Shown here piece by piece: positions 1 through 64,000 of a stretch of 64,000 bases of DNA. The first letter of the stretch is position 1. Every line of letters starts with the position of its first letter. The DNA comes from a virus. The notes beneath the pieces are model-generated. The model was not told the origin of the DNA. It did no database searches and saw only the letters and a list, made by a program, of their open reading frames with translations. A program made the translations under genes and the position numbers. Location: positions 1 through 64,000 of IMG/VR virus record IMGVR_UViG_3300022745_000023; one strand, given 5' to 3'.

Positions 1-240
1 ACCATTGGGGGGGGCACCATTGGGGGCGGCACCATTGAGGGCGGCACCATTGAGGGCGGCACCATTGAGGGCGGCACCATCTGGGGCGGCACCATCTGGG
101 GCGGCACCATCAGGGGCGGCACCATCTGGGGCGGCACCATTGAGGGCGGCACCATTGAGGGCGGCACCATTGAGGGCGGCACCATCAGGGGCGGCACCAT
201 CTGGGGCGGCACCATCAGGGGCGGCACCATTGAGGGCGGC
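1..240 (+). repeat. Sixteen tandem 15-bp repeats
   Basis: The unit is ACCATTGAGGGCGGC with variants only around one codon: ATT-GAG, ATT-GGG, ATC-TGG or ATC-AGG. Each unit encodes TIxGG, and x reads G,G,E,E,E,W,W,R,W,E,E,E,R,W,R,E. The Ile codon is linked to the variable codon (ATT with G-starting codons, ATC with TGG/AGG), which suggests duplication of two ancestral unit types rather than random point mutation. Confidence 0.95.
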
Positions 241-480
241 ACCATCAAGTCCTCTGCGGACTACGGTGCTTTCGTTCAGGTCGGTTCCGAAGCCGGCATG
301 TTGACATGGTGGCGCGAAGAAGACGGCTCGATTGTTGTCTCGCGCGGCTGTTTTAAGGGGACGCTTGACCAGTTCGAGGCGGCTGTCCAAAAAACTCACG
401 GCGATAGCAGGATCGGGCAGGAATATGCCTTGTTGATCCAGTTTATCCGTATGCGCTCCGCTGTTCTGACGGAGGGCTAA
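1..480 (+). CDS. Pentapeptide-repeat (TIxGG) phage protein, C-terminal part
   Basis: The reading frame is open from the first base, so the N-terminus is missing; 159 residues are visible. Residues 1-80 are sixteen TI(G/E/W/R)GG pentapeptides, probably a beta-helical stack. A globular tail of about 75 residues follows (ADYGAFVQVG, then RGCFKGTLDQFEAAVQ and THGD). This repeat-plus-GCFxGT tail architecture resembles small phage proteins of unknown function, from memory of the family. The frame-2 reading of the same DNA (APLRA/APSGA) starts at base 5 and runs only to 304; I regard it as a shadow because frame 1 continues into a normal globular sequence. A hairpin follows the stop. Confidence 0.7.
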   Translation, partial: TIGGGTIGGGTIEGGTIEGGTIEGGTIWGGTIWGGTIRGGTIWGGTIEGGTIEGGTIEGGTIRGGTIWGGTIRGGTIEGGTIKSSADYGAFVQVGSEAGMLTWWREEDGSIVVSRGCFKGTLDQFEAAVQKTHGDSRIGQEYALLIQFIRMRSAVLTEG

Positions 481-525
481 TTCATTCGGTGGGAAATTAG
501 TCCATGATCCGCTGACCGGGAAAAG

Positions 526-562
526 AAATGCCGCGCTTTCCATATTGGATCGCGCGGCATTT
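526..562 (+). terminator. Hairpin after the repeat protein
   Basis: An 11-bp perfect stem (526-536 with 552-562, core GCCGCGC/GCGCGGC) has a 15-nt loop and is followed by TCATACCTT. The U-run is short, so termination strength is uncertain. It separates the repeat-protein unit from the early operon that begins after the adjacent operator. Confidence 0.6.
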
Positions 563-565
563 TCA

Positions 566-578
566 TACCTTATGGGTA
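566..578. promoter_or_regulatory. Putative repressor operator O1 (TACC-N5-GGTA)
   Basis: TACC-TTATG-GGTA is an inverted repeat with a 5-nt spacer, matching the sites at 16057-16073 and 57588-57604 in half-site, spacing and GGGTAA right half. It lies about 80 nt before the first gene of the rightward early operon. Binding by the CI-like protein encoded at 57106-57543 is inference from the shared location pattern. Confidence 0.55.
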
Positions 579-658
579 AACTTTCCTGTTGCGGTGATGT
601 GTAGATTGTCTTATTGGAGGGGCAAGGGCGATGCCCCTCTCTAGGCAAGGACCGCGAA

Positions 659-886
659 ATGCTCACTGTTCCCGAACTCCCTCATAACTGCAACTCTTGG
701 ATCATCGCCAAGGATGGTGAAGCCGTTCTTGAAACGTGGTCGCGCAAGGTGGTTGAAAACGCTGCCTGCGCGGCAAGGCCCGGCGTTGAAATCTTCACCG
801 CTGACCAGTGGCTTGCCCACGTAAATGCTGCCGAATACGAAGCCACGTTTTCCAGCCGCCGCGAATTTCCCAGCATGGAGTATTAA
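659..886 (+). CDS. Conserved small phage protein
   Basis: 75 residues. ATG 659 is chosen because AAGG lies 8 nt upstream; an in-frame TTG at 614 would add 15 residues of low-complexity leader. The sequence NSWIIAKDGEAVLETWSRK...TADQWLAHVN resembles a widespread short phage protein type (SWIV...ALQYL) of unknown role. First gene downstream of operator O1, with 890 following at a 3-nt gap, so it is probably repressed in lysogeny and expressed early. Confidence 0.7.
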   Translation: MLTVPELPHNCNSWIIAKDGEAVLETWSRKVVENAACAARPGVEIFTADQWLAHVNAAEYEATFSSRREFPSMEY

Positions 887-889
887 TCC

Positions 890-1090
890 ATGAGCCGCAA
901 AACTCGCCCTGTCTGCACCTGCTCCGCGCATCAACTGGCGCAGGTGGGGTGTGATTGCGAGGCCGACCCGTTCTTCTGGAATGCGGACGGCTCGCCCAAC
1001 GCCAATGATTCAAACCCAATGTTCCAGCGGATGAAGGAACAGTTTCACGGCATGTTTGCCGTCACCGATGCCCTTTGCAAGCAAGGATAA
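890..1090 (+). CDS. Small cysteine-containing phage protein
   Basis: 66 residues, starting at an ATG preceded by GGAG. It contains CTCSAHQ and CDCEAD (four cysteines and a histidine near the N-terminus), which could bind a metal. No family recognised. It sits in the early operon with short gaps on both sides. Confidence 0.6.
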   Translation: MSRKTRPVCTCSAHQLAQVGCDCEADPFFWNADGSPNANDSNPMFQRMKEQFHGMFAVTDALCKQG

Positions 1091-1095
1091 GAGAT

Positions 1096-1317
1096 ATGGC
1101 CACTTTCAACGCCAAGGAAATCGCCACCATTGAAATTGCGCTGATTGGCTGGATCGTTCGCTGCCGGAATGTGGCGCGGGATATGCGTAAGATGGCCGAA
1201 GAGCATCCTGATATGGCTGAAAAATGCTATGCCAACGTTGCCGCTTCCGACGCTCTTCGCGCAGACGCAGAAGCTGTCATGAATGCCATCGCATTTGAAT
1301 GCGGGGAGAAGGCGTGA
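1096..1317 (+). CDS. Small helical phage protein
   Basis: 73 residues (MATFNAKEIATIEIALIGW...), predicted mostly helical. The start at 1096 has AAGGATAAGAG just upstream; the alternative TTG at 1075 overlaps the previous gene. The stop overlaps the GTG of the next gene (GTGA), indicating translational coupling. Function unknown. Confidence 0.65.
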   Translation: MATFNAKEIATIEIALIGWIVRCRNVARDMRKMAEEHPDMAEKCYANVAASDALRADAEAVMNAIAFECGEKA

Positions 1318-1475
1318 AGGACCGTATAACACCTCTCGCGCTTGCGTGGGAACTGGCACGCCTTCACTTCGCTGGTTGGCGCAGTAGGCCCGGCTATTCC
1401 GTTACCGCGCGCGAAAGTGATGGCTCGATCTACATTGCTATGTGGCTTGATCCGGTTGAAACAAGGAAAGACTGA
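1314..1475 (+). CDS. Small early protein with GTG start
   Basis: 53 residues (VKDRITPLALAWELARLHFA ... ETRKD). The GTG at 1314 overlaps the previous stop in a GTGA junction and its own TGA overlaps the next ATG in a TGATG junction, so it fills exactly the space between two real genes. It has no ATG start. Aromatic-rich; function unknown. Confidence 0.65.
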   Translation: MKDRITPLALAWELARLHFAGWRSRPGYSVTARESDGSIYIAMWLDPVETRKD

Positions 1476-2926
1476 TGACCGAATCAACCGCACTCGCCAC
1501 GCTGGCCAACATTGATGATCTGGTGGCCGGGCGCAACAAGTCGGTGGGCCTCTGGATGAAGGCGTTCGACGACTTTCACGCCACCGCCAAGGAAGCGGCT
1601 GGCTGCTCCATCGGCGGGAATATCTCGTTTCATGTGCCGTCCAGTAGCCGCTATGACAACGGCGATCTGGCGCAAGCGTTTGCCAGTGGCAAGCGTGAAG
1701 ACTTTGTTCGCATCGTCGCGGAGGAAGTGGATCGGCGCTGCTGGCAGGGCCTCATGACGCAGCTTGGCTTTGACCAACTGCTCGACCGGCAGGCGCGCGA
1801 AGAGTTCCGGCAAAGCCTCAATGGGACGCCGCCGTTGTTCTCGGTCGATAACTGCGCGGCCACGTTTGGAGATATTTGGCTAAAGCGCCGCGAAATCTAT
1901 CTGCGCGGCATTGCCAATATTTTCATGGCGATGGACCGGCGCTTTCGCTCGCATGATGCCTTCGCCATCGGCAATCGGCTGATTATCGAGAATGCGCTGA
2001 ACATCGACGGGTGGTGGCACGACTATAACCGGCGCGACTCGCTGCATGATGTTGAGCGCACGTTCCGTGAACTAGATGGCAAGCTGCCCCTCTCGAACGA
2101 TCTGCACGCGAATTATGAGCGCCGACGCCATTGGGTGCCCGACATGCGCGATTGGGGCGTGGTCAAGCGTGTCTCGTGGCTGCTGGTCAACAAGACCCCG
2201 ACGCCGTTCGTCATGGAAACCGACTATTTTCGGGTCCGCGTGTTCGGCAACGGCAATATCCACCTGTGGTTCAAGCGCAAGGATCTGCTCGCGCAGGTGA
2301 ACGCGCTGCTGCTGGAATATTACAAGCCGCTTGAGGGTGATATGGGGGAAGGGCCGGATTATGAATCCGCGCCGCGTCCGCACGCCACCCCGGCAAAGAA
2401 TTTCGGCGCGTTCTTCTCGTCGCAGGAAGTAGCCGACCGCGTGATTGATCTGGCCTGCATCCGTAAGGGCGATCTGGTGCTTGAGCCGTCCGCTGGCTCC
2501 GGGGTTCTGGCCGACGCGGCGCGCGAAAAGGGCGCAACCGTGCATTGCGTTGAGGTGCAGGAGCAATGGGCCGCCGTGTTGGAAAGTAAGGGGCATTCTG
2601 TGCGCCGGGCCGACTTCTTCGATGTGTCTCCAACGCCGGTCTATGACCGGATCGTGATGAATCCGCCCTTTGATCGAGGCCGCGATTGCGACCATGTGAT
2701 GCAGGCATACAAGTTCCTCAAGCCGGGCGGGACGCTGGTTGCTGTCATGTCGGCCCGCGCCGAATATGCGACCGATGGGCGGCATAAGGCGCTCCACGAC
2801 CTGATTAAGCAGGCGCGCGGCAAGTGGGCCTCCCCCAACTGGTACACGCTGCCCGAGCGCTCGTTCGCGCACGCCGGGACCAACGTCAACACGGTCATGC
2901 TGCGAATCGAGAAGCCTCATGCTTGA
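1475..2926 (+). CDS. DUF4942 / SAM-dependent DNA adenine methyltransferase
   Basis: 483 residues. The N-terminal about 290 residues match the DUF4942 type by appearance (region around NALNIDGWWHDYNRR, then YFRVRVFGNGNIHLWFKR). The C-terminal 180 residues are a class I methyltransferase: SAM-binding VLEPSAGSGVLADAA at about 333-347, an acidic CVEVQEQ, and catalytic NPPFDRG near 394. NPPF is typical of N6-adenine methylation. Probable roles are protection from host restriction or epigenetic regulation. ATG overlaps the preceding stop. A second methyltransferase begins at 63424. Confidence 0.85.
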   Translation: MTESTALATLANIDDLVAGRNKSVGLWMKAFDDFHATAKEAAGCSIGGNISFHVPSSSRYDNGDLAQAFASGKREDFVRIVAEEVDRRCWQGLMTQLGFDQLLDRQAREEFRQSLNGTPPLFSVDNCAATFGDIWLKRREIYLRGIANIFMAMDRRFRSHDAFAIGNRLIIENALNIDGWWHDYNRRDSLHDVERTFRELDGKLPLSNDLHANYERRRHWVPDMRDWGVVKRVSWLLVNKTPTPFVMETDYFRVRVFGNGNIHLWFKRKDLLAQVNALLLEYYKPLEGDMGEGPDYESAPRPHATPAKNFGAFFSSQEVADRVIDLACIRKGDLVLEPSAGSGVLADAAREKGATVHCVEVQEQWAAVLESKGHSVRRADFFDVSPTPVYDRIVMNPPFDRGRDCDHVMQAYKFLKPGGTLVAVMSARAEYATDGRHKALHDLIKQARGKWASPNWYTLPERSFAHAGTNVNTVMLRIEKPHA

Positions 2927-3167
2927 ACTTGATCTGAAAATCAGCCTTCACCTTCGCCGCCTTCGCAAGCGCGAGTTACATGATGACGGGCCGTGCTGGC
3001 ATGGGATAGCCAGCATCCGGCAGGCGGCGGGCCTGCCCAAGACCAAGGAAGGGAAGGCCGCTGCACGCGCCGCGCTCGACCGATTGATTGCCGCTGGCCA
3101 TGTTAAGCGCGCCATCGAAGGCAACGGTCATTACATGGTGGTCGGCCCGGATTACATCATGGTTTGA
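2919..3167 (+). CDS. Small winged-helix-like protein
   Basis: 82 residues, overlapping the methyltransferase end by 8 nt. The order GIASIRQAAGLPKTKEGKAAARAALDRLIAAGHVKRAIEGNGHYMV looks like a winged-helix DNA-binding domain (helix, recognition helix, beta wing). It may regulate or assist the methyltransferase; that is inference. Last gene before a terminator. Confidence 0.6.
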   Translation: MLELDLKISLHLRRLRKRELHDDGPCWHGIASIRQAAGLPKTKEGKAAARAALDRLIAAGHVKRAIEGNGHYMVVGPDYIMV

Positions 3168-3268
3168 TCTGGAATTGCCGACGCGAAGGGATTTAAGGGC
3201 TTGCACGAGGGCCGCCGATAGGGCATAGCTGTTTCTGTCGTCAGACAGTCCCTCTCCTTGGGTCGCGG

Positions 3269-3299
3269 AAGCCCTCGGTGTCACAGCCGGGGGCTTTTT
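3269..3299 (+). terminator. Rho-independent terminator
   Basis: Stem AAGCCCTCGG (3269-3278) pairs with CCGGGGGCTT (3287-3296) with one G-U wobble and an 8-nt loop, followed by a T run. It ends the first part of the early operon, just before tRNA-Ser. Confidence 0.85.
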
Positions 3300-3312
3300 C
3301 TCAAGGATGATC

Positions 3313-3402
3313 GGGCGGGTGGCCGAGTGATTTAAGGTAGCGGTCTTGAAAACCGCCGTGGGCTTACGTCCACCGTGGGTTTGAATCCCACCCCGCCCGC
3401 CA
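3313..3402 (+). tRNA. tRNA-Ser(TGA)
   Basis: 90 nt including an encoded CCA. Acceptor GGGCGGG (3313-3319) pairs with CCCGCCC (3392-3398), discriminator G. The anticodon arm GCGGT-CTTGAAA-ACCGC gives anticodon TGA; the long variable arm (GTGGGCTTACGTCCAC) and T arm GTGGG-TTTGAAT-CCCAC are typical of serine tRNA. A second phage tRNA (Cys) is at 50036. Confidence 0.95.
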
Positions 3403-3451
3403 ATTCTCATTTTGAAAAAAATGCGCCGCCTGCGAAATTGCGCTTGCAATG

Positions 3452-3468
3452 TAGGAACGATGTTCCTA
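3452..3468. promoter_or_regulatory. Perfect palindrome upstream of an early gene
   Basis: TAGGAAC-GAT-GTTCCTA is a 7-bp perfect inverted repeat 49 nt before the ATG at 3517, in the 114-nt gap between tRNA-Ser and that gene. It could be an operator for a second regulator, or a tRNA-processing or promoter-proximal hairpin; nothing in the sequence decides this. I saw no second copy. Confidence 0.4.
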
Positions 3469-3516
3469 AAAGGGCGCTACAAGGTGCGATGCACCGCCTC
3501 ACGAAGGAAGATCGAA

Positions 3517-3870
3517 ATGACCACTTACACCATCCTCGATACTGACGGCTCCGTCCTCGAACGCGGCGTTACTCTCGCGGAAGCCGCCGATGCCATCATG
3601 ACCAGCGATAGCTGCGAATGGGTCATTCGCATGGGGGAACCCGGCTACTACACCGCGTGGGGCCGGCAGCAAGTGGCCAATCGCTCGTGGGAACCCACCA
3701 TCTTCACGGCTTATAACGCCGACAGTGAGGATGCCGCTTGCGACGCCATCTACACGCAGATCGTCAATCACCTGCGTATGCCCTGTCACTGCGAGGCCAT
3801 GACCGATGCGGATTATGACGAGATGATGGCGCAGGTGGCTATCGACAACGGCGAAGGCGATGAGGATTGA
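3517..3870 (+). CDS. Hypothetical acidic phage protein
   Basis: 117 residues from ATG 3517, which has GAAGGAAG upstream; the in-frame upstream extension to 3412 would cover the palindrome and lacks a ribosome site. Begins MTTYTILDTDGSVLERGVTL and ends with an acidic tail (DNGEGDED). Its start reads like proteins that describe a field plus modifier (TILDTDGS...LAEAADAIM), common in phage early regions, function unknown. Confidence 0.65.
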   Translation: MTTYTILDTDGSVLERGVTLAEAADAIMTSDSCEWVIRMGEPGYYTAWGRQQVANRSWEPTIFTAYNADSEDAACDAIYTQIVNHLRMPCHCEAMTDADYDEMMAQVAIDNGEGDED

Positions 3871-3873
3871 GCC

Positions 3874-4206
3874 ATGACCAACATCACCCACACGCCAGCG
3901 CCTTGGAATGCTTTTGGCGTCGTCAAGTGCTGCTCCATGTGTGATGGCGAGGGTGTCATTGCCTCGCACCGCCGCCCCACCATCGACGATCCGTTTCCCC
4001 AAGATGACTGCGAATGCGGCTTGGGGAAGCATGAAGCCGAATGCGAGGTGTGCGGCTTCAATCAGGTCACTGCCGGCGCTGATTGCCTTGTCTGCGACAT
4101 GGTGGCGAACCTGCATGACCACGAGGTTCGCGCCCTGAATGTAGATGCCTTCACCAAGGCCTTGACGGTCGCCGTGGCCGCCGCCCGCGCTCAAATAGCC
4201 AAATGA
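3874..4206 (+). CDS. Zinc-ribbon-like small protein
   Basis: 110 residues. Cysteine pairs CCSMC, CECG, CEVCG and CLVC within residues about 20-75 suggest one or two zinc ribbons; the N-terminus MTNITHTPAPW shares the HTPxPW motif with the next gene. The C-terminus is an Ala-rich helix. Begins 4 nt after the previous stop. Function unknown. Confidence 0.6.
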   Translation: MTNITHTPAPWNAFGVVKCCSMCDGEGVIASHRRPTIDDPFPQDDCECGLGKHEAECEVCGFNQVTAGADCLVCDMVANLHDHEVRALNVDAFTKALTVAVAAARAQIAK

Positions 4207-4260
4207 TCCGACAGCGCCCGCGCTTTCGCGGCGCGGTCCACACAACAAGGGAAAGAGTCA

Positions 4261-4569
4261 ATGGAAAACATGAAGCACACGCCGGGGCCTTGGCGGCTCA
4301 ACGCCGGCAATGAAACAGAAATTATGTCCGCGCGTCGTAACGTGGCCCGCGCTCATTGCGGGGCGATGACCGGTATCCGGGTCGACGAGGCCGAGGCCAA
4401 CGCCCGCCTAATCGCCGCCGCGCCCGACTTGCTGGCGGCTTGTGAGGCGCTTTTGCAAAGCGTCGCCTATGCCATCGCCGCGCAGGATGCGCCAGCGCAA
4501 TCCACCATGCGCGCTAATCTGGCCAATGCGCTCGCCGCCATCGCCAAAGCCAAGGGGGCGGTGCTGTGA
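4261..4569 (+). CDS. Conserved phage protein (HTPGPW...AAPDLLAA family)
   Basis: 102 residues. MKHTPGPWRLN at the N-terminus and EANARLIAAAPDLLAACEALL in the middle are the signature of a very common small phage early protein of unknown function. GGGAAAGAG lies before the ATG. The stop overlaps the GTG of the next gene. Confidence 0.8.
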   Translation: MENMKHTPGPWRLNAGNETEIMSARRNVARAHCGAMTGIRVDEAEANARLIAAAPDLLAACEALLQSVAYAIAAQDAPAQSTMRANLANALAAIAKAKGAVL

Positions 4570-4700
4570 CCGGCCCCCGCCGTATGACGCGCGACGAATG
4601 GTTCGGCCTCGCCTGCGTTGTCCTCATGGCCATCACGCCGCCCCTCGTGGGCTGGGCGTTCGGCCACCCGCAACCCAAGCACATGGAGGCTGCACGATGA
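4566..4700 (+). CDS. Small single-pass membrane protein
   Basis: 44 residues with a GTG start in a GTGA overlap and a stop inside the ATGA start of the next gene. Residues about 12-32 (FGLACVVLMAITPPLVGWAF) form one membrane helix with a charged N-terminus (RRMTRDEW). It has no suitable ATG, so simple callers would miss it. Role unknown. Confidence 0.6.
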   Translation: MTGPRRMTRDEWFGLACVVLMAITPPLVGWAFGHPQPKHMEAAR

Positions 4701-4906
4701 CGCCTGCCACTATCGCCGCAATTCGCAAGAAGGCCGGGTTTTCGCAGTCCAAACTCGCCGCAATGCTGGGCCTGTCTGATAGCCGCACCGTTCGGCATTG
4801 GGAGAACGGGACGCGGGAGATTAGCGGCCCCGCCTCGATCCTCATGGAAATGCTGGATCGCGGGGAAATCCCGGCGCGCTATCTGATCGGTGGAGGTGAA
4901 GTTTAA
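4697..4906 (+). CDS. XRE-family helix-turn-helix regulator
   Basis: 69 residues from ATG 4697 in an ATGA overlap. IRKKAGFSQSKLAAMLGLSDSRTVRHWENGTR is a clear XRE/Cro HTH, like the DNA-binding domains of small phage regulators. It is the last gene of this early group, and the GTCGTGAC element and helicase gene follow directly, so it might act on the early-late switch (inference). Confidence 0.75.
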   Translation: MTPATIAAIRKKAGFSQSKLAAMLGLSDSRTVRHWENGTREISGPASILMEMLDRGEIPARYLIGGGEV

Positions 4907-4920
4907 CTTCCCCCGGCTTG

Positions 4921-4928
4921 GTCGTGAC
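4921..4928 (+). promoter_or_regulatory. GTCGTGAC element 1
   Basis: Exact octamer; the ATG of the giant helicase gene lies 14 nt after it with no clear Shine-Dalgarno sequence. It shares ACTGCA and a GGGCATGG context with element 6. Same octamer as seven others ahead of virion-gene groups. Confidence 0.55.
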
Positions 4929-4942
4929 TGCACCTTACGGGC

Positions 4943-7900
4943 ATGGATCAGTGCCCGGTAACAATGGAGCCAGTCGGCTCCAATTCTGTCTCTGCCGCGC
5001 TCGCAAGTTCGGGCTGTGAGTGGCGATATGTTCCCTTCGACCGCGAAGGCTGGGAAGGCCAGTTCCCAAACGCCTCGGTATCAACGCCTCTGGGGGAAGT
5101 GGAGATTGCCCCGGAGCGCATTGAAATGCCGGACGTTGGCCTGTCCCTGATCGGCCTGATCCGCCCTGTTCTCGAAAACCCCACCTATGCGGTAAAGCGT
5201 GACAATTCACTCGCGTTTCACCGCCCGGTGATCGGAACCGAGGGGGAAGTAAGGGGCTACGCCACCGTCAACATTCACCCCGATAGGGTGCGTGTCTATG
5301 TGGCGGAACAGCCCGAGGACTTCGACCTGCTCTCGCCCGACGCCACCGGCTCTATGGTGGCCGATGAAGATGGTGATGGCCGGGCCACCTTCAAGTCGTT
5401 CATCTACCGGCATGGGGGTAACGGGGATAACGCTCTGGGGGGTAACTCGGGCGGGGGTAACGAACCTATTGTTGCCGTTACCTCCTTCGACGTCGCCGTA
5501 ACCCTGCTGGGAATTGGCGGCGATCTGCTCAAAGCGGATCACGGCCCCATCCCCGCCGACGCGCGCTGGATCACGGTCCACCCCAACGGGGAGGGAAGCA
5601 AGGGACAGCCCATCCTCGTCGTGCCCGCTGGCGACAAATCCGGCACCTTCCGCGTGATCGGCGGCGCGGGCGGCAAACTCAACATGATGAAGCTGCGCGG
5701 AGTGAAGTCCGAGGCGGATTACAAGGCCGAGTTCGGCGCGCGCGCAAAGGCAAGGCGCGTCTCCAAGAAGGAGCAAGCCCGAAAGGACAAGGAGCTTGGA
5801 ATCGACAAAGCCAAGGCCGAAGCCCGCGATGCCATCCGCAAGCAGCGTACCGAAGCGCAGAAAGCATTCATCAAAACCGTGGCCGAGGCTATGGGGTGGG
5901 GTGATGATGATCTGAAAATGCAGACGAACGGCCTTTCGGAAACGGCGGTAAAAAAGGCGGAAGCGGCGCATCACGCTGATTTGTTGGCAAAAGCCAAGGC
6001 GGCGATTGAGACGCAGCGCAAGATCCTTGTGACTGATTTAGACAAGCGGCTCGCGGCTGGGCTGGGAACGGTCCCGCTCGATGCGCCTATGTCTGAACTG
6101 TCGGTGCAGGATTTGGACCCTGTTCGCATTCCTGATTCGTCGGGGGTTTCGCCTGATTTCAAGGCGCGGGCGGAGGCGAACGGCCTGACGCCTGAAAAGC
6201 TGGATTCTGAACAGGCCAAGGTGCAGGCGCAGGAGGCGGGGGAAGCCCCGGACCCGGCGAAGGCATTGGAGCGCGGGAAGGTGGCCGAGGCGATCCGCAA
6301 GGAGGTAGCCAAGGCGCTGCCAAAGCCTGACCTGCAAGTCTCGATTGCGGATGCCAAGAAGGCGGTGGCGCTTATCAAGGCGCGCAAGCAGCTTCTTGCG
6401 CTGGAAAAGGCGGCGCGGGAGGCGAATGCGGAGGTGGATGCCTCGACTGTCGAGCCGAAGGCCTATGTTCTGAAAGTCTCGGAAACTGGCGATGATGAAG
6501 TGGCGGCGCAGGTGGTTGATGATCTGCGGACGGCGCGCGCGGCGGCGTTTCTGGCTGGCGTGGAAGGGGCTGGCGGTGAAAACGAGGTCCAGCCGCATAT
6601 CAGCGCCGGGGCTTACAACGCGATCAACGCGCTCTCGCAAATCACTGGTGGCGCTTCGCTGATTGATCGGTCTGTCGTTGATGTGCTTGGGGTGGCCGGC
6701 GCCGCGCAAGTGGTGGCAAACCGGCTGCACGCGGAATACGGGGGCGACGCGCAGAAGGTAGCGGCTGGGCTTGCTGAATATCATGTGGCCAGCGCGCCGG
6801 AGGATCAGAAGGCGGCGCTCGATCAGGCCAAGGAATTGCAGGATGAGGCGGCGAAGATCGAAGTGGACGAGGCCAACTCGACCGCTGACTTGGCTGTCGC
6901 ATCGGCCCTGAACCGCAAGCGGCTCGAATATCTGGCCGACGCGCGCAAGGTGCTGGGGCAAACCCTCGGCCATATGGAGGCGAATGCCTCGCTTATCGCG
7001 GCGCTGGAAGCTGGCCCGCGCGATGGCCTTGAGGTGTCTCTCGGGCGAACGCCTCTTGAGTCGGCCATCAAGCAGCTTTGGGCCATCGGCTTGACCGATG
7101 ATGATTACTCGATTGAGCGCATCGACGGGAATGTTTTCGCCAAGGTCAATGCGGATGGCATGGCCAAGCTGGCCGCCCCGGTGGACAAGGAAAACCTTGA
7201 GCGGGTGAACCGCAACCTCGGCATCATGCAAGGCGATCAGGACGAAGATGATTGGCTTCCCGCTGGATTCGCCCGTAGGCCCGATCTGGGGCTTGATCTG
7301 AAACCGGGTGTGGCTCCGGGCCTGTCCGTGCCGTTTGACGCCTCTGCGCCCGATCTGGCGGCTTCTCTGCGCGCCTATATCGGCTCTCGCACCGCCGATG
7401 GCGACCGGGCGGCTGATGTGCTGTCCGATGTGCAGTCTGCATCCTTTTTCCAAAAGGTCGGGCCGGGGCGCGCCAAGGAATACATGGCCGCGCTGAATGC
7501 GGTGATCCCGACCAAGAACGGCAAGAGCCTCACGCGCGTTGAAGAACTGGCCCCGGTGTTCGACGGGTATGCCGATGAGTTTGTGCAATCCAAGTGGGGC
7601 GGCACGCGCTCGACGCTGAACAAGCAATCCTTCGAGCCGGATGCCATCGCACAAGAGGCGCTGCACCGCGCTCTGTCCGATGAACCGGCTGGGACGCTGG
7701 CTTATAAGCCGATTGGGGAACTGTCGCCCAAGGACCGGCACGCGCTGCGCGATTGGTTCTATCGAAACATTGCCAAGGAATCGCCTGAACAGGCCGAATT
7801 GCGCGCGCACGCCGAAAAGCTGGCCGAGCAGGAGCCGGAAAAGTTCACGACCGATATGTTCGGGGACACCACAGCCAACCCGGCGTGGAACGATTGGAAA

Positions 7901-10024
7901 GCCGAATACGACGCAGCGCAGGGCAAGGTCAATGACGCCTCCCTCGACTGGAACCGCTATAGCAAGATGCTGCGTGGCAATGTCCGGGCGCTGGAAACCG
8001 TGCAAGACCTGATCCGCTCGCGCGTCTCGGAAAACTTCGCCAAGCATCACAACACGCTTCGCCCGAATGCCGCGCTCAAGGTCGGCACAACCGTTGTGCG
8101 GAACAACCTCAACCATCTGTCGGCCACGGACCCGGTGGAGCGGGAAAAGCGCCTGTCGATGGAGCGAAGCCTCATTGACGGCCTGCGCGCGCGCATCAAG
8201 GGCAAATATGCGGGTGGGTCTGTCGCGGACAAGATCGAGGCTACCAAGGCTTATGAGGCCGCGTTCAATCAGGCACAAATGGGATTCTTCGCCTCCGATG
8301 ATCTGTTCGGCGGGGAAGGGGGCGAGAAGCCTCTGGGCGGGGATGAGCGCCGCACCATCGGCCATGCCGCCGAAAACATGATCGGCAAGATGATGGGTGT
8401 GGTCGGGGGGCAGTTCAAGCCGGGCCAGCCGGTGAAGCTGTTCAACCCGTCTATGTCCGGCAAGGGCGTGAACCGTCAGCGCGCGATCAAGATGATCGGG
8501 CAGAACAAGCGCGTGATCCTCGCGGCGGGGGTCGGTAGTGGCAAGACCGGGATGATGATGGGCGCGTTCTCAGACCTGCACTCCAAGGGGCAGGCCAAGA
8601 AGGGCTTGTTTGTCGTGCCGTCCATTGTGCAGGGGCAGTTCGGCGCGGAGGCGCTGCGCTTCCTCGAACCCGGCAAGTTCAAATGGCACGCTGAACCGGG
8701 CGCGTCGTATCAAGAGCGGCTGGCCGCGTACAAAGACCCGGACACCCATTTTTCGGTGGTGACGCACCAGTCGTTTCGTGACGATGTGCTTCGCATGGCG
8801 GTTGACGCGGGTATGGGGAAGTCGCCCGAGGCGGTGGCCGACGCGCTGGCGGGCATGGATGATGCCGGGCAGGCTAAGTTCGTCAAGTCGGTGCTGGATC
8901 ATCACGGCGTGGCCTTCGACTTCACGGCGGCGGATGAGGCCCACAACCTGCTGGACCGGGAAGGCAAGGAAGACTCGCGCATGTCGAACGTGATCGGCGG
9001 CGTGACGGCCAATGCTCCCTATTACGTCCATGCCTCCGGCGACCCGGTGAAGAATGACGCCTCCGAAGCCTTTTCGCTGCTGCAAAAGATGGACCCGGCC
9101 CGGTATAACGACCGGGGCGCGTTCATGCGGCGCTATGGCGGCGACACGCTGGCGGCGAAGGAGGGCCTGCAACGTGAACTGGCACGCCATCAATTTTCGT
9201 TCTCGCTCTCGCCTGATGTGAAGGTGGATCGTTCCGAGGTGTCGATCAAGCCGTCTGATGCTCAACAAGCCGCTCTGGCAACGCTGGAAAAGCAGGCGGC
9301 GGCGCTCCGTATCGCCAAGATGACGGGCAAGGTCGATGTGGACGCGGCTAAGGCTCTGTCGCCTCACCTATTCGAGGGCGCCGATGAAGGCCAGCATGAA
9401 GCCATCGCGCGCAAGGTCGCGGATTCGGTCGGCATTATCAAGCAATCGGCCTACCGGCGCATTCTCGACGCGCATCCGGCGGCGGCAAAGCTGTCGCACG
9501 TTGCCGAGGCGGCGGCGGCGCGCAAGGGCAAGCCCGGCGTGGTGTTCGCGCACTCGCTGGAAGCTGTTGAAGCAATCCGCAAGCGGCTGGAAGCGGATGG
9601 CCATCGGGTGACGACGCTCACCGGCAAGGACTCGTCTGGCGATAAGGCCGACAAGATCCGCGCGTTCAACCCGGATAAGGGTGAAGCCAAGGCCGACATT
9701 ATCGTCTGCTCTGATGCTGGCGCGACTGGCGCGAACCTGCAATCTGGCCGATGGCTGGTGCAATACGACACGCCCGATACCGCGATGGTTCACGCTCAAA
9801 GGGCGGGCCGCATCAACCGCATCGGGCAAAAGAACGCGCTGGAATTGATCGACCTCGTTTCGGATCATCCATCCGATGCGCGCGCCCGGCGCCGGCTGGC
9901 GAACAAATACGACCTGCGCGAACTTCTCACCTCGCCGCTCGATGGGCTTGATGACACGCCCCTTGCTTATGCGCTAAAGCAGGCTGGATTCGGGCAGTCG
10001 AAACAACAGGCATCGCTTTTCTAA
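4943..10024 (+). CDS. Giant SNF2/DEAH-type helicase-containing protein
   Basis: 1693 residues. Residues about 20-200 form a beta-rich N-terminal domain (GLSLIGLIRPVLENP, ATVNIHPDRVRVYVAE) that might be a phage nuclease-like or toxin-like domain; low confidence. Residues about 240-550 are charged and coiled-coil-like. The C-terminal 520 residues are a superfamily 2 ATPase: Walker A AAGVGSGKTGM near 1193, ADEAHNLL near 1331 and motif VI QRAGRINRIGQ near 1616. The size and fusion recall phage antirestriction or ejected proteins such as P1 DarB, an analogy only. The late-type GTCGTGAC element in front argues for late expression. Confidence 0.75.
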   Translation: MDQCPVTMEPVGSNSVSAALASSGCEWRYVPFDREGWEGQFPNASVSTPLGEVEIAPERIEMPDVGLSLIGLIRPVLENPTYAVKRDNSLAFHRPVIGTEGEVRGYATVNIHPDRVRVYVAEQPEDFDLLSPDATGSMVADEDGDGRATFKSFIYRHGGNGDNALGGNSGGGNEPIVAVTSFDVAVTLLGIGGDLLKADHGPIPADARWITVHPNGEGSKGQPILVVPAGDKSGTFRVIGGAGGKLNMMKLRGVKSEADYKAEFGARAKARRVSKKEQARKDKELGIDKAKAEARDAIRKQRTEAQKAFIKTVAEAMGWGDDDLKMQTNGLSETAVKKAEAAHHADLLAKAKAAIETQRKILVTDLDKRLAAGLGTVPLDAPMSELSVQDLDPVRIPDSSGVSPDFKARAEANGLTPEKLDSEQAKVQAQEAGEAPDPAKALERGKVAEAIRKEVAKALPKPDLQVSIADAKKAVALIKARKQLLALEKAAREANAEVDASTVEPKAYVLKVSETGDDEVAAQVVDDLRTARAAAFLAGVEGAGGENEVQPHISAGAYNAINALSQITGGASLIDRSVVDVLGVAGAAQVVANRLHAEYGGDAQKVAAGLAEYHVASAPEDQKAALDQAKELQDEAAKIEVDEANSTADLAVASALNRKRLEYLADARKVLGQTLGHMEANASLIAALEAGPRDGLEVSLGRTPLESAIKQLWAIGLTDDDYSIERIDGNVFAKVNADGMAKLAAPVDKENLERVNRNLGIMQGDQDEDDWLPAGFARRPDLGLDLKPGVAPGLSVPFDASAPDLAASLRAYIGSRTADGDRAADVLSDVQSASFFQKVGPGRAKEYMAALNAVIPTKNGKSLTRVEELAPVFDGYADEFVQSKWGGTRSTLNKQSFEPDAIAQEALHRALSDEPAGTLAYKPIGELSPKDRHALRDWFYRNIAKESPEQAELRAHAEKLAEQEPEKFTTDMFGDTTANPAWNDWKAEYDAAQGKVNDASLDWNRYSKMLRGNVRALETVQDLIRSRVSENFAKHHNTLRPNAALKVGTTVVRNNLNHLSATDPVEREKRLSMERSLIDGLRARIKGKYAGGSVADKIEATKAYEAAFNQAQMGFFASDDLFGGEGGEKPLGGDERRTIGHAAENMIGKMMGVVGGQFKPGQPVKLFNPSMSGKGVNRQRAIKMIGQNKRVILAAGVGSGKTGMMMGAFSDLHSKGQAKKGLFVVPSIVQGQFGAEALRFLEPGKFKWHAEPGASYQERLAAYKDPDTHFSVVTHQSFRDDVLRMAVDAGMGKSPEAVADALAGMDDAGQAKFVKSVLDHHGVAFDFTAADEAHNLLDREGKEDSRMSNVIGGVTANAPYYVHASGDPVKNDASEAFSLLQKMDPARYNDRGAFMRRYGGDTLAAKEGLQRELARHQFSFSLSPDVKVDRSEVSIKPSDAQQAALATLEKQAAALRIAKMTGKVDVDAAKALSPHLFEGADEGQHEAIARKVADSVGIIKQSAYRRILDAHPAAAKLSHVAEAAAARKGKPGVVFAHSLEAVEAIRKRLEADGHRVTTLTGKDSSGDKADKIRAFNPDKGEAKADIIVCSDAGATGANLQSGRWLVQYDTPDTAMVHAQRAGRINRIGQKNALELIDLVSDHPSDARARRRLANKYDLRELLTSPLDGLDDTPLAYALKQAGFGQSKQQASLF

Positions 10025-10035
10025 GGGGAATGAAA

Positions 10036-10236
10036 ATGGCACGACAAAAGGTGGTTGAAGCAACTGATCCGGTGGAGCCGGAAAATACCGCCGATGAACT
10101 GGTGGCGCAGCCGGTCGACGCGACTGTGGACCCGGTGAGGATGGAAAAGATACAGCGCCTCTATGCGCTGGCCAATGACCCGGACCAGCAAGAAGCGTTC
10201 TTCGCGCTGCGCGATGAACTGAACGCCTCGGCATGA
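10036..10236 (+). CDS. Small acidic protein after the helicase
   Basis: 66 residues from ATG 10036, favoured over ATG 10030 because AAGGGGA would abut the earlier one. MARQKVVEATDPVEPENTADE... then a short helical end. Transcribed with the helicase; overlaps the next gene by 4 nt (ATGA). Function unknown. Confidence 0.6.
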   Translation: MARQKVVEATDPVEPENTADELVAQPVDATVDPVRMEKIQRLYALANDPDQQEAFFALRDELNASA

Positions 10237-10466
10237 ACGAGGACGGTATCCGCCGCCTGCTGGGCGAGAACGCGGCTCACACGCGCCGCGCACTCGCTCA
10301 TGGGGATAAGCTGCGCTCTGCCTGCTCCGAGGCCATGGGTGGGGCGCAGGGGCGCATTGCTGGACTGAATCCGGGCGAGGTGTTTATGGATGATGTCAAG
10401 GCTGCGGATTACCAGCGCGCCTTGATGGAACGGGGCTGGCTCTCTACGGCCCTTTCAGGCCGATGA
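10233..10466 (+). CDS. Hypothetical small protein
   Basis: 77 residues, ATGA overlap with the previous gene. Mostly helical, charged (IRRLLGENAAHTRRALAHGDKLRSAC). Ends 12 nt inside the 3' end of the convergent minus-strand gene 10455-10775, so the two units meet tail to tail without a visible terminator between them. Confidence 0.6.
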   Translation: MNEDGIRRLLGENAAHTRRALAHGDKLRSACSEAMGGAQGRIAGLNPGEVFMDDVKAADYQRALMERGWLSTALSGR

Positions 10467-10775
10467 TTGCTGGGCGCGGTCGCGCATGTTGAGGCGCACG
10501 ATTTCGTGGACGACCTTGGCCGGGTAGCGCGGGCGCAGCCGAATGTATTCGGCCCTTGCGATGGGGTCTTCGGCATAAAACACCGGACGCCCGGTGCTGA
10601 ATCTCTGCTGAACCCGCTTCGGCAACGCCGTCTTCTGCGTCTCCCTCTTGAGTATCTTGCTGATTCGATTCAGTGAAACGCCATGCTTCGCCGCCAGTTC
10701 CTTCAAGGTCGATCCGGCGTTGTATTCCAACAGGATTTCGTGGTTCCTTTCAGTTTTGGCGTTCTTTTGTGGCAC
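10455..10775 (-). CDS. Helix-turn-helix DNA-binding protein
   Basis: 106 residues with a GTG start preceded by AAGGAG at 7 nt. ILLEYNAGSTLKELAAKHGVSLNRISKILKRE is an HTH resembling those of resolvases or sigma region 4; the basic C-terminus (RLRPRYPAKVVHEIVRLNMRDR) may also contact nucleic acid. Overlaps the upstream gene by 26 nt. Last gene of the short leftward unit driven from about 11.6 kb. Confidence 0.65.
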   Translation of the reverse strand: MPQKNAKTERNHEILLEYNAGSTLKELAAKHGVSLNRISKILKRETQKTALPKRVQQRFSTGRPVFYAEDPIARAEYIRLRPRYPAKVVHEIVRLNMRDRAQQSSA

Positions 10776-11244
10776 GGCTTTGCTCCTTTAGGCTGGCGGT
10801 GAACTTGGCCATCTTCGCTTCGTGATGCTCTTGAATCAAGCGTGATGCTTCGGCGGCTCCCTGCTTCCTCATGAGGTCTTTATACATTTCTCGGTATTCG
10901 CGCGGGATATGGGCCAGCCTGTTCTCAACACGAGTCGCTGCCTGCTTCTTCCGCACATCTGGCGCGAGGGACTTGGGGACGCCGATTTCCCAAAGGCGCA
11001 GTTCCTTGGCTGTGATCGCGGACGCAGCGCGCCTTTCGGGTGTGCGATTCAATGCGGCAAGCCGTTCCCTTTGGCGCTCCTTGTGCGCCGGGTTGGTGTC
11101 ATAAGTCTTTTGGATTCCGGCTGTGCGACGGGCCTGAATTTCAGGATCGGTCTTTGAGCATGGCCGGCAAAGTCCGCTTTTGCTGCCGTAGGATATGGAG
11201 CCATTGCACTTGCGGCAACTAGCGTTCTTTTGCCTTCTTGCCAT
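10750..11244 (-). CDS. Zinc-finger, basic helical protein
   Basis: 164 residues from the ATG at 11244 (GAGGGAA upstream); a longer frame to 11325 would run through the terminator and is rejected. A zinc ribbon CRKCNGS...GLCRPC lies at residues about 10-30, followed by a long basic helical region rich in R/K/E. It resembles DNA-binding accessory domains of HNH/homing endonucleases but no catalytic motif is visible. Confidence 0.6.
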   Translation of the reverse strand: MARRQKNASCRKCNGSISYGSKSGLCRPCSKTDPEIQARRTAGIQKTYDTNPAHKERQRERLAALNRTPERRAASAITAKELRLWEIGVPKSLAPDVRKKQAATRVENRLAHIPREYREMYKDLMRKQGAAEASRLIQEHHEAKMAKFTASLKEQSRATKERQN

Positions 11245-11275
11245 TTCCCTCGTCTCGTTTGATTTGGTAGGGCGC

Positions 11276-11305
11276 AAAAAGGGCCGACCTGATGGCCGAC
11301 CCTTT
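11276..11305 (-). terminator. Rho-independent terminator (leftward)
   Basis: Read on the minus strand, AAGGGTCGGCC and GGTCGGCCCTT pair over 11 bp with two G-U wobbles and a 4-nt loop, followed by TTT. On the plus strand the wobbles become mismatches, so it works only leftward. It lies after the gene at 11344-11541. Confidence 0.75.
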
Positions 11306-11343
11306 CCGTTCAAACCCTCGGCCATAAGCCGTGATTTCGAGTT

Positions 11344-11541
11344 TCAGGCTACGCGCCAGAGCCGGTATCCGCCTTCGACGACGCGGATGGTGAACTTCAT
11401 GCCGTGCCTATTGCCGAATTGCGCTGATGCGTTTTTCACCCGTTTATCCTGACAAAAGAAGCTGTCACCGACCTTCATGTCGGGAAAGGGGTACTTAAGA
11501 CGCGGAATGGGAATTTCAATATTGCTTTCGATGGTAAACAC
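11344..11541 (-). CDS. Conserved small phage protein (KYPFPDMxVGDSFF family)
   Basis: 65 residues from a GTG at 11541, preceded by AAGGAG at about 6 nt; the alternative ATG at 11559 adds six residues but has a poor ribosome site. The pattern KYPFPDMKVGDSFF...NASAQFGNRHGMKFTIR...GYRLWRV is a recognisable, widespread phage protein type of unknown function. Followed by a terminator and preceded by its own promoter. Confidence 0.75.
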   Translation of the reverse strand: MFTIESNIEIPIPRLKYPFPDMKVGDSFFCQDKRVKNASAQFGNRHGMKFTIRVVEGGYRLWRVA

Positions 11542-11569
11542 ATCTGCTCTCCTTGCCATGTGTTTAACT

Positions 11570-11598
11570 GTGCTAGATTTGTAGGTTCATTCTGTCAA
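11570..11598 (-). promoter_or_regulatory. Sigma-70-like promoter (leftward)
   Basis: On the minus strand TTGACA (11598-11593) and TAGCAC (11575-11570) are separated by 17 nt. The -35 is a perfect consensus, the -10 is weak (TA...). It sits about 30 nt before the gene at 11541. No TACC-N5-GGTA operator is nearby, so the unit might be expressed in lysogeny (inference). Confidence 0.6.
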
Positions 11599-11619
11599 CA
11601 GGTATGTTCCAACTCAAGA

Positions 11620-11642
11620 GGGAGGTGGGCTAATTGCCTCCC
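11620..11642 (-). terminator. Possible weak terminator ending the long leftward block
   Basis: GGGAGG (11620-11625) pairs with CCTCCC (11637-11642); on the minus strand it is followed by TCTTGAG. Only 6 bp and no U-run. Together with the downstream promoter it may separate the long leftward block from the short unit. Confidence 0.35.
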
Positions 11643-11675
11643 CCTATAAAAATCCCCATTTATGCAAATGATCGG

Positions 11676-11873
11676 TCAATTGGAATATCGACGGGCCAAC
11701 GCCTCGCCGGCTGGCGTCATGCGCCAGCGGGAGTTGTGGCGCTCGACAAGGCCGCGCTTGGCCAGCGCCACAAATGATGCGTCGTTTTTCGACGCTAGGC
11801 TGGTGCCAAGGACAACCAGCCGAAGCAGGGCATGGATTTGCGGCTGACGCGGCAGGCGAGTCGCGTTAGTCAT
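11676..11873 (-). CDS. Small winged-helix-like protein
   Basis: 65 residues, starting 8 nt inside the end of the previous gene. IHALLRLVVLGTSLASKNDASFVALAKRGLVERHNSRWRMTPAGEALAR looks like a winged helix with recognition helix and terminal T-x-x-G motif of MarR-like small proteins. Likely a local regulator. Last gene of the long leftward block. Confidence 0.6.
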   Translation of the reverse strand: MTNATRLPRQPQIHALLRLVVLGTSLASKNDASFVALAKRGLVERHNSRWRMTPAGEALARRYSN

Positions 11874-12261
11874 CGGCGCTCCCGATCTGGGCGAGGGTTT
11901 GCCCGGCGATAATTCCGGCGTTCCACGCGTTGTATGTCGCTGTGATCCGCTTCAAAGCCTCCCGCGCCACGGCCAGCTTTTCTTCTGCCTCGACTGCGCG
12001 CTTGAGGTGCGTTGCTGCTGCCTCGCGCGATGCCCCGCAAACAGCGCAGGGATTGTTTTCGAGTGCAGGGTGACCTTCACAGGCGACACAGGTCACCTTC
12101 TCAACCGGTGCACTCTGGTGGTCAGCAAGGGCTGCGATGGCGGCTTGGGCTTCGGGAATGAACCACCTCCAATCCTGCCCAAGTCTGGCGTTTTTGGATG
12201 CTGCATCAATCGCCCGCGCCACCTTCTCAACCGACTCCGGCGTTGTGGTGTTATTGCTCAT
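11866..12261 (-). CDS. Zinc-ribbon, coiled-coil small protein
   Basis: 131 residues from MSNNTTTPESVEKVARAID; an in-frame GTG five residues earlier is also possible. CVACEG...CAVCG at about residues 57-76 suggests a zinc ribbon; a helical AREALKRI region follows. The first part (VARAIDAA...AALADHQ) resembles an HTPGPW-type neighbouring phage early domain. Function unknown. Confidence 0.6.
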   Translation of the reverse strand: MSNNTTTPESVEKVARAIDAASKNARLGQDWRWFIPEAQAAIAALADHQSAPVEKVTCVACEGHPALENNPCAVCGASREAAATHLKRAVEAEEKLAVAREALKRITATYNAWNAGIIAGQTLAQIGSADD

Positions 12262-12266
12262 GGCGG

Positions 12267-12395
12267 TCATCTCCACCCCCTAAAATCCCACATCATGATG
12301 ATGAAAAACACGCCAAAGACTGCCAGCGCGAGAACGCCCAAGCCCAGCACACCAGCTAGAATGTAAAGAAAACATGTGGGTATCGTGATGGTCAT
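12267..12395 (-). CDS. Small single-pass membrane protein
   Basis: 42 residues (MTITIPTCFLYILAGVLGLG ... WDFRGWR). Nearly the whole chain is hydrophobic, one long or two short helices, with a basic end. AGGAG lies 8 nt before the ATG, and the ATGA overlaps the stop of the upstream gene. Role unknown; one of three tiny membrane proteins in early units. Confidence 0.65.
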   Translation of the reverse strand: MTITIPTCFLYILAGVLGLGVLALAVFGVFFIIMMWDFRGWR

Positions 12396-12619
12396 GACTT
12401 CGGCTCCTGTTGGGTGGGGCGGTAGGCGATGATGCGGTTATAAGGATCGCACTCCCACGACCACGAATTCATTTGGTCGTTTTCTTCCCATCCCGTCCAG
12501 AAACCGGCTTCCGCCGCGCTCCAACCGCCATCTGCGTACAAGACCGTTACCTCCTGATCCAGTGGTACTGGGCACGGACCGCCATCATGCGGCACAAAAC
12601 CTTCTGGCAGCGAGGTCAT
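12392..12619 (-). CDS. Hypothetical Trp-rich small protein
   Basis: 75 residues. Begins MTSLPEGFVPHDGGPCPVPLD and contains FWTGWEENDQMNSWSWECD; the D-G-G-P-C-P start is shared with phage proteins of the IxYRP type. Overlaps both neighbours by 4 nt. Function unknown. Confidence 0.65.
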   Translation of the reverse strand: MTSLPEGFVPHDGGPCPVPLDQEVTVLYADGGWSAAEAGFWTGWEENDQMNSWSWECDPYNRIIAYRPTQQEPKS

Positions 12620-13029
12620 TGGCTGGGTTCCTCTTCAACGGTGGGCTGGTCAACCCACTCCGGCGTCGTGCTGTATGCTAACGCAGTTGGCGTCGGCAGT
12701 AGATCGCGATGGCGCTGAAACCAGTCGGAGAGAACTGCCTGCAAGTCATCTGTGGCAGTTTTCACGCGCTCTTTTTCGTTTGGCCCAACGAAACCGGGAA
12801 ACCCGTCTTCGTACCAAAGTTCATCACAGCTATCGATCCATTGGTCTATTACCGCATCCGCATCAGGAGCCTGCCATTCGTGCAATCCTGCGCGCACGAT
12901 GCAAAACGGATCACCGCCTTGATCGTGACGGCCTTCCTTGATGGCATCCTCGCGGGTGGCAAATGGGCCGCCTATGTTCATGTATTCTTCGCTGGTGCCT
13001 GCCCACCAGTCGTTGGTTGTCTCAGTCAT
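12616..13029 (-). CDS. Hypothetical acidic phage protein
   Basis: 137 residues. N-terminal WWAGTSEEYMNIGGPFATREDAIKEGR, middle CIVRAGLHEW, and an acidic/Trp-rich remainder. Resembles a small phage protein type with a 'GPFATREDAI' motif; no function recognised. Coupled to neighbours by 4-nt overlaps. Confidence 0.65.
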   Translation of the reverse strand: MTETTNDWWAGTSEEYMNIGGPFATREDAIKEGRHDQGGDPFCIVRAGLHEWQAPDADAVIDQWIDSCDELWYEDGFPGFVGPNEKERVKTATDDLQAVLSDWFQRHRDLLPTPTALAYSTTPEWVDQPTVEEEPSQ

Positions 13030-13316
13030 TGGCTGGCCCCTTTCGGATTATAAAATTTCCGTAGACCGCAAGTGCAGGGCGAATGATCGAGATAATCCAG
13101 ATCGTTTGCATCGCACCCAGTATCGTGCTCGACGTATCGCATTAATCCTTCGATCATTTCAGCTGCCTCGCGGCCATCGGTGTTTGCATCAACTTCTTGG
13201 CTATACGTTCCACCTTCCCGACCAAGGAACCCAACGGTGTCCTCGTAGACGGTTGTTTCAATATGCGTTGCCCGCAGCCGCTCCAGTAGCGGAAGTTTCG
13301 GGTTCCAGCGCGTCAT
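13026..13316 (-). CDS. Hypothetical protein with C-terminal Cys/His cluster
   Basis: 96 residues from MTRWNPKLPLLERLRATHIE; the frame extends to 13412 but ATG 13316 overlaps the upstream stop by 4 nt and is preferred. The end DHSPCTCGLRKFYN could bind metal with an upstream histidine. Function unknown. Confidence 0.6.
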   Translation of the reverse strand: MTRWNPKLPLLERLRATHIETTVYEDTVGFLGREGGTYSQEVDANTDGREAAEMIEGLMRYVEHDTGCDANDLDYLDHSPCTCGLRKFYNPKGASQ

Positions 13317-13570
13317 TCCCCCATCCCCTTCATGATCTGCTCGACAGAGAGATCGCGGATACGTTCGACGGCATCCGGCCCGTGGTAAGAGCCACCAGCA
13401 GTAACTGCACACACCTCAATCGCCGCCCTGATAGCGGCCTCTTGGTGTTTAGCCATGACTCCCAAGATAGCTTTCACATCGGCGCGGTGCTGCTCGCGGT
13501 TAGCGCAGCCGCAAATCCGGTCGGCTAGAGCTTCGGCGTCTGCCCGCATTTTAGGTGTAACCTCAACCAT
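13313..13570 (-). CDS. Hypothetical helical protein
   Basis: 85 residues from MVEVTPKMRADAEALADRIC; the ATG lies 8 nt inside the upstream gene, after GAGG. The rest is helical with a Cys pair (CGCANREQH). Ends in LSVEQIMKGMGE. Similar to small phage early proteins; role unknown. Confidence 0.6.
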   Translation of the reverse strand: MVEVTPKMRADAEALADRICGCANREQHRADVKAILGVMAKHQEAAIRAAIEVCAVTAGGSYHGPDAVERIRDLSVEQIMKGMGE

Positions 13571-13766
13571 GGCCGGCCTCCAATTCGCCAAGAGGCACCA
13601 TCTTTACGCCGGGGAGCCTAAATAGATTGATCGGACCATCCGAAAGGGCATGGATATAGCCAATCAGCATGTCCATGCGAACTTGCGGAAGGGAGACTCC
13701 GAAATAATCGCCGCCGTCAACCTGCATGACGATCTGCACAATCTTGAGCGAAGGGGAATCAACCAT
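13563..13766 (-). CDS. Hypothetical small protein
   Basis: 67 residues from MVDSPSLKIVQIVMQVDGGD, start preceded by GGAGG. Compact alpha/beta sequence (DYFGVSLPQVRMDMLIGYIHALSDG). The longer frame to 13862 has no ribosome site and would overlap the upstream gene extensively. No family recognised. Confidence 0.6.
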   Translation of the reverse strand: MVDSPSLKIVQIVMQVDGGDYFGVSLPQVRMDMLIGYIHALSDGPINLFRLPGVKMVPLGELEAGHG

Positions 13767-14169
13767 GGCCGACCTCCTGCTTGGCGAGGAAGGCTGCGGC
13801 ATACTCGCGGGCTTCGGCGATCCCTGCATACTCTTCGCACCAGCCGCACGGCGGCGCGACATGACAGGAGTAATTGCGATCTGGCGGCTCGCTCATTTCC
13901 ATGAGAAAATTCACAGCTTCCACCGCCTCTGCCAGCCTCGCCTTGGTGGCGGTGAGTTGGGCGCGGAGGGTGTCAGCCTCAACTTCAAGCCTTACAATTT
14001 CCCGCGCATGAGTGTCCGCCTTTTCGAGCAACAACATGCCGATGCGGTCTTTTTCCGCCACCGCCTCCGCCAGTTTGCGGGTCAGGTTTTCGATGGCGGT
14101 GACGGCTTCACGCGATAGTGTATTGCGCTCCCGGCACAACCGCCCCACCAGTTCGCTGTAATCAGTCAT
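13759..14169 (-). CDS. Coiled-coil protein with Cys-rich insert
   Basis: 136 residues. Residues 1-90 form a long coiled coil (IENLTRKLAEAVAEKDRIGML...VEADTLRAQLTATKARLAEAV); CHVAPPCGWCEEY near residue 105 adds a possible metal site. Typical of small phage early proteins annotated only as hypothetical. Overlaps neighbours by 8 nt. Confidence 0.65.
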   Translation of the reverse strand: MTDYSELVGRLCRERNTLSREAVTAIENLTRKLAEAVAEKDRIGMLLLEKADTHAREIVRLEVEADTLRAQLTATKARLAEAVEAVNFLMEMSEPPDRNYSCHVAPPCGWCEEYAGIAEAREYAAAFLAKQEVGHG

Positions 14170-14425
14170 GGTTAGTGCCTCCGAAACAAATTCTTCCAGA
14201 GCGAGGGTTTTCCGCGCCGCAAACTTTGCATTTCAAGGTGTGGATCTCGCCGTTACCTGCCTTAATTTCACGTGGGCAACCAGCTTCACCAGCGCCCCAA
14301 AAGACATGCTTGCGGGCTATAAGAGCCTCGATGCGTTTGGCTGTTTCTGATACTGATAAATCAACATAACGGCAGAACGCCAGTTCAATCATTAGCGCGT
14401 CATGTATTGCGGTGGCGTCAGTCAT
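14162..14425 (-). CDS. Small protein with zinc ribbon
   Basis: 87 residues. The N-terminal helix pair precedes CKVCGAENPRSGRICF, a C-terminal zinc ribbon with an upstream Cys (GCPREI). Begins MTDATAIHDALMIELAF. Probably nucleic-acid or protein binding; function unknown. Overlaps both neighbours by 8 nt. Confidence 0.6.
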   Translation of the reverse strand: MTDATAIHDALMIELAFCRYVDLSVSETAKRIEALIARKHVFWGAGEAGCPREIKAGNGEIHTLKCKVCGAENPRSGRICFGGTNHD

Positions 14426-14828
14426 GGTCTGGGCCTTTCCCCTTCAATTTGACGGTGACGCCGCTGCCGGTAAGGCTCTCGATCAGGTCGAACGCGGCTT
14501 CTCGCGCATCGCGAAGCTGGTGCGGCTTGAAAAGGTTCTGGCGCATCAGCGCTTCGGCAAGATGATCGACCGGCGTGACCGGCTCGCTGCCAAGGATGAA
14601 CTTGCGTAGCTTCGAGAAGTTGCCAGCACCGCCGTTCAACTCCTTCTCGTATTGCTCGACGGCCTCACTTACCTCCATCACGAAAGCCCGGAAGGCTTCG
14701 CGCATGGATGGATTGCCGGGGGTGAAGTCGCCAGCTTCCCAATAGGCAACCCCTCCCTCCTTCGCATGGGCAAGGTTGGAGAGGTTCGCGCACACTTGCG
14801 CGGCAATAGCATCCTTGCCCATGGTCAT
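14418..14828 (-). CDS. Hypothetical helical phage protein
   Basis: 136 residues from ATG 14828 (AAGGAGAACGCC upstream, ATGA overlap with the preceding stop). Helical; EAFRAFVMEVSEAVEQYEKEL in the middle and a Gly/Lys-rich end. No family recognised. Confidence 0.65.
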   Translation of the reverse strand: MTMGKDAIAAQVCANLSNLAHAKEGGVAYWEAGDFTPGNPSMREAFRAFVMEVSEAVEQYEKELNGGAGNFSKLRKFILGSEPVTPVDHLAEALMRQNLFKPHQLRDAREAAFDLIESLTGSGVTVKLKGKGPDHD

Positions 14829-14977
14829 TGGCGTTCTCCTTGGAGGGTGGCAGTCATATCTTTAGCTTCCGCCCAAGTCTTTCCGTCAGCGCGGCGAAGC
14901 GGCCAAACGCTATCGCTCGAAACCCGATATGGCTTGCCGGTGGGCTGGCGCCCAACGACGCGTTGCGTTGCACTCAT
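14825..14977 (-). CDS. Small basic protein
   Basis: 50 residues from MSATQRVVGRQPTGKPYRVS; the ATG overlaps the stop of the upstream gene (ATGA), which selects it over longer in-frame starts. Sequence KPYRVSSDSVWPLRRADGKTWAEAKDMTATL looks like one small beta-sheet domain. Function unknown. Confidence 0.55.
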   Translation of the reverse strand: MSATQRVVGRQPTGKPYRVSSDSVWPLRRADGKTWAEAKDMTATLQGERQ

Positions 14978-15576
14978 GATGCGTTGATCCTCCGCAAGAG
15001 GGCTTCGATCTTTTCGGCTATAACGGCATTCCGACTGGCCTTGGCTGCACCATCTGCCGTATCTTTGGCCCGGTGCAGGGCCTCGTAGTTCCGAAAGGTG
15101 GTGGCGCATTCGGTCATGAGTTCAATCGCGTCTCGCTCTGCATTGGGATCGCAATTCCATGCCCCGACCTTCTGGCGTTGTTTGGCGCGCTCGACCATCA
15201 TGGAAGTGGCAGTTTGGTATGCCTGTCGTGCAAAAACATCGGAAGGCATAGACCTATCGGTTTGCGCGATAAGCCCGGTCAAGGCCGCCGCCGCAAACTT
15301 GTCCAGCAAGTCAAACTCGGCCTTCTCGATCAACTGCGCCATAGCCGCGCTTTCGTGGCGAAGGCTCTGCTCTGCCTCAATGACACGGTCGGCCAGCTTG
15401 TCGGCAGACTTTTTGCTGGTTTTGATGGCGCAAGCCAAGCACTGCGCTGCATACTTGGACACGCCGAACATGTGCTCCGAGCAAGAGCCGCAAACCCCCG
15501 TATAGCCCCCCGGCGCATACCCCGCCAAAGGCCATTCAACGCCTTCAAGGCTTGCCGCATTTTTCTGTTCGATCAC
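14974..15576 (-). CDS. Zinc-ribbon, long-helical protein
   Basis: 200 residues. CGSCSEHMF...CLACAIKT at residues about 29-50 forms a four-cysteine zinc site; the rest is a long, mostly helical, possibly coiled-coil chain. Coupled to both neighbours by 4-nt overlaps. Function unknown. Confidence 0.65.
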   Translation of the reverse strand: MIEQKNAASLEGVEWPLAGYAPGGYTGVCGSCSEHMFGVSKYAAQCLACAIKTSKKSADKLADRVIEAEQSLRHESAAMAQLIEKAEFDLLDKFAAAALTGLIAQTDRSMPSDVFARQAYQTATSMMVERAKQRQKVGAWNCDPNAERDAIELMTECATTFRNYEALHRAKDTADGAAKASRNAVIAEKIEALLRRINAS

Positions 15577-16028
15577 TTGCCGCTCTCCGTGTTGCTGGCG
15601 CTAAGGGTGTGGGTCGCCTGAATGATCGGTTCGGCGCAAAGGGCGAGAAGCACAAGCGAGCCGGCGAGGATCACCAAGGGCAGAACCTTGTATTTGAAGA
15701 CCCGGCCAAGGGTCGGAAGCGGGGCGGCGCATTCCGTGCAGGCGGAAAAACCGGAATCATCCTCGGGCATGATCGGCTCATCGCGGCGCGGCGTGGCCAA
15801 ATCGACCATCGCAGGGCTGAAAGCCTCGGCCTCGATTTCGTTGTTGCTGGCGCTTCTAGCCTTTGCGCTAAGGTCGGTCATAGCGTCCACGATTCGACGC
15901 ACGGTGCGGCGGCTGATCCCGCAATCAAGCGCGATCTGACTGATGGAGTCGCCGTACTTATGGCAAAGCAAGACGGTAGCGTCGAGTTCAGCCTTGCTAT
16001 CGAACTTTCCCGTTGTGGTATTGGCCAT
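15573..16028 (-). CDS. Membrane-anchored helix-turn-helix protein
   Basis: 151 residues. ISQIALDCGISRRTVRRIVD at about 29-48 is an HTH. CTECAAPLP near residue 97 is a small cysteine motif. KVLPLVILAGSLVLLALCAE near 114-133 is one membrane helix, leaving a short C-terminal tail outside. First gene of the leftward block, with AAGGAG before its ATG and operator O2 just upstream. A DNA-binding protein tethered to the membrane is unusual for a phage. Confidence 0.7.
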   Translation of the reverse strand: MANTTTGKFDSKAELDATVLLCHKYGDSISQIALDCGISRRTVRRIVDAMTDLSAKARSASNNEIEAEAFSPAMVDLATPRRDEPIMPEDDSGFSACTECAAPLPTLGRVFKYKVLPLVILAGSLVLLALCAEPIIQATHTLSASNTESGK

Positions 16029-16056
16029 TTGATTGTCTCCTTGGTTTCGGGGCCGT

Positions 16057-16073
16057 TTTACCTAACGGGTAAA
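16057..16073. promoter_or_regulatory. Putative repressor operator O2
   Basis: TTTACC-TAACG-GGTAAA, a perfect 6-bp inverted repeat with a 5-nt spacer, 29 nt before the first gene of the leftward block. Same half-sites and spacing as O1 and O3. ATGTAGACATTG, next to it on the minus strand, resembles ATGTAGCAATTG beside O3 and may be promoter sequence. Confidence 0.65.
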
Positions 16074-16133
16074 GCAATGTCTACATAAAAATAGCTCTGG
16101 TTGTCGATTCAGCATTCCTTTTGCCTCAAGGTA

Positions 16134-16141
16134 GTCGTGAC
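16134..16141 (+). promoter_or_regulatory. GTCGTGAC element 2
   Basis: Exact octamer, 14 nt before the ATG of the prohead protease. The sequence between (AAAAGAATGCGAGC) has no Shine-Dalgarno. A pyrimidine-rich CTTTTGCC lies about 8 nt before it. Marks the start of the virion block. Confidence 0.6.
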
Positions 16142-16155
16142 AAAAGAATGCGAGC

Positions 16156-17055
16156 ATGAATTTGACGCTGGCCCCTGATGATGAGGTTTCGCTGCTGGAT
16201 CGCGTTCCCGCGTTCCTGTCAGTGTCGGACCTGCTGAAAGCTACTCCGGTGACGGAGGGGGATAACCGCTTCGTGTATTTCGAGGCGTCGAATGAGTCTG
16301 TGGATCAGCAAGGCGAAGTGGTGCTCGCCAAGGCCCTTGCGGAGTCCGCCGCCTATTACCTGCAATTCGGCAACCTCGACATTGACCACTACACCCAGAT
16401 TGGCGCGAAGCTGGGCATTCCCAATTACGAACTGTTCGAGATTGGCCGTCCTATCGATGTTCGCTTGGATCGTGGCTCGACCTTCGTAAAGGCGCAGGTC
16501 TATCGTGGCGAAGGGCCGGCTGCTGAACAGGCCAACGGCTTTTGGTCGTCGGTAACGGACCTCTCGCCGCCTAAGCGCTGGTTCCCGTCTGTGGGTGGCA
16601 AGGTTATCTCCAAGGCCATCACCATTGACCCGGCCACCAAGGCGAAGCGCGCCATTATCGAAAAGGTGCGCTGGTCGAATGTCGGCCTGTCGCGTATGCC
16701 GGTTAATGCGAATTTGGCGACCGTTTCAACGGTCCCGTTCGGCGCCCTGACCAAGTCGCTGTGCGCCGAGGGCTTTGATTTCGCGAAAGCGATGGAGGCC
16801 GGTTACGGCACAGACGCGGCAACGCTGTCAGGTGCGGGCGCGCTGCGCCGGCAGTCGCTTGAGCCGAACCTGCTTTCGTATTGGGATTTTCGGGATGGCC
16901 TCGCGGACCTGATCCGCAAGGGCAAGGTCAGTGGGGGAAAGCCTGCTGAATTGGTAAGGGTCGCTCAAGACCACTTCGGCATGTCTCCCGACATTGCCGC
17001 TGCCTCGGTTGAGCGGTTTTTGAGCGATCTTTCGCAACACAGGAGGAAGCAATGA
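16156..17055 (+). CDS. Prohead protease (HK97/S78-like) with capsid-like C-terminus
   Basis: 299 residues. ESVDQQGEVV near 53 and LDIDH near 78 carry the expected N-terminal pattern and the likely catalytic His; VGLSRMPVNA near 179 carries the likely catalytic Ser, the arrangement of herpesvirus/HK97-type prohead proteases. It would cleave scaffold and capsid precursors during head maturation. From about residue 211 the sequence AMEAGYG...GAGALRRQSLE closely matches the N-terminus of the capsid protein encoded 1 kb downstream. Overlaps the next gene by 4 nt. Confidence 0.75.
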   Translation: MNLTLAPDDEVSLLDRVPAFLSVSDLLKATPVTEGDNRFVYFEASNESVDQQGEVVLAKALAESAAYYLQFGNLDIDHYTQIGAKLGIPNYELFEIGRPIDVRLDRGSTFVKAQVYRGEGPAAEQANGFWSSVTDLSPPKRWFPSVGGKVISKAITIDPATKAKRAIIEKVRWSNVGLSRMPVNANLATVSTVPFGALTKSLCAEGFDFAKAMEAGYGTDAATLSGAGALRRQSLEPNLLSYWDFRDGLADLIRKGKVSGGKPAELVRVAQDHFGMSPDIAAASVERFLSDLSQHRRKQ

Positions 17056-17702
17056 GTTTTGAGAAGCTGCTGGCGGATTTGGATGCCCTGCATGACTTGC
17101 AGAAGTCCGATCCTGCCGCCGATCTGGGCACGGACGGCAATGATGATGACGCTGGCATCGCGGCTGCGGCTGCTGATGGCGATGATGACCGCTCGGGCGA
17201 AGGTGATGGCGAAGGCGACGCCGGTAATGGCGAAGGCGAAGGTGAGGGCGAAGGTGAAGGCGACAAGGGCAGCATGGCCAAGTCGTTTTCGTTCACGCTG
17301 GAAAATGGCGAAGAAATCGACGCCATCGACGGCACCGAACTGGTGAAGTCGCTGATCGACCGCCTCGACGCCAGCGAAAGCCAGACGCAAAAGGCCATGG
17401 GTTCGATGCTCGACCTCATGAAGTCCATGAGCGCCGAAATCAAGGCGCAGCGCAGCGAAATCGCCCGCATCGGCGCTGCTGGTCGCGGTCGCAAGACTGT
17501 CGTCTCGGTGGCCGAGAAGCCCCAAGCGACCACGCTTGCGAAGTCGGAGCCGGCTGGCCTTTCCGGGCAGGAGTTTATGGCCAAGGCTCTTGACGCGCAG
17601 AAGGTCGGCAAGATCACCGGCCTTGATGTGGCGCGCGCCGAGGCCTCGCTTCTCAAGGGCCTTCCCGTCAATCCCAGCATTGTCAGCCGCGTGCTGTCGT
17701 AA
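17052..17702 (+). CDS. Scaffold-like capsid assembly protein
   Basis: 216 residues, very acidic. Residues 25-75 are D/G/E-rich with a GEGEGEGEG run; residues 90-140 are helical (LVKSLIDRLDASES...LDLMKSMSAEIKAQRSEI). Position between protease and capsid genes and this composition fit a scaffold; it could also be a capsid-associated protein. Degradation by the upstream protease is likely (inference). Confidence 0.65.
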   Translation: MSFEKLLADLDALHDLQKSDPAADLGTDGNDDDAGIAAAAADGDDDRSGEGDGEGDAGNGEGEGEGEGEGDKGSMAKSFSFTLENGEEIDAIDGTELVKSLIDRLDASESQTQKAMGSMLDLMKSMSAEIKAQRSEIARIGAAGRGRKTVVSVAEKPQATTLAKSEPAGLSGQEFMAKALDAQKVGKITGLDVARAEASLLKGLPVNPSIVSRVLS

Positions 17703-17737
17703 GCGCATCCACAGCCTCTTTTTGAAGGAAAAAGACC

Positions 17738-19189
17738 ATGTTGAATCCGAATATGTTGCCGAATGCGCTGGGCGGCCAGACCGTGACCGGCGAAATGTCG
17801 ATGGCCGAAGTGGGCGAACTGCAAAAGGCGATGGAGGCCGGCTACGGCTCGGACGTCTCGCAGTTGACCGGCGCGGGCGCGCTTCGCATCCAGTCGCTCG
17901 AAAAGACGATGCTCTCGACCATTCAGGAGAACAAGCACTTTGCTCTGTTCAACGAACTGGCCAAGACCAACGCGACGGCGACCGTCGATGAATGGACCGA
18001 ACAGTCGGGCATCGGTGGCTTCCTCGGTGGCTCGACCAACACCGAAACCGGCACGATCCAGAACGCGCAGGGGCAATACAACCGCCGGGTCGGCATGGTG
18101 AAGTTCCTGATGACTCGCCGTGAAATCAGCTTCGTGGCGACGTTGCAGAATGCCATCGTTGAGGCGGAAGCCGTGGAAGCGCAGAACGGCGCTTTGCAGC
18201 TTCTCACCGATGCCGAGTTCCTGTGCTTCGAGGGCGACTCGACCGTGGTCCCCACCGAATTTGACGGCATTGCCACGCAGATCGAAACGCTGAACGGCGG
18301 TGACCACATCATCGACGCGGGCGGCCTGCCGCTGAACAGCATCGATATGGTGGACCGGGCGGCGGCGCAGATTGCCGGCTTCGGCAACTTCGGTACGCCG
18401 ACGCACATTTTCACCAGCCAGCTTGTCCAGTCGGACTTCAACACCAATCTCGACCCGGCTTTCCGCGTTGCGCTGACCGGCCAGTCGAATGAAGTCGCTC
18501 TGGGCGCTCCGGTGAAGGGTATCAGCACTTCGTGGGGCGATATCAAGAACGTCCCCGATGTGTTCATTCGCGATGAGCGCCAGATGATGCCGTTCGAGGT
18601 CGATTACCCGGCTGTCGCCGCCGCCAATGCCTCCATGGCTCCGGCCAGCGTCACCACGGCGCACGGCTCCGATGCCGCCTCGAAGTTCGCTGCCGGTCAG
18701 GCTGGCAACTACTACTATGCCGTGGCGTCGGTTAGCGCCGCCGGCCAGTCGCCTGTTGTGGTGACCGGGCAGGTGGCCGTGTCGGCTGGCGACAAGGTCA
18801 CGCTGACCATCACCAAGTCGGCTGTGTCGAGTGAAACGGGCTATGCGATCTATCGCGGTCGCCTGAATGGCACCAATGACCTCACTGACCTGCGTTTGGT
18901 CTGCCGTATCCCGCGCAACTTCGGCGGCAACACCACGACCTATGTGGATTACAACCGCAAGATCCCCGGCACGACCAAGGCGTACATCATGAACATGGCG
19001 CCGGGCGCGCAGGCGATCACATGGCGCCAAATGCTCCCGATGACCAAGTTCCCGCTGTACCCGACTGCTTCGGCTGTCGTGCCGTGGGCGCAGCTTCTTT
19101 TCGGCTACCTCCGCATCGGCAAGCGCAAGCACCACGTGGTGATCGAAAATGTCGTCGCGTCAGGTCAAAGCTGGAAGCCCTTCGGGTGA
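17738..19189 (+). CDS. Major capsid protein
   Basis: 483 residues, AAGGAAAAAG before the ATG. The conserved core (TVDEWTEQSGIGGFLGGSTN, FLMTRREISFVATLQNA, LCFEGDSTVVPTEFDG, FGTPTHIFTSQ) identifies a phage major capsid protein, presumably with the HK97 fold. Residues about 305-410 form an inserted Ig/FnIII-like beta domain (YYYAVASVSAAGQSPVVVTG, GYAIYRGRLN), likely displayed on the capsid surface. The N-terminal AMEAGYG motif recurs in the protease. Confidence 0.88.
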   Translation: MLNPNMLPNALGGQTVTGEMSMAEVGELQKAMEAGYGSDVSQLTGAGALRIQSLEKTMLSTIQENKHFALFNELAKTNATATVDEWTEQSGIGGFLGGSTNTETGTIQNAQGQYNRRVGMVKFLMTRREISFVATLQNAIVEAEAVEAQNGALQLLTDAEFLCFEGDSTVVPTEFDGIATQIETLNGGDHIIDAGGLPLNSIDMVDRAAAQIAGFGNFGTPTHIFTSQLVQSDFNTNLDPAFRVALTGQSNEVALGAPVKGISTSWGDIKNVPDVFIRDERQMMPFEVDYPAVAAANASMAPASVTTAHGSDAASKFAAGQAGNYYYAVASVSAAGQSPVVVTGQVAVSAGDKVTLTITKSAVSSETGYAIYRGRLNGTNDLTDLRLVCRIPRNFGGNTTTYVDYNRKIPGTTKAYIMNMAPGAQAITWRQMLPMTKFPLYPTASAVVPWAQLLFGYLRIGKRKHHVVIENVVASGQSWKPFG

Positions 19190-19239
19190 TCTGCTAAAAC
19201 GGTTTAAGGGATAGCGTCGGCTTAATTACCCGATGCGAC

Positions 19240-19266
19240 AAGGGCGGCGAATCCCACGCCGCCCTT
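19240..19266 (+). terminator. Terminator after the capsid gene
   Basis: AAGGGCGGCG (19240-19249) and CGCCGCCCTT (19257-19266) form a perfect 10-bp stem with a 7-nt loop. The following CCCTTATG is not a strong U-run, so termination may be partial, giving high capsid expression with some read-through. Confidence 0.7.
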
Positions 19267-19301
19267 CCCTTATGTGAAGTGGGGTTCCGGGGGATCGGAA
19301 C

Positions 19302-20231
19302 ATGAAGCAAGCAAGAAAAAAGTGGACCTTTGAGGAAATCGCTGCTGAGGCGGCGAAGTTCGATTCTAGGGCTGCATTCGCTAGTGAAAGCAACAGGGCC
19401 TACAACGCGGCTTGGAGGCAAGGCATCCTCGACCAAGTGTGCGGTCACATGGAAGTCTCTCCGATCTATTCCCAAAAGCGATGGGATCGAGAGTCCGTCT
19501 TTGCCGAGGCTTTGAAGTTCAATAGCCGTGCTGAGTTCAAGCGCGAGAATAGCGGCGCTTACTGCTTTGCGATCAACAACGGCTTTCTCGATGCCTGTTG
19601 TAAGCACATGAACGAAGGGCAAATCTGGAAAAAGGACCGGATTCTAAAGGTCGCCAAACAATTCCGCAATCCAGCGTCATTTAAAAAATCGTATCCGGGG
19701 GCGTACAAGGCAGCCCGTTTACTTGGCATTCTTGATGAATCCTGCGCCCACATGTCCAAGAAGCGCGAATGGACCAAGGAGGAAGTTCTCAGGACTGCGC
19801 GCGGGTACGACACGATATCAAAGTTCAAAATGGCTGTTAATGGCGCATATAAGCATGCGCTCAACAACGGGTATGCGGATGAGGTATTCGCCCACATGGA
19901 TGGGGGCGAGGGAGGCTTTTCACCAACAAAGCCCGCGCTGCTTTACTCCCTGAAAGTGACGCTTCCTGACGGGGGTAAACTTTTCAAGGTTGGGATCACA
20001 GGTCGTGACACTAGCCTAAGAATTGTCGGGATGGGTGCCTATCCGGGCGTCCGCATCACTATCTTGCGGGAGGTCTGCTTCAATAAGGGCCGTGATGCTA
20101 GGGCGATGGAGAAAGCGATCCACGTGAAGTTCCGAGATAGCAAGTATCGGGGTGAGCCTGTAATGAAGAATGGCAACACTGAACTTTTCACGGAAAACGT
20201 TCTCGATCTTTTCCGCTTAATGGAGGTTTGA
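19302..20231 (+). CDS. GIY-YIG homing endonuclease (T5orf172/MUG113-like) with four DNA-binding repeats
   Basis: 309 residues. Residues 1-190 are four repeats of about 45 residues of the form W-x3-I-x2-A-x3-F-x-S...F...AY-x-AA-x2-G-ILD...HM, the intron-homing DNA-binding repeat type. The C-terminus LLYSLKVTLPDGGKLFKVGITGRD...E-K fits a T5orf172-like GIY-YIG nuclease. Free-standing, inserted between head genes, with lower GC than neighbours; it could drive its own spread by cutting capsid-region DNA. One GTCGTGAC lies by chance inside at 20002. Confidence 0.75.
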   Translation: MKQARKKWTFEEIAAEAAKFDSRAAFASESNRAYNAAWRQGILDQVCGHMEVSPIYSQKRWDRESVFAEALKFNSRAEFKRENSGAYCFAINNGFLDACCKHMNEGQIWKKDRILKVAKQFRNPASFKKSYPGAYKAARLLGILDESCAHMSKKREWTKEEVLRTARGYDTISKFKMAVNGAYKHALNNGYADEVFAHMDGGEGGFSPTKPALLYSLKVTLPDGGKLFKVGITGRDTSLRIVGMGAYPGVRITILREVCFNKGRDARAMEKAIHVKFRDSKYRGEPVMKNGNTELFTENVLDLFRLMEV

Positions 20232-20537
20232 ATGCCCCTTTCGACTAAAGTTCTCCGCCGCCTTGCCGTCGCTCTCGGCAACAAGGCTGCTGCGGACGCC
20301 ATCGCCGCCGCAATCGACGCGCAGGGTTCCGGCCCGGCTGCCAAGGTTACGGCCATCGGCACCACTGCGGCCCTTCCTGCTGCTGCCTGTGCCGGTGGTG
20401 CAACGCCTGCCGCAACCGACGTCAACACGGCCATCAACACCGTCACGGCTGCTGCCGAAGCCCGCCTCGATGGTGTCGAAGGCAAGGTGGACGCGATCAT
20501 CGCTGCCCTCAAGGGCGCGAACCTGATGACGTCGTAA
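20232..20537 (+). CDS. Small Ala-rich capsid-region protein
   Basis: 101 residues starting directly after the endonuclease stop. Ala-rich (AADAIAAAIDAQGSG...TAAAEARLDGVEGKVDAIIAALKG) with helical C-terminus; similar small proteins in phage head regions are decoration or head-fibre proteins. Role inferred from position only. Confidence 0.55.
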   Translation: MPLSTKVLRRLAVALGNKAAADAIAAAIDAQGSGPAAKVTAIGTTAALPAAACAGGATPAATDVNTAINTVTAAAEARLDGVEGKVDAIIAALKGANLMTS

Positions 20538-20566
20538 CGGCGGCGTCTGACTGCTGAAATGTATCT

Positions 20567-20589
20567 CCGGGGAAGCCAGCCTTCCCCGG
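20567..20589 (+). terminator. Rho-independent terminator
   Basis: CCGGGGAAG (20567-20575) and CTTCCCCGG (20581-20589) form a perfect 9-bp stem with a 5-nt loop, followed by TTCTTTTA. It lies just before the gene at 20613. Confidence 0.8.
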
Positions 20590-20612
20590 TTCTTTTATGG
20601 GGAGAAAAACCA

Positions 20613-20942
20613 ATGCCCTACGTCATTTGCTCCATTCGCACCGCTGTCGAAGCCGCTCCGCTCACGATCAGCGACATTGCTTTCGAGCGCGACGGTGAGG
20701 TCATCGTCTCGGTCGATCCGGTCGATGATGTCGAAGCAGAGCGCTTTGCGTCGATTCCCGGCTATGAACTGTCGGACGTGAAGCCTTCTGATGCGCCCGA
20801 AACGCCTGCCGAAAAGCCTGCCGAAAAGCGCCGTGGCGGTCGCCCGCCGAGGAATCCCGCTGCCACCGAAGCCGGGTCGAATGAGGGCGAGAACGCTGGC
20901 GAAGGTTCGGAAAAGCAGCCCGAAGGTAGCGAGCAGGTGTAA
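20613..20942 (+). CDS. Hypothetical acidic head-region protein
   Basis: 109 residues from MPYVICSIRTAVEAAP (GGGGAG upstream). The first 60 residues are a small alpha/beta domain; the rest is a Pro/Glu/Lys-rich tail with a basic KRRGGRPP stretch. Unknown; position suggests a minor head protein. The frame upstream of 20613 runs through the terminator and is rejected. Confidence 0.6.
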   Translation: MPYVICSIRTAVEAAPLTISDIAFERDGEVIVSVDPVDDVEAERFASIPGYELSDVKPSDAPETPAEKPAEKRRGGRPPRNPAATEAGSNEGENAGEGSEKQPEGSEQV

Positions 20943-20970
20943 GCCTTTCCGTCTCATCTTTCTTCTCTGG

Positions 20971-21019
20971 GGTCGTGACACCACCATGCCGTTGATGGCT
21001 GGGGTGTCACGGCCTTTTT
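20971..21019 (+). terminator. Rho-independent terminator containing GTCGTGAC
   Basis: GGTCGTGACACC (20971-20982) pairs with GGTGTCACGGCC (21003-21014) over 12 bp with one G-U wobble, loop 20 nt, followed by TTTTT. The left arm contains the GTCGTGAC octamer (element 3), so the same DNA may end one unit and start the next. Confidence 0.75.
20972..20979 (+). promoter_or_regulatory. GTCGTGAC element 3
   Basis: Exact octamer. ATG codons follow at 6 and 15 nt, as at element 5, but the annotated gene starts at 21038 with its own AAGG site. Embedded in the left arm of a terminator hairpin. Confidence 0.45.
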
Positions 21020-21037
21020 GTAGGGCAAGGTCTAAAG

Positions 21038-21781
21038 ATGAGCTTTTTGAGCAGGATTTTCGCCGCCGTCAGGGACCAGATTATTTGGGCTGGGTTCGAC
21101 TTGCAGCGCCCGGACGGGGCTGCCGCTCAGGCGGTTGTTCTGATCGACCCAAGCACCAATGACGCTTATTCGGCGGCAAGTTCCGCGCAGAACAAGAACC
21201 GCTTGGCGGTTGCCACGTCTTACGTGGTCGTCACGAACTTTCTTGGCGCTGCTGCCGGGGACGTTCTGACCTGCACGCAGATCATCGATGCGTCGGGCGA
21301 TACGCCGACCACGCTTGCGACCGTCTGGCGCAATCAGACCACGAACCTCGATCTCGCCAACGCTCCGGACGCGGCGAACATTCAGGTACTGGGCTCGGGC
21401 GCTATCACTGACGCGCAGCTTCGCGCCTCGGCGGTTCCCGTGACCATCACTTCTGCTGCCGAGGTTGAGGTCAAAAATGACGGCGGTTCTCCGCTGCCCG
21501 TTCTGTCCGTTTCGCTCAATTACACCGACAAGTCGGTATCGGCGCTTTCCAGTGCGCAGGCTGCCGGGACAAGCGCAGTGATCGGCGTCAACGCGGCACG
21601 CAAGGCGGTGGTGTTCAACCCTCCCGTTGACTGCACGCTGTCCATTGGGAGCGGCGTGGCGACCGGCATTCCGCTCTACGCGAACATCCCCAACGTCTTT
21701 GTCGGCCCCGAGTGCCCGTCGAACGCCCTGTTTATCGCTGGCCTGTCTGCGGGCCAGTCTGTCGTGATCTGGGAGGCTTGA
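21038..21781 (+). CDS. Structural protein (beta-rich), head region
   Basis: 247 residues, AAGG before the ATG. Beta-strand-rich throughout (AVATSYVVVTNFLG, VPVTITSAAEVEVKNDGG, VLSVSLNYTDKSVS). No family recognised; position between capsid and fibre genes suggests a virion protein such as an anchor for the fibre encoded next. Its end contains the variant GTCGTGAT at 21761. Confidence 0.55.
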   Translation: MSFLSRIFAAVRDQIIWAGFDLQRPDGAAAQAVVLIDPSTNDAYSAASSAQNKNRLAVATSYVVVTNFLGAAAGDVLTCTQIIDASGDTPTTLATVWRNQTTNLDLANAPDAANIQVLGSGAITDAQLRASAVPVTITSAAEVEVKNDGGSPLPVLSVSLNYTDKSVSALSSAQAAGTSAVIGVNAARKAVVFNPPVDCTLSIGSGVATGIPLYANIPNVFVGPECPSNALFIAGLSAGQSVVIWEA

Positions 21782-21784
21782 GCA

Positions 21785-24700
21785 ATGTCGATCCGCAATT
21801 TTGCTGCTGCGATCCGCGCTCAGAAAGTCGCCGCTGATGCATCTTCTGCTGCGGCTTCTTCTGCTGCCACTGCCGCTGGTGCTGCCACCGCCGCCACGCA
21901 GGCCAAGAATGATTCACTGACTGCCTCGCAAGCTGCTGCTACCAGTGCCACAAATGCCTCTGCCAGTGCGTCGACGGCAGCAACCAGCGCCACTAGTGCC
22001 AGCGCCAGCGCGGGCAATGCCTCTGCCAGTGCGACCGCAGCAAGCGGCAGCGCAACCAGCGCCGCTAACTCCGCCGCCACTGCCACCACACAGGCGACAA
22101 ACGCATCGTCCAGCGCCACAAACGCCGCTACCAGTGGGACTAATGCGGCTGCCAGCGCGACAACCGCAACCACGCAAGCAACTAGCGCGGCGACTAGCGC
22201 AACCAACGCAGCGACCAGCGCTACCACTGCCACCACGCAAGCGACCAACGCCGCCACCAGTGCCACAAATGCCGCAACCAGCGCCGCACAGGCCCTGCAA
22301 GCAGCCACGCAGTCGCAGGGCTTTGCCAACACGCTCAACACCAACCCGACTGTTCTGCCGTTTGAAGTGACCGCGATCAGCGGCGGCGTCGGCACTGGCA
22401 CTGGCGGCACGGACGGTACTTATAACCTTGGCGTCACGGGTGGTCCTGCGGGATTTCAGGCCACGGTTATGATCAGTGGCGGCAAGATCGCTTCCTACGC
22501 CATCATCAATCCCGGCATTTCGGCCAGCAACACTGCGCCTACGCTTTCGCTTTCGGGCGTGACGGGCCTGACCGGTGCGACCACGCCGACCGCAACCGTG
22601 GGCACGATCCCGGTCAACCGCGTATTCACCGCGCCCGATGCGACCGGCACCTATGAACTGGCATGGATCAACAACGCCGGATCGCTTTCGCAGTTTCCGA
22701 CGACCGGGACGCAATTCCAGAAGTATTACAAAGCTTCAATTGACGCGCTTTTTTCCAATCTGAACAGCACGGAAACGATTGGGCGTTCTGTCAACCCGAT
22801 TTCCGGTTTTTCAACGACGACTGGCACTTATGCTTTTGCCAATGCCATCGCGCTAAACGGCACGATCACGGCCATCCGTGTTTACGGCTTTGGTTCGGGC
22901 ACGATTAAGGTGCGCCGCTTCACACTTTCCGGCACGACGATGACGCAAGTCGGCAGCGACACGAATGTAGCGATTTCTGTCGGGCTGAACACGTATTCTG
23001 TCAACATCGCGGTCAATGCTGGGGAGTATATCGGCTTTTATACCCCTGCAAGCTGCATTGGGTATACCAGTACCACCGGAGACAGCGGCGGATATTATTT
23101 CAGTTCCTCCGACAGCACAAGCTACAATGATACGTCTGGTCCGCGCACTGCGGCTCGGCTTGAAATCGGGTTTGACCTGACTGAACCCTACGTCACAAAA
23201 ACCCGCATTCAGGGCATTGAGAGCAATGTCACCACAGCTCAAGCAGGCGCAACCAGTGCTAACGCAGGGCTTGGCGATCTAGGCAATGCGTCTTCGATCA
23301 CGGTCGAAGACCACGCAGCGACGACGCAGTTTGCTAGCACCGCATTTGGGGGCTGGTCTGGCGCGGTGCTGCTTTCAAGCGCGGCGGTCGGAACGGTTAT
23401 CAAGCGAATTGGGTTTGACAACTTTTACGTTGATGCAACTGCCACCAAGGTCAATCTGAAAATTTACTTGCGGCCTGATGCGGAAACAAACGCACCGCCA
23501 ACCAACTGCACGCTCGTGTTCAGTCAAGATTACGCGTTGGCCGCGCTCGGGCTAACTGCCGGGTCAACAAACCGCCAAACGATCCTTTGCCAGTTTCCGT
23601 CTAATTTCACCAAAACGGCAGGCTATCACCTAGCGTTTGAGTTGCAAGCGCAGAACGGAAGTAGCGCCAAGGTTGCCTCGTCGATTGGTTATCTGTCAGA
23701 TACCACTTCCACAGCTTCAGAACGTGGTTGGTATTACGGCACGACCAGTACCAGCACTTACACGGCAATTGCATCGCCTAACCGAATTGCGGTTCGCGTT
23801 GCTCGCGATGGTTACGTGCCGTTCAATAAAACGGACCTTCTCGCTTCGGCCAGTTCAACTGTAACGGTTTCGGGCAATCAGGTCACGGTATCCGGCACGC
23901 TTCGCAAGAACGGTGTGGATTACCCCTATTCTGGCACGACAACGCTAACACTCGCCGCTTCTGGCACTGAGCGCATGGACAAGCTGGTTTTGGCACGGTC
24001 CACGCTGGCCCTCAGCGCGGTTGCCGGCAGTCAGCGCACGGCGCAATTGGACTCGCTTGAATGGCAGGGCGCAACCCCGGCTGATAGCATTGTTGTCGCT
24101 CGCGCAAGGGTGGGCAATACGAATGTCCAAGCCGCAAGCTGCGCCAACTTCCGGGGTCTGATCAAGGTCGGAACCGAGGGCGAAATGGCCATGCAGATCG
24201 ACCGCAACAGGCGTATCCTGCGCGGTCTGATCGGTAAGGCAACGCGCGGGGGAACAATCAAGCTGGGCGGATACGGCGACAGTATCACTGCAATCCAATC
24301 GTCAACCCCGCCCTATACCGCGAACGGCACCATGCGGGATCGCGGCCTGACGTTCTTGGCAAATTATCCTGCCGACACTCAGGCTTTGCTCACGCTGTAC
24401 GACACCGGAGACGGTGCTGGCGCGGTTCACACCCGGCTTGGCTGGAACTGGATCATCAAGTCCGCGCTTGAAAAGCTAGGTGGCACGGTCACGTACAACA
24501 ACTATGGCATCGGCGGGACGACCAGCCAAAATACGACAGACAACGGTTTGTATGCGTCTCGGATTGCGGTTCCGCTGGCTGATGCGCTCGATGTGGTAGT
24601 GATCGCATTTGGCATGAATGAACGGGGCCAGTCCTACACTTACGCAAACATCGTCAACATGATTGGCCAGTTTCAGGCGGTGGGCACGGCCTGCATTGTC

Positions 24701-24964
24701 ATGGGATGCACGAGGCCCAACGCCAACCAGTCGGTGTCAGCTTGGCGCTACACCAATGATGCGCTTGAAACTGCGGCGATGGATGCTGGCGCGGCATACG
24801 TTTCGACTGTGGCCATTTCCGACGACCGTAATCTCGGTGGGATCGGTGTGCCCGCCGAAGCTCTTGCCTCTGCCAATACGATCAGCGGCGGCAACAACCA
24901 CCCCGGCATCTATGAACTAACCCAATACGGCAACTCTGCTGTGATCCAGTTGGGCTTGGTCTGA
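21785..24964 (+). CDS. Fibre protein with SGNH/GDSL esterase domain
   Basis: 1059 residues. Residues about 15-180 are A/T/S/N repeats (ATSATNAATSATTATTQA type) giving a trimeric fibre stalk; the middle is beta-rich. The C-terminus carries SGNH blocks: YGDSIT near 825, NYGIGG near 910, FGMNE near 943, and NNHPG near 1038 (catalytic His). It probably removes ester groups such as acetyl from host surface polysaccharide. Its place among head genes, 19 kb before the tail-fibre cluster, suggests a capsid- or collar-attached fibre (inference). Confidence 0.8.
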   Translation: MSIRNFAAAIRAQKVAADASSAAASSAATAAGAATAATQAKNDSLTASQAAATSATNASASASTAATSATSASASAGNASASATAASGSATSAANSAATATTQATNASSSATNAATSGTNAAASATTATTQATSAATSATNAATSATTATTQATNAATSATNAATSAAQALQAATQSQGFANTLNTNPTVLPFEVTAISGGVGTGTGGTDGTYNLGVTGGPAGFQATVMISGGKIASYAIINPGISASNTAPTLSLSGVTGLTGATTPTATVGTIPVNRVFTAPDATGTYELAWINNAGSLSQFPTTGTQFQKYYKASIDALFSNLNSTETIGRSVNPISGFSTTTGTYAFANAIALNGTITAIRVYGFGSGTIKVRRFTLSGTTMTQVGSDTNVAISVGLNTYSVNIAVNAGEYIGFYTPASCIGYTSTTGDSGGYYFSSSDSTSYNDTSGPRTAARLEIGFDLTEPYVTKTRIQGIESNVTTAQAGATSANAGLGDLGNASSITVEDHAATTQFASTAFGGWSGAVLLSSAAVGTVIKRIGFDNFYVDATATKVNLKIYLRPDAETNAPPTNCTLVFSQDYALAALGLTAGSTNRQTILCQFPSNFTKTAGYHLAFELQAQNGSSAKVASSIGYLSDTTSTASERGWYYGTTSTSTYTAIASPNRIAVRVARDGYVPFNKTDLLASASSTVTVSGNQVTVSGTLRKNGVDYPYSGTTTLTLAASGTERMDKLVLARSTLALSAVAGSQRTAQLDSLEWQGATPADSIVVARARVGNTNVQAASCANFRGLIKVGTEGEMAMQIDRNRRILRGLIGKATRGGTIKLGGYGDSITAIQSSTPPYTANGTMRDRGLTFLANYPADTQALLTLYDTGDGAGAVHTRLGWNWIIKSALEKLGGTVTYNNYGIGGTTSQNTTDNGLYASRIAVPLADALDVVVIAFGMNERGQSYTYANIVNMIGQFQAVGTACIVMGCTRPNANQSVSAWRYTNDALETAAMDAGAAYVSTVAISDDRNLGGIGVPAEALASANTISGGNNHPGIYELTQYGNSAVIQLGLV

Positions 24965-25068
24965 TGAACGCGCCCAACCACATAGACCCGAGCCGCGACA
25001 TGGGGCGTATGGAGGCCGGTCGTGTTGCTGGTGGCTTGATGATTAGGGTTGTCACTTCTCAGTCGTGA
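24964..25068 (+). CDS. Possible 34-residue protein
   Basis: MNAPNHIDPSRDMGRMEAGR... ends in TSQS. It starts in a TGATG overlap with the esterase stop and ends at the GTCGTGAT variant, filling most of an otherwise empty 140-nt gap. No strong ribosome site apart from coupling; conservation is untested. Confidence 0.4.
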   Translation: MNAPNHIDPSRDMGRMEAGRVAGGLMIRVVTSQS

Positions 25069-25073
25069 TGGAA

Positions 25074-25107
25074 CATTCCGGTCACCAACTGCACGGTGAC
25101 CGGAATG
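25074..25107 (+). promoter_or_regulatory. 13-bp perfect hairpin covering a start codon
   Basis: CATTCCGGTCACC (25074-25086) pairs perfectly with GGTGACCGGAATG (25095-25107), loop 8 nt. The right arm contains both the GTG at 25096 and the ATG at 25105 of the next gene. There is no U-run, so translational control, or an RNA-processing site, seems more likely than termination. Confidence 0.55.
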
Positions 25108-25881
25108 CCACTTCCCACTAGCACTTCCCTGTTTTCTCGCACTGCGGATGTCGCGGCACTCCGAGCCCGTCTTGCGCCGATTCCTTACGTCTCGGTCGAC
25201 GCAATGTCGGACGACGAATTGTGGGCGAATCTTGTTGCGGCGGAGGCGGAGGCCTCCCGTGCGCTGCGCGTGCTGTTCGAGCCGACCGTCGTCATCCCGG
25301 AGGATGCGCCGCAGTCCGAGATTGACGCGCTGGTCGCGTCGAACACCAAGTTCATGCAGGAATCGCCCTACGACTACGACCCGTCCGATTGGACGATGGA
25401 CGTGTGGGGCTTCATCTTGCTTCGGCAAAAGCCGGTGATCAGCGTGGACTCGATGAAGTTCACCTATCCGACTCCGGCAAGTGACGTCCTCATCGTGCCG
25501 AGCAACTGGATTCGCCTCGACAAGAAGTATGGGCACCTGCGCGTCGTCCCGACCGGGACGCTGATGGGCATGGGGCCGCTGTCGTCCTATCTGCTGCAGG
25601 CGATGTCGTCTGGCCGAATCATCCCGAACATGGTCCACATTCGCTATACGGCGGGCCTCTCGAACGTGGCCGAGGATTGGCCCGATCTGGTGTCGCTGGT
25701 GAAGCGCATGGCGTCGATGAAGATTCTCAAGCAAGCGTTTGTGCCGCAATCCGGCTCGATTTCGGCGGATGGCCTGTCGCAATCATCCAGCCTTGACCTC
25801 GAAAAAATGCAGGACGCCATCGACAAGGATCTGAATGATCTGCGCGATTCGATCCATGGCGTTCGCCTCGGGGTGTTTTGA
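25105..25881 (+). CDS. Connector/neck-region virion protein
   Basis: 258 residues from ATG 25105 (GTG 25096 also possible); both lie inside a hairpin and lack a Shine-Dalgarno. Mixed alpha/beta with PYDYDPSDWTMDVWGF, followed by FVPQSGSISADGLSQSSSLDLEKMQDAIDKDLNDLRDSI, as seen in head-completion or adaptor proteins between capsid and sheath genes. Assignment from position and appearance only. Confidence 0.5.
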   Translation: MPLPTSTSLFSRTADVAALRARLAPIPYVSVDAMSDDELWANLVAAEAEASRALRVLFEPTVVIPEDAPQSEIDALVASNTKFMQESPYDYDPSDWTMDVWGFILLRQKPVISVDSMKFTYPTPASDVLIVPSNWIRLDKKYGHLRVVPTGTLMGMGPLSSYLLQAMSSGRIIPNMVHIRYTAGLSNVAEDWPDLVSLVKRMASMKILKQAFVPQSGSISADGLSQSSSLDLEKMQDAIDKDLNDLRDSIHGVRLGVF

Positions 25882-26510
25882 TGCAGTTGTCCCCGGCCCG
25901 CTTTAACGCGCACCTCGCCAAAATGGGGCAGTCCTTTTCGTGGCGTCGCGGTTACGCCTGCCCCTGCATCAATCCCTCGTCTGGCCAGCCCAAGGCGAAT
26001 TGCCGCCAGTGCAAGGGCAAGGGGCGCCTGTGGGGTGATGCGTCGGATGGCTGGGCCGGCGTTGTCAGCCAAAGCCGCCTGCGGAACTATGCCGCGTTCG
26101 GTATCTGGGACGCGGATGACATTCTCCTGTCGATCCCTTCCGATTCGCCGCTCTATGCCATGGGGCAATTCGACCGCATTGAAGCGATGAACCGCACGGA
26201 GCCGTTCTCGATTAATTTCGTGCGCGGCCTGAATGATTTGGTGCGCTTCGATGTGGTGTCGCTGAATCGCGCCTTCTATCTGGACGCGGGCGAGAACATC
26301 GTGGAATTGCCGCTGCCGACCATCAACCCCAACGGCACGATCACTTGGGCGGCGGGCGGGCCGCCGGCACAAGCAACATTCTCCCTCACTGGTCGTCGCC
26401 ATCCCTCCTATTACTGCTATATGGAGTTGCCGACCGACCGCCCGATCCATTCGGGGGCGCTGCTCCCGCGCAAGGTTGTCCTGCGCCGCTTCGATCTTTT
26501 CGGCAAATGA
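25881..26510 (+). CDS. Neck protein with zinc-binding N-terminus
   Basis: 209 residues, start in a TGATG overlap. CPCINPSSG...CRQCKGKG near residues 29-47 looks like a zinc site of DnaJ/zinc-ribbon type; the rest is beta-rich. Lies in the head-tail connector segment; probably a neck or head-closure protein (inference). Confidence 0.5.
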   Translation: MQLSPARFNAHLAKMGQSFSWRRGYACPCINPSSGQPKANCRQCKGKGRLWGDASDGWAGVVSQSRLRNYAAFGIWDADDILLSIPSDSPLYAMGQFDRIEAMNRTEPFSINFVRGLNDLVRFDVVSLNRAFYLDAGENIVELPLPTINPNGTITWAAGGPPAQATFSLTGRRHPSYYCYMELPTDRPIHSGALLPRKVVLRRFDLFGK

Positions 26511-27358
26511 GCGACTACAAGCTATCTGTTGACCTCGGCCCGCTGCTGGGTGCGAACTCCGCCATTGCGGAGGCGATTTTCCCGCTCGTCAGTCAGGCAG
26601 TTGAAGCTGTGGCCGAGGAAGGCGCGTTCCGCTGGAAGCAGGCCATCATGAAGGCGAAGCTATGGCAGGGCGAAAAGGCGCCCTATGTCGAGTCGATTTC
26701 ATGGAAGATGGTCAACCCGTTTGAGGCGGAAATTTCCACCGACTACAAGCTGGCTGGTGAAATTGAGACGGGCCGCCCGGCCAAAGACCTCAAGAAGATG
26801 CTGCTCACCTCCAAGAAGGTGCGCGTCACAAAGAGCGGCACTCGCTACCTCATTATTCCGTTCCGCCACAACACGCCGGGGAATGATGCGCTTGCCCCGG
26901 CGATGCCGGATGGCGTCTATTCCGCTGCAAAGGCGCTCTCGCCGTCCTATGTCGTGGGGAGCGGGCTTCGGGTGTCTGGGCAGGCTAACCCGTCCCTGTT
27001 GGCGCGGTGGTCGAAGGTTGGAGCAAGCCGTGTGGCGCGCGGAGCTGGGCCGGCTGGGATGCTGGTCCATCAAGCCAAATATGCGTGGGGCGACCGCCTG
27101 CCCGCCGGGATGGCCCCGAAATTGAAGCCCCACCACAAGACGGACCCCTACGCGGGGATGGTGCGCTTCGATACCTCTGCGGGCAAGGCCAAGTCCTCGT
27201 CATATCTCATATTTCGCGTCATGTCCGAGAAATCGTCTGGCTGGATCGTCGGCCCGCGCCCCGGCCTGTATCTGGCGAAAGAGGTTGCGGACAGCCTCCA
27301 AGGCGTTCTGGATGAAGCCGTGGGGCAGGCTGTCACACTAAAGGCGCTTCGACTCTAA
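26507..27358 (+). CDS. Neck/tail-completion-like protein
   Basis: 283 residues from MSDYKLSVDLGPLLG (ATGA overlap). Begins with a helix containing VSQAVEAVAEEGAFRWKQA and a basic KKVRVTKSGTRYLIIPFRHNTP segment, like HK97 gp10/tail-completion relatives. Long frame upstream (26345) is a shadow. Function inferred from order. Confidence 0.5.
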   Translation: MSDYKLSVDLGPLLGANSAIAEAIFPLVSQAVEAVAEEGAFRWKQAIMKAKLWQGEKAPYVESISWKMVNPFEAEISTDYKLAGEIETGRPAKDLKKMLLTSKKVRVTKSGTRYLIIPFRHNTPGNDALAPAMPDGVYSAAKALSPSYVVGSGLRVSGQANPSLLARWSKVGASRVARGAGPAGMLVHQAKYAWGDRLPAGMAPKLKPHHKTDPYAGMVRFDTSAGKAKSSSYLIFRVMSEKSSGWIVGPRPGLYLAKEVADSLQGVLDEAVGQAVTLKALRL

Positions 27359-27360
27359 AG

Positions 27361-27368
27361 GTCGTGAC
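27361..27368 (+). promoter_or_regulatory. GTCGTGAC element 5
   Basis: Exact octamer directly after the stop of the previous gene. ATG codons lie 6 nt (27375) and 15 nt (27384) further. The following AGAAGAATG matches element 2's AAAAGAATG. Confidence 0.6.
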
Positions 27369-27383
27369 AGAAGAATGTGGACC

Positions 27384-28220
27384 ATGATTTTGATGGTCCA
27401 GCCTCTTGCTTCGGGCAACGCTCTGCGGGTGATTATGGCCCCGCCGACCAGTGCGACGCGCATCCGTCTTTTGCGTAAGAGCGCATTGCCCTTTTCTGGG
27501 TTTGATGACTCGGACGCGGTTCTGATCGCGGATGGCATGGACAAGGCCGTCACGGATTACGCCGGCCTGCTTAATGGGGAAGCCGTCTGGTACGGCGCCT
27601 TCTATTTGATCGGGGGCGAATGGGTCGCCGCTACCCCAAAGCAGGGGACGCCAAGCGCTACCTTCGTGGATATCGGCCCGAATGTGCTCTCCATTGTGCG
27701 GGACCGCCTTGAACTCGGCTTGAAGGTCTATGTGGATCGCGGCGTTCTGGTGCATGAGCGCGGCTTCATCCCAACGATGGTCGCCTCTCCGCAAGTCGAG
27801 GAAGCGCCGCTTCCGCTGGTGACGGTCCATCTTGCGAATGATGCGCCGGATATGCGCGCTGTTGGCGAGGTGGTCGGAAGCGATGTATTCGATCCGGTGT
27901 CGGGCAAGTGGCTGTCGTTCGAGGGCGGTATCAGCAAGACCGACCTGACGATTGTTGCTTGGAGCCTCAATTCGGATGAGCGCATCACTTTGCGCGAGTG
28001 CATTGGCGCCATCCTGCGCGCGAACTTCCCGGTATTCGACTATGCCGGCCTTCTGCTGGTGTCGTGGAACTGCACCGATATGGAGGACTTCGAGCGATAT
28101 CAGGTTCCGATGTATCAGGTGGTCTACCAATTTTCTTGCTACGCGCCATCGGCAATTTCAGCGCCAAGCGATGCAATCAGCGAAGTCACAGTAACCAACT
28201 TGGGGAATCAAAATGGCTAA
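27384..28220 (+). CDS. Neck-terminator-like virion protein
   Basis: 278 residues from ATG 27384, chosen because elements 1, 2 and 8 place the start 14 nt after GTCGTGAC; ATG 27375 would add three residues. No Shine-Dalgarno. Alpha/beta protein ending in YQVPMYQVVYQFSCYAPSA, the sort of sequence found in tail-terminator/neck proteins just before the sheath gene. No firm family. Confidence 0.5.
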   Translation: MILMVQPLASGNALRVIMAPPTSATRIRLLRKSALPFSGFDDSDAVLIADGMDKAVTDYAGLLNGEAVWYGAFYLIGGEWVAATPKQGTPSATFVDIGPNVLSIVRDRLELGLKVYVDRGVLVHERGFIPTMVASPQVEEAPLPLVTVHLANDAPDMRAVGEVVGSDVFDPVSGKWLSFEGGISKTDLTIVAWSLNSDERITLRECIGAILRANFPVFDYAGLLLVSWNCTDMEDFERYQVPMYQVVYQFSCYAPSAISAPSDAISEVTVTNLGNQNG

Positions 28221-28473
28221 GGCACCTACCTCTCTTGACGATCAAACCGATGCTTCGGCTCTCGATGCTTCGGCTCCTGACGCACCGACTCCCGATGCGC
28301 CGGATGCGTTTCCCCTCGCCATCGACGAGTTCTGCGCTCGCCTGTCCGTCTCCGACCGGCGCGTTGAACTGATTGGCGCTTTTCATGCGGTCGAAAAGGC
28401 TGCCGGGCGCATCAAGGATCTCGAATCCGCTTTCGCTGAACGCTTCGCTGCGTTCGTCAATCAGCCCGCGTAA
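28213..28473 (+). CDS. Small Asp/Ala/Pro-rich protein
   Basis: 86 residues overlapping the previous gene by 8 nt. N-terminal 35 residues are D/A/P-rich and disordered (DASALDASAPDAPTPDAPD); the rest is a helical domain (EFCARLSVSDRRVELIGAFHAV). Lies just before the sheath gene; role unknown. Confidence 0.6.
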   Translation: MAKAPTSLDDQTDASALDASAPDAPTPDAPDAFPLAIDEFCARLSVSDRRVELIGAFHAVEKAAGRIKDLESAFAERFAAFVNQPA

Positions 28474-28488
28474 TGGGAGGTTAAACCA

Positions 28489-30201
28489 ATGGCTGTTTTC
28501 TTCAACGGTCGGCTGTGGACCAGCCCGGCCACCATGTCCAAGGTCGATGATTCGGCCATGTATAACGCCAATGCCAGCACTGGCAATGTGCTGGCCATCA
28601 TTGGCAAGTCGTCGGGTGGCAAGCCCTTTTCTGCCTTGCACTTCGGATCGCCCGATGAAGCCAAGGCCGCTGGCATCGACGGCGAATCGCTCAAGGCAAT
28701 TGCGCTGGCGTTCGATCCCTCGCCGCAGGTGCCCGGTCCCTCGGAAGTCGTGTTCATCCGTGTCAATCCGGCTGTGCAGGCAGCGCTTGCGCTCAAGGAT
28801 GCTGCGAATGCGACGGTCATCAATCTGACCAGCACGGACTACGGCCTGCGCACCAACCAAATCAAGGTCAAGATCGAAGCTGGTTCCACGACCGGAAAGA
28901 AGGTCACTACCGCGCTCGGCAACGACTACTATTCCGCCGACAATGTGGCGCGTAACGCCTTCTCGATCCAGTATTCGGGCGCAGCGACCACCGCCAACAT
29001 CAGCGTGTCAAACTCCGCCGTCACGCTTGTTGCTGATGCGGCGACCACGGTCATCGACCTCAATGCTTTCCAGACCATCGGGCAGGTGGTGGACCGCATC
29101 AATGCGGTGGCTGGCTTCGCCGCCTCGGTTCTGGATGGCAACTCGGAAAAGCCTGCCCTGAACGGCCTTGACTCGTTGCAGGCCGTGGACTGCAAGAGCG
29201 CCGCCGTCACGGTCACGGCAAACTTGCAAGCCATCATCGACTGGCTGAACAGTGCGGGCGAGGGTTTTGTCACCGCTGCGCGCCCGGCCAATGTCGGCAC
29301 GCTGCCGGTAAATGCCCCCTATACCTATCTGGCCGGTGGGTCTGATGGCACGGTGACCAACACCGAATGGCAGAGCGCGTTCGATGTGCTGCAAACGGTC
29401 GATGTGCAATGGCTCGTCCCCATTTCGGCCAGCCCTTCGATCTGGGCCATGGCTGACACTCATGCCAGCTACATGAGCAACATCGGGCGGATGGAGCGCC
29501 GGGTGATCGTTGGTGATGCGACCGGCGTGACCGATGATGCAGCGATTGCGGCAGCGAAGCTGCTGAACAGCGACCGCACCTCGTACACGCATCTTGGCAT
29601 CTACGACTACGACGCCAACGGCAAGCTGACGCTCTACCCGGCCTATCTGGCGGCGGCGGCGATTGCTGGCGGCTTTGCCGGTTCCAACCCCGGCACGCCG
29701 ATGACCAACAAGGCGCTCAAGATCCGTGGCATCGAGCGCAACTTGCGCAACCCGACCGACACCGACCGGCTTATCAACGGCGGCGTTCTCTGCATCGAGA
29801 ACACCGCCAAGGGCTTCAAGGTCGTGAAGTCGATCACCACTTGGCTCGTCAACCAGAATTACAACCGCGTCGAGGTTTCGACCGGCGTTGCGACCGACTA
29901 TGTGTCGCGTAGCGTCCGCGACAAGCTGGATGATCTGCGCGGGGCCAAGGGCAGCCCGACGCTGCTGTCGGAAGCGGTCAGCCGCACCGATACGATCCTC
30001 AAGGAATTGGCCAAGAGCGAGGCGCAGGGCGGTATGGGCGTGATTGTTGGTGATGCCACCAACCCGGCCTACAAGAACATCACCGCCACGCTTTCCGGTG
30101 ATGTGGTGACTGTTTCGTTCGAGTGCAGTCCGGTGATCCCGGCTAACTATATCGCCGTCACCATCCACACCGTTCCCTATTCGGGGTCTGCCTCGGCCTG
30201 A
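28489..30201 (+). CDS. Tail sheath protein
   Basis: 570 residues, GGAGG before the ATG. The C-terminal part carries the sheath signature: RGIERNLRNPTDTDRLINGG, VKSITTWLVNQNYNRVEVSTG and DYVSRSVRDKLDD. N-terminal GKSSGGKPFSALHFGSPDEAKAAG is also typical. It forms the contractile sheath around the tail tube, which makes this phage a myovirus. Followed by a terminator. Confidence 0.9.
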   Translation: MAVFFNGRLWTSPATMSKVDDSAMYNANASTGNVLAIIGKSSGGKPFSALHFGSPDEAKAAGIDGESLKAIALAFDPSPQVPGPSEVVFIRVNPAVQAALALKDAANATVINLTSTDYGLRTNQIKVKIEAGSTTGKKVTTALGNDYYSADNVARNAFSIQYSGAATTANISVSNSAVTLVADAATTVIDLNAFQTIGQVVDRINAVAGFAASVLDGNSEKPALNGLDSLQAVDCKSAAVTVTANLQAIIDWLNSAGEGFVTAARPANVGTLPVNAPYTYLAGGSDGTVTNTEWQSAFDVLQTVDVQWLVPISASPSIWAMADTHASYMSNIGRMERRVIVGDATGVTDDAAIAAAKLLNSDRTSYTHLGIYDYDANGKLTLYPAYLAAAAIAGGFAGSNPGTPMTNKALKIRGIERNLRNPTDTDRLINGGVLCIENTAKGFKVVKSITTWLVNQNYNRVEVSTGVATDYVSRSVRDKLDDLRGAKGSPTLLSEAVSRTDTILKELAKSEAQGGMGVIVGDATNPAYKNITATLSGDVVTVSFECSPVIPANYIAVTIHTVPYSGSASA

Positions 30202-30224
30202 TTTCGCCGCTGGCCTGTAAGGAA

Positions 30225-30253
30225 GGGGGTCGCGCTTTGGTGCGGCCCCTTTT
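30225..30253 (+). terminator. Terminator after the sheath gene
   Basis: GGGGTCGC (30226-30233) and GCGGCCCC (30242-30249) pair over 8 bp with one wobble, followed by TTTT. Element 6 follows 10 nt later, so a new unit probably starts for the tube gene. Confidence 0.75.
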
Positions 30254-30262
30254 CGTTTGCAA

Positions 30263-30270
30263 GTCGTGAC
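30263..30270 (+). promoter_or_regulatory. GTCGTGAC element 6
   Basis: Exact octamer between the sheath terminator and the tube gene. It shares GTCGTGACTGCA with elements 1 and 8; the gene starts 43 nt later with a GAGG ribosome site, which fits transcription starting just after the octamer. Confidence 0.6.
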
Positions 30271-30313
30271 TGCAATCTTTGGGCATCGCATTTTCTCAAA
30301 CCGCGAGGTTCAA

Positions 30314-30739
30314 ATGGCATCTACCAATCTCAAGACGCGCAGCGGCAACCGCGTCGTGGTGTCGTTCGATGGCAAGCAGATTGGCCTTGTCCAGTCCGTT
30401 CGCATGAACGATGACTATGGCCCGGAACCGGCTTCCGGCATCGGGGACATTCATGTTCAGGAATACGTGCCGACCATGGCGCGGCATTCGCTTTCGGTGT
30501 CCAGCATGGTCCTCTTTGTCGGCGCAATGCGCGAGGCCGGGCTGACTGCTGAAAACGGCGATGCTGTCCTGCAAGGGCTTGTTTTCGACATTACCGTTTT
30601 CTCGAAGGATGACGGCTCACAACTTCGCAAGTACGTCGGCTGCTCCTATGCGTCCGGCGATGTGGAAGTGAATAAGCACGCAATCATCATGGCGAACGGC
30701 CAGTTCAACGCGCTCGATGTGAGCGGCACCGGCCTGTAA
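30314..30739 (+). CDS. Tail tube protein
   Basis: 141 residues from MASTNLKTRSGN (GAGG upstream); the frame upstream to 30257 covers element 6. Beta-rich with VVVSFDGKQIGLVQSVRMNDDY and VNKHAIIMANGQFNALDVSGTGL; size and position directly after the sheath fit the myovirus tube protein. Confidence 0.75.
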   Translation: MASTNLKTRSGNRVVVSFDGKQIGLVQSVRMNDDYGPEPASGIGDIHVQEYVPTMARHSLSVSSMVLFVGAMREAGLTAENGDAVLQGLVFDITVFSKDDGSQLRKYVGCSYASGDVEVNKHAIIMANGQFNALDVSGTGL

Positions 30740-30749
30740 GGAGGGCGTG

Positions 30750-31085
30750 ATGCTCGATAAGATCAAGGCCTACCTTTCGGCGCTGTTTGGCCTCCGGCGC
30801 GGCTGGCTGGCGGATTTCCGTCTTTGGATTCTCGCCGTTCCCGCCCTGTTCGTTCTGTCCATTGACACGCCGGTCATGGACACGCTGCTGTATTCGCTCA
30901 CGGCGATGCTGGTGGTGGTGGCTTTGGCGCATGTGATGCGCCGGATTCTCTTTCACTACATCGACCTTGAAGTGGTGTTCGACAAGGCTACCGAATCGCC
31001 GCAAGGCGCTGGTTTGGTGTTCCTCGGCATCTGCTTGGTGATTTTGGCGTTTGTCCTTGGGACCGCGCTCTGGATCGCCAAATGA
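30750..31085 (+). CDS. Holin-like membrane protein
   Basis: 111 residues from ATG 30750 (GGAGG upstream; GTG 30747 also in frame). Three membrane helices: LWILAVPALFVLSID, LLYSLTAMLVVVALAHVM and GLVFLGICLVILAFVLGTAL. The charged end and its position before the endolysin gene, with a 4-nt overlap, support a holin that permeabilises the inner membrane. Confidence 0.75.
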   Translation: MLDKIKAYLSALFGLRRGWLADFRLWILAVPALFVLSIDTPVMDTLLYSLTAMLVVVALAHVMRRILFHYIDLEVVFDKATESPQGAGLVFLGICLVILAFVLGTALWIAK

Positions 31086-31690
31086 TTCCGGCGCTGGCCA
31101 AGGTTTACATTCCTCTCTTGGGGTCGGTCACGGCAGCGCTGTGGCCGACCATGCCTGACAGGCCGACGCTGGCGGCGCAGATTGAGCAAGAAACGTGCGC
31201 CTCGTTGACCAGCAAAAAGTGCTGGAACCCCAAGGCTGAACTCAAAACCTCGCGGGAATACGGCTTCGGCCTCGGCCAACTCACGGTAACGCCGCAATTC
31301 AACAATTTCAAGGCGGCGAAGGGCTGGGATCGCTCCCTTGCCGGTTGGGAGTGGTCTGATCGGTTCGACCCGGCGATGCAGCTTCGCGCGCTGGTGGCCT
31401 ACGACCGCAATCTCTATTTGCAGGTGAAGTTTGCTGCGACGCCGGAGGATCGGCTGGCGTTCACCTTCTCTGCCTACAACGGCGGCCTAGGCGGTGTCTT
31501 GAAAGACCGGCGCATGTGCGCCGCAATCAAGGGCTGCAATCCGAATGTCTGGTTTGGGCATGTCGAGCGGCACTCGTTCCGCTCCAAGACTGCCGTCAAG
31601 GGATATGGCCAGTCCTTTTTCGATGTGAATCGTGGCTATGTCCGCAACATCATGGTCATCAGGGCCGTGAAGTATAGGGGGCTTCTGTGA
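31082..31690 (+). CDS. Endolysin, lytic-transglycosylase-like
   Basis: 202 residues. IEQETC near 38 carries the likely catalytic Glu; SREYGFGLGQLTV and FTFSAYNGGLGG are the conserved motifs of lytic transglycosylase/goose-type lysozymes. It would degrade peptidoglycan after holin opening. A weakly hydrophobic N-terminus (VYIPLLGSVTAALW) might be an export signal, unproven. Between holin and spanin genes. Confidence 0.8.
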   Translation: MIPALAKVYIPLLGSVTAALWPTMPDRPTLAAQIEQETCASLTSKKCWNPKAELKTSREYGFGLGQLTVTPQFNNFKAAKGWDRSLAGWEWSDRFDPAMQLRALVAYDRNLYLQVKFAATPEDRLAFTFSAYNGGLGGVLKDRRMCAAIKGCNPNVWFGHVERHSFRSKTAVKGYGQSFFDVNRGYVRNIMVIRAVKYRGLL

Positions 31691-32211
31691 CTGGTCCTTC
31701 GCACGGCGTATCTCGCAAGATTTCCGAGTTCATCAACTACCCCGATCATGCCGCGCGCACTACATCGGCGGAATTTTCGCGCAACCGGCGCCAATTGCTG
31801 GTCAAGCTGGATTTGCCCTGCTTCATCTGCCAGAGCCGCGACCATCGGGAAGTGCATCACCTGATCGAGTGGAGCCTGTTTCCGGCCATCGATACGGAAA
31901 AGATGCTCGACACGCTGCATCTTTTTGACCCCTACGGCTTCACTCACCAAATGGGCGAGAAGCCCATTGAATCCCCCGACGACATTCGCAACCTGCTCGT
32001 TCTGTGCGGCCATTGTGAGGTGGATGGGACGCCGGTTCCCGGCGGCCATCATCGCGGGATCAATGCGGGCATCCATGAATTGACGTTCCCGATCTGGATC
32101 GCACAGCGATGCGCCAAGGATGGCATGTCGATCACGAAGGCGATTTTGCATGTGCAGGATCTTGACGCTGTTCTGCGCGGCGGTCGGAAGCCTCAACCGA
32201 AAAAGGAGTGA
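31687..32211 (+). CDS. HNH-type nuclease-like protein in the lysis cassette
   Basis: 174 residues with GTG start in a GTGA overlap. CFIC near 53, REVHHLIEWSLF near 60 and LVLCGHCEVDGTPVPGGHHRG near 110 fit an HNH/zinc fold of His-Me finger type. Lies between endolysin and spanins, an insertion-like place, but coding is well coupled. Nuclease activity is inferred. Confidence 0.65.
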   Translation: MTGPSHGVSRKISEFINYPDHAARTTSAEFSRNRRQLLVKLDLPCFICQSRDHREVHHLIEWSLFPAIDTEKMLDTLHLFDPYGFTHQMGEKPIESPDDIRNLLVLCGHCEVDGTPVPGGHHRGINAGIHELTFPIWIAQRCAKDGMSITKAILHVQDLDAVLRGGRKPQPKKE

Positions 32212-32215
32212 TTGA

Positions 32216-32809
32216 ATGTTCGGGAACCTTTTGCGTTTTGTTGGAGGCCAGTCATTTTTGTCTGGCTTTACGCTTTGGGTGGCGCTTGGCATTGCGATTT
32301 CGTCGTTCGGCGCGGGCTGGACTGTGCGCGGCTGGCGCGCGGATGCGAAAGAGGCCAAGGCTGAAACCAAGGCCGTCACGCAAACGCTGGTGCGCCAGCA
32401 AGCCGGGGACGCTGTCATCGCCAAGGCCGATGTGGAAAACCGGCAAATCGTTTATCGGTACGTCACGCGGTGGCGCACCATTGACGCCGCATCTGCTGCG
32501 GTGAAGGAGGAAGCACGCGATGCTGAAAATCAAGCTGCCGTTTCTGGTGCTCCCGTTGTCGGCCTGTCTCCTGAATGGGTGCGCCTCTACAACGCCGCCC
32601 TCCGCCCCGGTGGTGGTGAAAATCAGGGCGCCGGAGGAACTGTTGGCCCGGCCAGCGGAGCCGATCAGCCTGCCGCCGACGCGCCGACCGAATGGGACGT
32701 CCTCTCGAACCACATCGAAAACGCAAAACGCTGGTCAGAATGCCGCGCCCAACTCAACGCATTGATTGATGTAGAGAAAGGTGGCCAGACTGGCGTCGTG
32801 ACTCCATAA
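32216..32809 (+). CDS. Rz: Inner-membrane spanin (Rz-like)
   Basis: 197 residues. An N-terminal membrane anchor (SGFTLWVALGIAISSFGAGW) is followed by a helical KEAKAETKAVTQTLVRQQ periplasmic part and a Gly/Pro-rich region. A lipoprotein gene is nested in another frame (32520-32765), the classic Rz/Rz1 pair. It would fuse inner and outer membranes at lysis. Its 3' end contains GTCGTGAC element 7. Confidence 0.8.
   Translation: MFGNLLRFVGGQSFLSGFTLWVALGIAISSFGAGWTVRGWRADAKEAKAETKAVTQTLVRQQAGDAVIAKADVENRQIVYRYVTRWRTIDAASAAVKEEARDAENQAAVSGAPVVGLSPEWVRLYNAALRPGGGENQGAGGTVGPASGADQPAADAPTEWDVLSNHIENAKRWSECRAQLNALIDVEKGGQTGVVTP
32520..32765 (+). CDS. Rz1: Outer-membrane spanin lipoprotein (Rz1-like), nested
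   Basis: 81 residues entirely within the Rz gene, frame +1. LPFLVLPLSACLLNGCAS carries a lipobox (LNGC) after a short hydrophobic signal, then a Pro-rich tail (APEELLARPAEPISLPP). This fits an Rz1 lipoprotein that bridges to Rz. Overlapping coding constrains both sequences. Confidence 0.85.
   Translation: MLKIKLPFLVLPLSACLLNGCASTTPPSAPVVVKIRAPEELLARPAEPISLPPTRRPNGTSSRTTSKTQNAGQNAAPNSTH
32795..32802 (+). promoter_or_regulatory. GTCGTGAC element 7
   Basis: Exact octamer inside the last codons of Rz (GVVTP), 49 nt before the next gene. Unlike most others it overlaps coding sequence, so its conservation is partly constrained by Rz. Confidence 0.5.
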
Positions 32810-32851
32810 ACCGTGCTTGCGGGCATTTGGCTGATGGGGGACTGTTGAGGG

Positions 32852-33307
32852 ATGGATCGCGTGGCTGAAATTAAGGAAGCGGTAGAAAGTGCGAAGGCTC
32901 AAGCGGCCTTGGAAGCGGCGATCAATTCGCTGACTGGCGAGGTCAAACGCCTCACCATCACGGTTGACGAAAACAACCGGCGACTTGAGCGCGTTTCCGT
33001 TCTCGAAGCGAATCACGACACTCAAAGCAATGCGCTTGGCCGTGCCTTTGATGAGATTGAAGAACTTCGCAAAGACGTCGAAGGAGAAATCTCTGAAATC
33101 CGGCGCGAGGTGGGGGCTGCGAGGTCTGAAAACGCCACCGAACACAAGGGCTATGACCGCTACATTTGGGTCTGCATCGGATTCGCATCGGCCATCTCAA
33201 TCATGTGGTCCATCCTCGGCTATCGCCTGAATCAGGCTCTTGACCAGCACCAGTCCACCATTGCGCGCATGGAGGCCTACATGGACGCGAATGTGGGGAA
33301 GAAGTAA
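32852..33307 (+). CDS. Coiled-coil membrane protein
   Basis: 151 residues. A long coiled coil (VKRLTITVDENNRRLERVSVL..., IEELRKDVEGEISEIRREV) precedes a membrane helix (WVCIGFASAISIMWSILGY). Architecture of a second lysis or membrane-associated protein; also seen in phage 'spanin-like' or holin-regulator genes. Function unknown. Confidence 0.6.
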   Translation: MDRVAEIKEAVESAKAQAALEAAINSLTGEVKRLTITVDENNRRLERVSVLEANHDTQSNALGRAFDEIEELRKDVEGEISEIRREVGAARSENATEHKGYDRYIWVCIGFASAISIMWSILGYRLNQALDQHQSTIARMEAYMDANVGKK

Positions 33308-33528
33308 TGGATCGGCAATCTGATGATGTTGACGCCGCCGCTGATCTGGCGGCGCGTGAGCGGGAAACGATGATTGCCCGCGCTCGTAGCAAGATTGGCT
33401 CTTGCGAACTTACCCCATCTGGCGAATGCCATTGGTGCGGCGCCGATGTTTCCAAGCCCCGTCTGTTCTGCGATAGCAATTGCGCGAAATCGTGGCAGGA
33501 ATTTGAGCGTCGGAAAAGCCGGCGCTAA
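33307..33528 (+). CDS. Small zinc-finger protein
   Basis: 73 residues overlapping the previous gene by 1 nt (TAATG). Charged helix, then CHWCGADVSKPRLFCDSNCAKSWQEF, a four-cysteine zinc finger resembling DksA/TraR or DUF2116 types. Possible transcription or translation regulator; unproven. Confidence 0.65.
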   Translation: MDRQSDDVDAAADLAARERETMIARARSKIGSCELTPSGECHWCGADVSKPRLFCDSNCAKSWQEFERRKSRR

Positions 33529-33539
33529 AGGAGAAGAAA

Positions 33540-33893
33540 ATGCGGCAACTGCGTGAAACCGATTTTTTTGTGCCCCTGCCCGAAGTGGGCACTTTTCGTT
33601 TTGGCCGTCGCACGTTTGGCGACCGGCTGGCCATCCGGGCTGAATACCTGCGTCTGGTCAAGGAGCATGGGGATGAAGACCCCGATCTGTCGCTCTTTGC
33701 CGGCATGATCGCAACGCATTCGGTCCTCTGTGTTGAGGCCCCGGATGGCTGGTCGGATCTGGCCGCTCTCGAACTCAACGAGGACACCGACGCCAAGGTG
33801 TTTGAACTGTACCGGGAGTTGAAGGATAAGGAGGACTCCTTTCGCAAAGGAGTCACCAAAAGCGGCGAAGGTGAAGGGCCGGGAACTTCATGA
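33540..33893 (+). CDS. Tail assembly chaperone (G-like)
   Basis: 117 residues, AGGAGAA before the ATG. Acidic, alpha-helical, with DFFVPLPEVGTFRFGRRTFGDRL; position right before the tape measure fits a gpG-type chaperone. Overlaps the next gene, which may be made by frameshifting or its own start. Confidence 0.7.
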   Translation: MRQLRETDFFVPLPEVGTFRFGRRTFGDRLAIRAEYLRLVKEHGDEDPDLSLFAGMIATHSVLCVEAPDGWSDLAALELNEDTDAKVFELYRELKDKEDSFRKGVTKSGEGEGPGTS

Positions 33894-34119
33894 CACCTAT
33901 GCCTTCTGGTTCCGCCGAAAATACAACTTGCCCCCGAATGATCCTCGCTTTCTCGAACTAACGCCGGAGGACGTTGAGGCGGAATATTGGGCGCATTACT
34001 ACGCCGAAAATTCCGGCAAGGGCGAGGAATATGAAGATGATGACCTCGATGTTGCGGCAATCATGGAAAGCCTTGCCGCTGGTTCTGCTGATGATTGGGA
34101 GGAAGTAATCAATGGTTGA
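33871..34119 (+). CDS. Second tail-assembly chaperone part (T-like)
   Basis: 82 residues from a GTG at 33871, frame +1 relative to the upstream gene, overlapping its end by 23 nt. YAFWFRRKYNLPPNDPRFLELTPEDVEAEYW is typical of the second chaperone segment. The reading frame is open from 33823, so a +1 (or -2) programmed frameshift in 33823-33893 could make a GT fusion instead of a separate protein. Confidence 0.65.
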   Translation: MKGRELHDTYAFWFRRKYNLPPNDPRFLELTPEDVEAEYWAHYYAENSGKGEEYEDDDLDVAAIMESLAAGSADDWEEVING

Positions 34120-37100
34120 CCCCAAAATCCGCATTTCCGCTGATGTATCGGCAGTCGAGGCCGCGCTTAAGAAGGTGAATGATGCTGCGCGGCAGGTAAA
34201 CCAAACGCTCCTTGATGCTGGCCCCGGCGCAGCACAGGCGGGCATGGAAGAACTTGGCAGCTCGGCATCCGAACTGGTCGATTCGCTCGATGATGTGAAG
34301 GAATCCGGGGAAGCGGTCAGCAAGATCGACTTCGGTGCGGTGGCGAAGGCTTTGGCTAACGCTGAAAAGGTCGCCGCCGCGCTCGAAAAGGCGTTGAAGT
34401 CGATTGGTAAGACCACGGCGATTCCCGCTGCGGTGAAGGATGCCAAGGCCCTTTCTGACGGGCTGGAACGCGCGGCCAAAGCGCAACGTCTTTTGGCACA
34501 AGATGGTGTCCATCTTTCTCGCCAGCAATCGGAAGAAGCAAAGCGCCAGTTTGACCGCTGGCGCACCTCTGGCGCGCGCGGCACTTCGCGCCTGCGCGGG
34601 CAGGAATTTGACGACTGGCTCTCCGGGGGCTGGCGCAATTATTCGATGAACGAATCCGAGGCCCGCCGCCAGCGCGCCCGCGTGCTGCAATCCATCGGCG
34701 TGAATATGCCGGGTGGGGGTGGTGGATCTGGCGGCAGTGGGGCTGGTGGTGGGATGTCTGCTGGCCGTGGCCGCTGGGGTGCGATTGCTGGGGCTGTCGG
34801 CGGCGCCATGGGGTCGATGCTCCAAGGTGGCGATGGCGGGATGCTGTCGGCGGCGGGGGGCGGCCTTGGCTCTTTGATCGGGGCTGGCGCTGGCGCGGTG
34901 TTCGGTGGCCCTGTGGGCGCTGCTGTCGGCCTTTTTGCGGGCAAGCTGCTGGGTGGCGCAGGATCGGCACTCGATGCCGCTGTGGGCCGCGTTGTTGAGC
35001 AAAACTCCGGCCTGACTGACCTTCGTCATTCGCTCGGCGCAACTGTCACCGATTTCGACACGCTGCGCGAATCGCTGATGTATTTCACCGACAAGCTGGG
35101 CGTGACCGGGCAAGAATCAGTCCGTCTGGCGCAGGCTTTTTCGAGCGCGGCTGGCAAGACCATCGCCGCCGCCGATTTGAGCAAAAGTGTCGGTGGCAGT
35201 GTCGCATTTGCGCGTGGCTACGGCTTGGACCCGGCGCTTGCCACTCAATTTTTTGGCTCGATGCGCCATTTCGGCGTGTCGAATAATGCCGAAGGCGACA
35301 AGCGCCTTGCGCTGTTGATTGGCGAGGCTATCGGCAAAAGCGGCATGAATGCCAAGATGGGCGACTTCATGACGGCGCTGCAATCCTATGTCGAAACGCA
35401 GAGCCGGACTTCCCTGACGCAGGCCAATACCTCGGCCTATGCCTCGTTCATGTCGTCGATGACGGGCCTGAATTTGACCGGCCTCAAGGGCGATCCTCAA
35501 ACGGCCATGTCGGCTATGGGGGCTGCGGACGCGGCGCTTCGGCAAGGCGGTGCATTCGGTGAAGCATCAAAGATGTTCACGCTGGGCATGTACCAGCGAA
35601 TGCTCCCCGGCTTTAACGTGTTCGGCATGGGCTTCCTGAACGATCAGGGCGCGTTTGGCACGGTGGGGCGGGCTTTTGGTGATGAATCCCCGGCTATGGC
35701 TATGGCGCGCGCTATGGGGGACCGCCGCACGCAAGCGCAACTCAAGCGTTGGGCTGGGGCCGGTGGTTCTGGCCAGTCGATGCTCGCATTGCAGATGCGC
35801 TCTCTTGAAAGCCGCTATGGCTCTGGCGGCGCGTTGGTGCTGAATCAGGCGATTCAGGGCCACTTAGGGGTCAACGCCGATCAGGCGGCGGCTCTCTATA
35901 CCGCATACAAGTCCGACAAGGGGCTGGGCGGGCTGTCCAAGACGCTTGGCGCTGCGGGCATCGACATTGGCAAGGTCGATGCGGGCCGGGTGGCCGCGCT
36001 GGCGCAAGTGGCTGGGATGGATCGTGCCGGCATTCGCGGTGAAGCATCCCGCCTGCTCAACTCTGGCCAACTCAACGAGGGTGAGCGCGGCAAGCTGAAC
36101 GCGGCATTGCAGGCTGGAAAGGATGACGATCTAAAAAAGATGGTCCTCAACCTGACTGCCCTGCACGATACGACGCGCGACTCCGGGCAGGCCATGCGTG
36201 AACAGCAAGCGAATATGGCCCGCTATCTTGAACAGATTGTGACCGTTGGCATTCCCTATATTCAAATGATTAAGGAAGGCATCACGGCGCTTGCACAGAA
36301 AATAGCGCCAGATTCAAATTTTGCCAAGAATGCAGCGCGTGAAGAAAATCTTATTAAGGCAAAAATTGCTGATACTTCTTTGCAAAAAGATTTTGACAAT
36401 ATTCAGGCCATGCCTGATGGGGCGGCGAAGAGTGCAGAAATTAATCGATACAACTACAATCTTGGATTGCGGCAAAAAATGCCGGATGCAGCCCCATCTT
36501 CTTTGCAAATGCTTGATAAGAATGGCAACACTTTTACGATAAGGGATGGTGGATCAAGCAAGGGCGCGCTTTTTAATGACTATGAATGGTTCAAGAGTAA
36601 GGGCGTGCCTGACCACATTGCCAAGGCTGTTGCTGCGGGCATCTATGCGGAAGGCGGCGGCCTAGGCTATGCCAGAAATGGTGCATTTGGGATTGGCCAA
36701 TTGCGCGGAGATCGATTGCAGCGCGCATTTGCTCGTTATGGCAAAGACCCGACGCGGGATAAGCTGACGCGCGATGAACAACGAGAATATATACTGTGGG
36801 AACTGCAAGGCGGTGATCCCGGTGGTGCCTCGGTCATGTCCTCTCGTAACGAGGAAGAGGCGGTTTCCAATTATGTCGGGCAAACCAATCCTGACGGGAA
36901 AACGGGCTGGGGGTTCATGCGCCCAGCGGCGGGGCGTGAGCGCAAAGGTGATCTGAATCGCGCAACGGAAGCTCTTATCTCTCTTAGGAAGTCGCCTAGT
37001 CAGGAAGCCTTTGAAAAGGCGCATAGCCATACGTCGCAAGACGGCAAGATTCCCAAAGCACACCGACCGCTCATGCTGCAACCGGGCGCAGAAGCGTATA

Positions 37101-37234
37101 CCGGAGCGTGGCCGGCTTCGCATCAGGTGGTTGAGCATCGCGTTACCGTCCTCGACGCGAACGGCACGCCGCATTACAACTCCACGACGCAAACGCGAAT
37201 CGGCCATCCGGTTCCTGCTGGGGTGTCGCACTGA
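34112..37234 (+). CDS. Tape measure protein with C-terminal lysozyme-like domain
   Basis: 1040 residues. N-terminal helices; residues about 200-290 Gly-rich and hydrophobic (AGGGMSAGRGRWGAIAGAVGGAMG; membrane-insertion type); long helical middle. Residues about 815-940 (FKSKGVPDHIAKAVAAGIYAEGG, GIGQLRGDRLQ, YVGQTNPDG) look like a phage tail lysozyme that opens peptidoglycan on infection. The DNA from about 36.29 to 36.6 kb is clearly more AT-rich, as if newly acquired. Length should set the tail length. Confidence 0.85.
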   Translation: MVDPKIRISADVSAVEAALKKVNDAARQVNQTLLDAGPGAAQAGMEELGSSASELVDSLDDVKESGEAVSKIDFGAVAKALANAEKVAAALEKALKSIGKTTAIPAAVKDAKALSDGLERAAKAQRLLAQDGVHLSRQQSEEAKRQFDRWRTSGARGTSRLRGQEFDDWLSGGWRNYSMNESEARRQRARVLQSIGVNMPGGGGGSGGSGAGGGMSAGRGRWGAIAGAVGGAMGSMLQGGDGGMLSAAGGGLGSLIGAGAGAVFGGPVGAAVGLFAGKLLGGAGSALDAAVGRVVEQNSGLTDLRHSLGATVTDFDTLRESLMYFTDKLGVTGQESVRLAQAFSSAAGKTIAAADLSKSVGGSVAFARGYGLDPALATQFFGSMRHFGVSNNAEGDKRLALLIGEAIGKSGMNAKMGDFMTALQSYVETQSRTSLTQANTSAYASFMSSMTGLNLTGLKGDPQTAMSAMGAADAALRQGGAFGEASKMFTLGMYQRMLPGFNVFGMGFLNDQGAFGTVGRAFGDESPAMAMARAMGDRRTQAQLKRWAGAGGSGQSMLALQMRSLESRYGSGGALVLNQAIQGHLGVNADQAAALYTAYKSDKGLGGLSKTLGAAGIDIGKVDAGRVAALAQVAGMDRAGIRGEASRLLNSGQLNEGERGKLNAALQAGKDDDLKKMVLNLTALHDTTRDSGQAMREQQANMARYLEQIVTVGIPYIQMIKEGITALAQKIAPDSNFAKNAAREENLIKAKIADTSLQKDFDNIQAMPDGAAKSAEINRYNYNLGLRQKMPDAAPSSLQMLDKNGNTFTIRDGGSSKGALFNDYEWFKSKGVPDHIAKAVAAGIYAEGGGLGYARNGAFGIGQLRGDRLQRAFARYGKDPTRDKLTRDEQREYILWELQGGDPGGASVMSSRNEEEAVSNYVGQTNPDGKTGWGFMRPAAGRERKGDLNRATEALISLRKSPSQEAFEKAHSHTSQDGKIPKAHRPLMLQPGAEAYTGAWPASHQVVEHRVTVLDANGTPHYNSTTQTRIGHPVPAGVSH

Positions 37235-38706
37235 TGAAGGTCTTTCAGCCGCAAGTTTCGGTCAAGCTGGTGAAGGCTATCCGGCGCGACAAAAGTGGCG
37301 GCATTGTGCCGGGAACGGCGGTGGCCTCGCGCTACCAAAATCTGGCATCCATCGACCTCACTAATTTCTTGGGAGACAACGGCAGCGTTCAGACTTCAAA
37401 GTCCGTGCGCGAACCGGCTGGCGGCTTCACGATCACATTGGCCGATAAGCGGCATCCCCAAATGCTCGACACGCTGTACGCGCTGATTGAGCCTATGGAT
37501 ATGGTTGAAATTCGGTTTTGCCGTGACCCGTCCTCCTACAAGCAACCGGACCTTTGGCCACCGATCATCATGCGCGGGCTGGTGACAACCGTTTCGCGTT
37601 CGGAAGCAATTCCGGGTGGGCGCCCGACCCGCTCTATCACGATTGCGGGGCAGGACTTTGGCAAGATCCTGCAAACCATCCAGATTTACTATCTCTACAA
37701 CTCGGTGGTTGGCGATAACGTGCTGCACGAGTTCGCCTTTTTCCAGAAATATGCCTCGGCCAGTTCGGCCAAGATCAAATCGGCCAATGAGTTTGTGACC
37801 GAAGTGGTGTCGAACGTCATCAACCCTTACCTATCGCGCCTGACTGCGCTGGCGGATGGGAGCGCGGTATCTGCGAAGGTCATCAATGCGTGGACGCCGG
37901 TTGTCTCGATTGCCGGCGCGCTGACGCCGGATGCGGTCTGTTCGATGAACAACATCTCGCTGCACTCTTTCCTGTCCACCCTGCTTGATGTGGGGCCGTT
38001 CAACGAATTGTTTGTCGAAGATGCTACCGATGGCATCAACTTGGTAGTGCGCCCGGCCCCGTTTATGGACGTTGCCGGGAACCTCATCCAAGGCGAAATG
38101 CCTGCGGTCAATTCGATCACGGACAAGGAAGCCCTGTCGCTGTCGCTCTCGCGTTCTGACCAAGGCGTTGCCAACTATTTCTGGGTTTCAAACTCGCGCT
38201 TTGCCTTCATGGGCAATGAGGACCAGAAAGCGTGGGCATCGACTGGCTCCCCGGATTCGTATCTCAAGTTCGACTATCTCAATTCGCAAAGCGCCTATTA
38301 CGGGTTCCGCAAAATGGAGGTCGAATCGGTTTTGGTTGATCCGGGCTATGGGAGCATAGACGCCCAAACCAAGGATCAACTTCCTGCCCAGAACAGTAAA
38401 ATGACCGATTGGTTGTCGGAGCGGCGGCGCATTTTGGCCGAATCCAACAAGGACAACGTGATCTTCGAGTTTGGGCAAATGCAGGTGCGCGGCGATGAGC
38501 GCATCAAGGCCGGAACCTACCTGCGCTTGAACCGTGCAAACGGGGTCACTTCGCAGTTCTATGTGCCGCAAGTGAATCATAGCTACACGCCGTTCCAAGG
38601 CTTCTTGACCAACCTGACGCTGGAACGCGGAACTTCCTTCATTGAGCGCGCGAAAGCTGGTAATCCGCAATACCTGCTTGAGGTAAATGCGAAGGGGATT
38701 TCTTGA
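37234..38706 (+). CDS. Baseplate hub protein
   Basis: 490 residues, ATG overlapping the preceding TGA. Beta-rich, with QTSKSVREPAGGFTITLADKRHPQ and SRSEAIPGGRPTRSITIAGQDFGKIL, a gp27/gpD-like hub arrangement between tape measure and spike. Family named by analogy; no catalytic role expected. Confidence 0.65.
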   Translation: MKVFQPQVSVKLVKAIRRDKSGGIVPGTAVASRYQNLASIDLTNFLGDNGSVQTSKSVREPAGGFTITLADKRHPQMLDTLYALIEPMDMVEIRFCRDPSSYKQPDLWPPIIMRGLVTTVSRSEAIPGGRPTRSITIAGQDFGKILQTIQIYYLYNSVVGDNVLHEFAFFQKYASASSAKIKSANEFVTEVVSNVINPYLSRLTALADGSAVSAKVINAWTPVVSIAGALTPDAVCSMNNISLHSFLSTLLDVGPFNELFVEDATDGINLVVRPAPFMDVAGNLIQGEMPAVNSITDKEALSLSLSRSDQGVANYFWVSNSRFAFMGNEDQKAWASTGSPDSYLKFDYLNSQSAYYGFRKMEVESVLVDPGYGSIDAQTKDQLPAQNSKMTDWLSERRRILAESNKDNVIFEFGQMQVRGDERIKAGTYLRLNRANGVTSQFYVPQVNHSYTPFQGFLTNLTLERGTSFIERAKAGNPQYLLEVNAKGIS

Positions 38707-39431
38707 TGCTGAAAATGGCGCGCGTCGTCGGCGTCCATCCTGAATCGCATTCGGTCGATGTGGTCATCATGGATGACGGTCGCCGGCATTCTGGCGTCAA
38801 GGTGCTTTGTGAGATGGCGGCTGGCGATTTCGGTTCATCTGGCCTTGCTGATCCGACCAATACCGGGTTCGACGCGCAAAATTCCGGCGAGCGCGATATT
38901 TACGCGGCGGTGGCGTGGATGGGGTATACGCCGGTTGTGCTTGGGTTCGTTCCCCCTAGCGTCTCGCAAATGATGTTCCCTGAAAAGAGCCGGCGCATCC
39001 ATCGGTTCCCGTCTGATGTTTACCTTTCGGTCGATCCCGATGGCAATGCCGAACTGTTCCACCCATCGGGGGCCTATGTTCGCATCGGGACCGATTCCGC
39101 GCATGAGGATCTGTCTGGGAAGGATTACAACAAGATTTGGGCCATCAAGCGCAACACGGACAAGGCGGTCCATATCCATATCGCGCAGGCGGGCGGGGCG
39201 GCCACGCTCAACATCGCGCCTGACGGCTCGATTGCGATTCACTCGGCGGCAACGCTGGCCATTGATGCGGCGAATGGGACTTCGATCACAACGCCGACCT
39301 TGACGCTCAATGGGAACCTGCAACTTAACGGCGGGGCCACGGTGACCGATGATGTGGTGGCCAATGGCATTAGCTTGGTCAATCATGACCATACCGACCC
39401 GCAAGGCGGAAAGACCGGCAAGCCGAGTTGA
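38706..39431 (+). CDS. Baseplate spike (gpV/gp5-like)
   Basis: 241 residues, TGATG start. N-terminal OB-like part (VVGVHPESHSVDVVIMDDGRRHSGVKVL), beta repeats, and C-terminal GISLVNHDHTDPQGGKTGKPS, where the paired His residues are the usual spike-tip metal or trimer signature. It punctures the outer membrane at sheath contraction. Confidence 0.8.
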   Translation: MLKMARVVGVHPESHSVDVVIMDDGRRHSGVKVLCEMAAGDFGSSGLADPTNTGFDAQNSGERDIYAAVAWMGYTPVVLGFVPPSVSQMMFPEKSRRIHRFPSDVYLSVDPDGNAELFHPSGAYVRIGTDSAHEDLSGKDYNKIWAIKRNTDKAVHIHIAQAGGAATLNIAPDGSIAIHSAATLAIDAANGTSITTPTLTLNGNLQLNGGATVTDDVVANGISLVNHDHTDPQGGKTGKPS

Positions 39432-39440
39432 TTAAGGCTG

Positions 39441-39448
39441 GTCGTGAC
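39441..39448 (+). promoter_or_regulatory. GTCGTGAC element 8
   Basis: Exact octamer 14 nt before ATG 39463, with no Shine-Dalgarno between. TGCAATG follows, as in element 6 (TGCAATC). Starts the second baseplate group. Confidence 0.6.
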
Positions 39449-39462
39449 TGCAATGTGCCGTC

Positions 39463-40626
39463 ATGGCACCTCCTTCCCAAAAAGGCGACGTTCGCCCGAT
39501 TAGCTTTGTCCTGCATGACATGGCGCGCGGCACCGCGCCGGTCGAGGTTCCGCTTGTCATTCGCCCGGAGGATTTGACCCGCACCGATACGTCTCGGCTT
39601 TCTGTCGTGCAAACGCTGGGTGGCGCTTGGGCTGACAGCTTCGGCCCCGGCATCCCCATGATCCAAATTGCCGGTCATACGGGTTGGGGGGCTGGCGACC
39701 GGCCCGATGGGCTGGCCGAGTTTCAAAAGCTGTATTCAACGGTATTCGATCAATGGCACAAGCTGCGCGCCAAGGCGGTGGAAGCCGGCCATGATCCTGA
39801 CAAGGTTCGCCTGATTTTTGCGGATGCGCTGGACGACTTCACTTGGGTTGTGGCTCCGCAAAACTTCATCCTCAAGCGCAATCGCTCGCGCCCCTTGCTG
39901 GCGCAATATCAAATCAACCTGTCGTTTATCTCGGACGATGTGGCTGAAACGAAGCAAGCCCTTGCGGCGCTCAAGGCGGCGAAATCGAACGCGCTGTCGG
40001 TGTCCGTGAAGCAAACGGCTCTCGAATCGCTGGCTGCATCGATCAAGAAAATCACAAGCGCAATCAACGCGAAAATCTCTAACTTCCTTGGGCCGCTGAA
40101 AAATGGTGTGGCTTCCTTGATGAAGCTGACAAGCACCGCTTTGAAGGCGGTCAACTCCATCCTGACTTCGGTGACAAGCGTTGCTCGAACTGTTGCTAAT
40201 GCCGTTATTGGCATAGCGACTGGCTTGGCGCGCGTGGCGGCAAATGTCTCGCAAATGGTGCATTCGATCATCGCTCTGCCCATGGCGATCAAAGCGCAGT
40301 TCATGCGCGTTGCCTCGGCGTTCGAGAATGTGTTCTGCATCCTGTCGAACATTTTTTCGCCGCGCAAGATGCTGCCGAATTATTCGGACCTCTATGGTGC
40401 CTCGCTCTGCTCGTCCACCAGCGGGGGAAGCGCTATTTCGCCCTACGACACGACCAATCCATTCCCTGATCTGGTGCCGTTGAGCAAGCCGCCTGTGTCG
40501 GTGTCGAGCGATGCAAGCGCTTCTCTCTCCAAGCTGGCGCAAGCCGATCCCGCGCTGGCCCCTATGTCGTCCACTGAACTTTCGGCGCACCTCGACGCGG
40601 TGAATAAGGGAGTCGTTTTGGCGTGA
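39463..40626 (+). CDS. Baseplate/tail structural protein
   Basis: 387 residues. The first 170 are beta-rich (ARGTAPVEVPLVIRPEDLTRTDTSRLS, GHTGWG), resembling the N-terminal part of tail or DNA-circulation-type proteins; residues 170-310 are a long amphipathic/hydrophobic helical stretch. Overlaps the next gene by 4 nt. Role by position. Confidence 0.5.
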   Translation: MAPPSQKGDVRPISFVLHDMARGTAPVEVPLVIRPEDLTRTDTSRLSVVQTLGGAWADSFGPGIPMIQIAGHTGWGAGDRPDGLAEFQKLYSTVFDQWHKLRAKAVEAGHDPDKVRLIFADALDDFTWVVAPQNFILKRNRSRPLLAQYQINLSFISDDVAETKQALAALKAAKSNALSVSVKQTALESLAASIKKITSAINAKISNFLGPLKNGVASLMKLTSTALKAVNSILTSVTSVARTVANAVIGIATGLARVAANVSQMVHSIIALPMAIKAQFMRVASAFENVFCILSNIFSPRKMLPNYSDLYGASLCSSTSGGSAISPYDTTNPFPDLVPLSKPPVSVSSDASASLSKLAQADPALAPMSSTELSAHLDAVNKGVVLA

Positions 40627-41222
40627 ACGAGGACTATGCCCCTAACGTCCGGTATGCCGAGGTCGCCTATGGCGATGACTTGCGCGCGATTGCGCTGCGC
40701 GAGTTGGGGGATGCGTCTTACTGGCTTGACCTGATCGTCCTCAATGGCCTGCGCCCACCGTATATTGCCGCCTCGGCATCCAGCGGCGTTCTGGCCTATG
40801 GCGACCAAATTGCCATCCCGTCGCCTTCCTCGCTCGTCTCTGCTGACACCGATCCCGCATATGTCTATGGGGCAGACCTGTTGGTTCAAAACCGCCGCCT
40901 CGTTGTTGATGGTGGCGATCTGATGCTTGTCTCCGGCGTTGCTAATCTGACGCAAGCCCTCTCGCATCACATCATCACCGAAAAGCAAGAACTGGCTTTT
41001 CATCCCGAGTTCGGCTGCTGGGTGCGGTCAATGATTGGCAATGGAAATAGCCCTTCATCTTCTCAACTCGCAGCGTTCTATGTCAAATCGGCCCTGCTGG
41101 AAGATGAGCGTGTGGATACTGTTCCGTATTGCTCCGCTGTTGTTCTGGGCGATCAAATCAAAGTCAACGCGACCGTAGTTCCGATCACCGGAAAGCCTCT
41201 CGACCTGCAATTGGTGGTGTGA
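40623..41222 (+). CDS. LysM-like plus gp25-like baseplate wedge protein
   Basis: 199 residues, GTG start in a GTGA overlap. The first 65 residues (YAEVAYGDDLRAIALRELGDASYWLDLIVLNG) look LysM-like; the C-terminal half (LTQALSHHIITEKQELAFHPEFGCWVRSMIG) fits the gp25/W wedge fold. A fusion of tail-tip LysM domain with gp25 is plausible for Mu-like or jumbo-like baseplates. Confidence 0.65.
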   Translation: MNEDYAPNVRYAEVAYGDDLRAIALRELGDASYWLDLIVLNGLRPPYIAASASSGVLAYGDQIAIPSPSSLVSADTDPAYVYGADLLVQNRRLVVDGGDLMLVSGVANLTQALSHHIITEKQELAFHPEFGCWVRSMIGNGNSPSSSQLAAFYVKSALLEDERVDTVPYCSAVVLGDQIKVNATVVPITGKPLDLQLVV

Positions 41223-41223
41223 A

Positions 41224-42327
41224 ATGTTCCAGCTTAAAGATTTCGCCTCAATCACCGCTTCGATGATTAACCGGGCGAAAGCAACCCAGAAGAAAGTGAC
41301 CGATTTCAATGTCGGCTCGGTCGTTCGCACCATTCTGGAATCGTCGGCCATTGAAATTGAAGAACTGTATCAGCGCATGTTTGCCGGGATCATGGATGCG
41401 ATCCCGGTGGCGATCTACCGGGGTTTCAACTTCGCCATCTTGGAACCGACGAAAGCGCGCGGCGTTGTCGTGGTCAACTTCGCTGGTCCGATTGTCGATC
41501 CGTTCACGGTCCCTGCGGGAACGATCTTTACCGCGCCGGGCACGGGCCTGCGCTATTTGTCGGAAGCCGCAACCACCGCGATTGTCGGCTCGACGTCGCT
41601 GTCCATGATCGTTGACGCAGCAGACACCGGCTCGATCTACAACACCGATGCGAACACGATCACCACGGTGTCCGGGTTTTCGTTTCCAATCGGCGCGGTC
41701 ATCGGAAATACGCCGATCACGTCGGGCTCGGACGGTGAAACCGAAGCCGAGCGCATGTCGCGCTTTGCGGCCTACATTCAGTCGATTGCGCGCGGGACGG
41801 TGCCGTCTGTGGAGTATGCCGCTTCCACCGCCGTGGTCCGCGACCCGGCGGGCAGTGTGGTCGAGTACGTATCGCGCGTGGCGTCCTCCGAAGTTCCGGG
41901 CCGCATCGACGTCTACATCTATGGCTCGGGCGGTATCGCCAGCAGCGCCCTGATCGCGGATGCGCAAAGAATTATCGACGGCTATTTTGACTCCGTTCAG
42001 CAGGCGTTCGTGCCGGGCTATCGGCCTGCCGGGGTGGATGCGCTGGTTTCTCCAATGTTCGAAGAACCCTACAACCTGACGGTCACAGTCGCGCTGGTGA
42101 CGGGCTATTCGTTTACCACCGACCTGAAAAACGCCGTCATCACGGCGGTGGATGGAGTGATCAACAGCGTGGTGGCTGGCAAAACCTTGTATGTGGAGGA
42201 CTTGTCTGCGGCGGTTCTGTCTGTCCCCGGAATCCGTTCTGTCCGCCTGAGCGCGACGGAGAATCACTTGTGCCCGGCCAATGTCGTCCTTACTCCGGGG
42301 ACGATCTTGGTCCAGCTTGAGGTGTGA
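41224..42327 (+). CDS. Baseplate protein J
   Basis: 367 residues, one nt after the previous stop. VGSVVRTILESSAIEIEELYQRM, VPAGTIFTAPGTGLRY, DGETEAERMSRFAAYIQSIARGT and a C-terminal beta domain match the baseplate J/gp6 family. It links wedge modules of the contractile baseplate. Confidence 0.85.
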   Translation: MFQLKDFASITASMINRAKATQKKVTDFNVGSVVRTILESSAIEIEELYQRMFAGIMDAIPVAIYRGFNFAILEPTKARGVVVVNFAGPIVDPFTVPAGTIFTAPGTGLRYLSEAATTAIVGSTSLSMIVDAADTGSIYNTDANTITTVSGFSFPIGAVIGNTPITSGSDGETEAERMSRFAAYIQSIARGTVPSVEYAASTAVVRDPAGSVVEYVSRVASSEVPGRIDVYIYGSGGIASSALIADAQRIIDGYFDSVQQAFVPGYRPAGVDALVSPMFEEPYNLTVTVALVTGYSFTTDLKNAVITAVDGVINSVVAGKTLYVEDLSAAVLSVPGIRSVRLSATENHLCPANVVLTPGTILVQLEV

Positions 42328-42330
42328 TCG

Positions 42331-43455
42331 ATGCTCGATGTTCGGGAGCGCCTTGCGAGTCACCTCTACCGAAGCGGACTGGACACCGATTCGGATAGCG
42401 TTCCCGCGCTGGGAATCGATTTCAACAACGTTTTGTGGTGGAAAGACACCACTCTTAATTGGTCCGTCGATGGCCGCAGCCTGACGCTTTATCCGGGGGC
42501 GACGTTTGAGCGGGTCTATCCGCTCACCGGCACGCTCGGTGAACTGGCGGCGCAACTCACCGCAGACGGGTTCGATGTTTTGTCGCTGAATCCCGACCTT
42601 GTGAACTTGTCTGCGGGGATTCTGCTCAATCCTGATCGCAACAAAAAGCAGCCCGCTGGTCGCCCGATCCACGCCTTCCAGTCGGACTTGTGGGCGCTTT
42701 TGGATGCCTATGGCGTGGAGATCACCGACGCCGAGGTAAACGTCGAGCAGGCGATCCAGCAGTTGTATCTGCAAACCGCCGAGAGCGACATTCTCGATTT
42801 CTGGGGCGAGTTCTTTGCCGTCACGCGCAAAAACGGCGAAGTTGATGACAACTATCGCGCACGGATGATTGCCGAGGTCTTTCAGCCTCGCTCGAACGCG
42901 ATTGCGATCCAGAACGCAATTAAATCGCAGACCGGGTTCGACGTGACGATCCGCGAGCCGTGGCGCGAGTTGTTCCTACTCAATCAATCGGCGCTGTCGG
43001 ATCAGGACCATTTTCAGGACGGTTCGTTCTTCACGTGGAACGTGCTGCAGCCCATTTACCATTCAAGCCTTTCGGTTGCTGAGCGCGCAGCGGTCATCGA
43101 CATCATCAACCGCAATCGACCGGCTGGCTGCGTTCTGCTGGGTGAGCTTGCGCAGCCGCCTGCATCGTTTGCCTCGACTCACTTTGGGGTTGGCTTGCTG
43201 TCGAGCATCACCGCCCACTATTACATCGGCTGGCTGCATTTCGAGCCGGGCGTGGTCAGTTCGTCGCTGGCGCTTTCGGACTACTCCCCGGACGTTGCGG
43301 CTCCGTTTGTCTGGACGCAACAGGGCAACCTTGAGTTTATTTTTGGCTCTGCTCCGCTGGGCCTGTTTGTGCCATATAGCTGGTCCGGTGGTTGGGATGA
43401 CAGGACTTGGAACAAGGGTTTTGTTTCGACGGTCGTGACACAACAATCGGTCTAG
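42331..43455 (+). CDS. Tail protein I-like baseplate/fibre protein
   Basis: 374 residues. LWALLDAYGVEITDAEVNVEQAIQQLYLQTAESDILDFWGEFFAVTRKNGEVDDNYRARMIAEVFQPR resembles the P2 I protein, which follows J and links baseplate to fibres. The last 150 residues are beta-rich (AHYYIGWLHFEPGVV). Its end contains GTCGTGAC element 9. Confidence 0.65.
   Translation: MLDVRERLASHLYRSGLDTDSDSVPALGIDFNNVLWWKDTTLNWSVDGRSLTLYPGATFERVYPLTGTLGELAAQLTADGFDVLSLNPDLVNLSAGILLNPDRNKKQPAGRPIHAFQSDLWALLDAYGVEITDAEVNVEQAIQQLYLQTAESDILDFWGEFFAVTRKNGEVDDNYRARMIAEVFQPRSNAIAIQNAIKSQTGFDVTIREPWRELFLLNQSALSDQDHFQDGSFFTWNVLQPIYHSSLSVAERAAVIDIINRNRPAGCVLLGELAQPPASFASTHFGVGLLSSITAHYYIGWLHFEPGVVSSSLALSDYSPDVAAPFVWTQQGNLEFIFGSAPLGLFVPYSWSGGWDDRTWNKGFVSTVVTQQSV
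43432..43439 (+). promoter_or_regulatory. GTCGTGAC element 9
   Basis: Exact octamer within the last codons of the tail I-like gene, 33 nt before the next ATG, which has GAGG. Followed by ACACAACAAT, similar to element 5. Confidence 0.5.
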
Positions 43456-43472
43456 TCTGAGCGAGGTTTTCT

Positions 43473-43955
43473 ATGTCGATCTTTGTGCAATCTGCTTCGG
43501 CTGCTGTCGCTCAGGCGATCAAGACCGCTGGCGTCTGGGTGGCTTGGGGCAATGGCTCCACCTCGTGGGATTCGGCTCCTGTGGAAGCGCCCACGACGGC
43601 CACCGCGCTGGTTGCCGAGTCGGGTCGCCGCCGGGCTTCGCTCATTCAGTTTGTGCAGTCTGATCCGGCGGGCTCAATCATCGTTCCGCAGGGCTCTTTT
43701 TCCGTTTCTTCCGTACCGACGTCGACGCTCTACGTTCGCTGCAATTTTGCGAACACCGATGCCGTTGGTCAGGCCATCCGCGAGGGGGGCGTATTCATCG
43801 GCACGACGCTCCAACCGTCTGTTCCGGTTGGTCAGGACTATTTCGCCCCCAGCGACCTGCTGGACCCCGGTGTGATGTTGTTGTTGGAGCGGTTCGCGAA
43901 GATCACGCGGACGGCTGATTTCAGCGTCTCTCTCGAATTTGTCATGACTCTGTGA
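43473..43955 (+). CDS. Beta-rich tail protein
   Basis: 160 residues, GAGCGAGG upstream. GVWVAWGNGSTSWDSAP and SIIVPQGSFSVSSVPTSTLYVRCNF look like a beta-sandwich; position between I-like and DUF4815 genes suggests a baseplate or fibre adaptor. No family named. Confidence 0.55.
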   Translation: MSIFVQSASAAVAQAIKTAGVWVAWGNGSTSWDSAPVEAPTTATALVAESGRRRASLIQFVQSDPAGSIIVPQGSFSVSSVPTSTLYVRCNFANTDAVGQAIREGGVFIGTTLQPSVPVGQDYFAPSDLLDPGVMLLLERFAKITRTADFSVSLEFVMTL

Positions 43956-43962
43956 GGCCCTG

Positions 43963-46900
43963 ATGACGGACTATCCTGCTGGCTACTACAGCCGCTTTGA
44001 CCCGAACAAGAATTACGAGCGGCACCTGTTCCGGGCCGGATACGTTCTGCAGAGCGCGGAACTCAACGAACTCCAAGAGAGTTCGCTGAACCGCATGCAG
44101 GGGATTTCGGATTCGTTGTTCAAGGATGGCAGCATCATCCGCGACTGCGTGGTAGTGGTGGACCCGACGACCGGCGCGACCACCTGCAATTCGGGTGCGA
44201 TCTATCTGCGCGGCGCGGTGCGTGGCATCCCCCCGCAGACGTTCACCATTCCGGTGGTCGGCACCATTGCGATTGGCATCCGTCTGATTGAGACGGTCGT
44301 CACCGAAACCGACGACCCGGACCTCAAAGACCCTGCGGTGGGCCTGCGCAACTATGCCCGTGCGGGGGCTGCGCGTTTGAAGCTGGAGCCTCAGTGGGGC
44401 TGGGATGGCGACGGATCGACGGCTGACTTCTTCCCCGTCTACACGGTCGATGGAGGCATTCTTCGCCCCAAGGAAGCGCCGCCGCAGATCGACTCGGTGA
44501 CGCAGGCGATTGCCCGGTACGACCGAGACTCGTCGGGCGGGACGTATGTCGTCGCTGGCCTGAACTGCCAAATCCTGCCCGATGACGGGTCAAATCAGGT
44601 CTATTCGATCAGCGACGGCAGCGCTCGCGTGCGCGGCAATGGTGTGACGCTGAGCACTTCGCGTCGCGTCGTGATCGACCCGGCCCCGGACCTGCGGTAC
44701 GTGGAGACGGAACCGCATCTGTCGAGCGGAACGTCATCGCAGCGCGTCAACTTGAACCTCTATCCGGTCAAAAACGTGGTGCTGGCGACGATCACCGCGC
44801 AGAAGACTGTAACGCTGACCCACGGGGCTTATTCCGGGGCGTCTGACGTTCTTCCCGATGCTTCGGTCCTCTCGATTGTCTCTGTCACGCAGGGAGCAAC
44901 GACTTACGCGGCGACGACCGATTATCTGCTGACCGGCAACTCGGTTGATTGGTCCCCAGCGGGTGCTGAGCCTGCCACAGGCTCGACCTATTCGGTCACC
45001 TACAACTACATCACCTCAGTGACCCCGGACAGCGTGGATGCGTCCGGGCTGTACGTGACCGGCGCTCTTGCGGGCACGTTGATCCTCGTGTCGTACAACC
45101 AGTTCATGCCGCGCATCGACCGCATCTGCTTGGCCGACGACGGACAAGTGGTGTTCATCAAGGGGGTGTCGGCCAACGCGAATCCGATGGCCCCGATGGT
45201 CCCGGATTCGCTGCTGCCTTTGGCGACGATCACCCAGACTTGGGACGCGAATCGCTCGATTGACAATGACGGCGTGCGCGTGGTCCCGATGAAGGACTTG
45301 GCCGCGATCAATGCGCGGATCGACCACGTGCTTGGGCTGGTAGCCCAGCAGGGGCTGGAGTCGAACGTCCACAGCCGTGAAGCCAATGCGCTCAAGGGCC
45401 TGTTCACCGACCCGTTTCTTGATGATAGCCAGCGTGACGCCGGGATTGCGCAGACTGCTGCGATCTACAACGGCGTGCTGGCGCTGCCGATTACCGTCTC
45501 GGCAAGCGATTGCGATTCCCGTTCGCCGGGCACCGCTTCGACGATGGCCTCCAGCACCGAGGCAGTTGTCTCGCAAATCCTGCGCAGCAACTCCAAGAAG
45601 GTAAACCCCTACATGGCGTTCGCCCCGCTTCCGGCGGTGGCAACGCTCGATCCGTCGCTGGATCGCTGGGTCAACATCAACACGGTGTGGTCCAGCCCGA
45701 TCACTCGCTTGATTGCCGGGGCGTGGACTTGGTTCAACCGCTCGAACCTGCTGGCGACTGTCTCCAGTCTCCCGTCGATGTTCCTGCGCAGCCGCACGAT
45801 CAATTTCTCGCTGACCAATTTTGCGCCGAACGAGCCGATCTCGACAATCACGTTCGACGGAATCACCCTGTTGACGGCGGCTTACACGGCAGACGCTTCT
45901 GGCGCGGTTTCCGGATCGTTTACGATTCCTGCGAACGTGCCGGTCGGCTCGAAACTAGTTGTGTTCAATGGCGCGTATGGCACCACTGCATCGGCCACCT
46001 ACGTCGGGCAGGGGATCGACCAGATCACCACTCGCACGGTGGTCACGCAGCTTGCTCCGCGTTTCATTGACCCGCTGGCGGAAACCTTCACGCTTCCATC
46101 GTCGCGGCAGGTCAAGGCAATCGGCCTGTGGTTTACAGCCAAGGGGACGAAGCCCGTTGAGGTCCAGATTCGGGAAACCAGCAATGGCGTTCCGACCCAG
46201 ACCGTTCTCACCTCGGCCCGGCTGGCTGCGTCCGCCATCAGCCTGAGCGACGAAACGATCTTCACCTTCTCGAACCCGGTGTTCCTGCAGGGCGGCGTCG
46301 AATACGCGATGGTCGTGCTCACCGATGATGCCACGACCGCTTGCGCGACTGCGGTTCTGGGCGAGTTCGACAACGTCAACCACAAGTGGGTGACGGAGCA
46401 GCCTTACCAGATTGGCGTGCTGCTTTCCTCGTCGAACGCCTCGACGTGGACCGCTCACCAAGCCGAGGATTTGACGTTCCGCATCTACGCGGCAACCTTC
46501 ACCGAAACCACCAAGACGGTGTCGCTCGGAACGGTCGCGGTGACCGGGGCTACGGACCTGTCGATCCGCGCCAACGTCGAAAACCCGTCGAGCGCGACCG
46601 ACTGCACGTTCCTGCTGCAGCTTCCCGATGGCTCGACGCAGCGCGTGGTGGCCGATCAGGTAGTGCAGCTTGCGTCTCCGGTGACCGGCAACGTCACCGT
46701 GTCCGCCGAGTTGAAGGGGACCACTTCTGCCGCGCCGATTTTGCACCGCGACGTGCAGTTGGTGTGGGGCGTCATCAGTTCCACCGGCTCTTACGTTTCG
46801 CGTGCGATTCCGGGCGGCACCAGCGTCAAGCTGAGGGTCATTATCGAAGTGCTGCTTCCGGGCTCGTCCTCGATTGCAGTGTCTGGCAAGGGCACGACCG

Positions 46901-47076
46901 ATGGTTCTTGGACGGCGCTATCGCAGACCGCTTCGCAGATCATGCAGGACGGCTGGGTCGAGTTGACCTATGAATCGGCCTTGCTCACCAAGACGCTGTT
47001 CCAAGCCAAAATCGACCTGAGTGGTTCGTCGCAGTATCGCCCGCAGGCGCGCAACCTGCGCGTGCTGGTCGTCTGA
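43963..47076 (+). CDS. DUF4815-type tail fibre/baseplate protein
   Basis: 1037 residues. The N-terminus DYPAGYYSRFDPNKNYERHLFRAGYVLQSAELNELQESSL matches the start of DUF4815 phage proteins; the rest is beta-rich, with repeated FnIII-like or jelly-roll domains (VTGATDLSIRANVENPSS, LELPGSSS-type end). Probably a large baseplate-attached fibre. Confidence 0.75.
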   Translation: MTDYPAGYYSRFDPNKNYERHLFRAGYVLQSAELNELQESSLNRMQGISDSLFKDGSIIRDCVVVVDPTTGATTCNSGAIYLRGAVRGIPPQTFTIPVVGTIAIGIRLIETVVTETDDPDLKDPAVGLRNYARAGAARLKLEPQWGWDGDGSTADFFPVYTVDGGILRPKEAPPQIDSVTQAIARYDRDSSGGTYVVAGLNCQILPDDGSNQVYSISDGSARVRGNGVTLSTSRRVVIDPAPDLRYVETEPHLSSGTSSQRVNLNLYPVKNVVLATITAQKTVTLTHGAYSGASDVLPDASVLSIVSVTQGATTYAATTDYLLTGNSVDWSPAGAEPATGSTYSVTYNYITSVTPDSVDASGLYVTGALAGTLILVSYNQFMPRIDRICLADDGQVVFIKGVSANANPMAPMVPDSLLPLATITQTWDANRSIDNDGVRVVPMKDLAAINARIDHVLGLVAQQGLESNVHSREANALKGLFTDPFLDDSQRDAGIAQTAAIYNGVLALPITVSASDCDSRSPGTASTMASSTEAVVSQILRSNSKKVNPYMAFAPLPAVATLDPSLDRWVNINTVWSSPITRLIAGAWTWFNRSNLLATVSSLPSMFLRSRTINFSLTNFAPNEPISTITFDGITLLTAAYTADASGAVSGSFTIPANVPVGSKLVVFNGAYGTTASATYVGQGIDQITTRTVVTQLAPRFIDPLAETFTLPSSRQVKAIGLWFTAKGTKPVEVQIRETSNGVPTQTVLTSARLAASAISLSDETIFTFSNPVFLQGGVEYAMVVLTDDATTACATAVLGEFDNVNHKWVTEQPYQIGVLLSSSNASTWTAHQAEDLTFRIYAATFTETTKTVSLGTVAVTGATDLSIRANVENPSSATDCTFLLQLPDGSTQRVVADQVVQLASPVTGNVTVSAELKGTTSAAPILHRDVQLVWGVISSTGSYVSRAIPGGTSVKLRVIIEVLLPGSSSIAVSGKGTTDGSWTALSQTASQIMQDGWVELTYESALLTKTLFQAKIDLSGSSQYRPQARNLRVLVV

Positions 47077-47094
47077 CCGGAGGAGTAATGGTCA

Positions 47095-47898
47095 ATGATC
47101 GACAACAAGACGACGAACTTCGCTATCCCGCTTCCTAACGCCGGGAATAATTTGTCGGATGACGTGCTTCGTCTTGTTGCCGGGCTAACGCTGGTCGACA
47201 CGCTGCTGCTGGCGCGTCCGACGACCACTGCTGTGAATGCCGCGATCTCAAGCGCGGTGGCATCGCTGGTGAACTCGTCCCCCGCTGCTCTGGACACGCT
47301 GTCCGAACTGGCGGCGGCGCTGGGCAACGACGCGAACTTTGCCACCACGGTGACCAACGCGCTGGCCGCAAAGCTGGACAAGTCGGGCGGAACGATGACT
47401 GGCGTCATCACGTTCGCTTCTGCCCAGCGGGTCGCAGCGGCCATCGTGACCGGCCTCGCTGCGGTCGCGACTTCCGGTGCCTATGCCGACCTGTCTGGGA
47501 AGCCCACGCTTCCGTCCGGTGCGATTGTCGGGACGACCGACAGCCAGACCGTGACCAACAAGCGCGTCACCCCGCGCGCACTAACGACCGGATCGAACTC
47601 GATAATCACGCCGACTGGCGATAATGCGGATCAATTCATTCTGAGTGGTCTGGCGGTGGCGGCGAGCATAGCGGTTCCATCCGGCATTCCCACCGATGGG
47701 CAGCGCTTGATGTTGCGCATCAAGGACGACGGAACCTCGCGGGCGCTCACTTGGACGACTTCGTCGGGCGGCTATCGGGCCATGAGCGGGGTTTCCCTTC
47801 CTGCCGCAACGACGGCAGGAAAGTGGACCTATATCGGCTGCATCTGGAATGCGGCGGATTCGTTCTGGGACGTCGTCGGCGTCATCACGCAGCCGTAA
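47095..47898 (+). CDS. Tail fibre protein
   Basis: 267 residues, GGAGG about 10 nt before the ATG. NFAIPLPNAGNNLSDDVLRL start and LDTLSELAAALGNDANFATTV, the phage fibre repeat, with a C-terminal beta domain. Short, so likely the shaft that carries the adhesin encoded next. Confidence 0.75.
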   Translation: MIDNKTTNFAIPLPNAGNNLSDDVLRLVAGLTLVDTLLLARPTTTAVNAAISSAVASLVNSSPAALDTLSELAAALGNDANFATTVTNALAAKLDKSGGTMTGVITFASAQRVAAAIVTGLAAVATSGAYADLSGKPTLPSGAIVGTTDSQTVTNKRVTPRALTTGSNSIITPTGDNADQFILSGLAVAASIAVPSGIPTDGQRLMLRIKDDGTSRALTWTTSSGGYRAMSGVSLPAATTAGKWTYIGCIWNAADSFWDVVGVITQP

Positions 47899-47912
47899 CG
47901 TGGAGGTGATTT

Positions 47913-48104
47913 GTGGCTGATCCTGTCGAGGCACGGTGCGCGGTTGTCCAGTCTGCGGACAATGTCGTGGTCAACATCATCGTTGCGCTTCCTTCTGACC
48001 CTGTGCCGGATGGCTGCTTTCTGGTCGAAGTGATGAACGGGCAGGACTGCAACATGGGCTGGGTCTATGACGGTGCGAACTTCGTCGCGCCGAGTGCTGG
48101 CTGA
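47913..48104 (+). CDS. Small fibre-associated protein
   Basis: 63 residues, GTG start after GGAGG. CAVVQSADNVVVNIIVALPSD...GWVYDGANFVAPSAG resembles the small phage 'DUF-type' proteins with an exposed W-Y-x-G-x-x-F end that accompany fibre genes. Ends overlapping the adhesin ATG. Confidence 0.55.
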   Translation: MADPVEARCAVVQSADNVVVNIIVALPSDPVPDGCFLVEVMNGQDCNMGWVYDGANFVAPSAG

Positions 48105-50020
48105 TGGCGACCAAGACCGTCCTCCTGACGTCCGGGACGGCATGGCCAGTTCCCTTCGACCTTGACCCGGCTGGGAGCTTCACTGTCACCTGCATCGGCG
48201 GCGGTGCGGGCGGTGGCGGCGTTGCGGGCGGTGGCGGTGGCGGCGGCGGATGGTCGCGCTCGCAAATTTCGCTCAATGGCCTGACTCCCGGTTCTTCGGT
48301 CTGCTATTACGCAATTGGCGGCGGCGGCGGCGCGGGCAACTCTGTCTCAAACGGCGGTAGCGGCGGCGATACGTGGTTCAACAAGTCTGCAAATACCGCG
48401 CCTTCGTTTACGACTGATGGCGCGGTGGCGCGTGGTGGCACTGGTGGCAACACAACAGTTGGTGTTGGTGGCGCTGGTGGCAATGCGGCTTCTGGTGTTG
48501 GCCAAATTAAGTCGAGTGGTGGTAGCGGCGGTAACGCGAGCGGCGGCGGCGGCGCTGCTGGCAGCATTCTTGGAAATGGCGGTAGTGGCTCTGCTGGGGC
48601 TGGTGCATCCTTTAACGCAGGTTCAGGCGGTGGCGGCGTTGGCGGCAATGGTTTTGTGTTTGCGGACCAATATACCGGCGGCAACGGTGGCCTAACCTTT
48701 TCTGGCGCTGCTGGCGGTGCTGGTTCCGCAAGCGGGTCTGGCGGAGCCGGTGCAAATGGTGGCGGCGGCGCGGGCGGCGGTTACGATTCCGTTTCGGACT
48801 TTTCGTATCCGGGTGGCAATGGCGGCAGCGGAACTGACACGCTTCTGTCCACTGGCGCTTATGTCGGGTCTGGCGGCGGCGGTGGCGGTGGTGCTGGGGC
48901 AGGGGATGGCGGCGCTGCTGGCGGTAATGGCGGCTTGTACGGCGGCGGCGGCGGCGGCGGCGGCTGGAGCAGTGCCAGTGGCGGTGCTGGTGCGCAAGGC
49001 GCGATCATCATCACTTACACGGTGCGCACGCTCAAGACGATCATCCTGACGTCTGGCACAACGTGGACGCTTCCTCCCGATATTGACACGCAGTCGCTGG
49101 CTTCCGTCACCTGCATCGGCGGCGGCGGTGGCGGTGCGCGCCGCGCTGATGGTTCAAGTGGCGCGAACGGTGCTGGTGGTGGCGGCGCTTTTGCGCAGTC
49201 TCTTGTTTCGCTCAGCGGCATGACGCCGGGCTCGTCGTCCTGCTACATCAACGTCGGTGCGGGCGGTGCTGGGGCATCTGTTTCAAACGGTTCCGGTGGC
49301 AACGGCGGCGACACGTGGTTCAACAAGAGCGCGAACGCTGCCCCGATTTCGTCCACAAACGGTGCTTTGGCAAGGGCCGGTAATGGCGCATCGGGAACGA
49401 CTGGCGGGTTCGGTGGGTTGTCCTCGACGAGCGTCGGGACCACCGTCTATTCCGGGGGTTCTGGCGGCACAGGTCAGACCACAGGCACAGGTTCTGGCGG
49501 CGCTGGCGGCGGTTCTGCTGCATCGTTGCGCGGTGTTGGCAGCGCGGGTGCTGCGGTTGTTTCTCGTGCGCGCGGTTACGGAAGTGGTGGCGGCGGTGTC
49601 GGCGGTGCTGGTTTTTCTGGTGGCAGCAGCGGTGGCAACGGGGGGCTAACCTATAAGGGCGCGGCTGGCGGCGTTGGCGCAACCGTTGATGCGGCGGTTG
49701 GCGGTTCCGGGGCGGACGGCGGCGGCGGCGGCGGCGGCGGCGGCGCATCTGGCACGGGTGGCGCAGGCGGCACGGGTGGCGCTGGTACTGAGTTCACCCT
49801 GACTGCGGGCGGCACGGCTGGTGCAGGCGGCGGAGGGGGCGGCGGAGGTGGCTCCAGCACCCTTGGCGGCGCTGGTGGCTCCGGTGGCCTGTACGGTGCT
49901 GGTGGGGCGTCTGGCGGCGGTTCTGGCTCGATTTCCGGCAATGGCGGGAACGGCGCGCAGGGGGTGATCATCATTCAGTACGCAGCGCTTGTTCCAACCG
50001 GGCTGCTCCTGATGTTCTGA
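48104..50020 (+). CDS. Glycine-rich receptor-binding adhesin, duplicated
   Basis: 638 residues. Two paralogous halves begin TVLLTSGTAWPVPFDLDPAGSF and TIILTSGTTWTLPPDIDT, each followed by a long Gly-rich region with GGxG and GGGGG runs, consistent with polyglycine II helices such as in T-even S16 adhesin gp38 (family knowledge). It probably forms the host-recognition tip. The end ITYTV...QGVIIIQYAALVPTG closes each half. Confidence 0.75.
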   Translation: MATKTVLLTSGTAWPVPFDLDPAGSFTVTCIGGGAGGGGVAGGGGGGGGWSRSQISLNGLTPGSSVCYYAIGGGGGAGNSVSNGGSGGDTWFNKSANTAPSFTTDGAVARGGTGGNTTVGVGGAGGNAASGVGQIKSSGGSGGNASGGGGAAGSILGNGGSGSAGAGASFNAGSGGGGVGGNGFVFADQYTGGNGGLTFSGAAGGAGSASGSGGAGANGGGGAGGGYDSVSDFSYPGGNGGSGTDTLLSTGAYVGSGGGGGGGAGAGDGGAAGGNGGLYGGGGGGGGWSSASGGAGAQGAIIITYTVRTLKTIILTSGTTWTLPPDIDTQSLASVTCIGGGGGGARRADGSSGANGAGGGGAFAQSLVSLSGMTPGSSSCYINVGAGGAGASVSNGSGGNGGDTWFNKSANAAPISSTNGALARAGNGASGTTGGFGGLSSTSVGTTVYSGGSGGTGQTTGTGSGGAGGGSAASLRGVGSAGAAVVSRARGYGSGGGGVGGAGFSGGSSGGNGGLTYKGAAGGVGATVDAAVGGSGADGGGGGGGGGASGTGGAGGTGGAGTEFTLTAGGTAGAGGGGGGGGGSSTLGGAGGSGGLYGAGGASGGGSGSISGNGGNGAQGVIIIQYAALVPTGLLLMF

Positions 50021-50035
50021 TACCATCGCCGTCGC

Positions 50036-50110
50036 GGCGCGATGGCAGAATGGCTCATGCACTGGATTGCAAATCCAGCTATCTCGGTTCGATTCCGGGT
50101 CGCGCCTCCA
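50036..50110 (+). tRNA. tRNA-Cys(GCA)
   Basis: 75 nt with encoded CCA. Acceptor GGCGCGA pairs with TCGCGCC; anticodon arm CTGGA-TTGCAAA-TCCAG gives GCA; T arm CTCGG-TTCGATT-CCGGG. All arms fold. It differs from the common alphaproteobacterial tRNA-Cys in the anticodon stem and D arm. It lies just before the integrase region. Confidence 0.92.
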
Positions 50111-50172
50111 AGCCGGGATGGTTGACCGGGCGGTTTATCCGCCGAAACCCGCGCCAATCCTCACTCTCGAAC

Positions 50173-50184
50173 GGATTGCAAATC
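50173..50184. other. Candidate attP core
   Basis: GGATTGCAAATC exactly repeats positions 50064-50075 in the anticodon stem-loop of tRNA-Cys, 109 bp upstream. Tyrosine integrases often cross over in tRNA anticodon loops, and a host tRNA-Cys would share this sequence. The 228-nt gap between tRNA and integrase also has small hairpins (GCGGT-caaa-ACCGC near 50289). Confidence 0.5.
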
Positions 50185-50272
50185 GTTTCGTTTCCCTGAA
50201 TAAACCACATTATTGCGGCCTACAGCGTCATTTCTGAACCTGCGGGCTATAGCTTTCCGCGTTTCACAACCT

Positions 50273-50285
50273 GTAAAATCCTACC
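50273..50285. promoter_or_regulatory. GTAAAATCCTACC element before the integrase
   Basis: The 13-mer is identical to 56734-56746. It contains a possible -10 (TAAAAT) 60 nt before the integrase ATG, but no clear -35, so an activator-dependent promoter is possible. Confidence 0.4.
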
Positions 50286-50338
50286 GGGGCGGTCAAAACC
50301 GCTCGTGGGGCGTTACTCTTGTGGGATAAGGAACTGAC

Positions 50339-51445
50339 ATGGCAACGTGGCGGCAACGATTAAGCGGTTCTTATGAGTTCACGGTGAAGCGCAAGGGCCT
50401 GTTGCCCAAGCCCTTGTCGCTGACCTTCGATGATCTGGAAAAGGGCAAGGAATACTGCGCCAAGCTGGAAGCGATGCTCGACAAGGGAATAATCCCGCCG
50501 GAGTTTGCGGTGAAGGCGGTGGGGTCGGTTGACCAGCTTGTAGATAAATGGGGCGATGAAGCGCCAATCTCGGAATCTGACCGCCATATGCTGCTGGCGC
50601 TCGCAGCGCGCGTTAAGGGCGCCTCTCTGGCCGATGTGGACTATCGCTGGTGTGAGGACTGGATTTCGGCCATGAAGCGCGTGGACCGGCTCTCTCCGTC
50701 CACCATCAGGCATTACGTGGGCGTTCTGGCCCGGTGCTTCGATTGGGGTGGCAAGCGCCACCCGGAACTGGCTGTGAATCCCCTTCGGATGCTCCCCAAG
50801 GGCTATTCCTCCTATACCTCGGCAGACGTAAAGGAGGCTGGGATTGAGCGCGATGATGTGGAGCGCGACCGGCGGCTGGAAGATGGTGAAGAAGATCGGA
50901 TTCGCGCCGTGCTGGCCGGGCAAAGCAAGACGCGGCAGCCGCCGCCGGGGTTCGCCCGCCGGGCGGAACTGGCCTTCATGTTTGACCTCGCTCTGGAAAC
51001 GGCCATGCGGATGCGGGAAATTTTCACGCTGACTGTCGATCAGATTGATCTTGAGAAGCGGACGATTTTTCTCGACCGAACCAAGAACGGGGATAAGCGC
51101 GCGGTGCCTATGAGTTCCGTTGTGCGCGCGCTGGCCCCTGCCTATCTTGCGCGAATCCCGCCCGGCGGGCGGGCCTTTCCCTCGATCTGGGATGGCGATC
51201 TGGCGGTGAAGGCTCTCAAGTCAACATCGACCCGCATTTCGTCACAATGGACGCGCATCTTCGATACCGCCGGTTGTGATGGCTTGAACTTTCACGACCT
51301 GCGCCATGAGGCTACAAGCCGCTTGTTCGAGCGAACGACTCTCGATCCGGTGTCGATCAGCCGGATCACAGGCCACAAAGACCCGCGTGTCCTGCGCCGA
51401 TACACAAACCTGCGCGGAAGCGATCTATCAGACCGGCTTTGGTGA
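50339..51445 (+). CDS. int: Tyrosine-type integrase
   Basis: 368 residues, AAGGAACTGAC before the ATG. Catalytic residues: Arg in MRMREIF near 221, Lys near 242 (RTKNGDKRAVP), HDLRHEA near 319 (His, Arg), GHKDPRVLRRYT near 346 (His, Tyr). Site-specific recombination between attP and a host site, with the adjacent tRNA-Cys as probable target. An excisionase-like gene lies convergently 54 nt downstream of a shared terminator. Confidence 0.93.
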   Translation: MATWRQRLSGSYEFTVKRKGLLPKPLSLTFDDLEKGKEYCAKLEAMLDKGIIPPEFAVKAVGSVDQLVDKWGDEAPISESDRHMLLALAARVKGASLADVDYRWCEDWISAMKRVDRLSPSTIRHYVGVLARCFDWGGKRHPELAVNPLRMLPKGYSSYTSADVKEAGIERDDVERDRRLEDGEEDRIRAVLAGQSKTRQPPPGFARRAELAFMFDLALETAMRMREIFTLTVDQIDLEKRTIFLDRTKNGDKRAVPMSSVVRALAPAYLARIPPGGRAFPSIWDGDLAVKALKSTSTRISSQWTRIFDTAGCDGLNFHDLRHEATSRLFERTTLDPVSISRITGHKDPRVLRRYTNLRGSDLSDRLW

Positions 51446-51460
51446 TCGTCTGGTAACAAC

Positions 51461-51490
51461 AAGGCCCCTTGATGATCGTCAAGGGCCTTT
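51461..51490. terminator. Terminator between integrase and excisionase-like gene
   Basis: AAGGCCCCTTGA and TCAAGGGCCTT pair with one bulge, followed by TTT rightward; AAGG flanks make it partly bidirectional, suitable for the two convergent units. Confidence 0.65.
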
Positions 51491-51499
51491 TCGCTTACA

Positions 51500-51763
51500 T
51501 CAAACCAGTGCCGGCAGCTTGCGGCGCGCTCGGCCCGGCTTGTTGGCGATGATGCGGCGCGCGGCTTGCGCGGCGGTAATTCGGTTATCGAGGTAGCGGG
51601 CAACATCGCTTTCGCGGAATACCCAGCCCCGGCCTACCTTGCAGGCGGGGAGGTCGCCCTCCCGCGCCAGCTTGGCAACAAATCCGGGGCTGGCGATTAG
51701 CCTTTGCGCTGCCTCTCGCAGCGTCAAGGTTCGCAGCCCCGGCGCATCATCATGCCGTGCCAT
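51500..51763 (-). CDS. Excisionase-like HTH protein
   Basis: 87 residues from MARHDDAPGLRTLTLREAAQR; the start lies inside the end of the upstream gene. LREAAQRLIASPGFVAKLAREGDLPACKVGRGWVFRESDVARYLDNR is a MerR/HTH_17 (AlpA/Xis) fold. Proximity to the integrase supports an excision role, but it may regulate transcription. Confidence 0.7.
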   Translation of the reverse strand: MARHDDAPGLRTLTLREAAQRLIASPGFVAKLAREGDLPACKVGRGWVFRESDVARYLDNRITAAQAARRIIANKPGRARRKLPALV

Positions 51764-52016
51764 GATCCTGCACATCGCCGGCATGGGCGGTGGTGGATTC
51801 AATGACGTTATCGCGAAATTTGAATGCCTTGAATTTCTTCCGCATGTCCTTGAGGCGCGCGATTTCCGCCTTGGACAGTTCATCGAATTTGCGCTTGGCT
51901 GCGCGCAGGCCCTTGAAAACAGAGACATTGAGTTCGGGGCTTTTGGAATAGAAGCCGGTTTTCTGTTCTTCGGTGGTGATGCCGGTCGCAATATCGACTC
52001 GATAGTAGATCGTCAT
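51750..52016 (-). CDS. Hypothetical phage protein
   Basis: 88 residues, AAGGAGCG before the ATG. MTIYYRVDIATGITTEEQKTGFYSKSPELN... ; charged middle with AKRKFDELSKAEIARLKDMRKKFK. Unknown. Overlaps the excisionase-like gene by 14 nt. Confidence 0.6.
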   Translation of the reverse strand: MTIYYRVDIATGITTEEQKTGFYSKSPELNVSVFKGLRAAKRKFDELSKAEIARLKDMRKKFKAFKFRDNVIESTTAHAGDVQDHGTA

Positions 52017-52026
52017 GAATCGCTCC

Positions 52027-52479
52027 TTACTTGCCGGTGCTGCCGAAACCGCCTTCGCCGCGCGCGGTCGAGGACAGTTCTTCGGATTCAATGAAGGCCA
52101 CTTGCTGGACCGGGATGACCATCGCCTGCGCGATGCGCTCGCCGCTTGCGATGGGTTGGCCATGCGACGCATCGCAGGTCAGCTTGACCATCACCTCGCC
52201 GCGAAAATCACTGTCGATCACGCCGACGCAGTTGGCGAGCCGGAGGCCATGCTTGTAGGCGTGCCCGCTGCGGCCAAAAACAAGCATCACATGGCCATCG
52301 GGAACCTCGAAGGCGAGGCCGGTGCGGAACAGCCCGGTATTCGGGGCGGCCCGATTGGCGCCGGCAATGAAAATGCCTTCGATGGCGTGCAGGTCGAAAC
52401 ACGCTGCCCCCGGCGTGGCATAGACGGGCATCTTGGCGTCGGGGTGAAGGCGCTTCACCTTGAGGGGCAGATTACCCAT
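52027..52479 (-). CDS. dut: dUTPase
   Basis: 150 residues from MGNLPLKVKRLHPDAKMPVYATPGAACFDLHA (motif 1). FGRSGHAYKHGL is motif 2, GVIDSDFRGEV motif 3, RIAQAMVIPV motif 4 and RGEGGFGSTGK motif 5. The trimeric dUTP pyrophosphatase keeps uracil out of phage DNA. Overlaps the preceding gene by 8 nt. Confidence 0.93.
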   Translation of the reverse strand: MGNLPLKVKRLHPDAKMPVYATPGAACFDLHAIEGIFIAGANRAAPNTGLFRTGLAFEVPDGHVMLVFGRSGHAYKHGLRLANCVGVIDSDFRGEVMVKLTCDASHGQPIASGERIAQAMVIPVQQVAFIESEELSSTARGEGGFGSTGK

Positions 52480-52837
52480 TGGCGGCTTCCTCCGCTGCGG
52501 CGCGCTTGGTGGAGACCATTTCCCCCAGCTTGTGCAAGTCGGCGCTGCGCTGCCCTTCAACAATCACATCGCGCAATTCTTCATCGGTCAGGCCGACCGT
52601 AAAGGCTGCGTTCACGGCGTTGCTCAAAAACAATTGCGCGGCGAGTTTGCGCGCGCCCTCATCTTGCAGAAATTCCGTAGCGAAAAAAGTCGCAACCCCG
52701 ATAAGCGCGGGGAACGCATAGGTTGTGCTTTCGCCGCCGATGGCATTGCCAATCAAACCCGCGATACGCACCGTTTCATCCGTCGCTTTCGCAATGACTT
52801 CCGCACTCAATTGCGGCTGCTGATTTTCAGTTTCCAT
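52472..52837 (-). CDS. Hypothetical phage protein
   Basis: 121 residues from METENQQPQLSAEVIAKATDE. Helical with an Ala-rich ALIGVATFFATEFL stretch (not long enough for a clear membrane helix). Ends in EMVSTKRAAAEEAANG. Unknown; part of the replication/recombination operon. Confidence 0.6.
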   Translation of the reverse strand: METENQQPQLSAEVIAKATDETVRIAGLIGNAIGGESTTYAFPALIGVATFFATEFLQDEGARKLAAQLFLSNAVNAAFTVGLTDEELRDVIVEGQRSADLHKLGEMVSTKRAAAEEAANG

Positions 52838-53138
52838 AGGTTTGCTCCAACTTCTGCTTGGTAAGTTCAAGGAGTTCGAGTTCGGTGATGCCGTACTCGC
52901 GCTCGAATGCTCTGCGGCCCATACCGTGAAGGCCGGTGTCGCCGCGATGGTGTTCTGGACAAAGACCGACGACGTCATAGTTACTTGCCCTGCGCCCGAC
53001 GCCAGCCCTTGTTCGCAGATGGTGAATTTCAGCAGGAGTTGCGTCAAACCCAAGGTGGTCGCATAGGGCGCAACCCAAGTCCGCTACTCGCCCCATGTGC
53101 CGCTTTTCTGCTGCGGTGGCACTTCCACGCTTAGACAT
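52827..53138 (-). CDS. Ref-like HNH nuclease
   Basis: 103 residues from MSKRGSATAAEKRHMGRVADLG. CALCDHLG near 23, AEIHHLRTRAGVGRRASNYDVVGLCPEHHRG and GLHGMGRRAFEREYG match the Ref/phage HNH type, a RecA-dependent nuclease in P1. Fits the adjacent recombination genes. Confidence 0.7.
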   Translation of the reverse strand: MSKRGSATAAEKRHMGRVADLGCALCDHLGFDATPAEIHHLRTRAGVGRRASNYDVVGLCPEHHRGDTGLHGMGRRAFEREYGITELELLELTKQKLEQTYGN

Positions 53139-53670
53139 GTCCCCAACTTCTTCCATTTTTTATGCGCGACACCTGCGTCGTGCTGATTCCATACTTTTTG
53201 GCCAGTGCTATCCCTGTTTCATTGCTTTCGCGGATAGCGACTACGTCTCTCTTACCTATTTTGACCATGCGATGCGCTTCGCCATGCAAGTAACGACCAT
53301 GCTCTAGACGGTCACGGTTGTTTTCTGCTTGAGTGCCCCAGCGAAGGTTGTCAGGACGATTGTTGGACGGGTCGCCATCGTTGTGACACGCCTGCTCGCC
53401 ATCCTGCGGCTCCCCCTTAAAAGCTAAAAGAACAAGGCGGGCTATATGGACGTTAAACCGCTGTCGATTTACCCCAAGATGAACAACGAGGTGCCCATAC
53501 TTATCTCCCTTACATGGAGATAAGACCTTTCCCTTGTAGTGCTGTTTGACTACTTTCCCAGCAACGGCGGAAAACTTCTCAACCTCTCTGTCCTTGGAGC
53601 GTATTCGCCCAAAGGATGAAGCCTCATAGTTTTCTCCGTAGCCGGGAATTAGTCTCCATCTTTCGTTCAT
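53131..53670 (-). CDS. HNH homing endonuclease (NUMOD4/NUMOD1)
   Basis: 179 residues. IPGYGENYEASSFGRIRSK is NUMOD4; VHIARLVLLAF...HNDGDPSNNRPDNLRWGTQAENN is the HNH core; VAIRESNETGIALAKKYGISTTQVSRIKNGRSW is a C-terminal HTH. The DNA is AT-richer than neighbours. Free-standing insertion in the recombination operon, between Ref-like and SSB genes. Confidence 0.85.
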   Translation of the reverse strand: MNERWRLIPGYGENYEASSFGRIRSKDREVEKFSAVAGKVVKQHYKGKVLSPCKGDKYGHLVVHLGVNRQRFNVHIARLVLLAFKGEPQDGEQACHNDGDPSNNRPDNLRWGTQAENNRDRLEHGRYLHGEAHRMVKIGKRDVVAIRESNETGIALAKKYGISTTQVSRIKNGRSWGHV

Positions 53671-53729
53671 GCAACCAAACCTTGCAAAACAGAATTACGT
53701 GTTTTTTTAAGAGGCCACGCTCCCCTCAA

Positions 53730-54281
53730 TCAAAAGGGAATGTCGTCATCAAGATCATCACCAAATCCGCCGCCGCCCGTCTGGCCCCAGCTTCCACCGC
53801 TGCCACTGGTTTGCCCCCAGCCGCCGCTATCGCGCTGCTGGCTTCCGCCGCCCGACTGGCCGCGTTGGGTGCTGGAACCATAGCCGCCGCGCCCTTCGCT
53901 GCGATCACCGCCGCCGCTTTCATCGCCTTCACGCCGGTCGAGAAGGATCACCTGCCCGCCGAAATTGGCGATGCAGATTTCGGTCGAGTAGCGGTCATTG
54001 CCGCTCTGGTCCTGCCACTTCCGGGTGCGAAGCTGCCCTTCGACAAAAATCTTGCTGCCCTTGCGCGTGTATTTTTCGATGACGCCGATCAAGCCTTCAT
54101 TGAAAATCTGGACCGTGTGCCATTCAGTCTTGCTTTTGCGCTCACCGCTTTGCTTGTCAGTCCAGCTTTCGCTTGTAGCGAGGCGAAGCTGTGCAACCTT
54201 TCCGCCACCCTGAAAGGAGCGGACTTCCGGGTCCGCTCCAAGGTGGCCAATCAGTTGCACTCGATTGAGTGAACCTGCCAT
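53730..54281 (-). CDS. ssb: Single-stranded DNA-binding protein
   Basis: 183 residues. OB fold MAGSLNRVQLIGHLGADPEVR...WHTVQIFNEGLIGVIEKYTRKGSKIFVEGQLRTRKWQDQSG, a Gly/Gln/Ser-rich linker and the acidic DDDIPF tip that recruits partners. Protects and organises single-stranded DNA in replication and in Bet-mediated annealing. Confidence 0.95.
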   Translation of the reverse strand: MAGSLNRVQLIGHLGADPEVRSFQGGGKVAQLRLATSESWTDKQSGERKSKTEWHTVQIFNEGLIGVIEKYTRKGSKIFVEGQLRTRKWQDQSGNDRYSTEICIANFGGQVILLDRREGDESGGGDRSEGRGGYGSSTQRGQSGGGSQQRDSGGWGQTSGSGGSWGQTGGGGFGDDLDDDIPF

Positions 54282-54293
54282 TTTTCTTCCTCC

Positions 54294-54989
54294 TTACGAC
54301 CGGGCCGAAATGCCTTCGACCGGGATAGCCTTGACGCCCGGAATGTTCAGCTTGTCCTTGAGCGCCGTCGCCATCTGATTGAGCGGCTTCATGTCGATCT
54401 GGACGCATTCCCAAAATTCGGGGGTTTCGAGGGCGTGCCGGACAAATTCGGCTTTGTCCACCAATTCCGCACGCCAGCGCGTGGTAGTGGTGATTCCTGC
54501 CAGTTTCGTCTGCTGCTGCACTTCGGGAACCGAGGCGGTGACCATGGTCGCGGCGGTCTGGATGGCGATGGCCCCGGCAATGTCGCCTTCTTTTTCGGCC
54601 TCGGCAGCTTCGGCGGCAAGACGCTGGCGTTCTTCCTCGGCTGCCTTCTCGGCTTCGCGGCGCTTTTCGTCCGCGATGCGCTGCTGTTCGCGGCTGTACG
54701 TAAGCATGGTCCCCTTGAGAGCGGCTTCCGCTTTTTCCAGCGTTTCGAGGGGCTTGCGGAAAAGGTCCATGACCTCTTTCTTTGCCTTGTCCATCGGGCC
54801 GGTGATGGCCTTGCGGCGATCTTCAAGCGTCTTGTATTTGGCCTTGATGGCGCGAAGTTCTTCGCCCGCGATTTCATACATTTCGGGGCTGTCGATGGTG
54901 AACGACTGCGCGGTCGTCAGGATGGGATTCGCTTCCGCTTCAAGCTGTTCTTTCGCGGGAATCTTGGCGATGGCATTAGGAGTCGTCAT
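54294..54989 (-). CDS. Coiled-coil recombination-operon protein
   Basis: 231 residues from MTTPNAIAKIPAKEQLEA; the frame upstream is longer but this ATG overlaps the exonuclease stop by 4 nt. A charged coiled coil (EQQRIADEKRREAEKAAEEERQRLAAEAAEAEKEG) fills the middle. Similar proteins sit beside RecT/Bet genes in many phages; function unknown. Confidence 0.65.
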   Translation of the reverse strand: MTTPNAIAKIPAKEQLEAEANPILTTAQSFTIDSPEMYEIAGEELRAIKAKYKTLEDRRKAITGPMDKAKKEVMDLFRKPLETLEKAEAALKGTMLTYSREQQRIADEKRREAEKAAEEERQRLAAEAAEAEKEGDIAGAIAIQTAATMVTASVPEVQQQTKLAGITTTTRWRAELVDKAEFVRHALETPEFWECVQIDMKPLNQMATALKDKLNIPGVKAIPVEGISARS

Positions 54990-55609
54990 GCTCTTTCCTT
55001 TACTGCTGGCTCGTAAGCGACCTTGTGGTTGTTGCGGTGCGCCCAATTCATGAGGGTGAGTGCGCTGACAAAGACCGGCCAATCGGTCCTGTCCCTATAG
55101 GTGTGCAGCTTCCACTTGCCGGTGCGGAGAAGCTGCACCGCATAGCGCCCGGTGTGCTTGGGTGCTTTCGGATCACCGGCATGGATAGCCTCGGCATATG
55201 CGGCAGTCTGCATCCCGGTAGTGGGATACATGCTGGCCACCGCCTTAATGTCGATGATGGACAATTCGCCCTGAAAAATTCCAGAACGGTCCAGCGTGCC
55301 GGCATAGCGCAAGTGCGGGTGAAAGACCCGTTGCTCGATCTGGATTGGGACAAAGCCAGTCTTGGCGCGAAAGTCGGCCCATGCGTCGATGTAAGGACGC
55401 AGTTCCGCGCCGACCGAATCCCAATCCAAATCATCCTGATCGTAAAGTTCGCAACCAAGGTGGACGCCGTGGCCGCGCGTCTTTGCATATTCGAGAATGC
55501 TCTCTCGAATGCAGGAAAGGTCAGTCATCATGCCGAGGATCTGGGTCACGGAGGGGACTAAATCCCCCCCATGCCGATACGTATGGCTTGGCTCGTCGAA
55601 AGTAAGCAT
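54986..55609 (-). CDS. PD-(D/E)XK exonuclease
   Basis: 207 residues from MLTFDEPSHTYRHGGDLVPSVTQIL, start overlapping the bet stop (TAATG). YAGTLDRSGIFQ...LSIIDIKA carries the D...(D/E)XK catalytic motif near 115-130, and GMQTAAYAEA the following helix. Probably the 5'-3' exonuclease partner of the Bet annealase, giving a Red-like recombination system. Confidence 0.78.
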   Translation of the reverse strand: MLTFDEPSHTYRHGGDLVPSVTQILGMMTDLSCIRESILEYAKTRGHGVHLGCELYDQDDLDWDSVGAELRPYIDAWADFRAKTGFVPIQIEQRVFHPHLRYAGTLDRSGIFQGELSIIDIKAVASMYPTTGMQTAAYAEAIHAGDPKAPKHTGRYAVQLLRTGKWKLHTYRDRTDWPVFVSALTLMNWAHRNNHKVAYEPAVKERA

Positions 55610-56565
55610 TACTGCGCCTTGACCCAAGCGATGATGCTGTTTGCCGTTGCGGTGTCGATGCCGTCAAGGGTGTCGATGCCAAATTCACTGGCCACCTTTT
55701 CCCAAGCGATCTGCTTTTCCTGCGCCTTGTTGCGGATGAAAGCCAGCATCCCCGGAGAAGCGGGGTCGCCGCCAACAACTTCCCGCTTCTGGGATTCGCC
55801 GCCTGCCTCGTTACGCTCGGCGCTCACCTTTTCGCGCGCGTCGCCTTCGATGACATTGCCGCCGATCTGCATGCCATCGTCCGGCTGGTGCTCAATTTCC
55901 TTAGGCTGATCCTTGGCCTTGCCACGCGCCTTCGGCATGGCAACCGCCTTTTGTTCGCCAACCTCACGAAATTCAGCTTCGACAATCCGCTCGGCCTCGT
56001 CCTGATCGAAGATGCCGGTGAAGCCGAATGCGATGCGGGCGCACTGGATTTCGGCCTTGTGGCGCAGGAAACGCTTGGTATGCGTCTGCCACGGCCCATT
56101 GACCTTGTAAGGGCCTCGGTTCCCGTTGCCCTCGAATGGAGGCCGGTAAACCTCGTCCAGAAATTCGCGGATCACAATCGGACGGCTGCGATCCTTACGA
56201 TAGATCACGCATTCGATCCACTCCGGCGCGTCAACAAGCGCGCCGGGCATACGGATCATGCTTTCGGACTGACGGAACTCGATCCCGTCCATCATCGGGT
56301 GCTCGTTGATGATGCGATTCCAGCCATCGACGCCGACAACAGGCACGATCCCGTTCTTCTTGTCGGGGAAGGCGTAGATTTCCTTCGTCCAAGGATTCAA
56401 GTCATACTGATTGGCGACGACCAGCAAGGCAATCATCTGCGCGTCGGTCACTTCCCTTTCGGACCTGAACGCGGTGTCCTTGAGTGCGTCGATAAGATTG
56501 CTGCCGTCCTCTATGCCAAGCGACTTCGCCAGCTTGGCTGTCAGGGACGTAAGAGCGTTGCTCAT
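55609..56565 (-). CDS. bet: Bet/RecT-type recombinase
   Basis: 318 residues. MIALLVVANQYDLNPWTKEIYAFPDKKNGIVPVVGVDGW is the Bet signature; FRLRHKAEIQCARIAFGF-like helix follows. C-terminal 110 residues are low-complexity then a helical tail (DPASPGMLAFIRNKAQEKQIAWEKVA). Anneals single strands with SSB and exonuclease. First gene of the leftward recombination operon. Confidence 0.88.
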   Translation of the reverse strand: MSNALTSLTAKLAKSLGIEDGSNLIDALKDTAFRSEREVTDAQMIALLVVANQYDLNPWTKEIYAFPDKKNGIVPVVGVDGWNRIINEHPMMDGIEFRQSESMIRMPGALVDAPEWIECVIYRKDRSRPIVIREFLDEVYRPPFEGNGNRGPYKVNGPWQTHTKRFLRHKAEIQCARIAFGFTGIFDQDEAERIVEAEFREVGEQKAVAMPKARGKAKDQPKEIEHQPDDGMQIGGNVIEGDAREKVSAERNEAGGESQKREVVGGDPASPGMLAFIRNKAQEKQIAWEKVASEFGIDTLDGIDTATANSIIAWVKAQ

Positions 56566-56705
56566 GCGGACTTCCTTCGAGTGCCCTATTTCGCGCTTGT
56601 CGGGCTTCGGGGTGGCGGCGCGTCACCATGTATCTGATGGCTAAAGCCTATACCCCGCGAGTAAAGAAGTCCAGCACTTTTGATGCCCTAGGCGCTAAAT
56701 ACGTC

Positions 56706-56746
56706 AAATCCTAGAAAAGTCCTATCCAGTCAGGTAAAATCCTACC
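56706..56746. repeat. AAATCCTA-type repeats in a divergent control region
   Basis: AAATCCTA (56706), AAGTCCTA (56717) and AAATCCTA (56737) lie 11 and 20 nt apart on the same face of the helix. The last is within GTAAAATCCTACC, also present before the integrase at 50273. The 200-nt region separates bet (-) from 56766 (+), and no other gene is seen in it. Confidence 0.5.
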
Positions 56747-56765
56747 TTTCGTCCGAAGGAACGAT

Positions 56766-57008
56766 GTGAGCAAGACTGATGTGGTAGCCACGCTGGTTGT
56801 CAGCGCGAACGGTGACGGAACGTGCGGCGCCCGTCTGGACGGCACGATCCCTGCGGATCTAGCGATCCCCTTTATGCTGCGTCTGGATCAGGTCGAGATT
56901 GCGCTGATGAAGTTCAGCCAGCCGTTCGACGTCAATGAACTAGGCGAACGCCTATCGGAGGCCAGTGTGCCGATAGAATATTTCGCGGATCGAATTGCGA
57001 ACGGCTAG
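56766..57008 (+). CDS. Small protein near the lysogeny switch
   Basis: 80 residues, GTG start with AAGGA upstream. TLVVSANGDGTCGARLDGTIPADLAIPFMLRLDQVEIALMK. Small alpha/beta protein; convergent with the gene 56952-57146, overlapping its end by 57 nt in antisense. Could be a lysogeny-control protein (position only). Confidence 0.55.
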   Translation: MSKTDVVATLVVSANGDGTCGARLDGTIPADLAIPFMLRLDQVEIALMKFSQPFDVNELGERLSEASVPIEYFADRIANG

Positions 57009-57146
57009 GTAAAGCTGATAGCGCTCGGCTGCATCTGATGAGCAGGTGATGACGGCGCGCACGGTGCCGTCACGGTGGAGCGTAAAAACGGCTCTCGGCT
57101 TCTGGTTAGCCGCGCCGCCGGGTCTTTTGAACGCGATTACTGCCAT
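56952..57146 (-). CDS. Small protein downstream of the repressor
   Basis: 64 residues from MAVIAFKRPGGAANQKPRAV (GAGGAAAGCA upstream), start 41 nt inside the repressor's 3' end. Basic beta-rich sequence AVFTLHRDGTVRAVITCSSDAAERYQLYLAVRNSI. Likely cotranscribed with the repressor in lysogeny, so a lysogenic-conversion or repressor-helper role is possible (inference). Confidence 0.55.
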   Translation of the reverse strand: MAVIAFKRPGGAANQKPRAVFTLHRDGTVRAVITCSSDAAERYQLYLAVRNSIREIFYRHTGLR

Positions 57147-57543
57147 TGCTTTCCTCGAAGGCAATATCAAATGGCCCAACATCGAAACCGCCGGTCGGCG
57201 GGGTCTGCTGGCAATACGCGGCGATCTGGTGGATCAGCCTGCTTAACTGGTCACGCAAAGGGGCGGGTAGCATCTGCATCGAATAAGCCGCTGCCATGAC
57301 TTCCCCGGCAACGGGCGATCCATGCGCTTGTGCGCCGTCATGAATCGTATCGAGGTAGCCTCGATCTAGGCCAAGTTTGCGCTCAAGTTTGCGCGCGATC
57401 TCATCCCCGATAGCTTTCTTCCCGCTCTTGATCTGGGAAAAATAGCTGGGGTTCATCTCAACCTTTCGACAAAAATCGATGATTTTTCGATGCTTGTCGC
57501 TCAAGGCAAGAAGGTTCTTCAAACGGATTTCGCGCGTCTCCAT
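57106..57543 (-). CDS. CI-like repressor (XRE HTH)
   Basis: 145 residues from METREIRLKNLLALSDK. DFCRKVEMNPSYFSQIKSGKKAIGDEIARKLERKLG is the XRE HTH; the C-terminus (YSMQMLPAPLRDQLSRLIHQIAAYCQ) is helical and lacks the peptidase domain of LexA-cleavable CI, so induction may use an antirepressor. Operator O3 is 45 nt upstream of its start. Best candidate for binding O1-O3. Confidence 0.75.
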   Translation of the reverse strand: METREIRLKNLLALSDKHRKIIDFCRKVEMNPSYFSQIKSGKKAIGDEIARKLERKLGLDRGYLDTIHDGAQAHGSPVAGEVMAAAYSMQMLPAPLRDQLSRLIHQIAAYCQQTPPTGGFDVGPFDIAFEESNGSNRVQKTRRRG

Positions 57544-57587
57544 CTCCCCCCCGGTAGCGCGGCCAATTGCTACATTTTGCCACAAAC

Positions 57588-57604
57588 ATTACCGATTGGG
57601 TAAT
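57588..57604. promoter_or_regulatory. Putative repressor operator O3
   Basis: ATTACC-GATTG-GGTAAT, perfect 6-bp inverted repeat with 5-nt spacer, between the CI-like gene and the Cro-like gene. Positioned to regulate the repressor promoter and the rightward promoter. Near it, GTTGTCTCAATT and AATTGACAAC (57620-57650) form a second inverted repeat and include TTGACA. Confidence 0.65.
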
Positions 57605-57730
57605 CGCTGCGGAACGGGTTGTCTCAATTTTTTGTGCAATTGACAACATGGGGACGCCCCAAGGTTGCCCTAAGAGATAAATTTCATCGCCTCTCTTGCC
57701 CATGGTTACGCTGCAAGGTAAAGTGCACGC

Positions 57731-57982
57731 ATGGGTACGATCAACGACTTCTTCATCAAGCATGGGACCGAAGGGTTCCGTCGCCTCGCAGAGCGGGCCG
57801 GGACCAAGGTGTCCTATCTCCTGCAACTCAACTATATGCCGAGCAAAGTGCCATCCGTTCGGATGGCGCAACGCTTGATCGCCGCCAGCGATGGGGAACT
57901 GACGCTGGAAGGCTTGGCGAATCCCCAAAAGCGCTTGGCGCGCGAGGTCCGGCGGCAACAGGCTGCCGAAGCGCAAGGGTGA
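57731..57982 (+). CDS. Cro-like HTH protein
   Basis: 83 residues. GTINDFFIKHGTEGFRRLAERAGTKVSYLLQLNYMPSKVPSVRMAQRLIAAS is a YdaS/Cro-type HTH. It faces the CI-like gene across O3 and starts the rightward replication operon, the classical Cro position. GGTAAAG before the ATG is a weak ribosome site. Confidence 0.7.
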   Translation: MGTINDFFIKHGTEGFRRLAERAGTKVSYLLQLNYMPSKVPSVRMAQRLIAASDGELTLEGLANPQKRLAREVRRQQAAEAQG

Positions 57983-58341
57983 ACCGCCGTCTCTATGCCC
58001 TTGGCCGTCTCCCGAAAGGGCAAAAGAACAAGACGGAACAGGCATACGAGGACCAGTACCTCAAGCCGTGCCTGCACGCCGGGGAAATTCTCTGGTATCG
58101 CTTTGAGGGCATCAAGCTAAGGCTGGCGGACAACACCTTTCTGACTGTTGATTACGCCGTCCTTCGCAGGGACGGCCTTTTGGAAATGGTCGATGTGAAG
58201 GGTGGCCCGCGCGTGTTCACCGAGGACGCGCGCGTGAAGATGAAGGTCGCCGCCGAAACCTACCCGTTCATGTTCAGCGTGGTTTATCCGGTTTCCAAGA
58301 AAGATGGCGGCGGGTGGAAGAAGGAGTGCATCGGTGAATAA
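57979..58341 (+). CDS. DUF1064 endonuclease-like protein
   Basis: 120 residues from GTG 57979 (GTGA overlap), although the frame is open upstream to 57619. KNKTEQAYEDQYLKPCLHAGEILWYRFEGIKLRLADNTFLTVDYAVLRRDGLLEMVDVKGG is the DUF1064 pattern, a phage endonuclease/Holliday-resolvase-like family with a D-x-E...K core. Replication or recombination role. Confidence 0.75.
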   Translation: MNRRLYALGRLPKGQKNKTEQAYEDQYLKPCLHAGEILWYRFEGIKLRLADNTFLTVDYAVLRRDGLLEMVDVKGGPRVFTEDARVKMKVAAETYPFMFSVVYPVSKKDGGGWKKECIGE

Positions 58342-58401
58342 CTGGTGTCGCATCTGCGTTGACCAGTTGACGCCGCAAAGTTTACCTCTCAAATAAAAAC
58401 A

Positions 58402-58434
58402 AAGCCGCGAGGTGCAACCAACACCTCGCGGCTT
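58402..58434 (+). terminator. Strong rho-independent terminator
   Basis: AAGCCGCGAGGTG (58402-58414) and CACCTCGCGGCTT (58422-58434) form a perfect 13-bp stem, 7-nt loop, followed by CTGCT. Attenuates the rightward operon before the replication genes. Confidence 0.75.
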
Positions 58435-58469
58435 CTGCTCACCCTCGTCTAAGCAAGGAAATGACGCCA

Positions 58470-58829
58470 ATGAGTGATAAGAACAATAGCGGACAACCTT
58501 GGACAGCGCAAGCCAAAAACCGCCAATTTCCGGGATTTGATGCGCTTGCACCCTCCACCGAACCGCCAGAGGAAAAGAACTGGCGCGCGACTGCGTACAA
58601 GGCCTTTTTAGCCTTCATCAGCGAGCGGTGCGGGCAAACTTTCCTGTGCGAGGATTTTCGTTCATCCCTCCCGGCTAGCTTTCCCCAGCCCAACGATCCG
58701 CGTAAATGGAGCGTGGTCATCATGGATGCCGCGCGTGACGGCCTGATCGTGAAGGCTGGCTATCGCATCACCAAGGGCCTCGGTTCGCACCCCCGCGCGA
58801 TGATGCTGTGGGAGGTTTGTGCGAAATGA
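58470..58829 (+). CDS. Hypothetical replication-region protein
   Basis: 119 residues from ATG 58470 (AAGGAAATGACGCCA upstream; ATG 58461 is too near the ribosome site). N-terminal disordered; WRATAYKAFLAFISERCGQTFLCEDFRSSLPASFPQPNDPRKWSVVIMDAARDGLIVKAGY resembles short replication-associated winged-helix domains. Confidence 0.6.
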   Translation: MSDKNNSGQPWTAQAKNRQFPGFDALAPSTEPPEEKNWRATAYKAFLAFISERCGQTFLCEDFRSSLPASFPQPNDPRKWSVVIMDAARDGLIVKAGYRITKGLGSHPRAMMLWEVCAK

Positions 58830-59596
58830 ACTATTACGAGAGGCACCTTGGGGATTACGCCAAGGACACGGCGCACCTCTCGGTGATGGAGCATGGTGCG
58901 TACAACCTGCTTCTGGACCGCTATTACGCTACCGAAGCTGGCATCCCTGCATCGCAGGCCCATCGCGTTGCGCGCGCGCGCTCCAAGGAAGAGAAAGAGG
59001 CTGTCGATGTGGTGCTGGAAGAGTTTTTTCAGCTTTCCGATAGCATCTGGATCAACAACCGAGCGGAAACCGAGATTGCCAAATATCGCCGCAAATCCGA
59101 GGCAGCAAAGGAAAACGGGAAGAAAGGCGGAAGGCCAAAAAAGGAACCTATTGCAGAAGCTGGTGCGAACCCAGAAAAAACCCAAGGGTTTCTATCCGCT
59201 TCCAATCAGGAAACCCAAGAGAAAGCTCACCAGACACCAGTAACCAGTAACCAAGATTCCGTTCCTACCGGAACGGGCGCTTCGCAGCCAAAAACGGCTG
59301 ATCCTGCGGAAGTCATTTTTGGGTATGGCGTCCCCTTGCTGGTGAACGCCGGCACGCCCGACCGCAATGCTCGCTCATTTCTCGGTGGGTTGCGTAAAAC
59401 CCATGGCGACAAGGCTGTGGTCGATGCTCTCCGCGAATGCCTCCGCGCCAAGCCCTTGCAGCCCCTCGAATGGCTTGCTGCTGCCCTTCCCCCGAAAGCA
59501 AGGGCTGGCAGTTCCGCAAAAGGTCATCCGGGGCATCGGACCTCGTTCGATGACATTGATTATTCGCGTGGCGTGAACCCGGATGGGAGTTTCTGA
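58826..59596 (+). CDS. DUF1376 (YdaU-like) replication protein
   Basis: 256 residues from MNYYERHLGDYAKDTAHLSVMEHGAYNLLLDRYYATE, the DUF1376 signature of lambda-O-like initiators; start overlaps the previous stop. A K/R-rich NGKKGGRPKKEP and a disordered linker follow, then a C-terminal helical domain (LGGLRKTHGDKAVVDALRE). Likely origin-recognition or loader partner. Confidence 0.8.
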   Translation: MNYYERHLGDYAKDTAHLSVMEHGAYNLLLDRYYATEAGIPASQAHRVARARSKEEKEAVDVVLEEFFQLSDSIWINNRAETEIAKYRRKSEAAKENGKKGGRPKKEPIAEAGANPEKTQGFLSASNQETQEKAHQTPVTSNQDSVPTGTGASQPKTADPAEVIFGYGVPLLVNAGTPDRNARSFLGGLRKTHGDKAVVDALRECLRAKPLQPLEWLAAALPPKARAGSSAKGHPGHRTSFDDIDYSRGVNPDGSF

Positions 59597-59598
59597 CC

Positions 59599-60384
59599 AT
59601 GAATGACCTTTCTTCTCTGATCCACACAACGCCGAACAAGCGCCCCGGCCATTGCGAGAAGCACGGCGAATTTGAAGCTGAAAACTGGATCGGTTCGATC
59701 TGGACTGGTTGCCCTTCCTGCGATGAGGAGGCCAAGCGCGCCAAAGCGGAAGCGGAAGCGCTCAAGCGCAGGGAATCGGATTTGTCCCGCTGGCAATGGC
59801 GCATCCGTGGCTCCGGCATCCCTGACCGTTTCCATGGCAAGGAATTGGATTCGTTTGCCGCTGAAACGCCGGAGCAACAGCGGGCGCTTCGGAGCGCGGT
59901 GCGCTACGCGAATGAGTTTGATGAAGCGATGAAAACGGGTCGCTCCATGATGTTCCTTGGCAAGCCGGGCACCGGCAAGACGCATCTGGCGGCTGGCATC
60001 GGCCAGTGCCTTATTCGCAATGGCCGGAAGGTGATGTTTACGACCGTGATTCGTGCGGTGCGCCGGGTCAAAGATACGTGGTCGAAGGGCGCGCAGGAGA
60101 GCGAAACGGACGCCATTCGCCTGATGGTCGAGCCGGACCTTCTGATCCTTGATGAAGTCGGCGTTCAGTTCGGCAGCGATTTTGAACGCAACATGCTGTT
60201 TGACCTCATTAATGAGCGGTATGAATCGTGCAAGCCTACCTTGATCCTCTCCAACCTGTCCCTTGAAGAGGTTGGGGTGTTTCTCGGTGAACGGATCATG
60301 GACCGCCTGCGCGAGAACGGCGGGCGCTGCGTCCTTTTCTCGTGGGACAGCTATCGCAGGAATGCGGATCAAGGCCGTGGATGA
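59599..60384 (+). CDS. DnaC-like helicase loader (AAA+)
   Basis: 261 residues. Zinc motif CEKHGEFE...CPSCDEE near 20-40, Walker A FLGKPGTGKTHLAAG near 120-134, Walker B LLILDEVGVQFGSDFE near 180, sensor LSNLS near 213 and arginine-rich end. Loads the host DnaB onto phage DNA; preceded by the DUF1376 protein, a common pairing. Confidence 0.9.
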   Translation: MNDLSSLIHTTPNKRPGHCEKHGEFEAENWIGSIWTGCPSCDEEAKRAKAEAEALKRRESDLSRWQWRIRGSGIPDRFHGKELDSFAAETPEQQRALRSAVRYANEFDEAMKTGRSMMFLGKPGTGKTHLAAGIGQCLIRNGRKVMFTTVIRAVRRVKDTWSKGAQESETDAIRLMVEPDLLILDEVGVQFGSDFERNMLFDLINERYESCKPTLILSNLSLEEVGVFLGERIMDRLRENGGRCVLFSWDSYRRNADQGRG

Positions 60385-60784
60385 TCTGTTCGGATTCAGC
60401 GAAGCCGCCAGTGTGCAGCCCTCTGGGGCTGTGCCGCGCGAAATGATTCCCGGCATCACTTGGGACCATAGGGCCGAAGCGATGTATCAGGACGCCGTGA
60501 AAGAATTGAGGAACAGTTTTGAAGGAAAGTGGTCCAAGCCCAAGTTTGCCGCTGATGTGGATAGGGAAGCGCGCTGGACCGTGGAACTATGGCTGCATCG
60601 CCGGTTCCTGAAAGATCGCGTGATGGATGCGATGAGCGTCCCTGACGATCGGGCCAAGATTGCGCTGGTGGCCGATTGGCGGCGCATGTACGGCAACCCG
60701 CGCACCGAATACCTGATTAAGGTTCTTCGCACGCCCGCGCTCAAGTCCATCGTCATGTCATTTGAAGCGGAGAAAAGCCGGTGA
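60362..60784 (+). CDS. Hypothetical replication-operon protein
   Basis: 140 residues from ATG 60362, overlapping the loader by 23 nt. ITWDHRAEAMYQDAVKELRNSFEGKWSKPKFAADVDREARWTVELWLHRRF... helical; unknown. The first part (LFGFSEAASVQPSG) may be unstructured. Coupled to both neighbours. Confidence 0.6.
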   Translation: MRIKAVDDLFGFSEAASVQPSGAVPREMIPGITWDHRAEAMYQDAVKELRNSFEGKWSKPKFAADVDREARWTVELWLHRRFLKDRVMDAMSVPDDRAKIALVADWRRMYGNPRTEYLIKVLRTPALKSIVMSFEAEKSR

Positions 60785-61254
60785 AGTGCATGTTCGCCAA
60801 GGGGCAGGGGAATTGTTTGGTCCCTGCTGATCCGAATGCCGAGAAGTTCATCGCCTCTTTGAAGGCTGGCGGTGGCGCTTGGGTCGAGACGAAAAAGGCT
60901 CGCTCAATCAAGTTTCACCGCCTGTTTTTTTCGCTGTTGCAGCTTGCTTTCGATATGTGGGAGCCGAAGGGCGAAAAGCTGTGGAAAGGTGAGCCTATCC
61001 GTAAGGATTTTGAGCGGTTCAGAGAAGATGTATTGATTTTGGCCTCGCACTACGAGGCGTCATATTGCATTGATGGTTCGGTGAAGCTGCGAGCCAAGTC
61101 GATTTCGTTCGCATCGTGCGATGAGTTTGCCTTCCGTGAAGTTTATGACGCTGTTCTCGATGTGGTTTGGGAAAAGATCCTTCGCGAGGCTAATTTTCGC
61201 TCGAAGGAGGAAGTCAACAATGTAGTCAATCAACTAATGGCGTATGGCGGGTGA
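60781..61254 (+). CDS. DUF1367 phage protein
   Basis: 157 residues with GTG start (GTGA overlap). NCLVPADPNAEKFIASLKAGGGAWVETKKARSIKFHRLFFSLLQLAFDMW is the DUF1367 signature; this family neighbours Nin-region recombination proteins. Function unknown. Confidence 0.85.
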   Translation: MKCMFAKGQGNCLVPADPNAEKFIASLKAGGGAWVETKKARSIKFHRLFFSLLQLAFDMWEPKGEKLWKGEPIRKDFERFREDVLILASHYEASYCIDGSVKLRAKSISFASCDEFAFREVYDAVLDVVWEKILREANFRSKEEVNNVVNQLMAYGG

Positions 61255-61793
61255 TGGTGGAGGTTGTTTACGAGTCAATTAGTGGGGTGCAGGGGCAGTA
61301 TTTTCGCTGCCCTTTTGGCGTCGCCAAACTGCTTTCTACCAAGGCTTGTGCGGGCCTCTATTGCGAAGCCATGTCGCCCAAGGGTTTGCGTGATGGCCTT
61401 CGCATAGCATGTCGTAGCTGCGAGGTCGGCGCTTCTCATGCTGGTGTATCGGTGACAACCGCGTCATCTTCGCGCTTCCTCGGCACCATGACTTGCTCTC
61501 GCTGCCAAAAACAAGCAACCCGGCTCATTCGTAAGTCTCTCTGTGTGGGCTGCTACAACCGCGAAATCGAGTTCCTGAAAGGCCGAAACGCGAAAGGCGG
61601 CAAGCCGATTCACGCGAAGCCTGTAGCCCCTGCATTGATCGCGTGTCAGGTTGGCGAAGAAGTCGCTATGCGGGTTCGCCGGCTAGATCGCGTCACCTCG
61701 CGCATTGAAGCTGTGCTTTCCGTCCTGCGGCTTGAGGACAAATCTGTCTCGTTCGGCTGGATCGGCGCTTCTGTGGTCAAGGGGGATACCTGA
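61251..61793 (+). CDS. Zinc-ribbon protein
   Basis: 180 residues; GTG 61251 overlaps the previous stop, ATG 61254 is also possible. CSRCQKQATRLIRKSLCVGCYNREIEFLKGRNAKGGK is a zinc ribbon followed by a basic helix, like NinE/recombination-associated proteins; a first Cys cluster (YCEAMS...CRSCE) precedes it. Confidence 0.6.
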   Translation: MMVEVVYESISGVQGQYFRCPFGVAKLLSTKACAGLYCEAMSPKGLRDGLRIACRSCEVGASHAGVSVTTASSSRFLGTMTCSRCQKQATRLIRKSLCVGCYNREIEFLKGRNAKGGKPIHAKPVAPALIACQVGEEVAMRVRRLDRVTSRIEAVLSVLRLEDKSVSFGWIGASVVKGDT

Positions 61794-62164
61794 TGCAGGA
61801 CAGCTTGTTCGATAGCCTCGAAACTGTTCGTGCGCCTGCCAAGCTGCGCCGCAAGCGGATAAGCATGGGGTGGGAGTTCACCGACCATGCCTGCCGCAAC
61901 TGCATGGGGCGCGTGATGCGCCGGGTGAATCTTGATGACACGGTTGTCGTGCGCTGCGCTGAATGCGGTTCCTCGGCTGTCGGGGAACCGGCCTCGCTCT
62001 GCTGGTGCGGCGTGGAAGTGCGGAATCATGGCGCTGCCTTTGAGTGCTTCCGCAATCCCAACATTTCCCTTACAACTCCCCAAGAAGTATTGGTTCGTGA
62101 ACGAAAGGTGGAGCGCAAGCCGCCGCTGGTTCGTGTTGCGGCCCCGGTAAGGAGTCGTGAGTGA
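61793..62164 (+). CDS. Zinc-ribbon protein before terminase
   Basis: 123 residues. CRNCMGRVMRRVN...VRCAECGSSAV near 35-65 is a zinc ribbon with a second pair CWCG. Start overlaps the previous TGA. Position immediately before the small terminase suggests a late-gene regulator, unproven. Confidence 0.6.
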   Translation: MQDSLFDSLETVRAPAKLRRKRISMGWEFTDHACRNCMGRVMRRVNLDDTVVVRCAECGSSAVGEPASLCWCGVEVRNHGAAFECFRNPNISLTTPQEVLVRERKVERKPPLVRVAAPVRSRE

Positions 62165-62727
62165 TGACAGGGCAGCGCAAAGCGCCCGTTGATTGGCTTC
62201 GGGCGCGCACGCTTTGGGAGGCCGACCCTACGCTGACTCAAGCAGCGCTCGCCCGGATGCTCAACGTGTCGAAGGTGCAGGTCACTAAGCACGTAAAGGC
62301 GCAGGGCTGGAAAAAGCTGAAAGAGCAACAGGGCGCAGAACAGGTTGTCCGGCAGCGGGCTTACTCGCGCGCCGACGAGCGCGTGGCCGAAGCGGAGCAA
62401 ATGGAAGCTGCCATTTCTGCGCCGCCGCCTGAACACCCCAACGCCCCGGCTATCCCGCCGCCTCCCGCATCTGCCATGGTTGATACGGCGGTCGAAATGC
62501 GCGCCAAGATCCTTGAGCGTCATCGGCGCGAACTGGATGGCGCGCGGGCGCGCGTTTACAAGGCTCTAAAAATCCAAGACGTCAAGGATGCGTTCGATGA
62601 GGCCAAGGTTGCCAAGATCACCTCTGAAACGCTCAAAATCATTCAGGACGCCGAGCGTAAGGCTTGGGGCCTCGACAACGAGGCTAAGCCGGTCAAGCTG
62701 GTCTATGACAAAGAAAGTGAATGGTGA
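62164..62727 (+). CDS. Terminase small subunit-like protein
   Basis: 187 residues from ATG 62164. WLRARTLWEADPTLTQAALARMLNVSKVQVTKHVKAQGWKKLKE is an HTH; Pro-rich linker PPPEHPNAPAIPPPPAS, then a helical oligomerisation domain and KAWGLDNEAKPVKLVYDKESEW end typical of small terminases. Would recognise packaging sites. Confidence 0.8.
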   Translation: MTGQRKAPVDWLRARTLWEADPTLTQAALARMLNVSKVQVTKHVKAQGWKKLKEQQGAEQVVRQRAYSRADERVAEAEQMEAAISAPPPEHPNAPAIPPPPASAMVDTAVEMRAKILERHRRELDGARARVYKALKIQDVKDAFDEAKVAKITSETLKIIQDAERKAWGLDNEAKPVKLVYDKESEW

Positions 62728-63434
62728 TGGTTCGCAAGCGCACCATCAAGACGCGAATTTGCGGCATATGCGGAATAGTGGAAAGTGTTCGCTCTGACAA
62801 TTTGGCAGTAAATTGCTCACGCTGTTCCCGTAGGGTGAATGGCGCTATTTCTCTTGAAAAAATTAAGCGCAGAGGCAACGTAGAGCTTACCTGCTCATGT
62901 TGTGAGCAGAGGTTTTTCAGAATAAAGTCCAAAGTAGCGAAGCGCGAAAGCAAGGAAGTTTATTGCTCTGTCCAGTGCAGGAATAAGCATAAGAGCATTG
63001 AGCGCTCATGCTATGAATGTGATGCAAAGTTCCGTGTTGCCGTGTCAACAGCAAGGCAAGGTGCTGCAAGATTTTGCAGCCGGAATTGCTATGAAAAATT
63101 CCTTTGTAGGACCGACCACACACCATATCGCGGATCAGTGTGGAAAAGGATTCGTGGGGAAATAATCAGGTTTAGCGGGTTTTGCGCGATCTGTGGAACG
63201 CGAAAAAACCTGCAAGTTCACCACATCACGCCTTTCCGTCTGAATGCAGATAACTCGTTCAAGAATTTGATTCCTTTGTGCGTTCGCCACCACAAGCATG
63301 TCGAAATGGTGACTGTGGAATGCGAGGCGCAAGGGGTAAGCACAAAAGACATTCTTGGAATTATCGGTCCTATGCTTAGGCGTCGTCAGGCGCGGACCTT
63401 GAAATATATGAAAGGTATTTGGGATGGTCGTTGA
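62727..63434 (+). CDS. HNH homing endonuclease with zinc fingers
   Basis: 235 residues from ATG 62727 overlapping the terminase stop. Two to three Cys4 fingers (CGICGIV...CSRC; CSCCEQRFFRIK...CSVQCRN; CYECDA...CSRNC) precede CAICGTRKNLQVHHITPFRLN...LIPLCVRHHKHVE, the HNH core. Markedly AT-richer than flanking genes. Placed between packaging genes, a usual site for homing. Confidence 0.85.
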   Translation: MVRKRTIKTRICGICGIVESVRSDNLAVNCSRCSRRVNGAISLEKIKRRGNVELTCSCCEQRFFRIKSKVAKRESKEVYCSVQCRNKHKSIERSCYECDAKFRVAVSTARQGAARFCSRNCYEKFLCRTDHTPYRGSVWKRIRGEIIRFSGFCAICGTRKNLQVHHITPFRLNADNSFKNLIPLCVRHHKHVEMVTVECEAQGVSTKDILGIIGPMLRRRQARTLKYMKGIWDGR

Positions 63435-64000
63435 AGTTGTGAGTCAACTGCAAGTTCAGTTGATCGAGGCAAATGCTCTTGTTCCCTATGCTAGGAACTC
63501 TCGCGTCCATTCCCCTCAACAGGTTCAGCAAATCAAAGCCTCAATGCTCGAATGGGGTTGGACTAACCCAATTTTGGCTGATCTTGCCAATGGCAAAGTA
63601 ATTGTTGCTGGCCATGGCAGGTTGATGGCTGCGCAGGAACTTATCAATGAAGGTATCGAAATTCAGCTTCCGGGCGGTTTCGCGCTTCCAAAGGGGAAGG
63701 TTCCCGTTCTTGACTGCGCTGGGTGGACAGAGGCTCAACGCCGCGCATATGTTATCGCTGATAACAAGACGGCTCTGAATAGTTCTTGGGATCTTGAACT
63801 GCTCAAGGTCGAACTGGATGACCTGAAATCGACCGATTTCGACCTGTCGCTTATCGGCTTCTCGCAAGAGGAACTAGATGATCTGTTCGTCACACCATCC
63901 GAAGTGGCTGAGGCCGACCCGGATGAAGCGCCGGAAGTGCCGGAGACGGCATACTCGGTGCGCGGCGATACGTGGCTGTGCGGGCCGCATCGAGTGCGTT
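63424..64000 (+). CDS. ParB-domain DNA methyltransferase, N-terminal part
   Basis: About 192 residues before the window ends, so the C-terminus is missing. MVVEVVSQLQVQLIEANALVPYARNSRVHSPQQVQQIKASMLEWGWTNPILADLANGKVIVAGHGRLMAAQ is a ParB-like nuclease domain with E-x-G-H-G-R. AYVIADNKTALNSSWDLELLKVELDDL and DTWLCGPHRVR signal the start of the DNA methyltransferase domain. Common next to phage terminases; the large terminase probably follows. Confidence 0.85.
   Translation, partial: MVVEVVSQLQVQLIEANALVPYARNSRVHSPQQVQQIKASMLEWGWTNPILADLANGKVIVAGHGRLMAAQELINEGIEIQLPGGFALPKGKVPVLDCAGWTEAQRRAYVIADNKTALNSSWDLELLKVELDDLKSTDFDLSLIGFSQEELDDLFVTPSEVAEADPDEAPEVPETAYSVRGDTWLCGPHRVR

What the first reader, a model, noticed from the sequence alone, without database searches (positions are those of the whole stretch)
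16784..17900. Capsid N-terminal motif duplicated in the prohead protease
Protease residues about 211-235 and capsid residues about 30-54 match at about 19 of 25 positions (AMEAGYG, GAGALR, QSLE), and GCGATGGAGGCCGG is identical in DNA. The shared segment could be a docking or cleavage signal that brings protease into the prohead, or a trace of a duplication.
Basis: partly seen in the sequence, partly recalled or inferred. Interest (0 to 1): 0.65.

Follow-up and report, generated by a model that had tools for sequence, protein, structure and literature searches.

The report
Protease carries capsid's N-terminal tag
In SPO1-like phages and their Gram-negative-infecting relatives, the enzyme that trims the virus shell carries a copy, evolving in step with the shell protein, of the stretch with which the mature shell protein begins, probably so that the enzyme is built into the growing shell next to its targets and can then cut itself loose.

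Summary
Protease residues 211-235 match capsid (MCP) residues 30-54 at 19 of 25 positions. The genome holds exactly these two copies (E 1.6e-22 and 5e-10). Among 119 non-redundant relatives with both genes, 116 share such a segment; about 590 Herelleviridae-type phage records hold two copies each. The pair co-evolves: a protease's segment matches its own MCP equally well at every divergence (score about 91), but another phage's MCP only in proportion to relatedness (down to 43). A sister-swap test gives 40:10, p=3e-5. Codons show no gene conversion beyond background, so selection on the protein maintains the match. Both copies begin right after an almost invariant Lys. PDB chains of phage 812 MCP begin exactly there (K24|S25), so that Lys is the maturation site and the motif is the N-terminus of the mature MCP. 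The K|S dipeptide is enriched 3.5-fold in the scaffold and depleted in the MCP body, giving an inferred specificity [LMV]xK|[SA]. In the protease the copy is its best conserved but predicted-disordered stretch, a linker between catalytic and C-terminal domains. Best reading: an MCP N-arm mimic with its own autocleavage site that docks the protease in the prohead. Docking and self-cleavage are inferred.

The parts
16156..17055 (+). Prohead (head maturation) protease gene, 299 aa; T4 gp21 / herpesvirus assemblin-like catalytic fold plus a C-terminal extension
   Evidence: phrog_1028 E 5.6e-33; AF2 model matches T4 gp21 5jbl, E 2e-4
16237..16242 (+). Conserved K28|A29 at the N-terminal edge of the protease domain, predicted processing site
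   Evidence: K in 96% and A in 80% of 85 relatives; edge of the ordered domain
16753..16758 (+). Invariant K200|S201 at the C-terminal edge of the protease domain, predicted autocleavage site
   Evidence: K in 100%, S in 80% of 85 relatives; sits in a disordered segment
16786..16863 (+). Capsid-like motif in the protease, K211|A212 to E236 (similarity runs on to S241, 16878)
   Evidence: best conserved part of the protease (0.71 against 0.57 for the catalytic domain) yet low pLDDT
16879..17052 (+). C-terminal helical domain of the protease, aa 242-299
   Evidence: AF2 pLDDT about 94, three helices; follows the motif in relatives
17052..17702 (+). Probable scaffolding protein, 216 aa, with eight K|[SA] dipeptides
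   Evidence: position between protease and MCP in relatives; K|S enriched 3.5-fold, z 40, over 113 such proteins; sites listed; named by position, no convincing profile match
17738..19189 (+). Major capsid protein gene, 483 aa, SPO1-type
   Evidence: phrog_752 E 7.5e-85; SPO1 capsid 9vel is the best fold match, E 5e-31
17738..17827 (+). MCP propeptide, residues 1-30, predicted to be removed by cleavage at K30|A31
   Evidence: aligns with K24|S25 of phage 812, where PDB chains 9row, 9rox and 9roz begin
17825..17902 (+). MCP copy of the motif, K30|A31 to E55 (similarity runs on to S60, 17917): the N-arm of the mature MCP

Best explanation
The shared segment is the N-arm with which the mature capsid protein begins, together with the lysine that precedes the cut. 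Shown: it is in both genes of nearly all relatives, it co-evolves within each phage, and it starts at K|[AS], which is the MCP maturation site in phage 812. Inferred: the protease cleaves after K in [LMV]xK|[SA] sites. These sites stud the scaffold, precede the MCP N-arm, and bound the protease's own catalytic domain (K28, K200, K211). Inferred: before cleavage the disordered capsid-like linker, with the helical C-terminal domain, docks the protease onto the partner that holds the MCP N-arm in the prohead, either the scaffold or a neighbouring MCP. That partner site must fit both copies, so they have to change together. After assembly the protease frees its core (about aa 29-200) from its docked tail, trims the MCP propeptide and shreds the scaffold.
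For: The segment is in the protease and MCP of 116 of 119 non-redundant phages (z > 5), with two places per genome in about 590 phage records. Own pair mean score is 91.4 against 66.3 for others; the highest of 10,000 permutations is 71.5. The own score stays flat while the cross score falls to 42.7 with divergence; sister-swap 40:10, p=3e-5. Codon sharing is no higher than control, so the match is kept at protein level. Lys precedes the motif in 107 and 109 of 111 phages. Phage 812 mature chains begin at S25, right after the Lys. The largest modelled SPO1 chain has 445 residues, which equals 468 minus 23, as K23|A24 predicts. K|S is enriched in scaffolds, z 40, and depleted in the MCP body. 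The motif is the best conserved part of the protease but has low pLDDT there and in the MCP monomer, as for a segment that orders on a partner. In 80alpha, P22 and phi29, scaffold ends contact the MCP N-arm helix (PMC12749128). A prohead protease with an autocleaved 64-residue C-terminal propeptide is documented in SPN3US (PMC10052503).
Against: No binding partner, no protease processing and no prohead location has been shown for any of these phages here. Three of 119 phages have no recognisable copy in the protease: L078 (also L224), L177 and the Leptospira phage L262. L078 keeps a K|S site and the C-terminal domain while its MCP keeps the motif, so the copy is not indispensable. The protease copy lacks hydrophobic residues that are standard in the MCP copy (I/V before Q/E-S-L, M/L later), so it would make only part of the MCP arm's contacts. 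Extended substrate recognition would explain much of the same pattern. Similarity between the protease C-terminal domain and the scaffold C-terminus, which would have pointed to shared capsid binding, was tested and not supported.
Confidence: 0.5

Rival explanations
1. Extended substrate recognition: the protease reads about 25 residues downstream of the scissile bond through an exosite. MCP and protease share the segment because both must be cut efficiently or in a set order by the same enzyme; no docking role.
For: Lys at P1 and a mostly hydrophobic P3 in both copies; co-evolution within phages would follow if the exosite drifts; the MCP and the protease itself must both be cut.
Against: The scaffold's many K|[SA] sites have the local consensus but not the downstream motif, and motif profiles find no third copy. 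L078 keeps the K|S without the motif. Known prohead proteases read about P4-P1' (SPN3US: A-x-E with preferences at P4 and P1', PMC10052503).
Confidence: 0.27
2. Cis pseudosubstrate: the protease's copy occupies its own active site or exosite and keeps it a zymogen until MCP N-arms in the prohead compete it off.
For: The copy follows the catalytic domain through a short flexible linker and mimics the true product end of the MCP.
Against: AF2 shows no confident contact between motif and catalytic domain (low pLDDT). Competition would not demand 25 matching residues on the primed side only.
Confidence: 0.1
3. Duplication relic or recurrent gene conversion between two neighbouring genes, without function.
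For: Genes lie about 0.7 kb apart. Codon identity at shared residues slightly exceeds expectation from gene-wide usage, 1057 against 910. A few phages, such as L245, have long identical DNA runs.
Against: In sister pairs the own-against-swapped codon advantage (0.047) equals that of unrelated positions in the same genes (0.046). The segment is the most conserved part of the protease, and the two copies differ consistently at a few positions.
Confidence: 0.06
4. Chance or low-complexity resemblance.
For: The segment is rich in Ala and Gly.
Against: z 18.5 against shuffles, 116 of 119 phages, co-evolution.
Confidence: 0.005

Closest known systems
SPN3US / phiKZ-type prohead protease gp245 with autocleaved C-terminal propeptide (PMC10052503)
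   Same: Prohead protease with a C-terminal extension beyond a site that matches its own consensus; here 88 residues after K211, there 64.
   Different: Specificity there is A-x-E|, here inferred [LMV]xK|[SA]. In what was read of that paper no capsid N-arm copy is described.
HK97 / D3 protease and MCP (cleavage K103/S104 in HK97, PMC10275583; D3 in PMC12749128)
   Same: Maturation cut between Lys and Ser; protease next to the MCP gene; protease packaged in the prohead (about 60 copies in HK97, about 90 in D3).
   Different: There the scaffold is the delta-domain fused to the MCP; here a separate K|S-rich protein. A protease copy of the MCP arm was not looked for in HK97.
Herpesvirus assemblin pUL26 (protease fused to scaffold; from general knowledge)
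   Same: Same fold class (pseudorabies virus pUL26N, E 4e-3); protease fused to a segment that brings it to the capsid protein and is then cut off.
   Different: Herpesviruses borrow the scaffold's capsid-binding tail; here the protease borrows the capsid's own N-arm. A scaffold-like tail was tested and not supported.
T4 gp21 prohead protease
   Same: Nearest solved fold (5jbl, E 2e-4).
   Different: T4 cleaves after Glu in (I/L)xE (from memory); 13-14% identity in the fold alignment.
SPO1 / Herelleviridae head module (gp3.2 protease, gp3.3 scaffold, gp6.1 MCP)
   Same: Same gene order, same motif in protease and MCP, two copies per genome.
   Different: The window phage is a 90-kb relative; its MCP is only about 25-30% identical to theirs. 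In the papers found here no mention of the shared motif was seen.

Membership tests
Head maturation protease of the phrog_1028 kind (assemblin / gp21 fold) | Family profile match | tested here: met
   E 5.6e-33, residues 15-298
Head maturation protease of the phrog_1028 kind (assemblin / gp21 fold) | Catalytic fold | tested here: met
   T4 gp21 5jbl E 2e-4, then herpesvirus proteases; TM-scores modest because of tail and linker
Head maturation protease of the phrog_1028 kind (assemblin / gp21 fold) | Catalytic His and Ser conserved | tested here: inconclusive
   H78 and S145 invariant; roles assigned by analogy only
Head maturation protease of the phrog_1028 kind (assemblin / gp21 fold) | Gene beside scaffold and MCP | tested here: met
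   protease, small protein, MCP in window and relatives
SPO1-type major capsid protein (phrog_752) | Family profile and fold | tested here: met
   E 7.5e-85; 9vel SPO1 capsid E 5e-31
Herelleviridae | Large Gram-positive-infecting myoviruses, closely related core genes | tested here: not met
   90-kb record; closest named relatives are phages of Gram-negatives, e.g. Bordetella PHB04, Touem01, ST4; only distant MCP identity to Herelleviridae
Prohead protease with autocleaved C-terminal propeptide (SPN3US gp245 type) | C-terminal extension after a site of its own consensus | tested here: met
   K200|S and K211|A near-invariant, 88 residues follow K211
Prohead protease with autocleaved C-terminal propeptide (SPN3US gp245 type) | Autocleavage observed | not testable with these tools
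   needs mass spectrometry with a protease other than trypsin
Lys|Ser-cleaving prohead protease (as in HK97) | MCP cut between Lys and Ser/Ala | tested here: inconclusive
   shown only for a relative: phage 812 mature chains start at S25 after K24; SPO1 inferred from modelled length; the site is conserved but the cut is not shown for the window phage

The most novel reading that the evidence does not exclude
Recruitment by capsid mimicry: in a clade spanning SPO1-like and many Gram-negative phages, the maturation protease enters the prohead by displaying a co-evolving copy of the mature capsid N-arm behind a built-in K|[AS] release site, so one peptide serves as both docking tag and self-destruct joint.
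Probability: 0.42. Interest if true: 0.72.

Novelty: new variant of a known kind. Interest (0 to 1): 0.57.

Why it matters
How a few dozen protease molecules are sorted into a prohead among hundreds of capsid subunits is unclear for most phages. If the reading holds, a short portable peptide does it in the group that holds phages K, 812, A511 and SPO1, some used in therapy and food safety. It gives one deletion to make, a cleavage rule, [LMV]xK|[SA], to test, and a possible tag for loading foreign proteins into phage heads. The rule may also explain why such sites go unnoticed: trypsin cuts after Lys as well, so standard proteomics cannot tell a phage cut from a tryptic one.

Tried and rejected
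Homology between the protease C-terminal domain and the scaffold C-terminus: suggested by eye, rejected by profile-profile comparison (prob under 1%, E 0.2). Gene conversion: a first codon count showed an excess, but the sister-swap count and its control on unrelated positions were equal. Frameshift as the reason for the missing motif in L078: no other frame holds it and L224 agrees. A third copy elsewhere: none in the genome or in flanking genes. Global alignments of all relatives as search queries failed for want of conserved blocks; narrower ones worked. Literature: searches on Herelleviridae head processing found no description of the shared motif, but the library holds open-licence papers only, and the A511 capsid work and the HK97 protease-domain paper were not available. 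A parsimony count of coincident changes per site has no null model and is not used as evidence.

Full report
What is there. The window holds a head-gene block: a 299-aa protease (16156-17055), a 216-aa acidic protein overlapping its stop codon (17052-17702) and a 483-aa major capsid protein, MCP (17738-19189). Profiles identify the protease (phrog_1028, E 5.6e-33) and the MCP (phrog_752, E 7.5e-85); the protein between has only weak matches and is called scaffold by its place. The genome, an 89,634-base virus record, has these two places and no third.

How far it extends. Protein searches of phage records gave relatives in phages of Bordetella, Aeromonas, Pseudomonas, Yersinia, Enterobacter, Morganella and Thermus and in Herelleviridae. 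IMG/VR scans added about 240 loci. Protease and MCP genes were identified with profiles that leave the motif out. In 119 pairs non-redundant at 85% MCP identity, the protease tail aligned with its own MCP N-terminus with z above 5 in 116; the exceptions are L078, L177 and Leptospira phage L262. A 35-aa query finds 1145 places in 587 phage records, that is two per record, in MCP and protease; a second query gives the same picture in the Gram-negative group.

The copies keep pace. After a single old duplication with independent drift, a protease copy should be no closer to its own MCP copy than to other MCP copies. It is closer: mean score 91.4 own against 66.3 others, highest of 10,000 label permutations 71.5. 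The own score is about 90-95 at every divergence, while the cross score falls from 92 between close relatives to 43 between phages with less than 25% MCP identity. Swapping partners between sister phages lowers the match in 40 pairs, raises it in 10 and leaves 8 unchanged (p=3e-5). Thermus phage Cumys shows it plainly: TAGDPHALDPKSGLTGVPAIRRESLE in the protease and TAGDPHALDFKAGLSGVPAIRLESLE in the MCP, unlike all others. Identical residues use identical codons 836 times own and 755 swapped out of 1718, an advantage of 0.047; unrelated positions of the same genes give 0.046. So the likeness is held at the protein level. Single cases such as L245 may have had a recent conversion.

Where the cut lies. 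The motif begins after a lysine that is kept in 107 of 111 proteases and 109 of 111 MCPs. In PDB entries 9row, 9rox and 9roz, the phage 812 MCP chain begins at residue 25 of the 463-aa product, S25, directly after that lysine, K24. The largest chain in the SPO1 capsid 9vel has 445 residues in the fold library, which is the 468-aa product less 23, as a cut at K23|A24 would give; that is an inference from a number. The motif is therefore the beginning of the mature MCP. In 113 scaffold-position proteins, K followed by S occurs 719 times where shuffling gives 206, with L, M or V favoured two places before and L, F or M after; in the MCP body it is rarer than expected, 74 against 124. I infer the protease rule [LMV]xK|[SA]. 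Conserved K28|A29 and K200|S201 flank the catalytic domain, so a mature core of about aa 29-200 is likely. HK97 also cuts between Lys and Ser, K103/S104 (PMC10275583).

Structure. The AF2 model of the protease is confident for the catalytic domain (aa about 30-190) and for a helical C-terminal domain (241-299), and low in between, motif included. The catalytic domain matches T4 gp21 and herpesvirus proteases. In the MCP monomer model the motif is also low-confidence. Yet the motif is the best conserved part of the protease, mean frequency of the commonest residue 0.71 against 0.57 for the catalytic domain. A conserved but unfolded segment usually binds something.

Mechanism. Two needs could keep the pair alike: one partner that must hold both, or one enzyme that must read both. 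The scaffold sites do without the downstream residues, and no third copy exists, which makes pure substrate reading less likely. In 80alpha, P22 and phi29 the scaffold touches the MCP N-arm helix (PMC12749128). I therefore think that the protease shows a capsid-like arm to the scaffold or to neighbouring MCP, is built in, and then cuts itself off. The helical domain beyond may add to binding; its likeness to the scaffold tail was not confirmed. Steps shown: shared motif, co-evolution, MCP cut site in phage 812. Steps inferred: specificity, self-cleavage, docking.

Known and new. Proheads that need a protease with a removable tail are known; SPN3US gp245 loses 64 C-terminal residues by autocleavage (PMC10052503). 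A capsid N-arm copy in that tail was not found described in the papers searched, but the library is partial. I rate it a new variant of a known kind.

Noticed in passing
window 19302-20231 (+): A 309-aa gene directly after the MCP has a T5orf172 domain (Pfam E 1.7e-4, above its cut-off) and several internal repeats of about 45 aa; a possible GIY-YIG-type nuclease sitting in the head gene block.
   Followed up: partly
L245:2182-3057 and L245:3790-5292: Protease copy has the SNYQTD form otherwise seen in MCP copies of its group, with a long nearly identical DNA run; a candidate for a recent MCP-to-protease conversion.
   Followed up: partly
L078:2610-3524 (same in L224): Protease keeps a K|S site and the C-terminal domain but the capsid-like segment is replaced by an unrelated linker, while the MCP keeps it: a natural motif-less variant.
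   Followed up: partly
L008:4489-5409 (Thermus phage Lalka27b): Protease copy is strongly decayed, keeping the K|A site and a PEDLE remnant, while Thermus phage Cumys keeps a near-perfect copy.
   Followed up: no
L263 (Lactobacillus phage LfeInf): Gene order is inverted, MCP before protease, and the motif was found once per genome.
   Followed up: no
window 21785-24964 (+): 1059-aa protein with a long Ala/Ser/Thr-rich repeat start and a GDSI stretch like an SGNH hydrolase near its end, perhaps a fibre.
   Followed up: no
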